This document shows positions 1-64,000 of a stretch of 64,000 bases of DNA, one piece after another. The stretch lies in assembly GCF_963675165.1 (NCBI RefSeq), contig NC_087385.1:4092501-4156500 (forward strand), read 5' to 3'. This stretch comes from Halichondria panicea. Lineage: Eukaryota; Porifera; Demospongiae; Suberitida; Halichondriidae. Both the position numbers and the translations under genes were made by a program. Below the pieces are notes generated by a model that worked only from the letters and a program-made list of their open reading frames with translations, had not been told where the DNA came from and made no database searches. Each line of letters begins with the position of its first letter. Position 1 is the first letter of the stretch.

Positions 1-138
1 ATTTTGAGTACAATTTGAAGAGTAAGAAACAGTGGCGTGTGTGTATTGAGTATTGACTGTTACTGAATTTGATTGTTAATGTATGTATAATTATATGATG
101 GTATTATGTGGCCATGCAATAATTTTGTGGAGTCAAGT

Positions 139-1206
139 CTATGTGCTGTATCCACTGTGATTTATCCAACCATTGCACTTTGAACTTGTCACACTGTTTA
201 GACCTTCCTGTATGATATGCACAGGGCTAGGGACTGCTTGTATTAAATCTTCATGTTCTTTCAAATAGTACTTTAAGTAACTAAACAGCTCCTCAATGGG
301 GTTGTAGTCAGGGCTGTATGGTGGTAGGTACACAAGAAGAACGCCAAAGCTATCAAATAGGTCCTTGACTGCCTGTATGTGGTGGATTGAGCAGTTATCC
401 ATAATCACTATAGAGTGTCTGTCAGGGAATGGTTGAGTGACTGGTATTAAGCTTCCTCTCACAAAGTCTACAAATTTTTCACCATTGTTTGAACCAGAAG
501 TTAGTTCATAAGCCTCAACACCCTCAGATGACATAGCAACCACTGCAGATATCCTTTTCCCACGTGTAAAAAGTTGTGTACAAACAGCTGGTTGCCCTCT
601 TATAGCATACCCAAACTTGCGCAGCTGATCTCTTCTGTCTGTACCAGTTTCATCCACCCATACAAAAAAATCTCGAGGATACTGCAACATATTAGCCATG
701 AATGCTGCTCTATGTTCAAGTGATCTTTGAAGTGCAGCTTTGGTCAGCTTCTTCCTGGTAATCCCATTTCGATGGATTACCTTGCACACCGTTGAAGTAG
801 ACACTCTTACTCCCGTTACTTCAAAAATTTTTCCACAGACTTCGCGAAGGTATATTGCTGGATTCTCACAAATCAATCCAATGATATAAATCTCATGTAA
901 ATTATCTAGCTTCCTCAACTCATATCTTTCAGCTCTCTTCAAGGGAGCAACATCACCAGTTGATTCATACATTTGAAACAATCTGTGAGCTGTACCAACT
1001 GCAATCTGAAGCCTGTAGGCAATCTCTTTATAAGTGAGACCCATTCCTATTCTCTGCCAAACAACCCTCCAGCCAATGTCAGTGGAGTAAGCAGAAGTCC
1101 TTGAAGGCTCGGCAGAAGTCATATTATCTGTAGTCGTATCTGTAGCAAACTTTTTTTGAATCAACGAAAAACGGAAACGGAAACGATCACGAATATTCGA
1201 AGTCAA
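139..1206 (-). CDS. IS630/Tc1-mariner-type DD34E transposase, intact ORF
   Basis: Uninterrupted 355-residue reading frame. Residues about 40-85 look like a helix-turn-helix DNA-binding region (GLTYKEIAYRLQIAVGTAHR), with a second one around 115-155. The catalytic core shows the first Asp in WVDETGTD, the second in IVIMDNCSIHH and the Glu in PDYNPIEELF; 34 residues separate the last two, which gives DD34E, the spacing of Tc1-type and many IS630-like enzymes. Such enzymes cut and paste their element at TA sites. The ORF has no stops or frameshifts, so the copy may be recent. I could not find convincing terminal inverted repeats: the left side is only 138 bases from the window edge. Only a small inverted repeat (tcaagaga / tctcttga, about 1204-1231) sits just upstream of the start. 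The first Met is taken as start, with a basic N-terminus following. Confidence 0.85.
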   Translation of the reverse strand: MTSNIRDRFRFRFSLIQKKFATDTTTDNMTSAEPSRTSAYSTDIGWRVVWQRIGMGLTYKEIAYRLQIAVGTAHRLFQMYESTGDVAPLKRAERYELRKLDNLHEIYIIGLICENPAIYLREVCGKIFEVTGVRVSTSTVCKVIHRNGITRKKLTKAALQRSLEHRAAFMANMLQYPRDFFVWVDETGTDRRDQLRKFGYAIRGQPAVCTQLFTRGKRISAVVAMSSEGVEAYELTSGSNNGEKFVDFVRGSLIPVTQPFPDRHSIVIMDNCSIHHIQAVKDLFDSFGVLLVYLPPYSPDYNPIEELFSYLKYYLKEHEDLIQAVPSPVHIIQEGLNSVTSSKCNGWINHSGYST

Positions 1207-1886
1207 GAGAAATCAACAGTAGCTCTCTTGATTTTGCCCCCGAGCTATTAGGTCTGGCCCCCAGACTACTACAAACCATAACAGGTCTGTTCCCAAGTCC
1301 TTCAAATGCCATCACTTCGATCACACACTACAGACAAAGATACTTGTGTTCCACTTTCTAATACCTAAACTGTGTCTTAGAGCACTTCAAACTAGATTAC
1401 CATGTACAGTAAGAGCAGGAGAGGTACGCAAACTTTCTGGACTTCGGACAAACGTTTCATGGTGCTGCTACTACTTCACTGCATTGAGAGCTGGAAAATA
1501 TGCTTTGTTCCATGCAGTTATAAACACACTTTAATTCTGTGAAACGTACATGTGTTTAAGTTATAAAATTATTTCATATTGGAGATATAGGTACATAAAC
1601 TGACAAATCGGTGTTTTTTCACACAAATCAAGCTGAATAAAAGAAAGCTGGGCACTAACATGGCAACTGTAGCTATCAGTAGTGCTAGGTGTATGTGTGC
1701 ATGATGCCTGATTGCTTTGAATTTCTCTTTTAGGCCTCCTACGAGAAAAATAAGCAGATATAGGGATCATTGTGTACTTTCTTGAGCGCAACTCGCCTCC
1801 AACCAGAGGGTGTGACGTCACACACTGCATTTACCTAGCATCACGTGGGGCGTTTCCTATCCTTTTCTTTCGTGTATATATCTATG
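1207..1886. other. Intergenic, no gene seen
   Basis: Short open frames here (for example 1346-1534 and 1561-1830) have no recognisable motif or splice context. I see nothing further in this stretch. Confidence 0.5.
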
Positions 1887-2572
1887 GTTTAAACACCACC
1901 CCCATCTATATAATTATGTGGCAGTCTTAAGTTTACCAACATAATTAATACCCCACTTTTATGTTCAATACAAATGCAGTCAAAGTGATATATACAGGCT
2001 GGGGCCTCCCAGGCCCCCTTTGTGGCTGGTTTTCCTGAAAAAATTCTACTGTGTAATGCACTTGTCAATCTAATGCCCCACCGGGGATAAGTGGGGATTA
2101 GACCAATCACCTGATCTAATACCCCTACCTTTGGGCATGTTATTTGGTCTAATCCCCTAGTGGCCCCTAGTACAACATGGGGGTGATGTGGGGATTAGAC
2201 CTGTATCACACTCTAGCGAGAAGATAAACAGATTATTTGAAGTATCAGAATTACTATATAAATATTGGCAGCTATACTCCTATAGAGCTAGTGAAGTCAA
2301 GAAGGCAGAGATTGCTCAGGATCAATAAACTGTAAATTTTGCTCTCACTGTACTCAGCATGTGTTGGAAGGAAGAGTGTGGCAGACATCATGTGATCTTT
2401 AATTAATCGACCTTTGACCAATGCATGCATCAGGTAATTCCCCTAGGTAGGGGAGCAACTTCAAGTCTAATCCTCAACTAATCCCCACTTATCCCCGGTA
2501 GGGGGGAGGTGGGGCATTACTTTGACAAGTGCATAAGTGCTTAGTTTTGAGCCAAATAACCGTATCAGGATT
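1887..2572 (+). repeat. Dispersed segment, third copy, split by a MITE
   Basis: The stretches 1887-2056 and 2534-2572 together match parts of 16003-16310 and 19632-20010, the regions 3' of the LAMP-like exons in the tandem duplication. Shared words include ttatgttcaatacaaatg and ggccccctttgtggctg. This copy is interrupted at position 2057 by the element at 2057-2533, while the other two copies are uninterrupted. The repeat itself is unclassified. Confidence 0.65.
2057..2533. mobile_element. PIF/Harbinger-like MITE, 477 bp, TAA duplication
   Basis: Starts tgcacttgtcaa and ends ttgacaagtgca, a 12-bp perfect inverted terminus that continues imperfectly (taatgcccc, ggggataagtgggg on the inner side). 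The flanks are taa at 2054-2056 and 2534-2536. The uninterrupted relative at 16255 reads gtgtaagtgcttag, so removing the element and one taa restores the empty site exactly. A 3-bp TWA-type duplication is typical of PIF/Harbinger elements. There is no coding capacity, so it is non-autonomous. Confidence 0.75.
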
Positions 2573-2577
2573 TTTAC

Positions 2578-2632
2578 TAGCCTCGATCCCAGGCCGAGTT
2601 TTTGCTTTTATAACGGTTAGGCGAACAACTAG
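2578..2632. repeat. Half copy of the TAGCCTCG palindromic family
   Basis: Begins tagcctcgatcccaggccga and continues through ataacggttaggcgaac like the left half of the perfect palindrome at 3885-3982. The right half is missing, so this is a truncated relative. It lies directly after the dispersed segment. Confidence 0.6.
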
Positions 2633-2805
2633 TTGTCTGCGCATGCGTCAACCAATTGGCCCATTCCCATTTTTATTTTCATTTCTGCGTCAACCAATTA
2701 GCCCATTCTCAACCCAACTCTTAATTTCACATGCTCCACAAAAATGGTACATATTAAGTAGACATTAGTGTTCTATACACATGTGTCTGCATGAGTTCAG
2801 TTGAT

Positions 2806-3084
2806 TCAAAAGTTTTGACGATGCCACTCGTTCAAACATTTGTGGGCATCACTCTGCTGCTTAGCGTTAGCACCACATGTATCCTTCATCCATTCTTTAA
2901 ACTCCGGTTCGTCCTTCTTTAATACAAGAAACTGGCCGAACGCAGCTTCAGCTGTTTTGACATTTTTCTCTGACAATCGTTTTCCTAGAACCTTTCCAAC
3001 TCCAGCTATTTCAGTAACTTTCTTTTCTCCCATGGGCTCTGCAACAAAGTCCTGGTGCTTTCGGGTAGTAATTCTATTCGCCAT
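2806..3084 (-). CDS. BANF1: Barrier-to-autointegration factor (BAF)
   Basis: Ninety-two residues, close to the usual 89 of the family. The conserved blocks are obvious: [12 protein letters not shown] near the N-terminus, the helix-hairpin-helix region [13 protein letters not shown] (about 27-39), [11 protein letters not shown] and [12 protein letters not shown] is a small dimeric DNA-bridging protein that binds LEM-domain proteins and lamins and helps reassemble the nuclear envelope after mitosis. The ORF is a single exon starting at the only suitable Met. No introns are seen, although many animal BANF1 genes are split; this may be lineage-specific or a sign of a retrocopy. The ORF is intact and strongly conserved, so I consider it functional. 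A possible polyadenylation signal (AATAAA on the minus strand) lies at 2672-2677. Confidence 0.93.
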
Positions 3085-3884
3085 CTAGATATGCATGCGT
3101 TGTGTGTGTGACGTGCATGTACCTCGTTCACTTTTGTGACATTTATATTCGTGTACTATCGTGTACAAAGTCAGTTCCCGTTTTATCGGAATGGCTCTTA
3201 GCTGAAGCTTCTCTCTTCTCTGAAGCTTAAAAAACATTATTCTGAAGACTGAACAACAAAGGAAGAGGTATAAAGCTTTGCCAAGCTTGTTAAGGTCAGA
3301 TATTTTTGTGTGGGCCCTATGCTATCATGCAAGTACGTCTTGTTCATGTTTATACGTTTGGCAAGATCTAGGTAGACTATAGTTTCATCATTAATATGGT
3401 GGATCAAGTGAAGAGTGTGAGCTAGAGAACTTGGTGTTGCCATCATCATCTCGTTGACAATGGCACTATAACCTGTTCAATACGAGAAATTTAATATGTA
3501 TATAGATAGGGTCCGAAATAATGGGAAAAATGAAAGTGAAGGAATCAGTCTCAAACTTCTGCTGTATACTCTAGTACATGATAGCAATACAGCTGCACCT
3601 TTAAATTCCAGTTTCCTTTACTCTTTTTCTTGCAGTGCAGTGGTGCTCCTTAATTTACAAAATTTGTCTGAAAGTTCAAAGGTCATAGCAGGCTCTAATA
3701 ATTTTAATAAGTGTCATTAATTTTTTTTAACATCTGATTATTAGATACTGTACACTCCGTGGATGTGAAACACTTCCGCCCACTACCAAAAGTCCTGAAA
3801 CACTCATTGCAACGGATGACACGGACGGAGTATCCGGAATTCCGTATAGTATACGGAATCTACTGCAGAAATAACATGAGTGAT
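3085..3884. other. Upstream of BANF1, no further gene
   Basis: This presumably contains the BANF1 promoter in its first hundred bases. Frames such as 3237-3449 and 3496-3720 lack motifs. Nothing else was recognised. Confidence 0.4.
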
Positions 3885-3982
3885 TAGCCTCGATCCCAGG
3901 CCGAGTTTTCGCTTTTATAACGGTTAGGCGAACGTTCGCCTAACCGTTATAAAAGCGAAAACTCGGCCTGGGATCGAGGCTA
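3885..3982. mobile_element. 98-bp perfect-palindrome element with 9-bp target duplication
   Basis: The whole 98 bases form one perfect palindrome centred on aacgtt, starting tagcctcgatcccaggcc and ending with its complement. The flanks are atgagtgat (3876-3884) and gtgagtgat (3983-3991), a 9-bp duplication with one mismatch. It belongs to the same family as 8365-8485, 12985-14315, 14346-14391, 23125-23686 and 23850-24411. There is no room for coding. The 9-bp duplication and long arms fit Mutator-like (MULE) non-autonomous elements best. Confidence 0.8.
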
Positions 3983-4564
3983 GTGAGTGATCAGATAACT
4001 GAAGCTCCCAGTCCAAGTTCTTCCAGTGCTAACTGATTCTCTGCGCAGGGAGAGCCAAGAGAGATGTTCATGAATGAAAGTGGAGATGCAGAAATCATAT
4101 TGGAACCTGACAAATCTAGATCTAGCTACATGTACACTGCTGACTTAATTTTTGTGATGACATTGTATATAGCACAGCATGTATGCACACAGAATAGTAT
4201 ATAGGCAGGCATCCATGCATGGAGATAGACTTAGTAATAGACAACTAAATGGACAACTAAAACTGATTTAAAGTTGAAGGAGGATTCTTCTTCGTCTTAT
4301 CGCTACTAGTGCTCGTATACTTGTTTGTTAGTCTTGCATCAGGGAATAATTATGCTCCTTTCCGCTTCCTTTGGTGATAGAGCATTACCTAAATTAAAGA
4401 TATGTATGTTAGAATGCACGTAATAATTTACTCCGGCCGCTGTACGATCATGTATGCATTATCATCATACAGTACGTTTGTATGAGTAAACATGTTCACC
4501 ATAAAAAGACACGCTTTCCTGAAATAATAAAACATTTACTGAGGGTCAAAATAGATTCTCCTGG
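3983..4564. other. Intergenic, no gene seen
   Basis: AT-rich DNA with many stops in all frames. No motif was recognised. Confidence 0.4.
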
Positions 4565-4820
4565 CAATGTGAAAAATTGCTAGGATTGGCCAGGGGAACC
4601 ACAAAAAAGCGTGGGAACAAGAAATCAGACAAGAGCATAACTCCAATCCGTTACAACGTCATGAACATGTACAATACATAGTATATTAAATAATAGACTG
4701 TGTTCCAGCTCTATCTATCAGCTTCCATCCACCACATCATTCCATGCAGGTCACCAGTACGTCCGTGCATGTTACTACGCATGGATGGACTGTGTGTATA
4801 CCTGTGCTCAACACTGCATG

Positions 4821-5436
4821 CAGTGGCGTAGCCAGGATTTTGGGAAGGGCAGGGCTCAAATCCATTGAGCAGGGCCAGAAGGCGCCGAATAGCTTGAAAT
4901 TTTACCTAGGTCATCACTTATCAGCAGTAAGCATGCGCATGTAGTTGGCCCTGCGCACATTTTCATTGAATGACATCATTCTAGTACCGTATAGCGGGTA
5001 TATTTCGAGGGTATAAATTTTCGCGGATGGACCATTACAAAGGATTTCGCGGATTTTATTTTTGTGGTCTGAGTTCCAGCCTTTTGGCGCATGCGCACAT
5101 CAACATGCAGCTGTTACCACCACACCGTTAGCCTCGAATCCAGGCCTAGCCTATAACGGTGAGGCACCTCTTATTGTCGATAGGTGTGGTCAATAATACT
5201 GAACACGCCTACTATTCAATAAAGATATAAATTTTCGTGGGTATAAATTTTCGCGGTAGAGGCTCAATCCGCGAAAACCGCAAACATTTATACCCTCGAA
5301 ATATACCCGCTATACGGTAACTACACATGCAGTACAGTGCAGAATAGATTGACAGATCAAGCTGAGTTGGAGTTGATGAAACACAAAAGGGGGGGGGCTC
5401 TAGCCCCGTCAGCCCCCCTCTGCCTACGCCACTGGC
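4821..5436. mobile_element. Element with termini cagtggcgtagcc / ctacgccactg, class uncertain
   Basis: The left end reads cagtggcgtagccagg and the right end tgcctacgccactg, an imperfect inverted terminus of a type common in hAT-like animal elements. No clean 8-bp duplication is visible. Most of its interior is the nested element at 4987-5317. Confidence 0.45.
4987..5317. mobile_element. TA-flanked MITE, 331 bp
   Basis: Inverted termini ccgtatagcgggtatatttc / gaaatatacccgctatacgg, continuing inward as gagggtataaat, flanked by TA on both sides (4985-4986 and 5318-5319). TA duplication suggests a Tc1/mariner-related non-autonomous element. A shorter relative lies at 27061-27267. Confidence 0.7.
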
Positions 5437-6019
5437 ACGTATTAGGAACATCAATTCATCACAAATCATCATGATTATGTGCTCGCACATTCCAAAATGG
5501 ATGTATAATAAATATATAGGGATTGGTCATCACTAAATTGCGTGGCATATATTGGCTGGGAAAACATGGGAAAACTACCAGTACATGTGATGTTGTAACG
5601 GATTGGAGTTATGCTCTCGTCTGATTTCTTGTTCCCACGCTTTTTTGTGGTTCCCCTGGCCAATCCTAGCAATTTTTCACATTGCAAATGTTTTTCTAGT
5701 CGGATCATACTAACTTTTGCACTGGATCGATTACTGAATTAACTGGGGGCATATACAGCACATATAAACCGAGCAAAGATTCTCACAGGTAGGCTAGTAG
5801 CATATAGTAGGTCATGTATTTTACTATTGTTGAATTTGCAAGTCTCGCATATGGTTTTCAGAAAGTACTATTTGTGGCTTACCAGGCCCTCAAGACAAAG
5901 ATGATTCTGCCAGGAGGATCTGGATCTGGATCTTGGATATTATTTTCTCACACATGGGGAATGACGCGCATGCGCCATAGGAATAATTAAAGGGTGTGTC
6001 CAAAGAGATAAATGGCTAC

Positions 6020-6366
6020 TGTAGGACTGGAAACCACTCCCCTTCTCTCGGGAGAAAGGGACTGGCAAGCTGCCGTGTTGAGAGTTGTCCCAGTGCGTGA
6101 GGAATGTCACGCTGCCACAAGAATGTAAACGTCACAAATACTCGTGTGCCACGGCCCACACGCTAACTATTACTGCATAAAATATTACCTGCCTCGAGTA
6201 TAAGTACATTCACTGGCGGTCTGTTATCGAGGCTGAACTAATATCACCCACGCATTACGCATTTTGTGGTTTGTTCTAATTGCATTCCAACAGGACAACT
6301 CTCAACACGGCAACTTGCCAGTCCCCAGAGCCCAGAAGCGAAGGGAGTGGTTTCCAGTCTATGCTA
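6020..6366. repeat. Fold-back element, about 347 bp
   Basis: The left arm at 6020-6090 (gactggaaaccactccc, ggactggcaagctgccg, ttgagagttgtcc) is repeated in inverse at 6292-6366. The outermost bases are tgtag / ctaca. No clear target duplication was found. The interior holds no gene. Confidence 0.6.
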
Positions 6367-8280
6367 CATATATAGCTAGCCTCGACTCCAGCCCCTTGAA
6401 TAGTGGGCCTGGTATTTACTGTTGGCGCGTGGGTGGACAATTAATTTATTATTTACCGTATTTATCTCATTGAACGTTAAAACAGTATTTTATCTTATTG
6501 TGATAAAGAACAGAAAAAAGAAAAAGAAGAGGCTACCTCTCTGCATATACTGTAGACAGAGACAGCTAAGTAAAACATCAGCTCTGTAGATTTATTCATT
6601 AACTTGAGGCTTGGATCGGATACACACTCAGGCGACAAGTTAATCTCATAAGAAATTAGTTAAACCTGTGGGTAAAAAATAAGTACAGTGGCTGTGACGT
6701 AACATAATGTGAGGACTACTTATTGATTTACACAATAGATTTACCATTGAAAGCACTATCCATTAATACACACTCAAGCAACAAGTCCGGATACACACTC
6801 AAGCAACAAGTCCCTCGGATCGGATACACGGATTGTAAACACATTCAGGCCACACAGTTCTCGGATCAGATACCACGTACTTACTCTGTGACCAATTTTC
6901 GGCAAATGTCACAACAATACTTCCTTCCAGAGAGAAATGGCACTGAACGTCGAACAGACACACCAACACTTTGAAGATGGCTTCACTCAGAGAAACAAGA
7001 GGAGAAATCACCATCACAACACTTCTTTCAGAGAGAGGTGCACTGGTCCTGTCAAGCTTCACATCAATCAAGAAAGGGAGTGTCTGGAAAGCAGATGGAC
7101 TTGCTCTGGGACTTGCCATAGCCGGTCGGTACGGTACCCACATAAACACCAGCGTACAGACACTTCAACAGGGGCGATGCGCGCCGCAAAATTTAGACCA
7201 CGCCCACTTCCGGGATCACGCCTCCTTTTGTCGGCAACGCCCACTGTTTTCTAGATGGTGCACAGCCACAGTACTGACGTGACAGTGCCATCAGCAAATC
7301 AAGAATGTTTACGACCAGAAGCTCAATTCGCCTGGGATGGCAAACTCTAGCCAACTCTTCTTAAGGTATGTCAAATGTCAATGCAATCATGTCTAGTCTC
7401 TGTGTAAATGTAGAAGTTATTAAGTGATGATAAACGTTTGTTCCTTTGCTTGATCTGACGACAGTCTTGATTCTTTTCTTTTCAGGCCACTAAAAGATTG
7501 ATCAGCTTACCAGGAGGTGACAGGCAGCGTACAAAGTATGACCACCAGTACGTACCTTGATGTTGAGGAAAAGAGACTTTGTAGTTTACATTGCAAACAT
7601 TGATTATTATTATAATTTATTGTACATACATGTAGGTATACATGTAATTATATAATTATACTATACATTCATGTACCTGGATCCAAGAACCTTGTTGTGC
7701 TGCATGTTGTGAGGCAAGCTCAAGTGTTTGATACAGCAAACCACTTCCTGCTGCCTAGCCTTATTATTGAGCCCCTCCCCACTCTTTATTAGTTCCCATG
7801 GATATCCCAGTAACGATCGAATAAAATTAAGTTTTTTAGGCTAGCTAGCTAGATCTAACTGGTATAAAGTTATTGTAACTATCACTATTAAGCTGTAGAT
7901 AGCTGCAGTAAGTGTAGCTTCATTCTAGCCAGCCAGTGATGGTTGAACTATCTACTTGAGCTTCTCTGAGTCTGGATAGGGTGCTGGAGCACCAGAGCCT
8001 GGATGGGGGTGCTGGAGCACCCTAAGCACCACCTTGTGTACGCCCCTGCTTCAACGCCTCCAGCTGCTTGTCTTTCAAGACTAGACCTGGTATTCCAACA
8101 CAGGATAACGCGTACACAAGAGCAGAAGAGAAGGTAGCAGCCATTACACAACTTGGACTAGATTTCTTTTTTCAATGACATCATTATAAATGAAACGGAT
8201 ATCAATGTTTTACAAACTAATGCGGAATAAGAATACTGATAAATATACTGCAATTTACGATTACCAAGATTCTTGGTAAT
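6367..8280. other. No supported gene
   Basis: Overlapping frames at 6799-7149 (minus) and 6971-7282 (plus) are open on both strands and have no recognisable domain. A possible splice donor (aag|gtatgt near 7362) and acceptor (ttttcag|gcc near 7485) could belong to a short or noncoding transcript, but no frame stays open across them. Confidence 0.3.
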
Positions 8281-8364
8281 TCTGGCGCATGCGTAAACAG
8301 TGTATACCAGGCCGCCTTTCTCAGCGGCTTGGAATCGAGGCTACATATATAGCTAACAAAAAGC

Positions 8365-8429
8365 TAGCCTCGATCCCAGGCCGCACTTTCCACTTCACTT
8401 CTTTTCTATGAAGGCAGTGAAGGAGGCTA
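8365..8429. mobile_element. 65-bp TAGCCTCG-family element
   Basis: Begins tagcctcgatcccaggccg and ends ggaggcta. It is flanked on both sides by acaaaaagc (8356-8364 and 8430-8438). The 9-bp word on its right is also the left flank of the next element, so two insertions share one target word. Confidence 0.75.
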
Positions 8430-8438
8430 ACAAAAAGC

Positions 8439-8485
8439 TAGCCTCGATTCCAGGCCGTATTTTAATCGGCCTTGAATCGAGGCTA
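8439..8485. mobile_element. 47-bp TAGCCTCG-family element
   Basis: A 47-base near-palindrome (tagcctcgattccaggccg ... cgaggcta) bounded by acaaaaagc at 8430-8438 and 8486-8494. The sequence after it (tagcgcttta) and before the pair (agcta) is found joined around a single acaaaaagc at 11461-11469, which is the empty site. Confidence 0.85.
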
Positions 8486-10129
8486 ACAAAAAGCTAGCGC
8501 TTTAGCCCTTTCCTTGCCATTCGTGAAATCTGGAACAGGAGCGTCTTTAGGTCGATCAATTAGTGTGGATCCGGCCTCACCACGCCTCCATGTCATTCTA
8601 TTAGTCTAGATCCGGCTAGCAATTCTAGCTGGGACTCCCAGTTCTAGCTCCTTTTGTTTAGCGTGTCAGAGACTGGGAGAAGATGATTGGCACTCCCTGG
8701 CTCCTTTGGATGTACAGCTGTCCAGATCCCTAGAACATACCCTACATTCTGACGAGTTATCAGTGCATAGGGTGCTTACTAGATTCTTGCCAGCCAGTAC
8801 AGTTCAAGCTACACACAGCACCGCTCAACTATTCTCTACCCCATTATCTAGCTAAATCTGGTCCAACTAGACAGCAGACACAGCTAGTTAATTCAGTAAA
8901 GCCAGGGGTAGCCCTACTTCTACGGTTGTTCAGTACCCACGGTAACAATTCCTCTGGGCTGGGCTAACTAGTTGAGCCACGCCTCCCAATTCTCAAGGCT
9001 AGGTACATGTCTCTGTCTAGCTGCTTCTTCAGCTTCTTGCTCAGTTTTGTGGCTTAGAGAAAGGCCAGCTACTCAGGGGGAAGAGTCCAGATGAAAGTCT
9101 GGCAGCCAGGTGACGTCCAAACGGTCAGTTATTCTTTCCACCAACTTTTTAATCTAGTCTAGTCCTGCTTGCACTGCTACTACTACTGCTGCTACTCTTC
9201 CTAGCTAGTCAAAGGTTTCTTTTTTTTTTTTTTTTTTTTATAACTACATATGCACAAAGAGACATCAAAGCTTACATCAAAGGACACAGATTTTTAGCCT
9301 ACTTGACTGATAAGGCGGTTACCTAGACTACAGTTTGTTTGTCAGGGAGGAGCTCACATACAACTTCATCTAATTCATCATAACGATTCCTTACCCATTG
9401 TTGTAATTTCTACAACAGATTGCCAAGGAAAGAGTTAGTGCAAGGATGTTGAATAGAAAGTTTGTGCGGACAGATGATGCTATGAAAGATTCTGAAGAGA
9501 CTGCAACAGCCTTCAATGTGAGTCAAACCAAAGATATAGGATTGGCAACGGTAGAAAATTTGAAGTTATCCGTGACACGCTCTACGTCATTGGAATGCAT
9601 CACTTTGCCTCTACTTTTGTTGCCTCCAAACTATGGCAATAAAAATAACAGAGAGAACAAGTCCTTATTAACTCTGAAAGAAGTCATTGATGACAGATGC
9701 AAGTTGACATCCCAAGAATCTGCCTCAAGTTAAATACTGAGAGGGATTCTCAAAGTCAACAAGAAAGAGAGAAGCTCAGAAACAACACTTTAATACTTAG
9801 ACAATACTGCTTGTGTTCATGTCCATTCTCACATTTGATATAAGCTCTGGGCTTGTATGAACAAAAACTAGATAACATAGATAGACTGATAGTACTGTAG
9901 CCATTATCAATATTCTCTGTTACATGTTCTGTACGACATTTTATTATTACCAAATTTTAATAAATTATCAACATTTCACAAGTCATATAAACTGCTAAGC
10001 TGCACATAATGAACTGCTACTGCTGCTACTACATGAGGTAGAGCTGGTGCTATACAACTGTACAGGTCTTTTGCATGTAACAAAGTCTTTCATTTCGTTT
10101 TTTAATATGTAGCCCAAAATAGTCAATCA
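8486..10129. other. Intergenic with repeat debris
   Basis: Contains a poly-T tract near 9218-9239. The 95-residue frame at 9446-9733 begins in a fragment (9446-9530) that recurs at 11498-11580 and in the GCATGCGC repeat family, so it is repeat-derived and not called as a gene. Nothing else was recognised. Confidence 0.4.
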
Positions 10130-10823
10130 ACTCTTCCTTCTTCAGCTTCATAAATTTCTTCCAGCATACTGATAGTACGATGAAGATCTAATAGTATGAC
10201 TGTGTATGTGGGGGGGGGGGGGCATATGAATGAGTTAGTAAAACACTGTGGCACTGACCTGGAGCTTTCTATCCCAGTTCTGTATAAGCCGATAATCAGG
10301 CCTTACACCTCCAGTCATATTTTCTGCAACTGACTAAAATTTAAAGCACAAAACCTGTACCAGTTGATGGACCTGACATTGATAAACACTCTCATGAAGT
10401 CAGTATAATTTTAAAAGCATTTGTGTTTCTTAAAAAGGGTGCATAAAACGTCAGATGAAATAAGCCATACTCAACACTACAACACATTCTAAATGGTATG
10501 AACAGGCGATTTTTGCCTTTCAGTAGATCAACCTACATACATACAACCAGGAAAACTTGAAGAATAGTAATATGGATGAGCACTGTTTCTTAAAAAGGGA
10601 TCAAACCTTGTAAAATTGTAGTTTTTCTGTAGTAAAAAGTCTTTGTTTCTTTAGTTTTACAAACTGGCAAGATAATCTAACTCTAAATAAAGCACAACAT
10701 CAGTGTAACACCATGAGAGGTCATGAGGCACTAAAGGAAGACCATAACAGACTTTTTCTGCTTTTCGCGGGCATTCTGGCAGGAAAACAGGCGAGTCACA
10801 GATGGTTTCATTACAAAACTGCA
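10130..10823 (-). CDS. Possible small multi-exon gene fragment, unknown function
   Basis: I do not recognise this gene, and it may not be real. On the minus strand, an acceptor (tgtttctgcag) at 10824 opens a frame without stops for about 170 bases; it has several cysteines (FCNETICDSPVFLPECPRKA) and ends in a stop near 10657. Lower down, 10262-10332 is open (AENMTGGVRPDYRLIQNWD) between an acceptor (ttttagtcag) and a donor (cag|gtcagt). A last piece at 10130-10200 reads DLHRTISMLEEIYEAEEG and then stops. The protein-like composition and splice sites are the only support, and the phases of the pieces do not all join cleanly. It could be an old transposon or a pseudogene. Confidence 0.25.
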
Positions 10824-10979
10824 GAAACACATGTAAAACTAGTGTTCAAGCTGGCGCTGTGCTAATGCTGCCTCTCGCCATGATTTGCTTTCGCTCAAAA
10901 GTATAGAAGAGAAAGTATAGAAGAGGAAAAAGTGTATAAAATAATCTGTCTAAAACTGACTTGCAATTGTATAATTATG

Positions 10980-11430
10980 GTATCATTGTTGTGTTTTGTG
11001 GCTGCTTATACCAGGACCTCAAGGATCTAGGAAGCAACAAAGAAGAAGATTTTGTTTTCAATTAATTATAAGCGGAAGTGCATAATTATTTCATAAAGTT
11101 AGCTTATCTATATAAAGTCACTGAGAAGAAAAGACTTATTACATGCATCTATTGTTGTATTATGTGGCTTTAATACCAGGACCTCAAGAAAGAAGAAAAT
11201 TGGATCTGTAGTTCATGCAGTGTATAATTATAATATTTAAGAAGAAAAGACTTGTGTACATACATATTGTTATCTATAGTAGTGTTTTGTGGCTTACCAG
11301 GCCCTCAAGAAAAATATGATTCTGCCAGGAGGATCTGGATCTGGGGAATGAGCGCGCATGCGCATTACATCCATAGGAATAATTAAAGGGTGTGTCCAAT
11401 TTCACAAATGGCTACTGCTAGCTAGCTGTT
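10980..11430. repeat. Dispersed repeat units around ccaggccctcaag
   Basis: A unit containing ttaccaggccctcaaga, ggaggatctggatctgg and ggaataattaaagggtgtgt at 11285-11420 matches 5875-6015. Shorter relatives with accaggacctcaag occur at about 11010 and 11175. Unclassified. Confidence 0.5.
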
Positions 11431-11497
11431 TTAACAGGTATTTTCTGAGTCTTGTAGCTAACAAAAAGCTAGCGCTTTAATGCAAGGCTAACTCATA

Positions 11498-11985
11498 TGT
11501 TGAATAGAAAGTTTGTGCGGACAGATGATGCTATGAAAGAATCTGAAGAGACTGCAACAGCCTTCAATGTGAGTCAAACTAGCCATAACTCGAGAAAGAA
11601 GCTTTAGTTTGCTAATCCACGAATCAAAATCCAAGAGAACGTGGCTAGAAGCCTATAGAAGCTGTTAGTTTTCGTCGCATTGCAACCGTTGAGCAGTTAC
11701 AGCTGGAACAGACACACAGACACACACACAGTCAGCTTTACCGTATCCCTCGTGCGGCTACGCCTCGAGGCATAATGATCACGTGAACCACTTCCGTTGC
11801 CAATCCTTCCCTCCTATATCTTTGTTCAAACTAGCCATAACTCGAGAAAGAAGCTTTAGTTTGCTAATCCACGAATCAAAATCCAAGAGAACGTGGCTAG
11901 AAGCCTATAGAAGCTGTTAGCTTTCGTCGCATTGCAACCGTTGAGCAGTTACAGCTGGAACAGACACACAGTCAGCTAGCTTTAC
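11498..11985 (-). repeat. Two tandem partial copies of the GCATGCGC repeat family
   Basis: The block actagccataactcgagaaa ... gctggaacagacacacag occurs at about 11577-11740 and again at 11829-11970, almost identical. Both match the inner part of the longer family members (for example 43236-43822), in reverse orientation, including the passage before the palindromic end (cctcgaggcataatgatcacg near 11765). Confidence 0.6.
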
Positions 11986-12984
11986 CGTTAGATGGGCGTG
12001 GCCCACCTCCAAAAGGGGAGACGGGTTGCAGCAGAGATTGAAGAGAGAGGGATATGAAACTTGATGACGTGTACATACAATCCGTGTTACCCAAAATGGG
12101 CGTGGCACATTGTCTTTACTGCAATTTCTATGTAAAATCATGTAAAATACTTTGTGGGACTGTATCTCTGGACTTGCTGCTACATATAGAACAAAGTTGA
12201 TATTAAATGCAAGAGTAGACCTTTGGGAAGTGCAACAGCTCCTCAGCTAAAGCCAAGAGACAGCTTGTTCGATCACTTCAACTTTTTTGACCTCTTGTAC
12301 TTGTCCTGGAGCAAAATTTTGCAAAATTGTACACTAAAAATCGATTATACTTTCAGCATCAGAGCGATCTAGCCTTTGAGACAGGCACCAGTACATAGAA
12401 TACATAGCTAACATTAAAACTCATCACTAAACCATCTTATGAAAACCAACTTGCTTTCTGCTACAGTCCCACAAAGGCTAGTATAGCCAATAAACCAGGG
12501 AATCTGGCGTTCTGGATTTTATTGCCACCAAATATATTAAAACAATCTGTGGCTAGTCAATTATATGATCATAACTCTTCAAGTGAGTCATCCAGCTTTC
12601 CCCATGGGCCTGTTTTGTTTTATTATTTTACAAATTAAACCGCCATTTTTATAGCAACACGGAGTGCCTAAACTTTTTACTCTGTTTTACATTGAGCACA
12701 TAAGCCCACGTGATCTAATTTCATATCCCCTTCTCTTCAATCTCTGGTTGCAGCCCTATCTAGCATTCGTTCTTGCTGCAGAAAAACATGCAGCACCAAT
12801 CAGATTGCAGACTGCCTACATTACGTAAGCAGTAGTTTGCATTCAGGAATGCATATGCACCAATCAGATTGTATAACTCTTACGTAATGCATTTTTGTTG
12901 GCTTCCCAGCCCCTCCCCTCTCTGCAGCAAGCTGAGCTTTGTGGTTAGAGGCGCGGCTAATATTAATGATTTCATAGTTAGTAC
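11986..12984. other. Intergenic; inverse copy of DNA near 14.4 kb
   Basis: The passage 12749-12780 is the reverse complement of DNA around 14325-14415, but without the 46-bp insertion found there. The passage 11995-12060 also resembles 14410-14455. No gene was seen. Confidence 0.5.
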
Positions 12985-14315
12985 TAGCCTCGATCCCAGG
13001 CGGATCCGTCTCTAATTGAACGCTAGGTCGCCTCCTCGGCCTGGTATTGATTGTATCTGGGCGTGTATCTGGGCATGTGCTGTGGTTGCTGTGGTTGCTC
13101 AGGTATTCGCTAAAAAAGAGCGAATACCTGAGCAAGGTGGAGCGAATAGAACACTAATAGTGTATGTAAGCATACTTACTCCGTAAAATCACCGTTAAAT
13201 CACAAAGAACTCCGTGTCATAGGTCTATTCGTTTAGTTTGTCATAGATATAGGCTTAGCTAGCTAGAGTGTGAGGAGCTGTCTTGTGCGAAGGAAGAAGG
13301 AGCATCACTCTTGTGAAAGAACAGACCTAGGTTCTCAAGTTTCTGCTATCAGTGGCTACCTTTGATTGACTACACAATTTAATACAAGCGCTTGATTAGA
13401 CCATTGATTGCCAGATACACTTGGTAGAGTCTATCCTCAGACTCTGGCCATCGATCTCTTGTATACTATGCTCAGGGGTGTCCACAAGTGGCTGGGCCTG
13501 GGATGTATTGTCAAGGTGAGCGATATAAATCAATAATCCCCTTTCATCATTGGAAATTGTACACTATAGCCTATAGCCCAATCCTTGGTATCTGGATCAA
13601 GATATGACATTACGGCACTGGCACTGGTGTTGTGTTAGCCTCCTTCACCGGCCTTCAAGGAAGTGCGGCCTGGGATCGTGGCTAGTTTGTGTGGACCATC
13701 ACTGTGAGTTACAAAATGTATAGTGGAATGGTGAATTTAAGTTCATACTAATTTGTATACAGGAGCAAAATGGAACCTTCCCCTCCAACCCCCGTCGTAC
13801 TCCTCCTAGCTGATGGGTGTGAACTAATTGAAAGAGGATGCCCCAGTGCCACTCGTGTCCTTCCCAAGGGTCCGATCTTATAGAACTACCTGCACTAAAA
13901 CTACGGACGTGGAATGGCTCTTTCAACACTTGTGGTTGCTATCCTGACCAGTGACGTCAGGATTCTACTGTCTCTTGATGCACTGTGAACACACAATCTT
14001 TGTTATGCCACCTGAAGGCTTAGCAGGCATATCCAACGCAGTATTTATTAAGTCTTTCTGGAAGCTCTTGTTTGAGATCTTCGCTTCTAAACATCTGCAT
14101 TTATTATGGACGCAGTACTGCTGTGCACAGTATTAATTTCTAGTGTCATTATATCATTATATCGCTGTATTTTTAGCCAACTGTGATAAACTGAAGATTT
14201 TACAGTACATAGCTGATACTTACCAATTTCCGGTCACGCCCAGATACAATCAATACCAGGCCGAGGAGGCGACCTAGCGTTCAATTAGAGACGGATCGGC
14301 CTGGGATCGAGGCTA
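12985..14315. mobile_element. 1331-bp TAGCCTCG-family element with 81-bp arms
   Basis: The left arm 12985-13066 and right arm 14235-14315 are nearly perfect inverted repeats (for example ctctaattgaacgctaggtc and ttgattgtatctgggcgtg). The flanks are agttagtac at 12976-12984 and 14316-14324, an exact 9-bp duplication. The interior of about 1.2 kb has no intact gene. A smaller relative (13640-13685) lies inside it without a clean duplication. This is the largest member seen and could carry captured host DNA. Confidence 0.8.
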
Positions 14316-14345
14316 AGTTAGTACGCGATGCAGCAGAACGAATGC

Positions 14346-14391
14346 TAGCCTCGAATCCACGCCGATTAAAATACGCGTGGATTCGAGGCTA
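14346..14391. mobile_element. 46-bp TAGCCTCG-family element with empty site
   Basis: Forty-six bases, tagcctcgaatccacgccga to cgtggattcgaggcta, an imperfect palindrome. The 9-bp duplication aacgaatgc lies at 14337-14345 and 14392-14400. The inverse copy at 12763-12771 carries a single gcattcgtt with the same outer flanks, so the insertion is proven by comparison within the window. Confidence 0.88.
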
Positions 14392-14543
14392 AACGAATGC
14401 TAGATAGGGCTGCAACCTGTCTCCCCTTTTGGAGGCAGGCCACGCCCATCTACTTTACCGTATCCCTCCTGCGGCTACGCCTCGAGGCATTAAAAGTTAT
14501 ATACTCTTGCTTTGCTGACTTGTAACACCGGACTAGCTGTGTC

Positions 14544-14614
14544 TAGACTCGCAAGCTAGCCGTCAGTGTTGCAGGTGAACTGTTCGCCTGCAACAGTGAC
14601 GGCTTGCGAGTCTA
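14544..14614. mobile_element. 71-bp palindromic element, second subfamily (TAGACTCG)
   Basis: Termini tagactcgcaagc / gcttgcgagtcta with a palindromic core (gttgcaggtgaac / gttcgcctgcaac). Exact 9-bp duplication agctgtgtc at 14535-14543 and 14615-14623. The termini differ from the TAGCCTCG family, but the size, the palindromic form, the TAG...CTA ends and the duplication length are the same. Confidence 0.82.
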
Positions 14615-15189
14615 AGCTGTGTCTGTTGTCTGGCTGGACCAAGATGAGCTAGACTATAGGGTAGATCAGCAGTGCTGTATGCAGCTTACATTGTACTGGC
14701 TGGCAAGAATCTATGCACTGATAACTCGCCAGAATAGAGGGGATCGCTGGGGATCGGGTTGGTTAATGAATACTTTTTTTTATTTTTTTATATTCAAAGT
14801 AGCCAGAGAGATACATAAATGTTGCCTCTTCAGTCTCCAATGATCGTGCAACACCAGCTAGAAGTTTACATAGAAAATCCTTGTCAATTTCTGTGCCAGC
14901 TCAGCAAAAAAAGTGGTGCACGTGATCGTGTCCAACCTCCTCTGCCAAGCGCTCTATCAAGCAACTTTATTTGGTCATAGATTGAAGAGTTATTATGCAA
15001 AACGTTCGCTTTCTCCAACTGTTCAGAGGATACCCTGGGCAACTGTGTGGACCCTTGGAACAAGAATGAAAAAAGCAAGACTGAGTGTAACAGTACACTG
15101 GAAATGATACACGCTGTCATAATTATAGACCTACCCAAGAGACATTCAAAAGCAACCATGAGTTGTGGTTTTATTTTACGCTTGGTTGC

Positions 15190-15645
15190 GCATGCGCAGC
15201 GAGGTATACGGTAATTTTGTAACTGTTTGTGTGTCTGTGTGTAGAGTGTCTGATAAATGATGCAAGTAAAAGTTTCTATATAGGCTTTATAGTGACGTTT
15301 TTTGGTATAGCAATTTGTAAAATAATGCTTCGTTCTCGAGTTATAAGCTAGGTTTGCTTACTTGCATTGCAGCCTTTTCAGAATAGTGCATAGCAAAACT
15401 TGTCTATAGAATTAGCCACTAGAACGCTAGCATTCTAGTGGGTAACATGTATTGGTAGCTGCAAGAGTGAGAAAAGCTGCAAAGCTGCAAAGCTGCACTT
15501 GGCTGTTCATACAGCCATTAATTTTAACTTTTGGTTTCCTTTTTAGCAACAATCATAGTTGATCATTTCCCACTTTCTGCACCAATTGTAAATTGTAGCT
15601 TCATGTTTGGTACCTCTACCGAGGCATCAGCACCCGCGGTGTTTA
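15190..15645 (+). repeat. GCATGCGC-family repeat inside copy A
   Basis: Starts tgcgcatgcgcagcgaggta and ends near ggcatcagcacccgcggtgt; inner sequence as in 50446-51075. It lies directly upstream of the LAMP-like exon and ends close to its polypyrimidine/CA tract. Confidence 0.6.
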
Positions 15646-15687
15646 GTTTCTACATACCTAACCCCCCCCCACACACACACACTACAG

Positions 15688-15821
15688 GAAAGCTATGTAT
15701 TGACGGCTACATTGCCTTGCAAGAGCTCATTGTACCCATTGTAGTGGGAGGAATCCTGGCTATCCTACTGGTGCTGATATTTGTGGCCTATATCGTAGAC
15801 TATATATCCGTAAAAGTATGA
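15688..15821 (+). CDS. LAMP-like last exon (membrane segment), copy A
   Basis: After a good acceptor (cacactacag) an open frame runs to a stop at 15819-15821. It encodes a short luminal piece and a strong membrane helix (LIVPIVVGGILAILLVLIF) followed by a brief cytosolic tail. The VPIVVGG...AY pattern resembles the C-terminal membrane segment of lysosome-associated membrane proteins. The tail lacks the usual GYxx-phi sorting signal. I see no upstream luminal exons on the plus strand, so this may be an orphan exon from a partial duplication. The match rests on one helix and is not secure. Confidence 0.35.
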
Positions 15822-16863
15822 ACGATTAAGCGAAACGACATACTGTTATTTTAAAGGATGTGGCAGTGTTTATATCACAATTCACATCTTCGAGCACTTT
15901 ATTCTATTGTGTGTTTAATCTATTGTGTGATCACAACCACTATAGTTATGATTGTATCAACCGTGTTCAATGTTGAAAGGGGACGCACATTATTCAATTA
16001 TACACCACTCCCATCTATATAATTATGTTGAGTCAGTGTTGTCAATAGTATCATCAAGAGTCCATAATAAATGGGACTCTAGCTGTATCTGCTTACACAA
16101 GCTTACCAGTAATCCATAAACTAACATTCATTAAAGTTCACCCACGTAATTAATACCTCACTTTTATGTTCAATACAAATGTAGTCAAAGTGATACAGGC
16201 TGGGGTCCCCCAGGCCCCCTTTGTGGCTGCATGGTTTTCCTGAAAAAATTCTACTGTGTAAGTGCTTAGTTTTGAGCCAAATAACCTTATCAGGATTTTT
16301 ACAGCATAACTGTTACTGTCACGAAAAGGGTAAATTCACCTGCATGGTTATAATTATAATCTACAGTTGCAATTAATTATGGGTACATGTGAGTCATTAT
16401 CAGTGTGACAAGTTTGTGTGTACATTTATATAAATAATAATTATACCCTTAATTCATGAATTTAACTCTATTGCGCAGCCTGAGAACCGTTTAAATTTTA
16501 GAATTTTAGACTTGAAAGTGTTTATAATGTCAGAATGTCAATCATGGATTAATTTTATGCCACAATCAGAATATATCAGTACATAATTATTATGCTTATT
16601 TTAGTTATTCTCACAACTCTTCATATTCACACTTTTCATAAATTCTAACATTTTAGTTTGTCAAATTGTTTTGGCCTCCGCTTAACATGATGTAGTCTTC
16701 AACTAGCTTGACGTATTAGTCTGACTTTGTAAAATTATAGCCTATAACAATACAGGATTAAACTCAACACATAATTGTGGCTTGCAGAAGCTTATATACT
16801 GCATGCTTACAAAAATTCATGAACATGAATTGCTGTAGAGTTCTGTATACATGTAGTTTGTGG

Positions 16864-18460
16864 CTAATAATTATAATCGAGTCCAACTCGGTATTTCTTG
16901 CCGGAATTATTGTCCCACCAACTCTTTCCATCTTCAGACTCCAAACACAAAGCAAAGTCAGTGCAGCCAGGGTTAAAGTACGGTAGGTCAAATGCGTATC
17001 TATTCGTTTGCTCTCCTTTGTAATTAGTCCTAATCAAGGTGGCTGAAATGTCTGCGCATGATTTCCATTCATCAAGTGTATAATGAACAAACAACTTTTT
17101 TGCTAGTACAGAGTCAGACACCCGTACGAATCCCGTGAACTCATTTCCACATCCATACAAGCAGTATTCTAGAGATATCTTTTTTCTGTGAACGCGGGAT
17201 GCAAAGCAACCTTCACGAAAGAGTGGATGATCAAACTGAAAGATAGTAGGACTTGAGAATTTGGTATCGATAACGATGTACAGAGGTTCTCGTTTGGTAA
17301 CACCCCCTTGGAATCTGTCCATATGATCTGCCAGGTCCTACATAAATGAGAGACACACTACTCAATATTTTTTCTATACCATCTTTTGTAACTTACTGGA
17401 TCATTCTGAATGCATAACATGTCTGAAACAGAGAGTTTCAATGGTTCGTCTTGCTCGGTGTTGCAAGGCAAGGAAGCATCGACAATCTCACAATGATCAG
17501 GCAAAGGCCGGCTGGTAACCTCTTGATTCTCTATGAACTTCTCGAGTTTTTCCAAGAGCTCAGCAGAAGGTATTCTAGGGATCACAACAGGTTCACTTGC
17601 TACACTCAGCATAACAGTGTCTTCATTGGTCTGAGATTCCGCAGGGAAAATTGCAATAAAGGGAAAGGTTAAAGCAATAACATCCAGGTCTTACTTGTAG
17701 ATATTCTTGATCTACTGTATTTGTGTGAGTGGAGGTATCAGGAGAGCATCTATCTGGTCCAGTGGTCCTTGTTGAACTAACAGTGGCTGCCACAGTGGTT
17801 GAGGTCTCACCATGAGCTGGCCCGATACTGGTCCTTGCTGAGGTAAAATGACTGGTGGTAGCAATCGCCGCTATTATAATAGTGGTGGGAGTGGGAGTTT
17901 CACTGTCAGCTGGTCCGATACTGGTCCCTGCTGAGGTGGAGTGACTGGTGGCAACTGCAGTGGTGGTCTCACTATCAACTGGCCCGATACTGGTCCCTGT
18001 TGAGGTAGAGTGATTGGTGGTAGCAACCACAGTGATGGGAGTGGAGGTCTCACTATCAACTGGCCCGATACTGGTCCCTGTTGAGGTAGAGTAATTGGTG
18101 GCAGCAACCACAGTGATGGGAGTGGAGGTCTCATTGATTGGCCTCTCAGCTCGATTTTTTGCAGACCTTGACATTACTTTTTGCTTGAGCTTTTCCTATA
18201 ATTTCACAAGGATAAAAAAAGTTATAGCTATAGGTCTAACACTATAAATTATAATCTCCTGATACTGTATACAGAAATGGCTAGTATATCTACTTATAAT
18301 GGTGTCAATGAATGATCACCTTCATTTTGGAATGTTTAGGATTTGTATCAGTTTGATTGTCATCAATGGGGATGACTTGAGTTGAGCAACCTCTACAGAA
18401 GATGATCTTGGTAACAGTCTTGATGACCTTCTTGAACCTTCGACGTATTCTTTTCCCCAT
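16864..18460 (-). CDS. PPP1R3: PPP1R3-like glycogen-targeting subunit, CBM21, copy A
   Basis: Four exons read right to left: 18460-18320, 18195-17695, 17630-17397, 17337-16864, phase 0 throughout, 449 residues. The start is the Met of MGKRIRRRF; an upstream extension has no ATG. Residues about 1-47 are basic and contain TVTKIIFCRG; KIIF fits the PP1-docking RVxF consensus. Residues about 55-210 are Thr/Ser-rich repeats of roughly 27 residues (STSTGTSIGPVDSE). The last exon is a CBM21 starch/glycogen-binding domain: FVRVSDSV, VHYTLDEWKS, YAFDLPYF, FALCLES and WWDNNSGKKYRV. Such proteins bring protein phosphatase 1 to glycogen, where it activates glycogen synthase. The fold and motifs are seen; the function is inferred from the family. 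Copy B at 20607-22311 is a near-identical paralogue. Confidence 0.85.
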
Positions 18461-18857
18461 CTTCTTCTTGACAATACTTGCATGAATAAATGAAATTCTC
18501 TGCACGCTAGACTAATTGTTGCTATCGGAGACCACACAGGCAAACGCATGCGCGATGGATTCAAGTAGCACGTGATGTGTATCGTAACTCCACGCACATT
18601 GAGGGTGAATTATTCAAGCAACTTTATTTGGGCACAGATTGAAGAGTTATTGTGAGAAATGCAAAGCGTTCGCTTTTACCATCTGTTCAGAGGATACCCT
18701 GGGCAACTGTGTGGATCCTTGTTCCAAGAATGAAAAAAACAAGACTGAGGGTAACAGTACACTGGAAATGATGCACGCTGTCATAATTATAGTATATGAT
18801 ATACCCAGGAGACATTCAGCAAACAGTGAGGTGTTGTTTTATTTTATGCTTGGTTGT

Positions 18858-19300
18858 GCATGCGCAGCGAGGTATACGGTAGTGTGTTTGTGTAGAGTGT
18901 CTGATAAATGATGCAAGTAAGAGTTTCTATAGGCTTTAGTGACGTTTTCTTTTATAGCAATTTGTCAAATAATACTTCGTTCTCAAGTTATAAGCTAGGT
19001 TTGCTTACTTGCATTGCAGCCTTTTCAGAATAGTGCGTAGCAAAACTTGGCTATAGAGTGTTGCTACTCTACTTAGTAATTAGCCAGTAGAGCGCTAGCT
19101 ACATTGTGGCTAGTGTTCTAGTGGGAAACATGTATTGGTAGCTGCAAGAGTGAGAAAAGAGCTGCAAAGCTGCACTTGGCTGTTCATGCAGCCATTAATT
19201 TGGTTTCCTTTTTAGCAACGATCATGGTTGATCATTTCCCACCATTGTATAGCTTCATGTTTGGTACACCTCCATCGAGGCCGCAGTGCTTTTATATTAG
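18858..19300 (+). repeat. GCATGCGC-family repeat inside copy B
   Basis: Counterpart of 15190-15645 at the same position relative to the LAMP-like exon. It shares tgcgcatgcgcagcgaggta... through the inner passage, with a shortened right end. Confidence 0.55.
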
Positions 19301-19345
19301 TTTCTACATACCTACCCCCCCCCCCACACACACACACTACAGGAA

Positions 19346-19480
19346 AGCTATGTATTGAGGACTACATTGCCTTGCAAGAGCTCATAGTACCCATTGTAGT
19401 GGGAGGAATCCTGGCTATCTACTGGTACTGATATTTGTGGCCTATATCATATAGCCTATATCCGTAAAAGTATGAACGAT
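19346..19480 (+). pseudogene. LAMP-like exon, copy B, frameshifted
   Basis: Homologous to 15688-15821, with the same acceptor context, but one base is missing in the membrane segment (ctggctatctactgg here against ctggctatcctactgg in copy A). The frame stops in the middle of the helix. If the exon ever had a function, this copy has lost it. Confidence 0.45.
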
Positions 19481-20606
19481 TAAGCGAAACGACATACTAT
19501 CTTTTGTGTTATTTTTAAAGGATGTGGCAGTGTTTATTATCACAATTCACATCTTCGAGCACTTTATTCTATTGTGTGATCACAACCACTATGATTGTAT
19601 CAACTGTGTTCAATGTTGAAAGGGGACGCACATTATACACCACTCCCATCTATATAATTATGTGGAGTCAGTGTTGTCAATAGTATCATCAAGAGACCAT
19701 AATAAAATAACGGAACTCTTAATTATTGCAAGGTTATTGTTATGCATGGTCAATATTCACTAATATGCACACGTAAAAAAAGCCTAGTAATTATAGTTAG
19801 CTGTATCTGCTTACACAAGCTTACCAGTAATCACATTCATTAAAGTTTACCCACGTAATTAATACCTCACCTTTATGTTCAATGCAAATTCAAATGCAGC
19901 CAAAGTGATACAGGGCGGGCCCCCCACAGGCCCCCTTTGTGGCTGGTTTTCCTGAAAAAATTCTACTGTGTAAGTGCTTAGTTTTGAGCCAAATAACCTT
20001 ATCAGGACTTTACAGCATCTAACAGTGTTACTGTCACGAAAAGAGTAGATTCACCTGCATGGTTATAGTCATTATGAGTGTGGCAAGTTTGTGTGTACAT
20101 TATTTATATAAATAATACCCTTAAGTCATGAATTTAACTCTATTGCGTAGCCGGAACTTTATAATTTAGACTTAGTGCCAGAAAATGTCAATTGGATTAT
20201 TAATTTATGCCACAATCAGTACATAGTTATTCTCACAACTCTTCATATTCACACTCTTTATAAATTCTAACATTTTAGTTTGTCGAATTGTTTTGGCCTC
20301 CGCCCTCTTCGTTTTAATTAAAACTCCATCTGGCTCTATAATTATAATATTTATAGCTACTATACTCCTGCAATGTTGCTTATAATTATTATGCTCTTAT
20401 ATTAATTTTGTTAACATGATGTAGTCTTCAACTAGCTTGACATATATATTATTAGTCTGACTTTGTAAAATTATAGCATAATAATACAGGATTGAATTCA
20501 ACACATATAATTGTGGCTTGCAGAAGCTTATACACTGCATGCTTACAAAAATTTGTGAATATGAATTGCTGTATTAATAAGAGTTCTGTATACATGTAGT
20601 TTGTGG

Positions 20607-22311
20607 CTAATAATTATAATCGAGTCCAACTCGATAGTTCTTGCCGGAATTATTGTCCCACCAACTCTTTCCATCTTCAGACTCCAAACACAAGGCAAAG
20701 TCAGTGCAGCCAGGGTTAAAGTACGGTAGGTCAAATGCGTATCTATTCGTTTGCTCTCCTTTGTAATTAGTCCTAATCAAGGTGGCTGAAATGTCTGCGC
20801 ATGATTTCCACTCATCAAGTGTGTAATGAACAATCAACTTTTTTGCTGGTACAGAGTCAGACACCCGTACGAATCCCGTGAACTCATTTCCACATCCATA
20901 CAAGCAGTATTCTAGAGATATCTTTTTTCTGTGAACGCGGGATGCAAAGCAACCTTCACGAAAGAGTGGATGATCAAACTGGAAGATTGTAGGACTTGAG
21001 AGTTTGGTATCGATAACGATGTACAGAGGTTCTCGTTTGGTAACACCCCCTTGGAATCTCTCCATGTGATCCGCCAGGTCCTACATAAATGAGAGACACA
21101 CTACTCAATACTTTTCTATATACCATCTTTTGTAACTTACTGGATCATTCTGAATGCATAACATGTCTGAAACAGAGAGTTTCAATGGTTCGTCTTGCTC
21201 AGTGTCGCAAGGCAAGGAAGCATCGACAATCTTACAATGATCAGGCAAAGGCCGGCTGGTAACCTCTTGATTCTCTATGAACTTCTCGAGTTTTTCCAAG
21301 AGCTCAGCAGAAGGTATTCTAGGGATCACAACAGGTTCACTTGCTACACTCAGCATAACAGTGTCTTCATTGGTCTGAGATTCCGCAGGGAAAATTGCAA
21401 TAAAGGGAAAGTACAGTTAAGCAATAATTATATAATATCCAGGTCTCACCTGTAGATATTCTTGATCTACTGTATTTGTGTGAGTGAAGGCATCAGGAGA
21501 GCATCTATCTGGCCCAGTGGTCCTTGCTAAACTAACAGTGGCTGCCACAGTGGTTGAGGTCTCACCATGAGCTGGCCCGATACTGGTCCTTGCTGAGGTA
21601 AAATGACTGGTGGTAGCAATCGCCGCTATTATAATAGTGGTGGGAGTGGGAGTTTCACTATCAGCTGGTCCGATACTGGTCCCTGCCGAGGTGGAGTGAT
21701 TGGTGGTAACAACTGCAGTGGTGGTCTCACTATCAACTGGCCCGATACTGGTCCCTGCTGAGGTGGAGTGACTGGTGGTAGCAACTGCAGTGATTGGAGT
21801 GGAGGTCTCACTATCAACTGGCTTGATACTGGTCCCTGTTGAGGTAGAGTGATTGGTGGTAGCAACCACAGTGATGGGAGTGAAGGTATCACTATCAACT
21901 GGCCCGATACTGGTCCCTGTTGAGGTAGAGTGATTGGTGGCAGCAACCACAGTGATAGGAGTGGAGGTCTCATTGATTGGCTTCTCAGCTCGATTTTTTG
22001 CAGATCTTGACATTACTTTTTGCTTGAGCTTTTCCTACAATTTCACAAGGATGTAAAAATGTTACAGCTAACACTATAAATTATAATCTCCCGATACTGT
22101 ATACAGTAATGACTAGTATATCTACTTATAATGGTGTCAATAAAATAATGATCACCTTCATTTTGGAATGTTTAGGATTTGTATCACGGATACTACTATC
22201 AGTTTGATTGTCATCAATGGGGATGACTTGAGTTGAGCAACCTCTACATAAGATGATCTTGGTAACAGTCTTGATGACCTTCTTGAACCTTCTACGTATT
22301 CTCTTCCCCAT
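20607..22311 (-). CDS. PPP1R3: PPP1R3-like glycogen-targeting subunit, CBM21, copy B
   Basis: Exons 22311-22156, 22034-21450, 21374-21141, 21080-20607; all phase 0; 482 residues. The architecture is as in copy A: basic N-terminus, Thr/Ser repeats, acidic linker and C-terminal CBM21 (VHYTLDEWKS ... WWDNNSGKNYRV). It differs from copy A by five extra residues in exon 1 (SSIRD after QTD), one additional 27-residue Thr/Ser unit in exon 2, and scattered substitutions. The docking-like KIIF of copy A is KIIL here (TTC to TTA), which would be expected to weaken PP1 binding if that site is used. Both genes are intact. There is no clear alternative RVxF motif in either copy. Confidence 0.85.
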
Positions 22312-22458
22312 CTTCTTGACAATACTTGCATGAATAAATGAAATTCTCTGTACGATGGATTTAATTGTTGCTATCGGAGACCGCGCACAGGCAAACGCTA
22401 GACATAGCATATGTGATGGATCACGTGGATGCGCATCGCGTGAGCGAAGTTGTATAGC

Positions 22459-22510
22459 TAGCCTCGAGACCACGCCCATTAAAATTTTAATCGGCCTGGT
22501 CTCGAGGCTA
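22459..22510. repeat. TAGCCTCG-family palindrome, no clean duplication
   Basis: A 52-base near-palindrome tagcctcgagaccacgccca ... ggtctcgaggcta. Only five bases (atagc) match on both sides, so the 9-bp duplication has decayed or the copy was rearranged. Confidence 0.6.
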
Positions 22511-22611
22511 ATAGCTAATGAGCAAGGCATGCAACGTTTTGTTTGCGCCACACAATACATGAACTTGATACCTCCAAGAGTTAGGGATTCTCCACAGATC
22601 TATAAGGCTCT

Positions 22612-22668
22612 TAGCCTCGAATCCAGGCCGATTAAAATACGTATTTTAATCGGCCTAGTCTCGAGGTA
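22612..22668. repeat. TAGCCTCG-family palindrome, decayed right end
   Basis: tagcctcgaatccaggccga, core aaaatacgtatttt, then cggcctagtctcgaggta. The last bases have lost one c, and no target duplication is seen. Confidence 0.55.
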
Positions 22669-22826
22669 GCAAGTGCATGTTGAAATAATGCCGCCAGAAA
22701 AAGTTTGCAAATACACTGATTTCGAACACATCAAATTAAGTTCATAATAGTCGGTATTTACAACATTCAAAGCAAACGAGAAATGTAAATCAGATCATTT
22801 GATTATCCCCGTTCAGTGAGTTCATG

Positions 22827-25800
22827 TCAGGAGGTTGTCTGGTCATCTCCTTTGAGTAACCTGGTTGCCTCCTCCTCACTGACTTGACTCCACCCACTTC
22901 CAATCACGAAACCAATCTCTCTCTTCTTCTGTTCCTCTTTTTCGGCCTCTAAATCTGCCCAACGGACCTGAAATGTAAAGAAATTCCCCATTCAGAACAT
23001 CTGTGAATACCTGAAAGTGCAACATAACATTTTGTACTCTGCTTGCATGAATAATTTAGTACAATCAGGCAAAGCAACCTATACCTGGGATAAGTAATAC
23101 AGCGAAAGTATGCAAGAGCTCAACTAGCCTCGAGACCAGGCCGATTAAAATACGGCCTGGTCTCTATTGCATGTGTAATTAATCATAGGCGTGGTCAATA
23201 CACGCCCATGTACTATCTACTAGTTACTGTGTATATGAAGCCTAGCTAGCTAGCTGTGGCACTCTATGGTGTTGTGGAGAAGGCTTGCACACTAGTCTGA
23301 AACCAGAAGAGGCTCTCATCTACCTCCATGATGGTTGGATGGTTGTGATGTTTTGAACTTGGTTTCTGTACAAATGAGAGCTTCTTCTGGCTTCTGACTA
23401 GTGTGCAAGTCTTCTCGACAACACCATAGAGGGCCACAGCTAGCTAGCAAGCCTTCTCGACAACACAATAGAGAGCATAAGCCACAGTTTCACAGGAGAC
23501 AATTAAAAAATTAATACGGAAAGAAACTAGTAAACAAACTAGTTTACGGTATAATTTTACAAAGGTTTACTATAAAGTATACGAGTCACCCAGATTCTGG
23601 GTGACTCAGTTTGCGCATGCGCATGTGCACTATCACCCATGCAATAGAGACCAGGCCGTATTTTAATCGGCCTGGTCTCGAGGCTAGAGCTCAACTGGCT
23701 ATCACTTAAAACATAGAGACTACCTTTCATGCTGTCAAACTTACAAGATCATAGACTGTCTGTGCATTAATAATTTTTACACCACCCCACATCCATCGTA
23801 CAACATCACACAAATACGCCTTACTTTTGTAAGCATGCTAGAGTTACTGTAGCCTCGATTCCAGGCCGAGTTGTTTCTAGCTAGGCCGACAACTAGGCCT
23901 GGTGTTGATTGTATCTGGGCGTGGTTAGGAACCAAAAAACAAGAAGCAGAGAGATTTGCAAGAACAACACACCTGTCGACAAGGGCCGGCAGTGTTGGTC
24001 CTACCTACTAGTTTGTAGTCCATCACAAAGGGCAGTGAGTGCAAGCAAGATACTTGCCATACCATGTTGAAAACCATGGCAAAGACGTTTCTTCCTTCTG
24101 ACAAGAGCTGGGCCTGTTCTGCAATGAGAGTGGGGCCTTCTTGTGAAGCAGACAATGTATACGTTAATCTGAACAACTTAAACTTGCAGTAGCTAGCTAG
24201 CTAGATAATCTATGGCTAGATTTCAGTTACTTCAGAGCATACACGGAGCTAAATTACGGTATTAAACTTATACGGTGAAATATGACAGGAAATAAAGTGT
24301 GAAGAATCTCTGCTTTGGTTTCCAGTTCCTGCCACACCCAGATACAATCAATACCAGGCCGTATTTTTCAATTTCGTTCTATTAAAAAAAATCGGCCTGG
24401 GACCGAGGCTAGAGTTACTGTAGATATTCTTTTTTTGTAACTATCTACCTAGCACTGTTGTATGTAGTACGTAGCGCTCCAATCACACTTTATACCTTAT
24501 TGACCTCTCATTTCTAGCAGTATTTTTTTACTTCGTGTTTTTGTCCCAGGAGTACCCTTGAGCAGCATAAAAAAAAAATTCAAAAGATCCCCAGGTAGTA
24601 CTTAGGTATCAGACACTAATGCTCACCCTCTTCCCTGCCGGGCCACTGTCCACCTCCTGCTTCCCCCTCAGGTACTCCGTGAGACTCAATCCCTCTTCCT
24701 CAGACTGGAGACGTCTGCGCTTACGAAACAAACCGACAGCATCCATCTTGTCTATAAGGGTGTGTGTGTGAGTGAACAGAGTGTGGATGCATGTGTCTGT
24801 AGAAAAAGGGGTAAGGAAAGCAAGAATGGATGTGAATGGAACAAACAATGGTATACACATTTTAATGTAAGTATATAGTATAATAATACACGGTACATGT
24901 ATAGTAGTTAAAATTGTACACACCTAGCCTGTATTCAGACGGGTCGTCCCAACGACTCTTAACGAGCTGTGATCGATGACAGCAACTTACGACAGTCATA
25001 CAGTAACATACATGGACGCAGTGCACACTCAAAAATACACGAGTCCTTATAACGTACGCATGGAATGTTAAAGCTTCTTTGAATCTTCTCTAGGGATAAC
25101 CTTTTAATAATTATTATACACTTACACTCATCCAATAAAGGCAACACAAGAGACGTACACAAATAATCATGTCAAACCTCATCATTATCATGGTTTTTTA
25201 CTGCCTTTTCATCATTCTCATTTTCGTTACATTCCATTTCCACCTGTGAGAAAAGCCAATGACCTACTACAACCATGTACGTACGAGCACACTAATCGGA
25301 GTCTACCAGCATTAAGAGTGACCAGAATGCTACATTTACAGGAGCTTGTAATCTACGTGATTCAGTTCTAAACTAGTTCCTGAGGCTTCTAAATGGCATA
25401 AAAACATTCTCAAATATGTAGTTCACTGAAGTTTAAGGATTGGTAGAGGTGTGCACTTCCACTGTTAACACACAAGTACAATGTAACAACCTCGTCGATG
25501 TTGGTGTTCGATAAGAGTGCAGTGACATCTAGTCTGGTGAAGTGCGGGGGTGTGGCCTCCCAATGAGATTGCAGCTGAAGGAGGGGGAGTATTTTGGTAC
25601 ACCCTACTATTACATGTATATAATTATATGAATAACACTTAGAATAAATAACTTGATGAAAAGGTTTGGGTAAAGGACATCACTAAAAATATATACACAC
25701 ATGTATGCAATAAAGTACCGCTGGTCTGGTGCTGATGCCTCGGTGGAGGTAATAACATAAAGCTACTAATAGCTTTTATACACACATCATAATTATCATG

Positions 25801-28800
25801 ATGAACATTTTTGATTTAATTATTTTTGCTGCATGCAAGCAGAATCCAGAATCACAGGGAAACTCAAAGAGTGGGTAACGATCGACCATGATGTTGTTAA
25901 AACGATCTATGCCAAAAGTTCAAGTCAAAAATGAATGGCCGGCTGCATCAGCAGAGCCTTGCAGCTCTCAACTAGAGAATGAAGCATTATTTTGCAAATC
26001 CAAGAAAACATGACTAGAAGCCTATAGAAACTCTTACTTGAACCTTCATTGATCCTTGAGCAGCTGTAGCAGTCTACACATACACACAAACCGTATACCT
26101 CGCTTGCGCATAGCACCGAGGAAGCATAATGACTGTGTAGAGCGTATAGTCTAGAGTGTACGCACGTACAGAATGAGTCTTATATGTACATGTGCATACC
26201 TTTTCTATCTCCTCCTTGGTTCTGTTGTGAGTATTCCTCTCGACGCACACATCGACGCTCTCGTCCAGTTCTGCTATGTATACCTGGAGAGGGAAATGGT
26301 CGGCAGCCACACTTTATTTTTACGTGACTGAACATGACATACAAACGTTTTGAGCTTGACTAACAACTTAGTGTACGCAGTTACCTGAAATCCTTTCATC
26401 TTGCCTATACTCCAGTAGCGATCAAAATGACACACCTACAAAAGTGTAGGACAGACCAAAACAGTAGACACACTACACTGCAGGATCCACACATAACATT
26501 TTGCCATGGCAAACACATCCATATACATAACATTTTAAACTTCAATGGCCCGATTATTAGTAATTTTATCACATAGTCATTTATATCCATCCGTCCTATG
26601 TACTGACTCATTTTACACATACCTAAAATTTGCTTATTTTCCCTCAAACACCTCCAACCACATGCTACATACATGTATCATCTCCAGCACACACAACACA
26701 TGCTACTCCCACACGTTCCCACTACACTGTATATGGTACACCATTCACTACCCACACCACTGACAATTCCACCCCCCCACACACACACACACACCTTCTC
26801 ATGCACAGCGTCCACTATGACCATTGGAAAGAACCCTTTGTCTAAGGTCGTATTGAAGCTCTTGAACAGACTGTTTCGATAGGACGGCTCCATCTCAGCA
26901 TCAAACTCATACTCCTCTACCTTGCGTTTCACTCTGGGAGGGAAGTGGATGATATTTTGATGCTGTAACTTATGATTTGTCATAACATGCAGGAACATGC
27001 AGGCTTGCATACTCAGTCCACATACAGATTAGGAATACTTGCATGCTTTACACGCACATACCGTATAGAGCGCAAAATGTTCGAGGCATTTAAATTTCGT
27101 GGAATGACATTTCGTTGAATAATTAAATGTTGTGGGTTGACTGCTTACCTGGAAGCATTCCCAGGCCACACTTTCAATCTTTGCCCATTACAGCAGATAA
27201 TTCTCTAATTAAAGAGCAATTTTATTCGTGTAGGATTGCTAACCCACGAAAACATCGCGCTATACGGTAATACTTGTGTCACATACATGTAATCAATTCC
27301 AGACTAAAAAAAAGAACTAAGTCTGCAGCTAACATTAGCTATATATGGACCTTGAAAAAGCATGAATCATGCAACAAATTCCAACTCTCTTCTTCACTCT
27401 CCACACACTAACTCACCTCCGACCAGTCTCTGGGTCTCTCTCTGTTTTCTCCACTTCGTTGAGAAAGTACAAGTCCAGTGCCAAGATACGAGGGGCGGGA
27501 GAACCACACCCAACCTCCTTGTCCTGAACAGGAGAAAATGTACACTAGCTCCTAATACATGTATCATAGTTGAAGCATGCCAATATCAACCTGCTTTTGC
27601 CATCAACTTTCATAAAACAGCTAACACCAACCTACATGTACATGTACATCTCGTTTACATTATTGTAGTGTAGGAGCGAACTGTTCCATTTTTTCTTACC
27701 ATGCACCCAAAACTGTACTAGCACATGAAAGTTCAAGAGGTTTGCAACAAATGTGGTTGAATTGGAGGGTTGAGGTACTTACATGTAGACTAGTACCAAA
27801 CCTTGAGAACTGGGTATGGGCAATTAAAGTGTGAGAACTTACTCTGATGATCTTTGCCAGATGACTTTTGCCAGATCCAGGCAGTCCTCTCAGCACAATG
27901 ACGATCTACAAGAGGAGTCAATACGTAATCAACATTGGTTGAAATGTCACTTAATCTGATACAAGAAAAATAAACTCACATGACTTGGTCGATCCTTTCT
28001 ACCTGGTAAATCAAACAGTTTTTCTGATGGCACAGTCTGAATTGTAGGCAGAGGGGGAAATACCACAGGAACCCTGTTGGGTAAGAGTGAGGGGGGAGGG
28101 GGGTGAAAACTTTCAAAAGCCCCTCTGCGGTTACTCCATTGACTCTCTCTTACAGGTGGTGGAAGCCTGTGAAAATTCCCCCCCATAAGTGGAGGAGGAT
28201 ATTGCAGTGTATTCCTGTAATTAGAAGGTTCTGTTTGATGACAGGAAGGATTTGATAAGCCCCTGTTATCATCTTGAGGACCAGGGTGAAAAAGAAGAGG
28301 GCGAGAGAGGTTTATAGTATGATGGTTATGGCCACCATCACGTTGGTAACCATGTTGAAAGGGTTTGTGAAGAGTAGTGTCGGTGTGACCCTCAGTACGT
28401 TGTAACCATGGAGGTAAATCGACACCGGCAGTAGATGACAATTGTCGTTCTTCACTTGGTTGATACTCAGAATGTGGGTTTGTATCTCTGTCAGTTGAGT
28501 CTGAAGTGAAATCAATAAGGGCAGAATTCTCGTGTCTTTGCTGCTTAAAGTGGTCTCTGTTATGCAACAATGGGGCATGGCCAGATGAATATGACGAAAG
28601 AGTCTGAGAGAGAAAAATCGAATGAAGAGTAAAGAATGCCAAACCACATTTTTCACACTTTGTTATCATTATAGCTTAGCACAATAATCATTTTTGGCAA
28701 AGAGACAAGACATGAGTGTAACATAATCAAGTATATGTATACACGCGTAATATGCTGCACAAAACCAACCTGTGAATAAGGCAATCTTTCACGAGATAAT

Positions 28801-29343
28801 TCATTACCATAATTAATTGCAGGGGGCCCTCCCCTGCTGGGAGCCACAGGAGGTGTGTCCACATATAAAGGGCGATCTCGATGTAGAGCACTGTAATCCA
28901 ATTGTTCGCTCGGTCCTAGAACTGGGGGCTAACAATACAGATGTGTATAAACTGTAACAACAAACAACTACACACAGTATCATACGCAACTATACACATG
29001 GCCGTTTTTAGAGTAATGCGCCTATGGAGATAACGATGTTGAGACACGACACACACACATACTTACTTGGAGTGGAGTTCGCACTGAATGGTGAGGAGGT
29101 GAGGGTGAAGGGAAGAGAGGTGGTGGGGGATGTGAGGGTGGTGGAGGTGGAGGAGGGGAATACGGCAACGGTGGAGGCAGAGGAGGATATCCACCTACAA
29201 ACAGTGTGTTAGCACAATCTTCATTTACGCCGGCGATCATACTAACAATGTAACATACCACTACGATTACCAGGTGCAGGTGGGTGGCCTGGAGGGAGTG
29301 GGGGTGGAGGCAGTGGGGAGCGGTGATGGTGATGGTGACTCAT
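22827..29343 (-). CDS. YLPM1: YLPM1-like nuclear protein with P-loop kinase-like domain
   Basis: Thirteen exons, read down the minus strand: 29343-29259, 29194-29067, 28928-28770, 28603-27980, 27905-27843, 27523-27417, 26933-26795, 26435-26385, 26283-26200, 25574-25491, 25243-25178, 24746-24627, 22967-22827; phases agree and give 616 residues. The start MSHHHHHRSP is followed by a Pro-rich region (about 20-120) and a Ser/His/Pro-rich exon. The conserved part begins at about residue 333 with GLPGSGKSHLAKIIR (Walker A). It continues GSPAPRILALDLYF, LFKSFNTTLDKGFFPMVIVD, HFDRYWS, RNTHNRTKEEI, RLDVTALL and ends with VRWADLEAEKEEQKKREIGF. This order matches the C-terminal half of animal YLPM1 (ZAP3), a nuclear PP1-associated protein that represses transcription. 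It is much shorter than the vertebrate protein, mainly in the N-terminus. Several mobile elements sit in its introns. Confidence 0.9.
23125..23686. mobile_element. 562-bp TAGCCTCG-family element in a YLPM1 intron
   Basis: The ends are inverted repeats of about 50 bases (tagcctcgagaccaggccga ... ggtctctattgcatg), each itself palindromic. The flanks are gagctcaac at 23116-23124 and 23687-23695, an exact 9-bp duplication. The inside contains another inverted repeat (23263-23445, arms with gtgttgtggagaaggcttgc and its relative). There is no coding capacity. Confidence 0.85.
23850..24411. mobile_element. Second 562-bp TAGCCTCG-family element, same intron
   Basis: Starts tagcctcgattccaggccga and ends cggcctgggaccgaggcta. 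Exact 9-bp duplication gagttactg at 23841-23849 and 24412-24420. Subterminal ttgattgtatctgggcgtgg and its inverse match the 1331-bp element at 12985. The interior differs from the neighbour at 23125 although the length is the same. An 83-residue minus-strand frame (23925-24176) lies inside; I do not recognise it. Confidence 0.82.
25712..26130 (-). repeat. GCATGCGC-family repeat in a YLPM1 intron
   Basis: Reverse-oriented copy: its right end reads gcaccgaggaagcataatga after accgtatacctcgcttgcg, and its left end has ggtgctgatgcctcggtgga. It is flanked by ATT (element orientation) on both sides, as are the other copies. Confidence 0.65.
27061..27267. mobile_element. TA-flanked MITE, 207 bp
   Basis: Termini ccgtatagagcgcaaaatgt and cgcgctatacgg with TA at 27059-27060 and 27268-27269. 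It is related by its termini to 4987-5317. It lies in a YLPM1 intron. Confidence 0.65.
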
Positions 29344-31188
29344 CCTATGATCATGACAAAAGGACATTAATTTGAGACATGATAGGTACTAGCAGGAGCA
29401 TGTGCTCCTGGTACTAGCTACTAGATGGAGATATCAAATCAATTAATGAGTTGAGAACAGTGGGTGGGGCCTACAAAAGTACATGTGTGACAACTCTTTT
29501 ACCTTCAAACTTCACAACTGGCCAGTGGCACAGTGCTATAAATATCTAGCTAAGCTAAAAGCTCCAATGAAGAAAAGGTCAAAGGTTCAAGATATTAATC
29601 GAGGGCGACTTTTGTGAATTGTGTCTGTGCACAGAAATTGTGCAGACATGTGCAAACAAAAAAAGTGGCTAAGGGTAAACTACTACGTGTCTTTCCTACA
29701 CCTGTTGTGTGCATATCAAAATGTTATAATGTAAGCATGACAGCTTAGTAAAAACTGATATGTGTCTGATAGCAATAGTTATACAAGATGTTCCACCATT
29801 GGTCAATGATCATCAATCCCACTGCAGATATGACATGTTTCAGGTACTATTTGCCCACTCGATTCCAGATTGTAGAAAGTAATCTCACAGGTGGTAAACC
29901 AGACTGCAAGCGAAGTAGCTATACCCTCTCCTCTAGATATAAATCTTAAAGCCTACTAATTATAAGTCGTCAATCTGAAATAGTGCTCGCAGATGATATA
30001 ATTATATAGTACATGGCAAACAATAATCGCTATTACAAATTCCAAGTAATATAACGAGCCTCAGGCAATTACAAAAACACAAGTTAATGTACAATAGTCT
30101 AGTAGATCGGTGTCCATGGGTGGAGATCTAGAACACACAAAACTGAATAACCAATCAATTTATAGCATGAGCGCCCCAGGCTACAATACCAACTGTTTAC
30201 AATTGTAAGGCTATTGCGCACAAACACTCAAAATGTACATTGTTCCAATGCTTTAGTTTACTCTTATAAATAAATCATAATCATTCAGGTGTACCAAGCA
30301 AGCTGTCGCCCGAGCTAGCAACATGTTTGCTATCAGGTGACTCATGGATAATGACTTGGTGCAGTGGTGTAATCCGAGATGGCTGTGTTTGCTAGGATAC
30401 AACAGTGGGAGGGAGGTTGGTTACCATCGTTAAGCATGATGGCAATAGAAGTCTTAAAAATATTGTTACCAATCATCAACGAAATCATAATCCGGCATAA
30501 TCAGACCACACATTAATTGCCTAGAAAAGGTAACAGGATCTGTAAAAGACACCTGTAGTTCATTTTGGCAGATACAGTAGACTTACATTTATGAGTCTCC
30601 AATTTTAATGAATGGTAGCTTAGATGGTAGAACACATTAACAAAAATTCAAGTACATGACTGTCGAGCTAGTCACATAATTATATATCTATAGCAATTGT
30701 GTAATCATATTAAAATGTACATGATAATAATTATACTTTTTGTTGTGACCACAATACAAGATGTTGGGTCGTTCTGGCAATGTATTCCTCTAGATCTACA
30801 CTTAATGCCAGATGTGAGATTGTAAAAAGTTCTAATCACAGTACCTCTTGGCAAAACACTTGTTTACCACATGTGCACACACGTTTGCTTTTATCAGTGC
30901 ATGGACGGCCTTTGTGCAATTTAGCGCTATATTAAACTACAGTAACACCTATAGGCTATAGATATCATATGATACCTAATAAACAAACTGCTCTCACCCT
31001 CTGAAAGAAGAGTCACAACCGAAACTCCACACACCACGTGAATATCCTTTCTTATGACCTTTGAACCCACTATCAGGTTATTGAGGACTATGAATATGAT
31101 TACCTTGTCTAATTAGTATCAATTTACGGCTTGGCAATCTGTATCTAAGTGAACTTGCTATTCTGTCAATCTAGTGTGAGTGATCGCT
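29344..31188. promoter_or_regulatory. Head-to-head intergenic region, YLPM1 / PAK
   Basis: Separates two divergent starts (29343 minus, 31189 plus) and should hold both promoters and 5' untranslated regions. There is no TATA box at an obvious place. Two passages, about 29790-29895 and 30757-30870, look distantly alike (atacaagatgtt and agattgtaaaaag-type words followed by a cacag). No gene was seen. Confidence 0.45.
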
Positions 31189-39010
<7,822 letters not shown>

Positions 39011-39734
39011 TGCTTTAACACTTTTTAATTTGTTTTTGTGTGGTGTTTGTGATTGATGCACTCTGTGTTTGTGAAGAGCACTCTTTTCTTGAATGAAACA
39101 TGTTCTCGTTACTTGTGCAATGTAAGCATATAGCGTGGTGATGTGATTAAATAGCACACAGCTGCATGCTATAGCTATAGAGACGCACACAATAATTATG
39201 AGCACCCATGCGCTGAGCTTCATCGCACAGCGGCAAAACAGATACTTTTACGTACCGTAATGCCTCTGGTAAGATGCAGTGTGCTGCATTAGCTAATTCA
39301 AGTAGTCTTATTGGAAAGTCATAATTGTACATGGATTTCATAGGTCTAAGTGCATGGGTAATTTTCATGGGCAAGCTGACCTCCACCCCACAAAAACATA
39401 GGCGTGGTTTACCGGAACGCATGCAACGAACATTTTTTATATACTCACAAAATTACTGTGTTGAACGAATTTTTACCACACGAAAATTACCCTCTTTACA
39501 GCAATACAAATTTGGTCAGTTCCCCATATGCAGTTAACTGCTTATGAAAATTGCTTAAATTAATGGTGTACGTGCAGTGCGTTATAATAATTATAGTGGG
39601 GTGGGAAATTGTATACATTACATAGAGCAAACACATGTAATGTCAAAAACATAATTATACATTGCAAACTTAGCAAACCAAAACTAAATTCATGTACTAA
39701 GCAAAATCTCTACTAAGACGATTTCTTGTGTGCC
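39011..39734. other. Convergent 3' intergenic region
   Basis: Lies between the PAK stop (39008-39010) and the RhoGEF stop (39735-39737 on minus). A candidate poly(A) signal ATTAAA for PAK lies at 39146-39151. Frames 39147-39422 and 39325-39537 have no motif. Confidence 0.4.
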
Positions 39735-42700
39735 CTAAGCTACCAAGCTACCATAATAGATGCCAGCACATACAACAATGGATGACACTGCAATTACACT
39801 CAGTACTAACAGTCCACTGCGTACACTCAGCCTAGGCAACCATCCACTGACCGACCTTTGTAGCCTCCCTAGTACTCCAATGTGTGCTGTCGATAGTGTG
39901 ACTATTGGCAATTCAGGATTAGTTTTGGATGTTTCATCTGGTTGTGAGGTTAATGATATTTCAGAGATACTCGATGGTTGGTGGCCAGAAGGTGTGCTTA
40001 TGGGTCGCTTTCGCAGTTCTGTACGTGGGAGGGTTGTCTCGGAAAGTTCATTCGTGGTTCCAATCTTTGTAGCCGATTCAGTTGATTCTTGAGCCTTCAG
40101 CTTAACATCTTGAATGTCCATTTCTACCAAATCTTGCTTCAGCTCATCACTGCTCACATTATCTTCAGGATATAATGTGACGCCGTCTTCTTTGCTCTCT
40201 TCACGTTTATCAACCTGTGGGACATCAGCCTTTATTTCATCTTCTGTGCTCAGCTCAGTCATTGTTTTGTGCGTTTCTTGAGTGCTCTCTATTGCTCGGT
40301 CCTGCACATCCAAATCAGTAGATTGAGGCTCATTATTAATAGTTTCTGTTTTGTTGTCACTGTCACCAGCAGGTGCATGATCTTCTGATGGAGCGGAAAC
40401 ATCTGCCTGTCCTGTTGGTATTGGTTCGACCGGCTCATCATTAATTGGAGGAGCTTCCAGTGTTTCAAGTTCCGGTGTGACTACGACTATAGACGCGATA
40501 TCCGAATCAGTAGACTGAGGCTCAATATTAATAGTTTCTGTTTTGTCGTCACTGTCACCAGGTGCATGATCTTCTGATGGAGCGGAAACATCTGCCTGTC
40601 CTGTTGGTATTGGTTCGACCTGCTCATCATTAATTGGAGGAGCTTCCAATACTTCAAGTTCCGGTGTGACTACGACTATAGGCGCGATATCCGAATCAGT
40701 AGACTGAGGCTCAATATCAATAGTTTCTGTTTTGTCGTCACTGTCACCAGGTGCATGATCTTCTGATGGAGCGGAAACATCTGCCTGTCCTGTTGGTATT
40801 GGTTCGACCTGCTCATCATTAATTGGAGGAGCTTCCAGTGTTTCAAGTTCCGGTGTGACTACGACTATAGACGCGATATCCGAATCAGTAGACTGAGGCT
40901 CAATATTAATAGTTTCTGTTTTGTCGTCACTGTCACCAGGTGCATGATCTTCTGATGGACCGGAATCATCTGCCTGTCCGATTGGTGGTATTGGTTCGAT
41001 CTGCTCATCATCATCATCATTAATAGGAGGAGCTTCTAATATTTTAGGTTTCGGTGTGACTAAAACTATAGGCGTGGCTTGTAAAGGTGTGATATCCGAA
41101 TCAGTAGACTGAGGCTCAATATTAATAGTTCCTGTTTTGTCGTCAGTGTCACCAGGTGCATGATCTTCTGGTGGAACAGAAATATTTTCCTGTCCGATTG
41201 GTAGTACTGGTTCAGCTTGCTCATCATCATCATTAATAGGAGGAGCTTCAGGTTCCGATGTGACCACGACTATAGGTGTGATTTGTGAAGGTGTAATATC
41301 CGAATCAGTAGGCAGAGAAGTGAACATTTCTCTGGAATCAAGAGGGAGTTCTTTCTCAGATAATGTTTTGTTTGTAGTAACAGATTGATGGTCTTCAAAA
41401 CTAACCATTTTCGTATCGTCACGAGGTTCACTGGGGTCACCATCATCACCAATGATTGGCTCACTTTCCAAAATATCGTCCAGACTTTTAGCAGCAAAGC
41501 TAGCCACAGGAAGTGATTGCGTAACCTCATAACTCCCAGGTGCACTCATTTGCCTGATTGGTGACATCTCGGGCGTACGTTGTTGCCGAGTGAACTCAAG
41601 CAACCGAGAGAATCCGTCAGCCCTTCGAGAAGCCGAGCGTGACAGGGTATGTGTACTCTGTGAGACGTGGGAGTTGGAGGAGCGAGAATCAATCTGGAAG
41701 TGAAGAGAAAGATCAGTTAAGTCAAATAGCTTGCTATTGCGAACTGCACCACGTATATGGAGAAGGACCAACACTATTCAAACCTAGGATCTATAGGCTC
41801 TAACAGAACTGCTATTAAGCGCACGCGCCTAGTAAGGCACTCTACGCTTATGAGACCTAACAAAGAAACTATATATAGTGTGCTATAATTATGCCTCGGT
41901 GCGCATGCGCAAGCGAGGTATACAGTAATGCATGTATTAGTAGCTTTATGTTATGTATATCGGATTGGCATATCCACCGAGGCATCAGCACCTGCGGTGT
42001 TTTCATTGCAATAGCAGGAATGCGCTTGGGCGAGATTTGTTGGATTCTTTTGATCTGGAGGCGTAACCCAAGAGTATATTAAACCATTTACTGTAGCCAG
42101 CGCTTAATAACGAGTAAACGCTTACACGTATTAGTTTACCTGACTCCTGGGTGAAAGGCCAACTTTGGAACGTTGTTTGCGAGGTAATGTCGTGTAGATC
42201 TCAGATAACTCTGTTGGTCGACCATTGAACTGGTACACATCAGGTGTCTCTACACTCTCCATGGGATCTGCAACTGTGGTGGAACTCAGGTCATGTGACT
42301 GGTCCTGTGGACTAGGGGAATCCCCTTTCCTCAAAGTATGAAAAAACTGTGACAGTTCTCCGCTTGACAGTGACTGATTCAGGTGATCTTCGTTTGTGCC
42401 CTGCAAAAAACATTGTACAGGGTTTATTTAACATAGTACATACGTGTAAAAAGATAGACCGTTGACCTAGAAAGTATGGGATGATTCATACGTAATTAGT
42501 GCAAACCAAACAACCATAAACCGAATAACAAACAAACAGGCAGTTCCCCAAGCACACACCTGCTCAGTTGATAGCTCTCCATCATCAGAGATTTGGCCGT
42601 GTGGTGGGGAATCTGTATCCATGGCAACCAGCTCTGAGGGCAACTCCTGAAAATAGATGATGAAAGTCAGTGAACCAAGCACATGACATAAAATACTTAA

Positions 42701-45700
42701 ACTGGCCAAGAGCTGTGTACCTCGAAAGAGTCTTCATCCTCCTCATCCTCTGAGTCACTGCTGTCCTCCTCGATCACAAAGTGCTCCTCTCCATCACTCC
42801 ACTGCTTATCTAAAAGGGAAATACAAAGTTTCGCCGTCATAATTATTATCTCTAAAATGCTTAATCAAGACCACACAAAATTATTATTAGCGTTCAAACT
42901 AAAGTTACAACTCAAGATGCATACCTCCTTGACTAACAGCCTCCTCTTGGTCATCAAGCCCCACCCCTGGAGTGGTGGAGTCTTCCAATTCTCCCAGTCC
43001 ACTGTCGTAGACATGCCCACTTTCAGAAGGTACATTATCCGTTGGGGAGAGGTCTTCTATTTCTATTTGGAATGTGCCAGTAGTGTTGGGACTGAGTGGA
43101 GGGGGACCTCCTGAAATGGTAATAATAACAACCGTAATTCAGTTGACATAAGCACAGAGCTCTGTGTGGGAATGACTATCCATTTCAACCAAGCTAATGT
43201 AAGTAACATGTGAAAAACAATATTCATAATAAAAGCACCAGGGGTGCTGATGCCTCAGTGGAGGTGCCAAAGCTACATAACATAAAGCTACTAGCTTTTA
43301 TACACACATTCATTATAAATATCATGATAAATATTTTTAATTTTGCTGCATGCAAAATCCAGAATCACAGGGAAACTCAAAAGAGTGGGTAATGATCGAC
43401 GATGATTGTTGTTAAAAACGATTGATGCCAAAAGCTAAAATTAATGGCTGCAAGTCAGCAGAGCCTTGCAGCTCTCTTCTCACTCTTGCAGCTACCAATA
43501 ACTAGCGTTCTAGTGCAGAGCTATTAAACTACTAAGTAGAATAGCAACACTCGGTGAACAAGTTTTGCTACGGACTCTTCTGAAAAGGCTGCAACGGCAT
43601 TCCAAGTAAGCAAAACTAGGTATAACTCGAGAACGAAGCTTTATTTTGCAAATCCACGAATACGAATCCAAGAAAACATGGCTAGAAGCCTATAGAAACT
43701 CTTACTTGCACTTCATTGATCCTTGAGCAGCTGTAACAGTCTACACACACAGACACACCCAACACACTACCGTATACCTCGCTTCCGCATGCGCACCGAG
43801 GCATAATTACTACGTGGATGCAATGTTTTAACAGTGAGAGCTGTTGTACGACGTGAAGTACCTGATGCATCTAGCTCAACACTCTGGTAGACAGAGTCGT
43901 ACTCCATGGGCTGGCTAGTCTCGTGGGCCGAACTATGCAGGTCGATGGAGGTTTGGGGAGTGCTCAGCAGTCTGGATAAGTTACTTTCCTCATCACCAGA
44001 CTGGTGGTCCCCTTCCAGCTCTAAAAGGGAATGGAAATATGAAATAGGTCAGCTCAGATCACTAAGGGGGACATTTAAAATGGAACAGACACGGTAGAAA
44101 TGGGATTGAACCTTGAAGAGTATGTACACGAGAGTGCCTACTACATACTGACCTGCACCAACATACATTACAACAGTGCCGTGGAAACTTTGAATGAAGA
44201 GAACAACTCACTACAACGTAGTGTTTCTGTACGACTTACTCTACACAAGGCACGAATTTCACACTCTAAACACACACTCCACATACATGTATGCACACAC
44301 TGTACTGAAACGCGCATACCATCCTCCATGCTGACGCCAGTACTAGTGGCTCTTCTAGTCTCATCGGCCCGTGCTTGAATGATGCTTGAGTAGGAACTGC
44401 TCGGAGTAACACAACTCTTCTTCACTTTTATTGCTGCCTTCCGTGTGAGTGTACGCTGGGTGGGGGGAATTTTTGGGAGAGTAGATGAACACGATTATAT
44501 TTATAAACATAAAAAATCCCTCAATAAACGCGTACTCACCCTTTAGGTGCATGTACATGTATGTATACTGCACATTGGTGGCATAATTACAGCTTTTGAA
44601 ATGGTGACCTTTTACCAGTTGGAACCGTTGTATGGATAAACTCAAGGGTCATCGATTTCATAACTCAATGTTCATGACACTGTTCATGACACTAGATCAC
44701 ATGGAAACAAAAACTACCACTTACCAGATGCAAGAGGCTCAATATTTTAGGCCTGAATTACATGTAGTTGTATCTCCATGTACATTACATGTTACTTATT
44801 GTTTCATATACATTGTACATGTAAGAAACTCATGTACTGTACATTGTAACTATAATGCCATTATATGTGGGCATTTATTGAGGGCTAAATACACTGAGTT
44901 TTGTACACAAACTTGTTTTGAATCTGCCTTTATATTGCAGTTAGCTTTTCAGGGGTGGCTATTGTACATATAGTTACCTTTGGAGTTGGTCTCTCCCCTG
45001 CGTCTGATAGAGGAGGACAATCCACTTCGTCTATACCCTCCACACTAGGCACACCCTCACCAGTCACACAGTCCACACCCAGCTCCACATCACCTAGCGA
45101 CAACAAACTATCACTGCTCTTGGATGACTTCATCCCCCTTGGTGGTGGAAACATGTTTAACAGGTTCGGATCATTCTCTACATCCGATTGGTCTGATACT
45201 CTGACGTACTTGAGGCTAGCCTCCTCAGGGTTCTGTGTGCTCTTCCCCACCACTGGGGGGTAGGGGGCAACAGGTGGACTCTCAGAAAGCTTGGTGACAC
45301 TCATCAGCTGCACGCCTGGGGGGAGAGGGGAAAGTGAAATCACAGTGATACTCATTACCACCTTCCTGAACAGATACAATGAGCATGTACTGTAAGACAA
45401 ATAATTATAACAAGATATGTGCATGAAGTTAATGGCAATTACGTGTGAAAAGACATGCTACATATTCTATCGACCAGCTACTCCAATGCGCGAATAAACG
45501 TACATATAATTATGTGTACATCTGTGATATAAATAACAAAAGCGACAAACAAAGAGTTCTCACTTTCTTCCTCTTCACGGAACATGTCTCTGATATCTGG
45601 ACGAGGTCTCTTGCGGGGACCAATCAGCCGTTTGCTATGACTGCTGCCATAGCGATAGCGGGGCTCCTCTGAGGAGTGTGATATACAGGGTAACTCATAC

Positions 45701-48700
45701 AGTAATAATATAACACAAAATCAGCTTGTATCTTTCGTAGCTAGCTGCTGGCAAATTCAATTGAATTTCGAGGGTCACTGCTAGAGTGCACACCAAACTT
45801 ACCATGGATGGTCATTGGTCGCCTTTTAACACTACGAGAACTTTGTTTCTGTGGAGAGCAAAAATGTTAGTCAGTGCATAAAAAGCACCACACAAAACAC
45901 CGTAATTATAGGAGACACAAGGGGGGAGTACAGCGCCAGCAAGTGAAAATATTGATTTGCATTCAACAAAACAACTACAGAGGAGGCTGCACTTTATTAC
46001 CCGAGGCGCGCGTGGGTGGCCATGGGTATAGTAGTAAAGTACGATAGCTAGCTCTACACGTGACCTTTATTCGAGGTAGATGTAGAGGCCTATATAATTA
46101 TAATTATTTGCAGGATTAGTGAACAAGGAAAGTAGAATTGTGGTTTGTTGCTTCTTTATTAAACTGAACACCCTTTCGTTTTTATAGATCTTTATTATTC
46201 ATGTGTCAACAGCCGAGGGTTAGCACTTCAGTGCTCTAGTTCATGTAAGTTAAGTACTTGTCCTATGTTACACTACAAGAGCCTGCCTGGCCACTGTGAC
46301 AGGGGGTTATAATAAACTCACCACTAACTTCTCAAACTCAGCGTCTTTTTGTCTCTTTATTATGGTGAAGGATTTGAGCAGCATTGTGATCTCGCTCACC
46401 CACTCAGCTTGCAACTGTAGGAGTGGATAATTCACAGCACTATCAGTTAAGTGTATCATTCTGTGTTTAGAATAATGATAGGGTAGGTAACCGTGTATAG
46501 AACTATTATAATATCTTCAAGACAAAACTGCTGAGTTGGGTTTTGTATTTATTAGGGACTCTAGATGTCACCCTCCCACTTGGTGTTGAAGAAGGTGAAC
46601 AGTACAAATGGCTGATTAAGCTATAGTTAACACTGTAAACAACCTGTTGAGGAAGCACTTAACACTAATAGGAATCTTTGTCCTATGCAATTCCCTGTAG
46701 CGTCTATTCCAATTCCGGCAAGCTATTCATGTGAGCCCACTGACCTTTGTATTGGCTGTCTCAACGACAAAGGTTTGACTGGGGTGGCCTCTAGAGAATA
46801 CTTTGAAGGAGGAGGTAGGCTTACTGGTCGAGTCCTTGCCAATGCATAGCTCCTGCGTCTGTGTGTGTACATGTGAATCATTACCTTATGACTTTTACAT
46901 GACGGATTGGGTTACTACGTACACTACATGTCTCCGTACACATATGCAGCACAGTGATTTAACACAAGCACACTATCAAATTTTTACATTTATGCATGCC
47001 TAGCTACTAGATAGCAGTCTTAAAGTACGCACAGTTTCTCATTCTCAAACAGCTATGAAGCTAGAATGACTATGGCTATACCTCACAGTTACTCAACTCA
47101 AGCAACAGCAGAACAATTTACAGATTATATCACAGCATCAAGGCACATAATGACCGACAAGAGTTACTCGAGAAGAAATTTAAACAGCAAGAGAGAGGAG
47201 TTTCACAACAGACAGAACACAATTACCAACAAATTGTGGAACTGAAGAGCTCATTCTAATAAAACTAACATCTCATTAACATGATAATTTCAATTCTTAA
47301 AAACTATAACTATCATTTCACAAAATCCGAAGGGGAAAGCATTAACCGTCTACAACGACAGAGGGGAGATTAAGCTTATAAGTTCATTACGTTCAGAAGC
47401 AAAAATTAACATCAGTCAAATTCATTTCACTTGACATGAAAACTCCAGCTACATTCTCCTACGTTAAGTTAGAGCTAATAAAGTAGGGAAATCATTACTT
47501 CATGTATATCCAGTGACATTATGTAACCAAGGATACGGTCACGATTACTAGTTCTTCCCAGCCAATAGCTAACTCAGAGTGGAATTACTGAGAGGCAGAG
47601 GCAATACCTAAAAGATGTAAAGCATCTACCTCAGTCATTGGCAGACTCAAAGAATGACCAAGAGAGATGCATACACAATATTTGTCCGGCCAGTCAAAAC
47701 ACCAAAATATATATCTAAGTGCAATGGTGTTAACAAAATTTCTTTTTGCAACACCTGATAATGGTTACAAGCATGCACGTTGATGCTTAACCACACCCAC
47801 CAAAATGTGCCCCTTGTAGTTGTATCTCTTGAGATCCTTTTTCTTAAGAATGAGCAGCAGTTTCTCAAACAGGATCACCTGACGCTCCACCCCTCTCTTG
47901 CCCACCTTGCAAGTGCTCTATAGAAGTATACAATAATTATTGGAAATAAATTCTGAAAGATTGTATGAGATACATGAGAAGGGTGCTAAAAGCAGAGAAT
48001 TTTACATTAGCTGTTTATTATGCTTACTAGTAGCAATGAAAGCACCGCAGGTGCTGATACCTAGGTGGAGGCGCAAAGCTTTACCACAATGACATCAATG
48101 ACTGTGTCATGTTGATATTGAATACCGTATATGCTTATCAGAGGCCGCTCTCAAATTATAGCCTCAGTGAACTTCAACTCTACCTGAGGCTAGCATTTCT
48201 GCACGTGGTAGCCATATTGCTAGCTAGGTAGCAGTTTGTTAGTGCTTTACAAAGACTTTCTCATGGCAGAGTTCGAGTTTGTGCAGGTGAAAAGAACTTT
48301 TGATGACAAACTAATTGTTAAATTAGCTGGGGCTAATAAGCGCCGCTCTTAAACAGTGGCCTCTCTCAAATTGTAGCCTCCTCTGTCAGCAAAATGAAAC
48401 ATTTAGCAGCCGTGGCCTCTGATCAAGCATATTCGGTACTTATTACATTTGCATGCAGAAATTAATGGTGCAAATGAGTGGGAATGATAGACCATGATTG
48501 TTGCTAAAAAGAATGCCAAAGGTTCAAAGTTCGTATTAATGGCTGAAGCTTTGCAGTTCTCTTTTCATTCTTGCAGCTACCAATAGCTAGCGTTCTAGTG
48601 CAGAGCTAACTACTAAGTAGAATAGCTACATGTAAGTGATGTCAACAGATTTTGCTATGCATGAGTCTGAAGAAACTGCAATGGCCTTCAAAGTAGCCAT

Positions 48701-50512
48701 ATAAACTAGCACTATTTTGCAAATCCACAAATTGAAATCCAAGAAAACATGGCTAGAAGCCTACAAAAACGCTTACACACAAACACACTACCGTAACCGA
48801 GGCATAATCAATCGTGGCAGGTACTTAACGACCACACCTACAGGATTACTCCTGGGTGGTAGATGCCAAATTCTACAAGACATGATAAGATTACTTACCT
48901 CACGAATGAGCCGTCCGTAAGCACTCAGATTCTACAAAATGGAAAACACAAAGGCGCTTAATTTCAATGCTAGATAGTCAAAACTAAACATTAGTACCGC
49001 TATTCAACAAACAGCCACTTACATCGCTCCAACCAGTGAGGCAGCTCTGAATGTCCTGAGCCCTGAGGGCATTCTCTCGCTGCTTCTTGACCTCATTGAC
49101 GTGGTTGGCAATGCGTACCATGGCGTTGTGGGCCTGGGAGAGACTACGGTGTGCAGAGAGGTTAGGGTCAAACTTCTTCACCAGCTCCTGCATGAAAGGA
49201 TCAATATTATTATGTTATACAGCACCACTTTTGGTCCCACACACAAACACACGTAAATGTATCACATAATTATAATGATGCTGTAGCCTGCCTCAAATTT
49301 GCTTCTTACTACACACTTGTACAAATGTTGATCTTACAACAACTGTACCACCCACTCACTTACACGTAACAAGAGATGGTACCGCATGATTCTCTGCACT
49401 GGCTTGATGAGGTATGAGGTCAGTGGCAGTGGATGCCCGAGCTTCTTCTGACACGAGAGGAGAAACTCTTCCATGTCTCGGTGCTGTTTTAGCAGCTCAC
49501 TGAGAGTTTCCAGAGATGTATCGTAGTTAGTGCAGTATGTACTGTACAACTGGAACCTCGTCTCCTGTGTTGGTGGTGGTGGGGTGGAAATGGCTCAAGT
49601 GTAGCCTAAAATCTCTATGTGGATAGTTGATAAGGAAAGACACATGCAACCTAGGCTATGAGAGAGTACAAAATAGCCTAATAGTGCAGAAATTAAAATT
49701 GATGAGGGACACACACTATTATAGTACATTGTGTTGGTGACGTACATTGTCAGAGAAGATCTTGCCAAACTGGTGAGGGTCTCCTTCGGTACTGTTCAGC
49801 TGATCTAACAACCACCTACAAAGGAGAGGACATTATATCGGTTACATCATCGATCAGGGCCGGAAGTACTCGGATATAAACCGGTTCCCTTTCTGCTTTC
49901 CTCTATTCCGTACACACACTGGCTAGCCTCGCAACCCCATTATACGTACGCACTCACTTGTGCAGAGAGTAAAGGTCCTCCACATTACTGAATATTGTTT
50001 GCACAATCTTCTGACCTTCATTCGTCATTCGTAGCCTCCCAGATAGGGGATTCTTATAACCCTGTGTGTTTGAAGATAATTATTTCACTGACTCACTCAG
50101 TGTCAGTATTGATCAGTATTGAATGACACAACCTGCAGCATTTGCATACTGAAACATTCTGAAGCCAAAACATGTACTAAAATTGAGGAAGAAACCATAC
50201 CGTATTACTAGAATGTTTTGCAAGCATCAAACGTATGCGGATTGGCTTCACAAAAATAAAATCACAAAAGCCTATACTGGCACATGTATCGCATCACGAT
50301 CCTTGGCCAGAACGCAAAAAGTGAGATAGCAAAGTGTTAAATTTTTTGCTGATTTGGCTCATTCGCAAAGGTTTTTCACTCGCAAAACAGGTAGAAAGAT
50401 TTCTTGATAATTATGAATCCAGATCAACAAAAGTATCCACATAATAATTATTATGCCTCGGTGCGCATGCGCAAGCGAGGTATACGGTAGTGTGTTTGTG
50501 TGTGTATGTGTG

Positions 50513-50593
<81 letters not shown>

Positions 50594-52033
50594 CTGCTAC
50601 AGCTGCTCAAGGATCAATCAAGTGCAAGTAAGAGTTTCTATAGGCTTCTAGTCATGTTTACTTGGATTTTAATTCGTGGATTTGCAAAATAATGCTTCGT
50701 TCTCGAGTTATGCCTAGTTTTGCTTACTGGCAAGCCTTTTCAGAAGAGTGCGTAGAAAAACTTGTCCATCGAGTGTTGCTACTCTACTTAGTAGTTAGCT
50801 CTGCACTAGAACGCTAGCTATTGGTAGCTGCAAGAGTGAGAAGACAGCTGCAAAGCTCTGCTGATGCAGCCATTACTTTTAGACTTGAACTTTGGCATCG
50901 ATCGTTTTTAACAACAATCATGGTCGATCATTATACCTACTCTTTGCTGGATTCTGCCTGTATGCAGCAATTAATTAATGCTAGATTAAGTATACGATAA
51001 AAGCTATCAGTAACTTTATGTTATGTAGCTTTGGCATCTCCACTGAGGCATCAGCACCTGCGGTGCTTTCATTCATATACACAGTACATACATGCAAGTT
51101 AAATGAATTCACTTAGCTCAAATGAATACGAAAACAAACAACGTACATGTATACATTATACATGTACATGTTACATCTGTTTAGGGACTATTATTGCTAT
51201 AGTTAAAGCTGACCAAAACAGGCTAGCTATGGCTATGTCAACACAAATCAAAATGCACCTCATCACTCTGCTATTCATGTGACAATTCATGTGACAATGA
51301 AAGCACCACGGGTGCTGATGCCTCAGTAGATGCACCAAAGCTATACGACATGAAGCTACTATTTGGTGCAAAAAGTGGGAAACAATCGACCACAATCGTT
51401 GCTAAAAAGGATACCAAAAGCTCAAAGTCCATAAAATTAATGGCTGCTGCATGAAACAGCTGAGTACGTGCAGCTTTGCAGTAGCTCTCTTCTCACTCTT
51501 GCAGCTAGTGTTCTAGTGCAGAGCTAACTACTAAGTAGAGTAGCAACACTCTATGGATAAGTATTGCTACGCACTGTTCTGAAAAGGCTACAATGGCATT
51601 CCAATAAGAAAATCTATTACTAAATATACTATTATAAAGTTTTGCAAACCCACAACTTGCAATCCAAGAAAATGTGACTAGAAGCCTTTACTTGCACGCA
51701 CTTTATTTATCATTGAGCAGCTGCAGCAGTCTACACAGACAGACAGACAGACACACAAACACGCTACCGTATACCGAGCTGCGCATGCGCACCCGAAGCA
51801 TAATAGTACAATTGGCCAATTTGATAGGCTCACTAAAACCTCACATATGCACAAACTAGGCAGTTAGAGAATGCCCAGTAGTAGTAGTACTTACACAATG
51901 CACTTCCACTCACCTCTATAATGTCCCTGAGTGAAGTGAGGTAATCCCTCTCTGTAGTGAGGATCTCGTTCACCACATAGGCACACTCCCGAGGCCAGTT
52001 AGTGAGCAGCACTGATCTCACATACGACTCTAT

Positions 52034-52092
<59 letters not shown>

Positions 52093-52390
52093 GTGTGTGT
52101 GTGCGTGTGTGCGTGTGATGTGTGCATGTGCATTAGAGAAAGTGCAATAAATAACGCTTTTCTGTCTATTGTTTCGGATGAAGTGCTATAACTTGCAACA
52201 ATGACATCAAATCACTCAATACTGTTAATACTAGTAATACTGTTAAAGCAGTATTTACAGTGTTTATTACACAGCTTCGCATTAACAGGTCAGGAAGTTA
52301 CAACTTACGAGAGTGCTCATAGAGGGTGGAATCACTCAAGGGGCGAGGTTTTGTTGGAGAGTCCACTGCATCTCTGGCAGGCTGGGACAT
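39735..52390 (-). CDS. DH-PH RhoGEF (PLEKHG-like) with acidic repeats and C-terminal membrane segment
   Basis: Twenty-one exons, read down the minus strand: 52390-52309, 52029-51914, 50061-49958, 49815-49746, 49564-49364, 49187-49023, 48931-48899, 47917-47797, 46852-46825, 46790-46745, 46414-46322, 45848-45803, 45668-45564, 45315-44978, 44455-44320, 44020-43862, 43110-42925, 42809-42721, 42646-42560, 42400-42140, 41693-39735; every phase agrees; 1474 residues. The start is MSQPARDAVD. The DH domain (about 32-246) shows VVNEILTTERDYLTSL, NVEDLYSLHK and the core helix SYLIKPVQRIMRYHLLL. PH (about 247-353): LIRE, VILFEKLLLILKK, YNYKGHIL, then WVSEI. The order and DH-PH linker (ALRAQDIQSCLTGW) are most like PLEKHG1-3. 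DH-PH proteins load GTP onto Rho-family GTPases. The long tail is Ser/Asp/Glu-rich, carries about five repeats, and ends in a hydrophobic helix (LLVLSVIAVSSIVVCAGIYY), which vertebrate PLEKHG proteins lack as far as I know. Confidence 0.88.
40320..41300 (-). repeat. Coding tandem repeat, about 63-72 residues per unit
   Basis: Inside the last RhoGEF exon. Units contain TDSDI, IVVVTPELE, EAPPIND, DHAPGDSDDKTETI and IEPQS. The word gcatgatcttctgatgga recurs about every 189 bases from 40375 to 40945, with a longer step (about 214) to the outermost unit. The inner three units are almost identical at DNA level, so they are recent or homogenised. The repeats are strongly acidic. Confidence 0.85.
41886..42012 (+). 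repeat. GCATGCGC-family repeat, internally deleted, in RhoGEF intron
   Basis: Has both ends of the family (attatgcctcggtgcgcatg at left; ggcatcagcacctgcggtgt followed by tttcatt at right) but only about 127 bases in total, so the middle is lost. It is flanked by ATT on both sides. Confidence 0.7.
43236..43822 (-). repeat. GCATGCGC-family repeat, full length, in RhoGEF intron
   Basis: Reverse orientation: from agcaccaggggtgctgatgc to gcatgcgcaccgaggcataa. About 590 bases, with the same inner order as 50446-51075 (tagctgcaagagtgag, aagttttgctacg, actcgagaacgaagc, ggctagaagcctatag). Confidence 0.75.
48040..48810 (-). repeat. GCATGCGC-family repeat with inner insertion, RhoGEF intron
   Basis: Reverse orientation, from gaaagcaccgcaggtgctga to ccgaggcataatc. 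About 350 bases at roughly 48095-48450 are not in other copies and hold two similar passages of their own (ctcaaattatagcctc, ctcaaattgtagcctc), so another repeat has inserted here. Confidence 0.65.
50446..51075 (+). repeat. GCATGCGC-family repeat, reference full-length copy
   Basis: Starts attatgcctcggtgcgcatg, with a hairpin cctcg...cgagg, and ends ggcatcagcacctgcggtgc-tttcatt, with a second hairpin (agcacc...ggtgct). About 630 bases including a long GT microsatellite. No ORF. Lies in RhoGEF intron 2, facing the inverse copy at 51293-51805. Confidence 0.75.
50514..50590 (+). repeat. (GT)n microsatellite, about 38 units
   Basis: Uninterrupted gt run inside the GCATGCGC repeat at the position where other copies show only short tgtgtttgtgtg or acacacag runs. 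Translated frames across it on both strands are artefacts. Confidence 0.95.
51293..51805 (-). repeat. GCATGCGC-family repeat, reverse copy
   Basis: From aatgaaagcaccacgggtgc to gcgcatgcgcacccgaagca. It forms an inverted pair with 50446-51075, about 220 bases apart, within the same intron. Confidence 0.7.
52034..52118 (+). repeat. (GT)n microsatellite next to a splice acceptor
   Basis: On the minus (sense) strand this is a CA run that ends four bases before the acceptor tag of RhoGEF exon 2 (exon end at 52029), taking the place of a normal polypyrimidine tract. Confidence 0.9.
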
Positions 52391-53029
52391 CTTGGAGAGA
52401 CTGTAGATCAACAAGTACATACCAAAATTAGGAATCGTGCTTTTGCGATTAATAAAATTACATGCTTACCAATAATATTATTGTTATTGAGAATACAGCT
52501 GGCCAGTGGGATATTTAACTCTAGCAGACTAGCTCAAGCACACACTTTAAAATGGGCCTCATGGTACGTGGTTAAGGTTCGTGACTGTACTAGTTCGTGA
52601 CTATTATACAGTACAGGACGTACATCGACACAGTATAGTTTAATAAAGTGTATCTAGCTAGCTAAGGCTTAATATAAAAATCTCAACCAGAACAATGTTA
52701 GTATGGCATAGAGCATACCGCTTTCTTTCACTGTTGTGAAGCTACACACTCGACAGTGCAGTACAGACACTACGTACACGCTCGAGCTCCAGAAGGAAAG
52801 AGAACTTGGTCAGTCGCAACTTAAACCGCGGCGAACCGAGGTTGTGTTACAGCTTCAACTGAGGCCGCGGCAGAAGAACTGACACCAGTGAAGGTTCAAA
52901 GTGCAAGCAAGGGGGTTTCCCTCGGACAGCCCCCCCCCACGGTGCACAAGCCACATTGTTTACCTCATATCAACCAAGCAACTCACACAATTACAAATCA
53001 TTGAAGAGACTTGGGAGACTAGATATCTC
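52391..53029. promoter_or_regulatory. Short divergent promoter region, RhoGEF / MIB-ROCO gene
   Basis: 638 bases between two divergent start codons. A GC-richer patch with ccgcggcgaaccgagg and gaggccgcggcag at about 52825-52875 may be the core of the plus-strand promoter. The plus frame is open upstream of the chosen ATG back to about 52901 but has no other in-frame ATG. No TATA box seen. Confidence 0.5.
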
Positions 53030-56000
53030 ATGGCTAGATCTAGCATCAGTCTTGATTCAGAAATTGGCTGGCAAAATGCTTCGTTGCTGAAAGAGCTGCA
53101 AAAGTACCACATCAATGAAAACGATGATGAGCCTATCCGAGGAGTGAGAGTGGCCTACTACAACAGCAGTGATCCCTCAGAGTCAGACCATTCTGATGTG
53201 CACAATGAGCACTGGAAAAAAGCTCTCATTGATAAGCCTAGGTCTCTGGAGGTAGGTACGGTAACTGGGTTTGACTTCGGAGAAGGAGTTGTGTCTGTGT
53301 TTTGGGACTGCGGAAACAAGATAACCTATACGTACGATCGCTGGAAGAATTTGACAGTGTACAGCCTTGGGCCAGCAGGTAATTTGGGAATTGTAAACTT
53401 GTTTACATGCATGTATTGTATAGTTTCCAGGCCGCACAAGGCCTGGGATCGAGGCTAATTAAAGATGGGTTTGTATGGTGCAAGGTTAGCTATATCGCAT
53501 GCAGTCAGCAACCGGTTCACTCATCAGCTAGCTATCAGTAATTGCATGTGTCCTCTCATTATTTTGCTGTTGCACTCATTTATAGGTTATCTTGGTCAGA
53601 TGGTATTCTGTGACAAGTGTCTCGATCCATCAAAGGGCCTTGCCTTCAGGCTGGCTAGGCAAAACACAAGTGTGGGAGATCTTTACGACCTCTGTGTTCA
53701 GTGCTACAATGAAGGAGACGATGAGCATATAATGAGTCATTTCCATTGCAACATACCAAGTGGGAACATAGACCAAGATGATGACGATGTGTAAGTATTT
53801 ACACTTATTTCTTGTATTGACAAAATCTAGTGTATATTATTTTGCAGCAAAAAAGTATCTTTACCCACACGAGAAGAGTCAAGTAAGTATTTACTTGTGG
53901 GAATATTCAAGCACGCTACTGTTGAGGCTCATAGTGACTGCAACTCAGCAAGTAGTACAGGTGATTATACTCAGAGTAATATTACCGTCAATTGTGCACA
54001 TGCATTGTATTACTGACAAGAGAAAATGTTAGACCATTTGACGTTAGTGATTCAGTACATTAATTCACTTATAATAATTATTATGTATATACTTGTGGTA
54101 GTTTCATTATCACAATTTGTGTGGCACCTGGAATTTGGCACACACTCAACTGTTGAGACCAAACTTCATTAAACGGTAACAGATCAAAGAAATAACCAAT
54201 AGGTTCATTAATCATTCAAATGGGATTACACAGAGTAGCTTTTGTGTGTGAAATATTGTTTGAATCTTACAGGTGAAGTCCTTAGCATTGTTCATGAGAA
54301 AGGGAATCACAATCTGAGAAAGGCTAAATACTACGTAAGTTAGCAACTAACTGTTGTTCAATACTTTTATTTCTCTATAGCTATGCTTACAAGAACTTGT
54401 ACGTTAACGAGCCCTAGCTGAGCTAGTACAACAGAGCTTTTACAGCTAGATTTAAGAAGTGTTTACACTAGCCTCAAGACCAGGCCATTCATTTGGAAAG
54501 AACGCCTGGTCAAGTTCCTATGTAGAACTCATGTAATTGGTCGCACACCCACGATCGGTCATTATTATGAATCGATCACATAAACTAGGAGTGCATTCCT
54601 GCATGAATCTATCATACCAAGAGTTCAAGAACAGTAGGTATTATTGGTCACGTGCGGTCATAACCTACGCAGTTAGGAAATTCATAGATTACAAACGTGT
54701 AAAACGTCATTACCATTGTGGTTTGTCTTCGACATCACAGAAACAGAGCACTTATGATATAAAATAAGCAGTGGAACCTCCATTTATACGACCATTTCCG
54801 AAGAGCAACCACACGCTATAAAACAGCCAAGAGCTCAGATCCGGAGAAACTACAATGACTTCAATGTAAAGCAACCTCTCAGGAACGGCCTCCATATAAT
54901 TATAACGAAGCTTTCTAGTCCCCAATCAGCTTTAGCAAGGAAAATCAGGAAAATAACCTCCCAGAACGAACAGGCCACACCCAGAATTAGCAGAAAGTTT
55001 TTGCTGAGATAGCATTATTTAATTTCCACAATCCGTAGCTGTGTAGCTTGTCCCTATAGCTTGTATATGAGCTAGAAAAGCAGTTAGCAAAGCTCCAAGC
55101 AGCAGGAATTGACTCAGAGCATACATGTAGTTGGCAATCGAACCTCTCAACAAAGACCACCTTTTTAAGAAGCCTGGAGCCTTATGTACGTACGTTCTGT
55201 ATTTAAAAGAAGCAATCAACCACAATTCTAGCTTTCTACTTTAGGGACCCTGAAAATACACACTTCAAATAAAAGCCGCGTGAAGTTAGCTAGCCATGCA
55301 GCCAACGTGCAAGTTCTTAGCTTTTAAAAAGCCAACGGACTACTATACCCATGGCTGCCCATACAATTAGATCTTAGCCGACAAGTTTGCTTGAGTTCCA
55401 TCGCTAAGCGAAAAGGCACCCGATAATTGAGTAGTATAATCAGTGTGTGTACTTATGTAAACCATACGAAATCATTCTTGTTAAATAAACTATTCAGGAA
55501 TGCTGTACCAGAGTTCCAGATCTTAGCCGACATCGCTGTATAAAAAAATGTTGCTGTTTTATAAACCACCCCACCACCTTTGGTTGCCACATGATATGTT
55601 TTAGATCAGTCTTTTACCTACACAATTGGTATCAGTAGAAATGTTTCAACAGTCACACATTAATAAGAGCAAATGTGTGTTTTTATTTTTTACTCTCTAG
55701 ACTAAAGGCACTGTAGCATTTTCCCAACACTACTTTGCTAGTGACAATGTTGATCTCTTATCAGGACTCGTGTGCTGAGGTCAAACTCCAGGACGGCTCG
55801 TCGCTGGTCTACTGGGAGGCTGGGAGTGGCGGGAAAGTGGAGCTTAAAGCCGTCAAACCTGGAGAAGCCCCATTTCCGGTTGCTATAGACCACTTTATTA
55901 AATTTGGTAAGTGATTGCAATATGTGTTGCATTTTAATCATGCCAATATTTACTCTCAGTACAAATGAATGCACATTTACAGTTACGTATAGCTCTTAAG

Positions 56001-59000
56001 AGTACGAGGCTAATAGTCCTATTCGTTTAAGAGCCTGGAATTTTGATTGCTATTTGAACGCCCACTAACTACTTCCTGTATAGCTTCCGCAGTAAAATTG
56101 TGCTGAGCTGGCACACCCTTTAACATTGAAGTCAGAGGAGGGAGGACACGATTAACCTTAGCTCTAATTAGCTAATTATCGCGACCTTTTAATTACATTC
56201 TTTGAACGATTCATCTTTTCTTTCTTTATAACCTCTACATATTGGACACAAGAGCTAGAGCCTTTTCTCCTACTGGAGGTACCCCTATGGCCAAGTTGTC
56301 AGGACCTGAAGGTAATAGGACCTATAAGAAGCACCTCAAGTACTCCTATCTCTAAGATCCCTGTGAGAAGCATCCCAGGCACTCTGATCTTGTCTCTGTG
56401 AGAAGCACTCTTGATCCTGGAGACAGGATCCCTATGAGGAGCACCCCAGGCACTCCTGTCTCCAAGATCCCTGTGAGAAGCACCCCAGACACTCCTGTCT
56501 CTGTGATAAAGCTGCAACATGGAATTGTTTAGTTCAGAGTGTCTCCAACATGAAGAACATCAATGACACTAGCAGTCTCAGCTTCTAGCACCCCTTTATT
56601 TGTATGGTTTGCTCTGTCTGTGCCTGCAAGAATTGCTTGTCACTCATACTACAGTACTGTTCTGTGTGTCCCAATATATAGAGGTTATAAAGAAAGAAAA
56701 GATGAATCGTTCAAAGAATGTAATTAAAAGGTCGCGATAATTAGCTAATTAGAGCTAAGGTTAATCATGTCCTCCCTCCTCTGCATTGTAAAATCAATGT
56801 GTTTTTGCAGCCTCTGCATTCTGCAATGCATGCGGAAGTTTGTGAAATATTGAAGTAAGAGCTACACAATGGTTTTTGTCCCAGAGAGTGTTTGTCAACT
56901 GTCAGTGAGCTAGCTGGTCTTGAAGATACCTACTATACACACAGTAAGTGCAGTAATAGTAGATCTACATGTAAGAGGTAGTCTAATGCTCAAGGATGAT
57001 GGAACATCTTATGTACATAGTAGGCATCTGCAGAATTGTGTAGAGGAGATGTTCCACCATCTTTGAGCATTAGTTTACCTCTTAGATCTACTACTACTGC
57101 ACTATACTGCACTTACTGTGTATATAGTAGGTATCTTCAAGACCAGCTAGCTCACTGATAGTTGACAAACACTCTCTGGGACAAAAACCATTGTGTAGCT
57201 CTTACTTCAATATTTCACAAACTTCCTTTATTTAGAATAATAGCACATGCATTGCAGAATGCAGAGGCTGCAAAAACGCATTGATTTTACAATGACTTCA
57301 ATGTAAAAGGGCATGCCAGCTCAGCACAATTTTACTGCGGAAGCTATACAGGAAGTAGTTGTGGGCGTTTAAAAAGCAATCAAAATTCCAGGCTCTTAAA
57401 CGAATAGGACTATTAATATTTTGTCTCTTCGCTATAGGGGATATCATTCTCAAAGAGATGTACACATACAAGACGAAGCTTACAAAAATGAACGAGACAG
57501 TATTGAGCTATTGCTTCATGCGAAATAAGCCTGATGGCACTTGCTATTCGCTCACAATCAGTGGAACAGAATTGACACAAATTACCGATACCGAAATCTG
57601 GCGACGTTGTAAAGACCTGAAAATCGTAATCTTGTTGATGAATGAGCTAGACTCATTGCCTGCCAAGGAATTGCTGAAGTATGCATCTACCATAGAGCTT
57701 GTTTGCATCCAAAATAACAAATTCATAGCCGTTCCACCGATTATCTACAAGCTGACCAATATCAAGCACCTCAATCTCCACGGGAACCAAATCTCGACAT
57801 TTCCTTCTGAACTGCAATCTTTAAAACACCTTGAACGCCTTAAATTTGGCCATAACAACCTGTACTCTCTTCCAGACATATTTTGTGGCTTCAAATGCCT
57901 CATTGAAATAACATTCAACAACAATTTTCTAACTAGACTTCCTCCATCATTTGCCGAGCTCACAAGACTAGAGTGTATTGATCTCACAAACAATTCATTT
58001 ACCTGCATCCCGGCACCTTTACTCAAGCTACCGAATCTAAAATCTATCTATATGAGGTTCAACAGAATCCACAGGCTGTCTCCGCTTGAAGACATAGAAG
58101 GAAAGAACACTCGTGCTCTATTGCTGAAATTGGTTACACTTTCACTTCGAGGAAATCCGATCTATATGCGACTCAAATTTTTACCAGGTAAAACTAAAGC
58201 TTTAGAGAATGTTAGAGCTAACTTCTTAAAACTTGGCCAGATTCCTGGTCAAACTACAAAAGCTCTTCGTGTGCTTGTACTAGGCTCGTGTGGTGCTGGT
58301 AAAACTAGCATCGTAGATGCTTTAAGCTTTGAGAAATATGTGACTCCAACTTCTGAAATGCACCACGATCACACTGTCGGCATCGATCGGTTTTCAATTC
58401 CAGTGAAAATGAAAACTATATATACTGAGGACTGCATTGTTGAACTCCGCCTATGGGACTTTGCTGGAGAGAGAAGCTACATCATGATGAATGACCTCTT
58501 CATTACAAATGGTACACTAATTTGGATAGCCATAAATTTCCAAAGATATGAGTGCACACCCAAAAGTTTTAAGCTGTATGTAGCTAATTGGTTACAGCAA
58601 ATTATGATCAAGAATGTTAGGCCTATTGTATGGATCATCGGTACACACACAGACAAATGTGAACCACAAGACGTTCAAAACAAAGCTGAACATATTCGGA
58701 GCATGATTGAAGATGAATGCAAACTGTTTCGTAAAGAACTAAAGAATGAGCTCGAAACGTTGAGAACAATAGAAGCAACAAGTAAATATGGAAACCGATC
58801 ACCGAAATGTGTTCAAAAAAACATTAAACATCTCAATGATGTCAATGAAAACAGCGTACCTTGTTTTGTTTTGCATCATTTGAAAGTACTTCATCTGACA
58901 AATACGCACACATTATCGGGATTTGCTAATTTGAAAGATAATCTTGCTTGCTTTCTTGACAATGAATCTTTTGCTTATCTCACGTTACCACTCACTGTTA

Positions 59001-60888
59001 ATCAGCAAAAAGCAGCCGACGTGCTTCGATATGAAACTGAAAAGCTTCTGTCAGATGGACAAGCCCCTATTTTAGAAAAATCCCGAGTGCTGGAATTTAT
59101 CAGGAATGAACTAGGACAACAATCAAGCGATAAAGAAGCGGCATCGTTTCTTAAATACCTCCATCAATCTGGCCACCTGTTAGATTGCGAGTCAAACGTT
59201 GTCGTGTACGTCATAATGGATGTTGATTGGTTGATTGATTTGTTGAAACAAGTGTTTCACCATGATTTTTCAGCGATGGTAGCTGAGAAAAAGAGAAGGT
59301 CTGCTTTTAATCAATTAACTGATGAAAGCATTCAGCGGGCTATTATGATTCAGAAGCAATCAGGAGTAGTTGAGCAGCCATTGCTCAAAGCACTGTGGCC
59401 ATTAAATCCTAACGTTTTTAAAGATCTGGTAAACTTACTTCAAACGTATGGACTGGCTTATGAAACAACTGATCCATCTGGTTATTTATTTCCATGGTTA
59501 GTGACGGAAAGCAGTCCCAATCTAGTACCACCCACTCTTGCTGCCTTTGAAAGTCGAATCATGGTATCGTATGAGTTTTCACCTTGCCTTCCAATATGCT
59601 TCCTACAGCAGCTAGCAGTTAGGTGTAAGGAGGGTGTTTCTATTAAGAATGTTTGTACTAATTCATTCATTGTATACGAATCAAAACAGCTATCTCCAAT
59701 GGAAGACGAAATAGCTACGCACACCGTGCTGGTTTCAATTAAACACGAGAAACAGTGTGGGCAAATTAAACTGTATGCTACCACAGATAGAAGTAAGGAT
59801 AGGTCATTAATGAAGGAGTTGTGGTTCATGGTAATGCAAATAGTTAAGAAAATGGAAACACTTTTGTGTAATTGGACGTTTTACAGTAAATTTCAAAGAA
59901 AGGTGTGCTGTCCTCTTTGTACCGTGTCTTTGATTGATCTGCAAATTCAGAGACAAGTTGGATGTCTACAGCAAGGACGTGAATGCTATAAATGTGCCAG
60001 TAAAATTCCATCAGGCTACATAGTTCCACCAGCCGAATACCAAATAAACAGATTTGTTGATGGTCAGGATCCCAGTTCACCATCAACACCTCTCTTGCAG
60101 CGATCAACATCTATTCCATTGGATGCTGCTGTTACAGCTGATGAAAGACGTACGCATCGGTCATATTCCGTTCCTTGTCCCTATGGCCTCAAGCTTTTAT
60201 CGATTCCAGATCCGGAGCAACATGAGTCACCACTTCATCATGCCTCACATTCTTGTCCTGCTAGGAGATGTCCAGTCCTGTCACAATACCACAAGCAAGC
60301 CGCCTTCAATACACACCCTACACAGTTATCTGATAGTATAGCACCAATCCAGGAGGAAGGAGATGACCTATTTCGTATGGAAGCTGATCGTGATGCAGAA
60401 CCAATTCAAGCTACTCCTGACTTTCCACAACTGTCATCAGGTAAGATTTTAATGCACATGCACACATACACATGTACGTAAATACTAATTTGAATACAGA
60501 TACGTCGCTCGCCTATGCTGCTGTCAAGAAAATGGTACTGCTGCACAGCAATCATGTTCACAAAGCTCATGTTTACACCAGACGTATAAATCGGAAAGAT
60601 CAACTTTTATTAGCGTATAATTCCACTGATTGTGATTGGAAAGGCCTACTGGCAAATCTAGGCATATCTCACATTCCTAATATTGAGAAGGTAATTCTGT
60701 CTCGATCTGATGACGGTAGTGGAGAGCCCCCATTAAGAAATGAGCTCATCTATCAAGTGCTGTGGGAGTGGATGACCAAACAAGGATCGAGAGCCACTGT
60801 TTCCGGTCTGGCAACAGCCGTAATTAACTCAAAAAAAGAAAGTTTCTGGGATGATGCATTTGCACTATTATTCAAAAGCAATCGTTAG
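53030..60888 (+). CDS. MIB/HERC2-ZZ-MIB-LRR-Roc-COR-Death protein (ROCO family)
   Basis: Seven exons: 53030-53378, 53586-53790, 53848-53882, 54273-54334, 55765-55906, 57438-60440, 60500-60888; phases agree at all six junctions; 1394 residues. Residues about 37-117: MIB/HERC2-like (RGVRVAYYN, VGTVTGFDFGEGVVSVFWDC). About 118-180: ZZ zinc finger (VFCDKC, YDLCVQCYNEGDDEHIMSH). About 217-250: second MIB-like half (VKLQDGSS, GGKVELKAVKPGE). About 300-510: leucine-rich repeats. Roc GTPase from about 540: P-loop GSCGAGKTS (about 548), LWDFAGE (about 604), GTHTDKC (about 665). COR about 740-980 (IMDVDWLIDLLKQVFHH). A CPLC...CYKC cysteine cluster follows. The last exon is a Death domain (DWKGLLANLGIS ... 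VLWEWMTKQGSRATVSGLATAV). There is no kinase domain and no RING finger. In Mind bomb proteins MIB-ZZ-MIB binds substrates; ROCO GTPases signal through Roc-COR dimers. A role in stress, immune or cell-death signalling is inferred. Confidence 0.85.
53421..53457. repeat. TAGCCTCG-family remnant in MIB-ROCO intron 1
   Basis: ttccaggccgcacaaggcct followed by gggatcgaggcta, a 37-base palindrome that has lost its first bases. It lies 43 bases after exon 1. Confidence 0.6.
54469..54520. repeat. TAGCCTCG-family remnant in MIB-ROCO intron 4
   Basis: tagcctcaagaccaggcca at left and cgcctggtcaagttcc at right; the right terminus is degraded. Confidence 0.45.
56013..57413. mobile_element. 1.4-kb long-TIR element in MIB-ROCO intron 5
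   Basis: Inverted termini of about 125 bases (atagtcctattcgtttaaga ... ccgcagtaaaattgtgctga and its inverse), with TA on both sides (56011-56012, 57414-57415). Inside are two more inverted repeats: 56135-56236 against 56688-56781, and about 56783-57017 against 57043-57296. The right end is 24 bases before the acceptor of exon 6. No transposase. The TA duplication suggests a Tc1/mariner-type mechanism. Confidence 0.7.
56299..56520. repeat. Minisatellite within the intron 5 element
   Basis: Degenerate tandem units of roughly 25-40 bases built on aagatccctgtgagaagca and ccccaggcactcctgtctc. The 73-residue minus-strand frame here is only a reading of the repeat. Confidence 0.75.
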
Positions 60889-61315
60889 TTTCATTAACAC
60901 AATATCAATGTCAACTCAAAGTCTTTACACGCTAGAACACAACGCTATGCTAGCTAATTGTCACTAGGAAATAGGAAACTCTGAATGTTTAGTAAATGTC
61001 ACTTACAAACACCGACAAACATGTACAACACCTCCCTCGCCCATTTTTTGTGTCCCCGAACACAGCACCCCCTCCTTATCACGTCTAGCAGATCACCAGG
61101 GTGAAGATAATATTATTTCATCACTTGAATTTGTTCAAAGCTGTAATTGTATACATGAATCGAGACTTAATTTTAAAATGGCCATTACAATACATGTTTG
61201 TGTACTTGTATAAAACATGGTGACTCCGCCCACCTCCTGCAATATTTATAATAATCTTAACAATGGAGATCGTTCTCATTGTAACCGTCAGCAACGTCAC
61301 ATAATGCCACGAAAG
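60889..61315. other. 3' flank of MIB-ROCO gene, no gene seen
   Basis: AT-rich, stops in all frames. It presumably holds the 3' untranslated region of the upstream gene. The missing C-terminal part of the Helitron Rep would have been expected here and is absent. Confidence 0.5.
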
Positions 61316-63793
61316 CTAGAAAACAACTTCAAAAAGTACACAGAATAGCAGCCACTGAGCTTGTTTAACGTGCTCTTGATCAGGGGAGCTCTCTGCAATA
61401 ACTGTGTTAGCACTAGGAGGGTGTGGGAAGCGAAATCTACACGACTTGTGTCGCTTACAGTAGCTAGAATGTCTGTGTTGCTGTACTGCCAGAACTTGTT
61501 TCAGTTTACTACACTCGTCTCCTGGGATTGCACAAGTAACGTACTGATCAATAAATGCACATATTATGTCAGTGTTACTGGCGACACCATACAGGGGAGC
61601 ATCTTTAACCCAAAGCACACAATGAGCATGTGGTGACCCCCTAGATTGAAACTCAATTCTAACAACTATTTCACCCGAGGGGCTTAGCTTTACTTTTGAT
61701 AACATCTTGAAAGAATGTCGTCAATCTATAATGGAAATGTCTAGCTGCTGTTACAGGATTGCACCTCAACCATTTGCTTTTGTCCTCGAACGACATTGCT
61801 TCAATTTGTGCATCTGTAAAGTGGTGACCATACTGCCTACCGATAATCTGAATAATGTCTGGCCATTTCATGTACCCAGCTGTCTTATCATTGCTAGTAA
61901 ATCATAAAATGTCCGCTGGTAATACGGGGGTGAACCTCTAACATTTCTGTATGCTTTGTCGGTACGTATGTGTAGACTTAGGAATGCTGAGTCTCGCACC
62001 TGTGAGGCTGTAAACGATCTATAGAGCTGGTTTCTGTCTCCATGCAAAATTGTTTACACTCAACAATGTACTGGGATACAAACAAGTAGTCTAAATCTCC
62101 CGTCAATGTCTAACAACCGTGCATTGAATGTACGTTAGTTTTCTAGGCCTTTGCTTGCTAAAACCACCAGTACCAAAGCAAAACTTGTCAGGGTTATACA
62201 TTAACTCAAACTGTGGGTCAGACATAATAAACAGTGGTTTCTGGCCTTCAGCTGGTGCTACACTCACTATCTGTTCAGGGTTCTCAAGTGATAGAATGCT
62301 AGCATGCGTACGGTACCACCGGTAATTTCTAGTGCATGTTGATCGCCTTCTGCTATTGTTAAATCATCAATCTCTATGTCTCCATTACAGTCGTTTGTAC
62401 TGGAATCAGTGGCACAGGTACGACTAACAGTGGTTGGAGGTGTGGGAGTGCTAACAGATAGTGTAGGTACGGTTAGCTCGTCCAGGGCCACAAAAATGTT
62501 TTTTATGAGTAGACCAAGTTTAATTTCATGTTCACCAAATTCATGAAAAGTATCAACACGTGTACCATCTGGATATGAATGAAACACTAAGTTTAAGATT
62601 AAATAGCTGGCAATCAGCTACTAATGTAATGGGATCACCCTAAGCACCTTCCCTTAACCTTGTTAAATACTTTTGCCAACGTAAGTCGTGCTGTACCACA
62701 GGGTTTGCAACTGACTCGATGTATGCATCCTGCTGATCATTCAACTGGGGTACAAATTAAACCTGCTGTGGTCAGCACCATGTTCATCCAAATAACGTAC
62801 ACACATTTGCTTTAGGGTATACTGCCATTCAAGATTTCAGCTGATATGCAAAGGAATTAAACATACCATCCCTAGGAACATCATGTACTGTGACAGTTAG
62901 ACCATGTTGTTGCACCAATTCTTCTAACACTTTAGCACATACTGACACAGGATCATTACTGTTAGTACCAAAATGGATGTTAGTACATTCATTGCCATCG
63001 ACTACCATAGGCTGGGGGTCACTCGTGTGATCTACTTCACTGTCACGGTATATAGTTGCACAGGCAAGACTAGAGTTGGTCAATGTTGGGGTGGTAACAG
63101 GCCTAGGTATTGTAGGTGCATCTAAACCGACAAAATGATACTGCATAATAAGCCCTATGTTGGCTTCATGTTCACCGCAAGGATTTACAGTGACAACATT
63201 TGTACCACTTTAATTGAGAGTGAACGTGTTAATTTTCGAACTAAATAGATTGGCAATTGTCGTCAATGCAATGTGATCACCCCAAGCACCGTCACTCAAT
63301 CTGCGCAGATATATTTATCCCAGTGCAAGAGTCGCTGCTCTTCTGGGTCTGCAAGCAAGGCAATGTGTGCGTCTTCCTCGTCTAAGGGTTCGTTGTCAGA
63401 ATTGTAACCATCATTGCTGTCTACTGACTGATGTACAAAATGGCTATATCAGTCACCGTTGTCGGTAAAATAATCTACAGACATTTCTCTTAGGGTACTG
63501 GCGTTGACGTCATGCCCCAGATGTTGAAGCTGATATGAAATTGAGCTGAATATGCAGTTGCCATCACCTGGCACATCGTGTATCACTAAGCCGTGTTCAC
63601 CTACAAATTGACGTAATAGCTGAGAATGCACTGATATGGGATATCCGCTGCTAGCAATGTCAGCGCTAGTGGTAGGAACGTCTAAAGCAATTCTACCAAG
63701 TTTGGTGGGGTCAGGCTCATTGGTGTGACTATCAATATTACCATTGCCATCAAGTTTGGTGGGCTCAGGCTCATTGGTGTGACTATCATGCAT
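61316..63793 (-). pseudogene. Decayed, truncated Helitron (Rep part with tandem OTU modules)
   Basis: Read right to left. 63793-63449 is an OTU-type cysteine protease start with intact catalytic DGNC (VIHDVPGDGNCIFSSISYQL); its tail (AWGDHI) lies at about 63240-63300 in another frame. 63146-62829 is a second OTU-like module with the Cys lost (DGMFNSF) and a tail reading GDPI instead of GDHI near 62640. 62587-62267 repeats the linker. 62280-62125 carries the Rep N-terminal block (FELMYNPDKFCFGTGGF). 61871-61671 has MKWPDIIQIIGRQYG and LRCNPVTAARHF, and 61705-61316 has the HUH motif block FQSRGSPHAHCVLWVKD. Several frameshifts and stops separate the pieces, and about ten residues are deleted before MKWPD. 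The Rep tyrosines and the SF1 helicase are missing. Helitrons move by rolling-circle replication; this copy cannot. Confidence 0.82.
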
Positions 63794-64000
63794 AGGCTCG
63801 CCTTGCTCTAACCATGCATACTAGTAGATTGTAAGGATTAGTAAAGCCTCAATGTGTCTATCTATACTGCCCGCACAACACAACCACTGTTAGCCACAAG
63901 ACTATAAATTAATACCTGCAATTAAGCTGCCATATCAAAAGTCCTAAGGTACCTAACCCTAACACATGTCCCCTCAGCTTGTAAGGACACACTACATGAT
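63794..64000. other. Window edge, nothing recognised
   Basis: May be the upstream part of the Helitron. No motif was seen. Confidence 0.4.

Follow-up and report, generated by a model that had tools for sequence, protein, structure and literature searches.

A Mind bomb substrate-binding module and a ROCO GTPase stand in one protein in the product of the MZM-ROCO gene at 53030..60888 on the forward strand of a 64,000-nucleotide stretch of Halichondria panicea DNA (the window). The encoded domains follow the order MIB - ZZ - MIB (the MZM of Mind bomb), LRR, Roc, COR, Cys4 cluster and Death. We consider this, with a probability of about 0.7, a single functional gene that arose by exon shuffling and probably encodes an adaptor that is gated by GTP, lacks a ligase part and has a Death domain for its output; the origin is read from introns, homology and a paralogue, and the work cycle from protein families. 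A Mind bomb gene would have donated its 5' exons, coding for the peptide-binding MZM, the acceptor would have been an LRR-Roc-COR exon of the ROCO-Death type, which is found at several other places in the genome, and the join would have run through the phase-1 intron that closes the MZM. In this reading, partner recognition would fall to the MZM head together with the LRRs, the Roc-COR part would switch its nucleotide and oligomer state, and Death-fold partners would be brought in by the Death domain at the C-terminus.

The earlier note had described one seven-exon gene with consistent phases, and this description stands: all introns of its model are GT-AG, the spliced frame is single and intact (1394 aa), and the junction is backed by a paralogue at C12:353324-358759, which is collinear in MZM, LRR, Roc and COR and has the same exons and phases. 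The end of exon 3 had been wrongly placed at 53882 and was dropped because the GT sites there are out of phase in the paralogue; the true donor lies at 53960 (TACAG/GTGATT, the slash marking the splice), and its motif and coding sequence are also present in the paralogue. The 78 nt added are open, in phase and conserved in the paralogue, so that the corrected product has 1420 aa and a complete second MIB/HERC2 domain. Exon 1 (53030..53378; phmmer, paralogue) encodes the N-terminus and the first MIB/HERC2 domain (residues about 36-113; 53135-53368), and exon 2 (53586..53790; phmmer, profile comparison, Mind bomb alignment, paralogue) a degenerate ZZ-type finger. The corrected exon 3 (53848..53960; paralogue donor and coding sequence) carries a linker and the start of the second MIB (GIFKHATV...), exon 4 (54273..54334; splicing, paralogue) its middle, and exon 5 (55765..55906; splicing, paralogue, Mind bomb alignment) its end with the closing motif ..DHFIKFG, which reads ..EHLAVLG and DHLPLLG in the Mind bomb genes of this genome. 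Exon 6 (57438..60440; 3003 nt, symmetric phase 1-1) encodes the LRR, Roc, COR, Cys4 cluster and a low-complexity linker, and exon 7 (60500..60888; Pfam, hhalign, relative P0009) the Death domain (60625-60822) and the stop. The Rfam scan of the window gave zero matches.

The Pfam results for the ROCO half are those of the 1394-aa model. The leucine-rich repeats (about residues 372-534; 57680..58168, limits by eye) scored above the cut-off with LRR_4 (E 1.5e-14) and matched LRR_8 at 5.5e-10. In the profile check suggested in the earlier note, Roc (residues 568-696; 58268..58654) exceeded the cut-off, with E 7.6e-12 and 46.0 bits against 27, and COR-A (residues 853-978; 59123..59500; E 8.6e-6, 26.1 bits against 35.3) and Death (0.03, 14.9 bits against 22.6) matched below it. 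The Roc motifs, P-loop GSCGAGKT (573-580), DFAG (631-634) and THTD (693-696), are intact, and G573, G576, G578, K579, T580, D631-G634, T693, H694 and D696 are invariant across 14 aligned sequences. The solved ROCO domain closest to this Roc is that of LRRK2 (4.7e-8), the Rab-type GTPase YPT6 matching better at 1.9e-8, and the profile match of LRR-Roc to LRRK2 reached 2e-32 at best. The sub-cut-off COR-A is a point against the preferred reading; the COR-A of the relative P0009 reaches 35.3 bits, at the cut-off, and a single-sequence PDB search with the COR part returned no ROCO protein. The four cysteines of the following cluster, CPLC..CYKC (C1115, C1118, C1140, C1143; 59909..59995), are invariant in the alignment of 14 sequences and likewise in another set of 15, and the cluster is possibly a zinc ribbon. 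Comparison of the Death domain with five Death domains of the genome by hhalign gave E 4.4e-5 and probability 69 (best of 40 shuffles 0.9), and in P0009 a Death match of 18.0 bits shares its reading frame with Roc-COR. The C12 paralogue showed no Death domain, so the Death output is not fixed in the subfamily, which also counts against the preferred reading.

The Mind bomb module of the earlier note proved to be a complete MZM by phmmer, hhalign and Smith-Waterman, a more exact description than 'MIB-like', but its MIB and ZZ domains fail the Pfam cut-off. Human MIB1 (4xi6) matches residues 73-171, across MIB and ZZ (phmmer, E 6.6e-6). The hhalign comparison with two Mind bomb genes present in this genome gave probability 95 and E 2.7e-8 over 172 columns, with two sequences per side, a span that starts where the first MIB ends and reaches the second, and shuffles run for Smith-Waterman rather than for this comparison. 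The Smith-Waterman scores were 102 and 132, against shuffle maxima of 59 and 57 (500 each). By these alignments the MZM is homologous to that of Mind bomb. The proposed Pfam check failed here: MIB_HERC2 was matched neither in the 1394-aa model nor in the corrected N-terminal half, and ZZ in the N-terminal half alone stood at 0.52 (1394-aa model) and 0.55 (corrected), both under the cut-off, a further point against the preferred reading. The N-terminal half of the paralogue gave 0.013 in the MIB/ZZ test, and both Mind bomb genes of the genome exceed the cut-off for MIB_HERC2 and ZZ. Divergence has put both MIB domains out of reach of the Pfam model. The ZZ finger keeps C125, C128, C153, C156, H164 and H168; in the alignment, the middle C-x2-C of the Mind bomb ZZ, which we take to be zinc ligands, is missing in the window protein and the paralogue, so that two cysteines are lost and the finger does not keep two complete zinc sites.

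The protein shares with MIB1 the MIB - ZZ - MIB order, a DH..LG-like end motif and sequence homology, and its ZZ is degenerate and its MIB domains divergent by comparison. Unlike MIB1, it is fused to LRR-Roc-COR and has no Pfam match to RING, ankyrin repeats or the Mib repeat (REP) in the 1394-aa model. The MZM is where MIB1 contacts the N-box of JAG1 and Delta, and REP makes a second ligand contact (PMC11887331). The suggestion in the earlier note of Notch-ligand-like or ubiquitin-pathway partners is not supported, and binding of Notch ligands by the MZM described here is doubtful, because the module is divergent, its ZZ lacks two cysteines, and RING and ankyrin are absent. On balance it is unlikely that a membrane protein, whether a Notch ligand or something related to one, uses an N-box-like tail to gate the GTPase and Death-domain assembly of this chimera; if it did, an animal would have a direct link from Notch ligands to the death fold, and the protein would correspond, in fused form, to MIB1-DAPK1, which are two proteins in mammals. 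Also unlikely is a decoy or competitor of Mind bomb, in which the MZM binds N-box-like tails of the Delta/Jagged type and the RING-less protein blocks or redirects ubiquitination under GTPase control. The ligand contact of the homologous module in MIB1 (PMC11887331) would suit this role, as would an MZM that is kept entire and constrained while RING and ankyrin are unmatched in the 1394-aa model; against it stand the missing middle C-x2-C, the strong divergence of the MIB domains and the absence of a REP, the second contact of MIB1 in the same paper.

The preferred adaptor reading places the protein beside known ROCO proteins, which fall into three groups by partner domains in the part of PMC6337361 consulted; the groups described there include none with a Mind bomb module at the N-terminus. 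It resembles group 1 (MFHAS1/MASL1 type, same source) in having the LRR directly before Roc-COR and in the absence of a kinase match (Pfam, 1394-aa model), and has the MZM, the Cys4 cluster and the Death domain as extras; for human MASL1/MFHAS1, complex formation under the control of GTP binding is described (PMC3995007). The kinase of LRRK2 has no match here, and its ARM, ANK and WD40 are missing too. DAPK1, of group 3 (PMC6337361), shares Roc-COR and a C-terminal Death domain, but, unlike the window protein, carries a kinase and ankyrin repeats and has no LRR. One chain here joins counterparts of MIB1 and the ROCO-Death protein DAPK1, which are separate in mammals, where MIB1 (DIP-1) binds and ubiquitinates DAPK1 (PMC4917528, PMC12408332). 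Since the contact reported for the mammalian pair runs from RING to ankyrin and not from MZM to Roc, the pair is a parallel and does not speak for the same contact here. ROCO genes of the placozoan Trichoplax, an early animal, have CARD or Death partners, a comparable Death-fold pairing, and HERC2 and Mib have 0 occurrences in the PMC4104024 text, which mentions no Mib module. The earlier note knew of no ROCO protein with a Mind bomb module, and limited literature and protein searches agree: a Mib-ROCO fusion went unmentioned in titles and abstract starts of open-licence PMC papers among the matches listed (a weak negative), and limited protein searches gave no annotated full-length MZM-ROCO fusion. 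GTDB genomes and IMG/VR contigs gave pattern matches, but no relatives by tblastn. Among the metagenome relatives, whose coverage lies downstream of their 5' exons, no intact orthologue from another species was seen with the MZM, a point against the preferred reading. As far as these limited searches reach, the protein appears to add a new domain combination to the known ROCO proteins.

The genome has 60 COR-A matches, 11 of which are followed by Death within 8 kb and on their own strand, and 148 Death matches among 150 scored of 503 candidates. Such numbers would fit an immune-type receptor, one of many ROCO and ROCO-Death genes in which the MZM replaces other sensors and recognises microbial or stress-derived partners. 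Large TRADD-N families with Death-superfamily units are described for the sponge Amphimedon in work on apoptosis and immunity (PMC8195603), and ROCO genes of brown algae have been proposed as immune receptors (PMC11378527). We regard this role as improbable: in the one pair compared, window gene and paralogue, dN/dS is far under 1 and there is no sign of diversification, at 0.24 (0.16-0.41) for the MZM and 0.28 (0.22-0.35) from the LRR to the Cys cluster, and the search turned up just two MZM-ROCO genes that are intact. Purifying selection acts on both halves; exon 1 is 80% identical in the paralogue (dN/dS 0.26) and exon 2 is 94% identical (dN/dS 0.12).

This constraint also bears on a very improbable reading, that two adjoining genes were taken for one or that the locus is a dead chimera. 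Junction intron 5 (55907..57437, phase 1; paralogue, C3 Mind bomb gene) is long, at 1531 bp, and full of inverted repeats, a possible ATG lies near the start of exon 6, where the gene call P0001 begins, and one copy in the genome is decayed. Set against this are the purifying selection on both halves, the mid-codon end of exon 5 and start of exon 6, and the paralogue with equal phases and an intron of 170 bp, so that the exon 5/6 junction is supported independently of RNA. Two other loci have the MZM/ROCO junction, the intact paralogue and the decayed third copy, which retains exon 5 and then the start of exon 6. The C13 MIB_HERC2 loci L019 and L020 were rejected as ROCO fusions: tblastn with the product matched neither of them, and the reading frames of L019 resemble B-box and filamin-type genes by eye. 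A repeat search found nine pairs of nested inverted repeats over most of intron 5 (56011..57415), four with arms of 55-122 nt and 96-98% complementarity, which probably represent an inserted fold-back element.

The introns connect the single gene favoured here with its presumed donor. The phases 1-2-1-0-1 are identical in the MZM-ROCO gene, the C12 paralogue and the C3 Mind bomb gene; introns 1 and 5 fall in the same alignment column as in the latter, intron 2 is two codons (two columns) away, and intron 3 lies 20 ungapped residues from the GIF motif in both genes. Three observations go against the preferred reading: intron 3 is displaced by 6 columns in the gapped alignment, intron 4 agrees in phase only, and the canonical C2 Mind bomb gene has no intron at the MZM end, where its reading continues. 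Convergence, by which the N-terminal half would be some other small beta-rich region, is negligible, since the lack of a MIB_HERC2 Pfam match in the window protein is outweighed by the collinear profile match, the human MIB1 match and the intron phases and positions in common with Mind bomb. Junction intron 5 corresponds in column and phase to the intron closing the MZM of the C3 Mind bomb gene, and the matching introns suggest that the join was made by exon shuffling, a traceable case in which donor gene type, intron and phase can all be named in one genome.

The gene at 53030..60888 on the plus strand of the window consists of seven exons, 53030-53378, 53586-53790, 53848-53960, 54273-54334, 55765-55906, 57438-60440 (3003 nt, symmetric phase 1-1) and 60500-60888. 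The earlier note had proposed seven exons in consistent phase, and this was borne out, as its exons have GT-AG ends and splice into a single frame of 1394 residues. The end of exon 3 had been set at 53882, which had to be corrected by comparison with a paralogue (C12:353324-358759, minus strand): the donor is TACAG/GTGATT at 53960, in phase 1. The 26 codons thus gained are kept in the paralogue save for substitutions and one whole-codon indel, and the corrected gene encodes 1420 residues. The donor at 53882 was rejected because the GT sites of the paralogue at the corresponding place are out of phase.

The MIB half and the LRR-Roc half had also been claimed to form one gene, joined at 55906/57438; the intron there measures 1531 bp. 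The paralogue contains all five MZM (MIB-ZZ-MIB) exons and the long LRR-Roc-COR exon in the same order and phases, and its intron at the joint is only 170 bp; on this genomic comparison the two halves most probably belong to one gene. Nested inverted repeats (56011-57415) make up most of intron 5 of the window gene, four of the nine pairs having arms of 55-122 nt with 96-98% complementarity, and they seem to have been inserted later. In a third, broken copy around C12:3664.7-3666.7 kb, exon 5 still precedes the beginning of exon 6. These three loci (window, paralogue and decayed copy) were the only ones matching the N-terminal half in a protein search of the genome. Between the window gene and the paralogue, the dN/dS (NG86) was 0.239 for exons 1-5 (bootstrap 0.16-0.41, 286 codons) and 0.279 from LRR to Cys cluster (bootstrap 0.22-0.35, 860 codons), which argues that both halves are kept as protein. 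By part, the values were 0.26 for MIB, 0.12 for ZZ, 0.28 for the second MIB, 0.19 for LRR, 0.36 for Roc, 0.29 for COR and 0.55 for the Cys cluster.

The Pfam search suggested in the earlier note bore out part of the domain order: LRR and Roc were clear, COR-A and Death fell below cut-off, ZZ was marginal and MIB_HERC2 had no match, whereas the two Mind bomb genes of the same genome, on contigs C2 and C3, pass for both MIB_HERC2 and ZZ. The N-terminal half matched human MIB1 (4xi6) with E 6.6e-6, or 1.4e-5 using a two-sequence profile. A profile of window gene and paralogue matched that of the two Mind bomb genes (two sequences per side) with probability 95 and E 2.7e-8 over 172 columns, starting where the first MIB ends and running across ZZ into the second MIB. 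Smith-Waterman scores against Mind bomb were 102 and 132, and the maxima of 500 shuffles each were 59 and 57. The residues added to exon 3 encode the start of the second MIB domain (GIF..V), and the N-terminus is therefore a complete MZM. In its ZZ two His are retained along with the first and the last C-x2-C, and the middle C-x2-C of Mind bomb is missing; the paralogue has Cys in place of the second His. In ZZ fingers, residues of this kind make up two zinc sites.

The window protein carries the Roc motifs GSCGAGKT, DFAG and THTD. An alignment of 14 sequences shows no variation at G573, G576, G578, K579, T580, D631-G634, T693, H694 or D696, nor at four Cys downstream of COR. Compared by profile with five Death domains of the same genome, the exon 7 domain gave probability 69 and E 4.4e-5 (best of 40 column shuffles, probability 0.9), and the metagenome relative P0009 holds Roc-COR and the same Death domain in a single reading frame, so that a Death domain in exon 7 appears supported at the sequence level. 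The end of exon 6 can barely be aligned with the paralogue (22% identity over 111 codons), whose frame runs into a stop there; the 10-kb paralogue locus (C12:350001-360000) yielded no Death match. Past the Cys cluster, the two C-termini differ, that of the paralogue being similar to the end of P0003, another metagenome protein.

Among 47 proteins found, 13 (P0001-P0013) were close relatives of the ROCO half (41-99% identity), all nameless gene calls starting at or near the start of exon 6. One protein, P0048, was found with the N-terminal half, and its first 124 residues are the paralogue product, essentially exon 1; a profile search scoring 7998 candidates added P0049 and P0050. No annotated full-length MZM-ROCO fusion was found among the length- and word-limited candidates scored, a limit that makes this absence weak evidence, and a scan of GTDB contigs and IMG/VR found no relative.

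The MZM intron phases 1, 2, 1, 0, 1 are common to the C3 Mind bomb gene, the window gene and the paralogue. The window gene and both Mind bomb genes share the alignment column of intron 1; intron 2 lies two columns from that of Mind bomb, and for intron 4 only the phase agrees. In both the window gene and C3, intron 3 comes 20 residues past the G of the GIF motif, and a hand count from the DNA gives the same for C2; in the automatic alignment this intron is six columns off. Intron 5, the fusion joint, shares its column with the C3 intron following EHLAVLG, a place where the C2 gene has no intron and reads through. In the simplest account, Mind bomb exons would have been joined to a ROCO gene via the phase-1 intron at the MZM end. 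The genome has 60 COR-A matches (all 70 candidates scored), of which 11 are followed within 8 kb on their own strand by a Death match; the window gene does not count towards these, its Death exon being absent from the Death matches listed. None of the 60 lies within 20 kb of any of the nine Pfam MIB matches, and the same MIB model misses the window gene too. At least 148 Death matches were seen (150 of 503 candidates scored), and many Death/ROCO exons occupy frames some 800 aa long on contigs C1, C5, C6, C10, C12 and C22, as large families.

ROCO proteins are outlined in a review as LRR-Roc-COR, kinase-bearing and DAPK groups (PMC6337361), and shuffling of LRR exons of ROCO genes is described in brown algae (PMC11378527). 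The titles and abstract beginnings of the ROCO literature matches listed make no mention of a Mind bomb module on a ROCO protein. In the present protein, the MZM plus LRR would form a recognition head, Roc-COR a nucleotide switch, and output would pass via the Death domain, a type of domain that binds others of its kind. No Pfam match to ankyrin repeats or RING was found in the window protein, so a Mind bomb-type ligase role is not expected. In MIB1, the MZM is described as the part to which the N-box of Jagged1 and that of Delta bind (PMC11887331), but Notch-ligand binding is not to be assumed here because of the missing cysteines and strong divergence. LRR-Roc-COR proteins are described as binding GTP, with complexes affected by nucleotide state (PMC6337361), as is MASL1/MFHAS1 of this type (PMC3995007). 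Mammalian MIB1 (DIP-1) and DAPK1, a ROCO-Death protein, are separate and interact with each other, and the parallel is no more than suggestive, because their reported contact is RING to ankyrin (PMC4917528, PMC12408332).

Downstream of the gene, reading frames lie on the minus strand (61316-63209), one of which (61319-61720) has a below-cut-off Helitron_like_N match (E 1.5e-4), suggesting that a Helitron remnant adjoins the gene. Upstream, a minus-strand frame at 51836-52132 adjoins a long GT repeat, and its inner part resembles the start of a RhoGEF domain (E 0.005, below cut-off). MIB_HERC2-like C-terminal ends also occur at C13:5262001-5272000, on genes that by eye resemble B-box/filamin-type proteins, a further unusual MIB combination.
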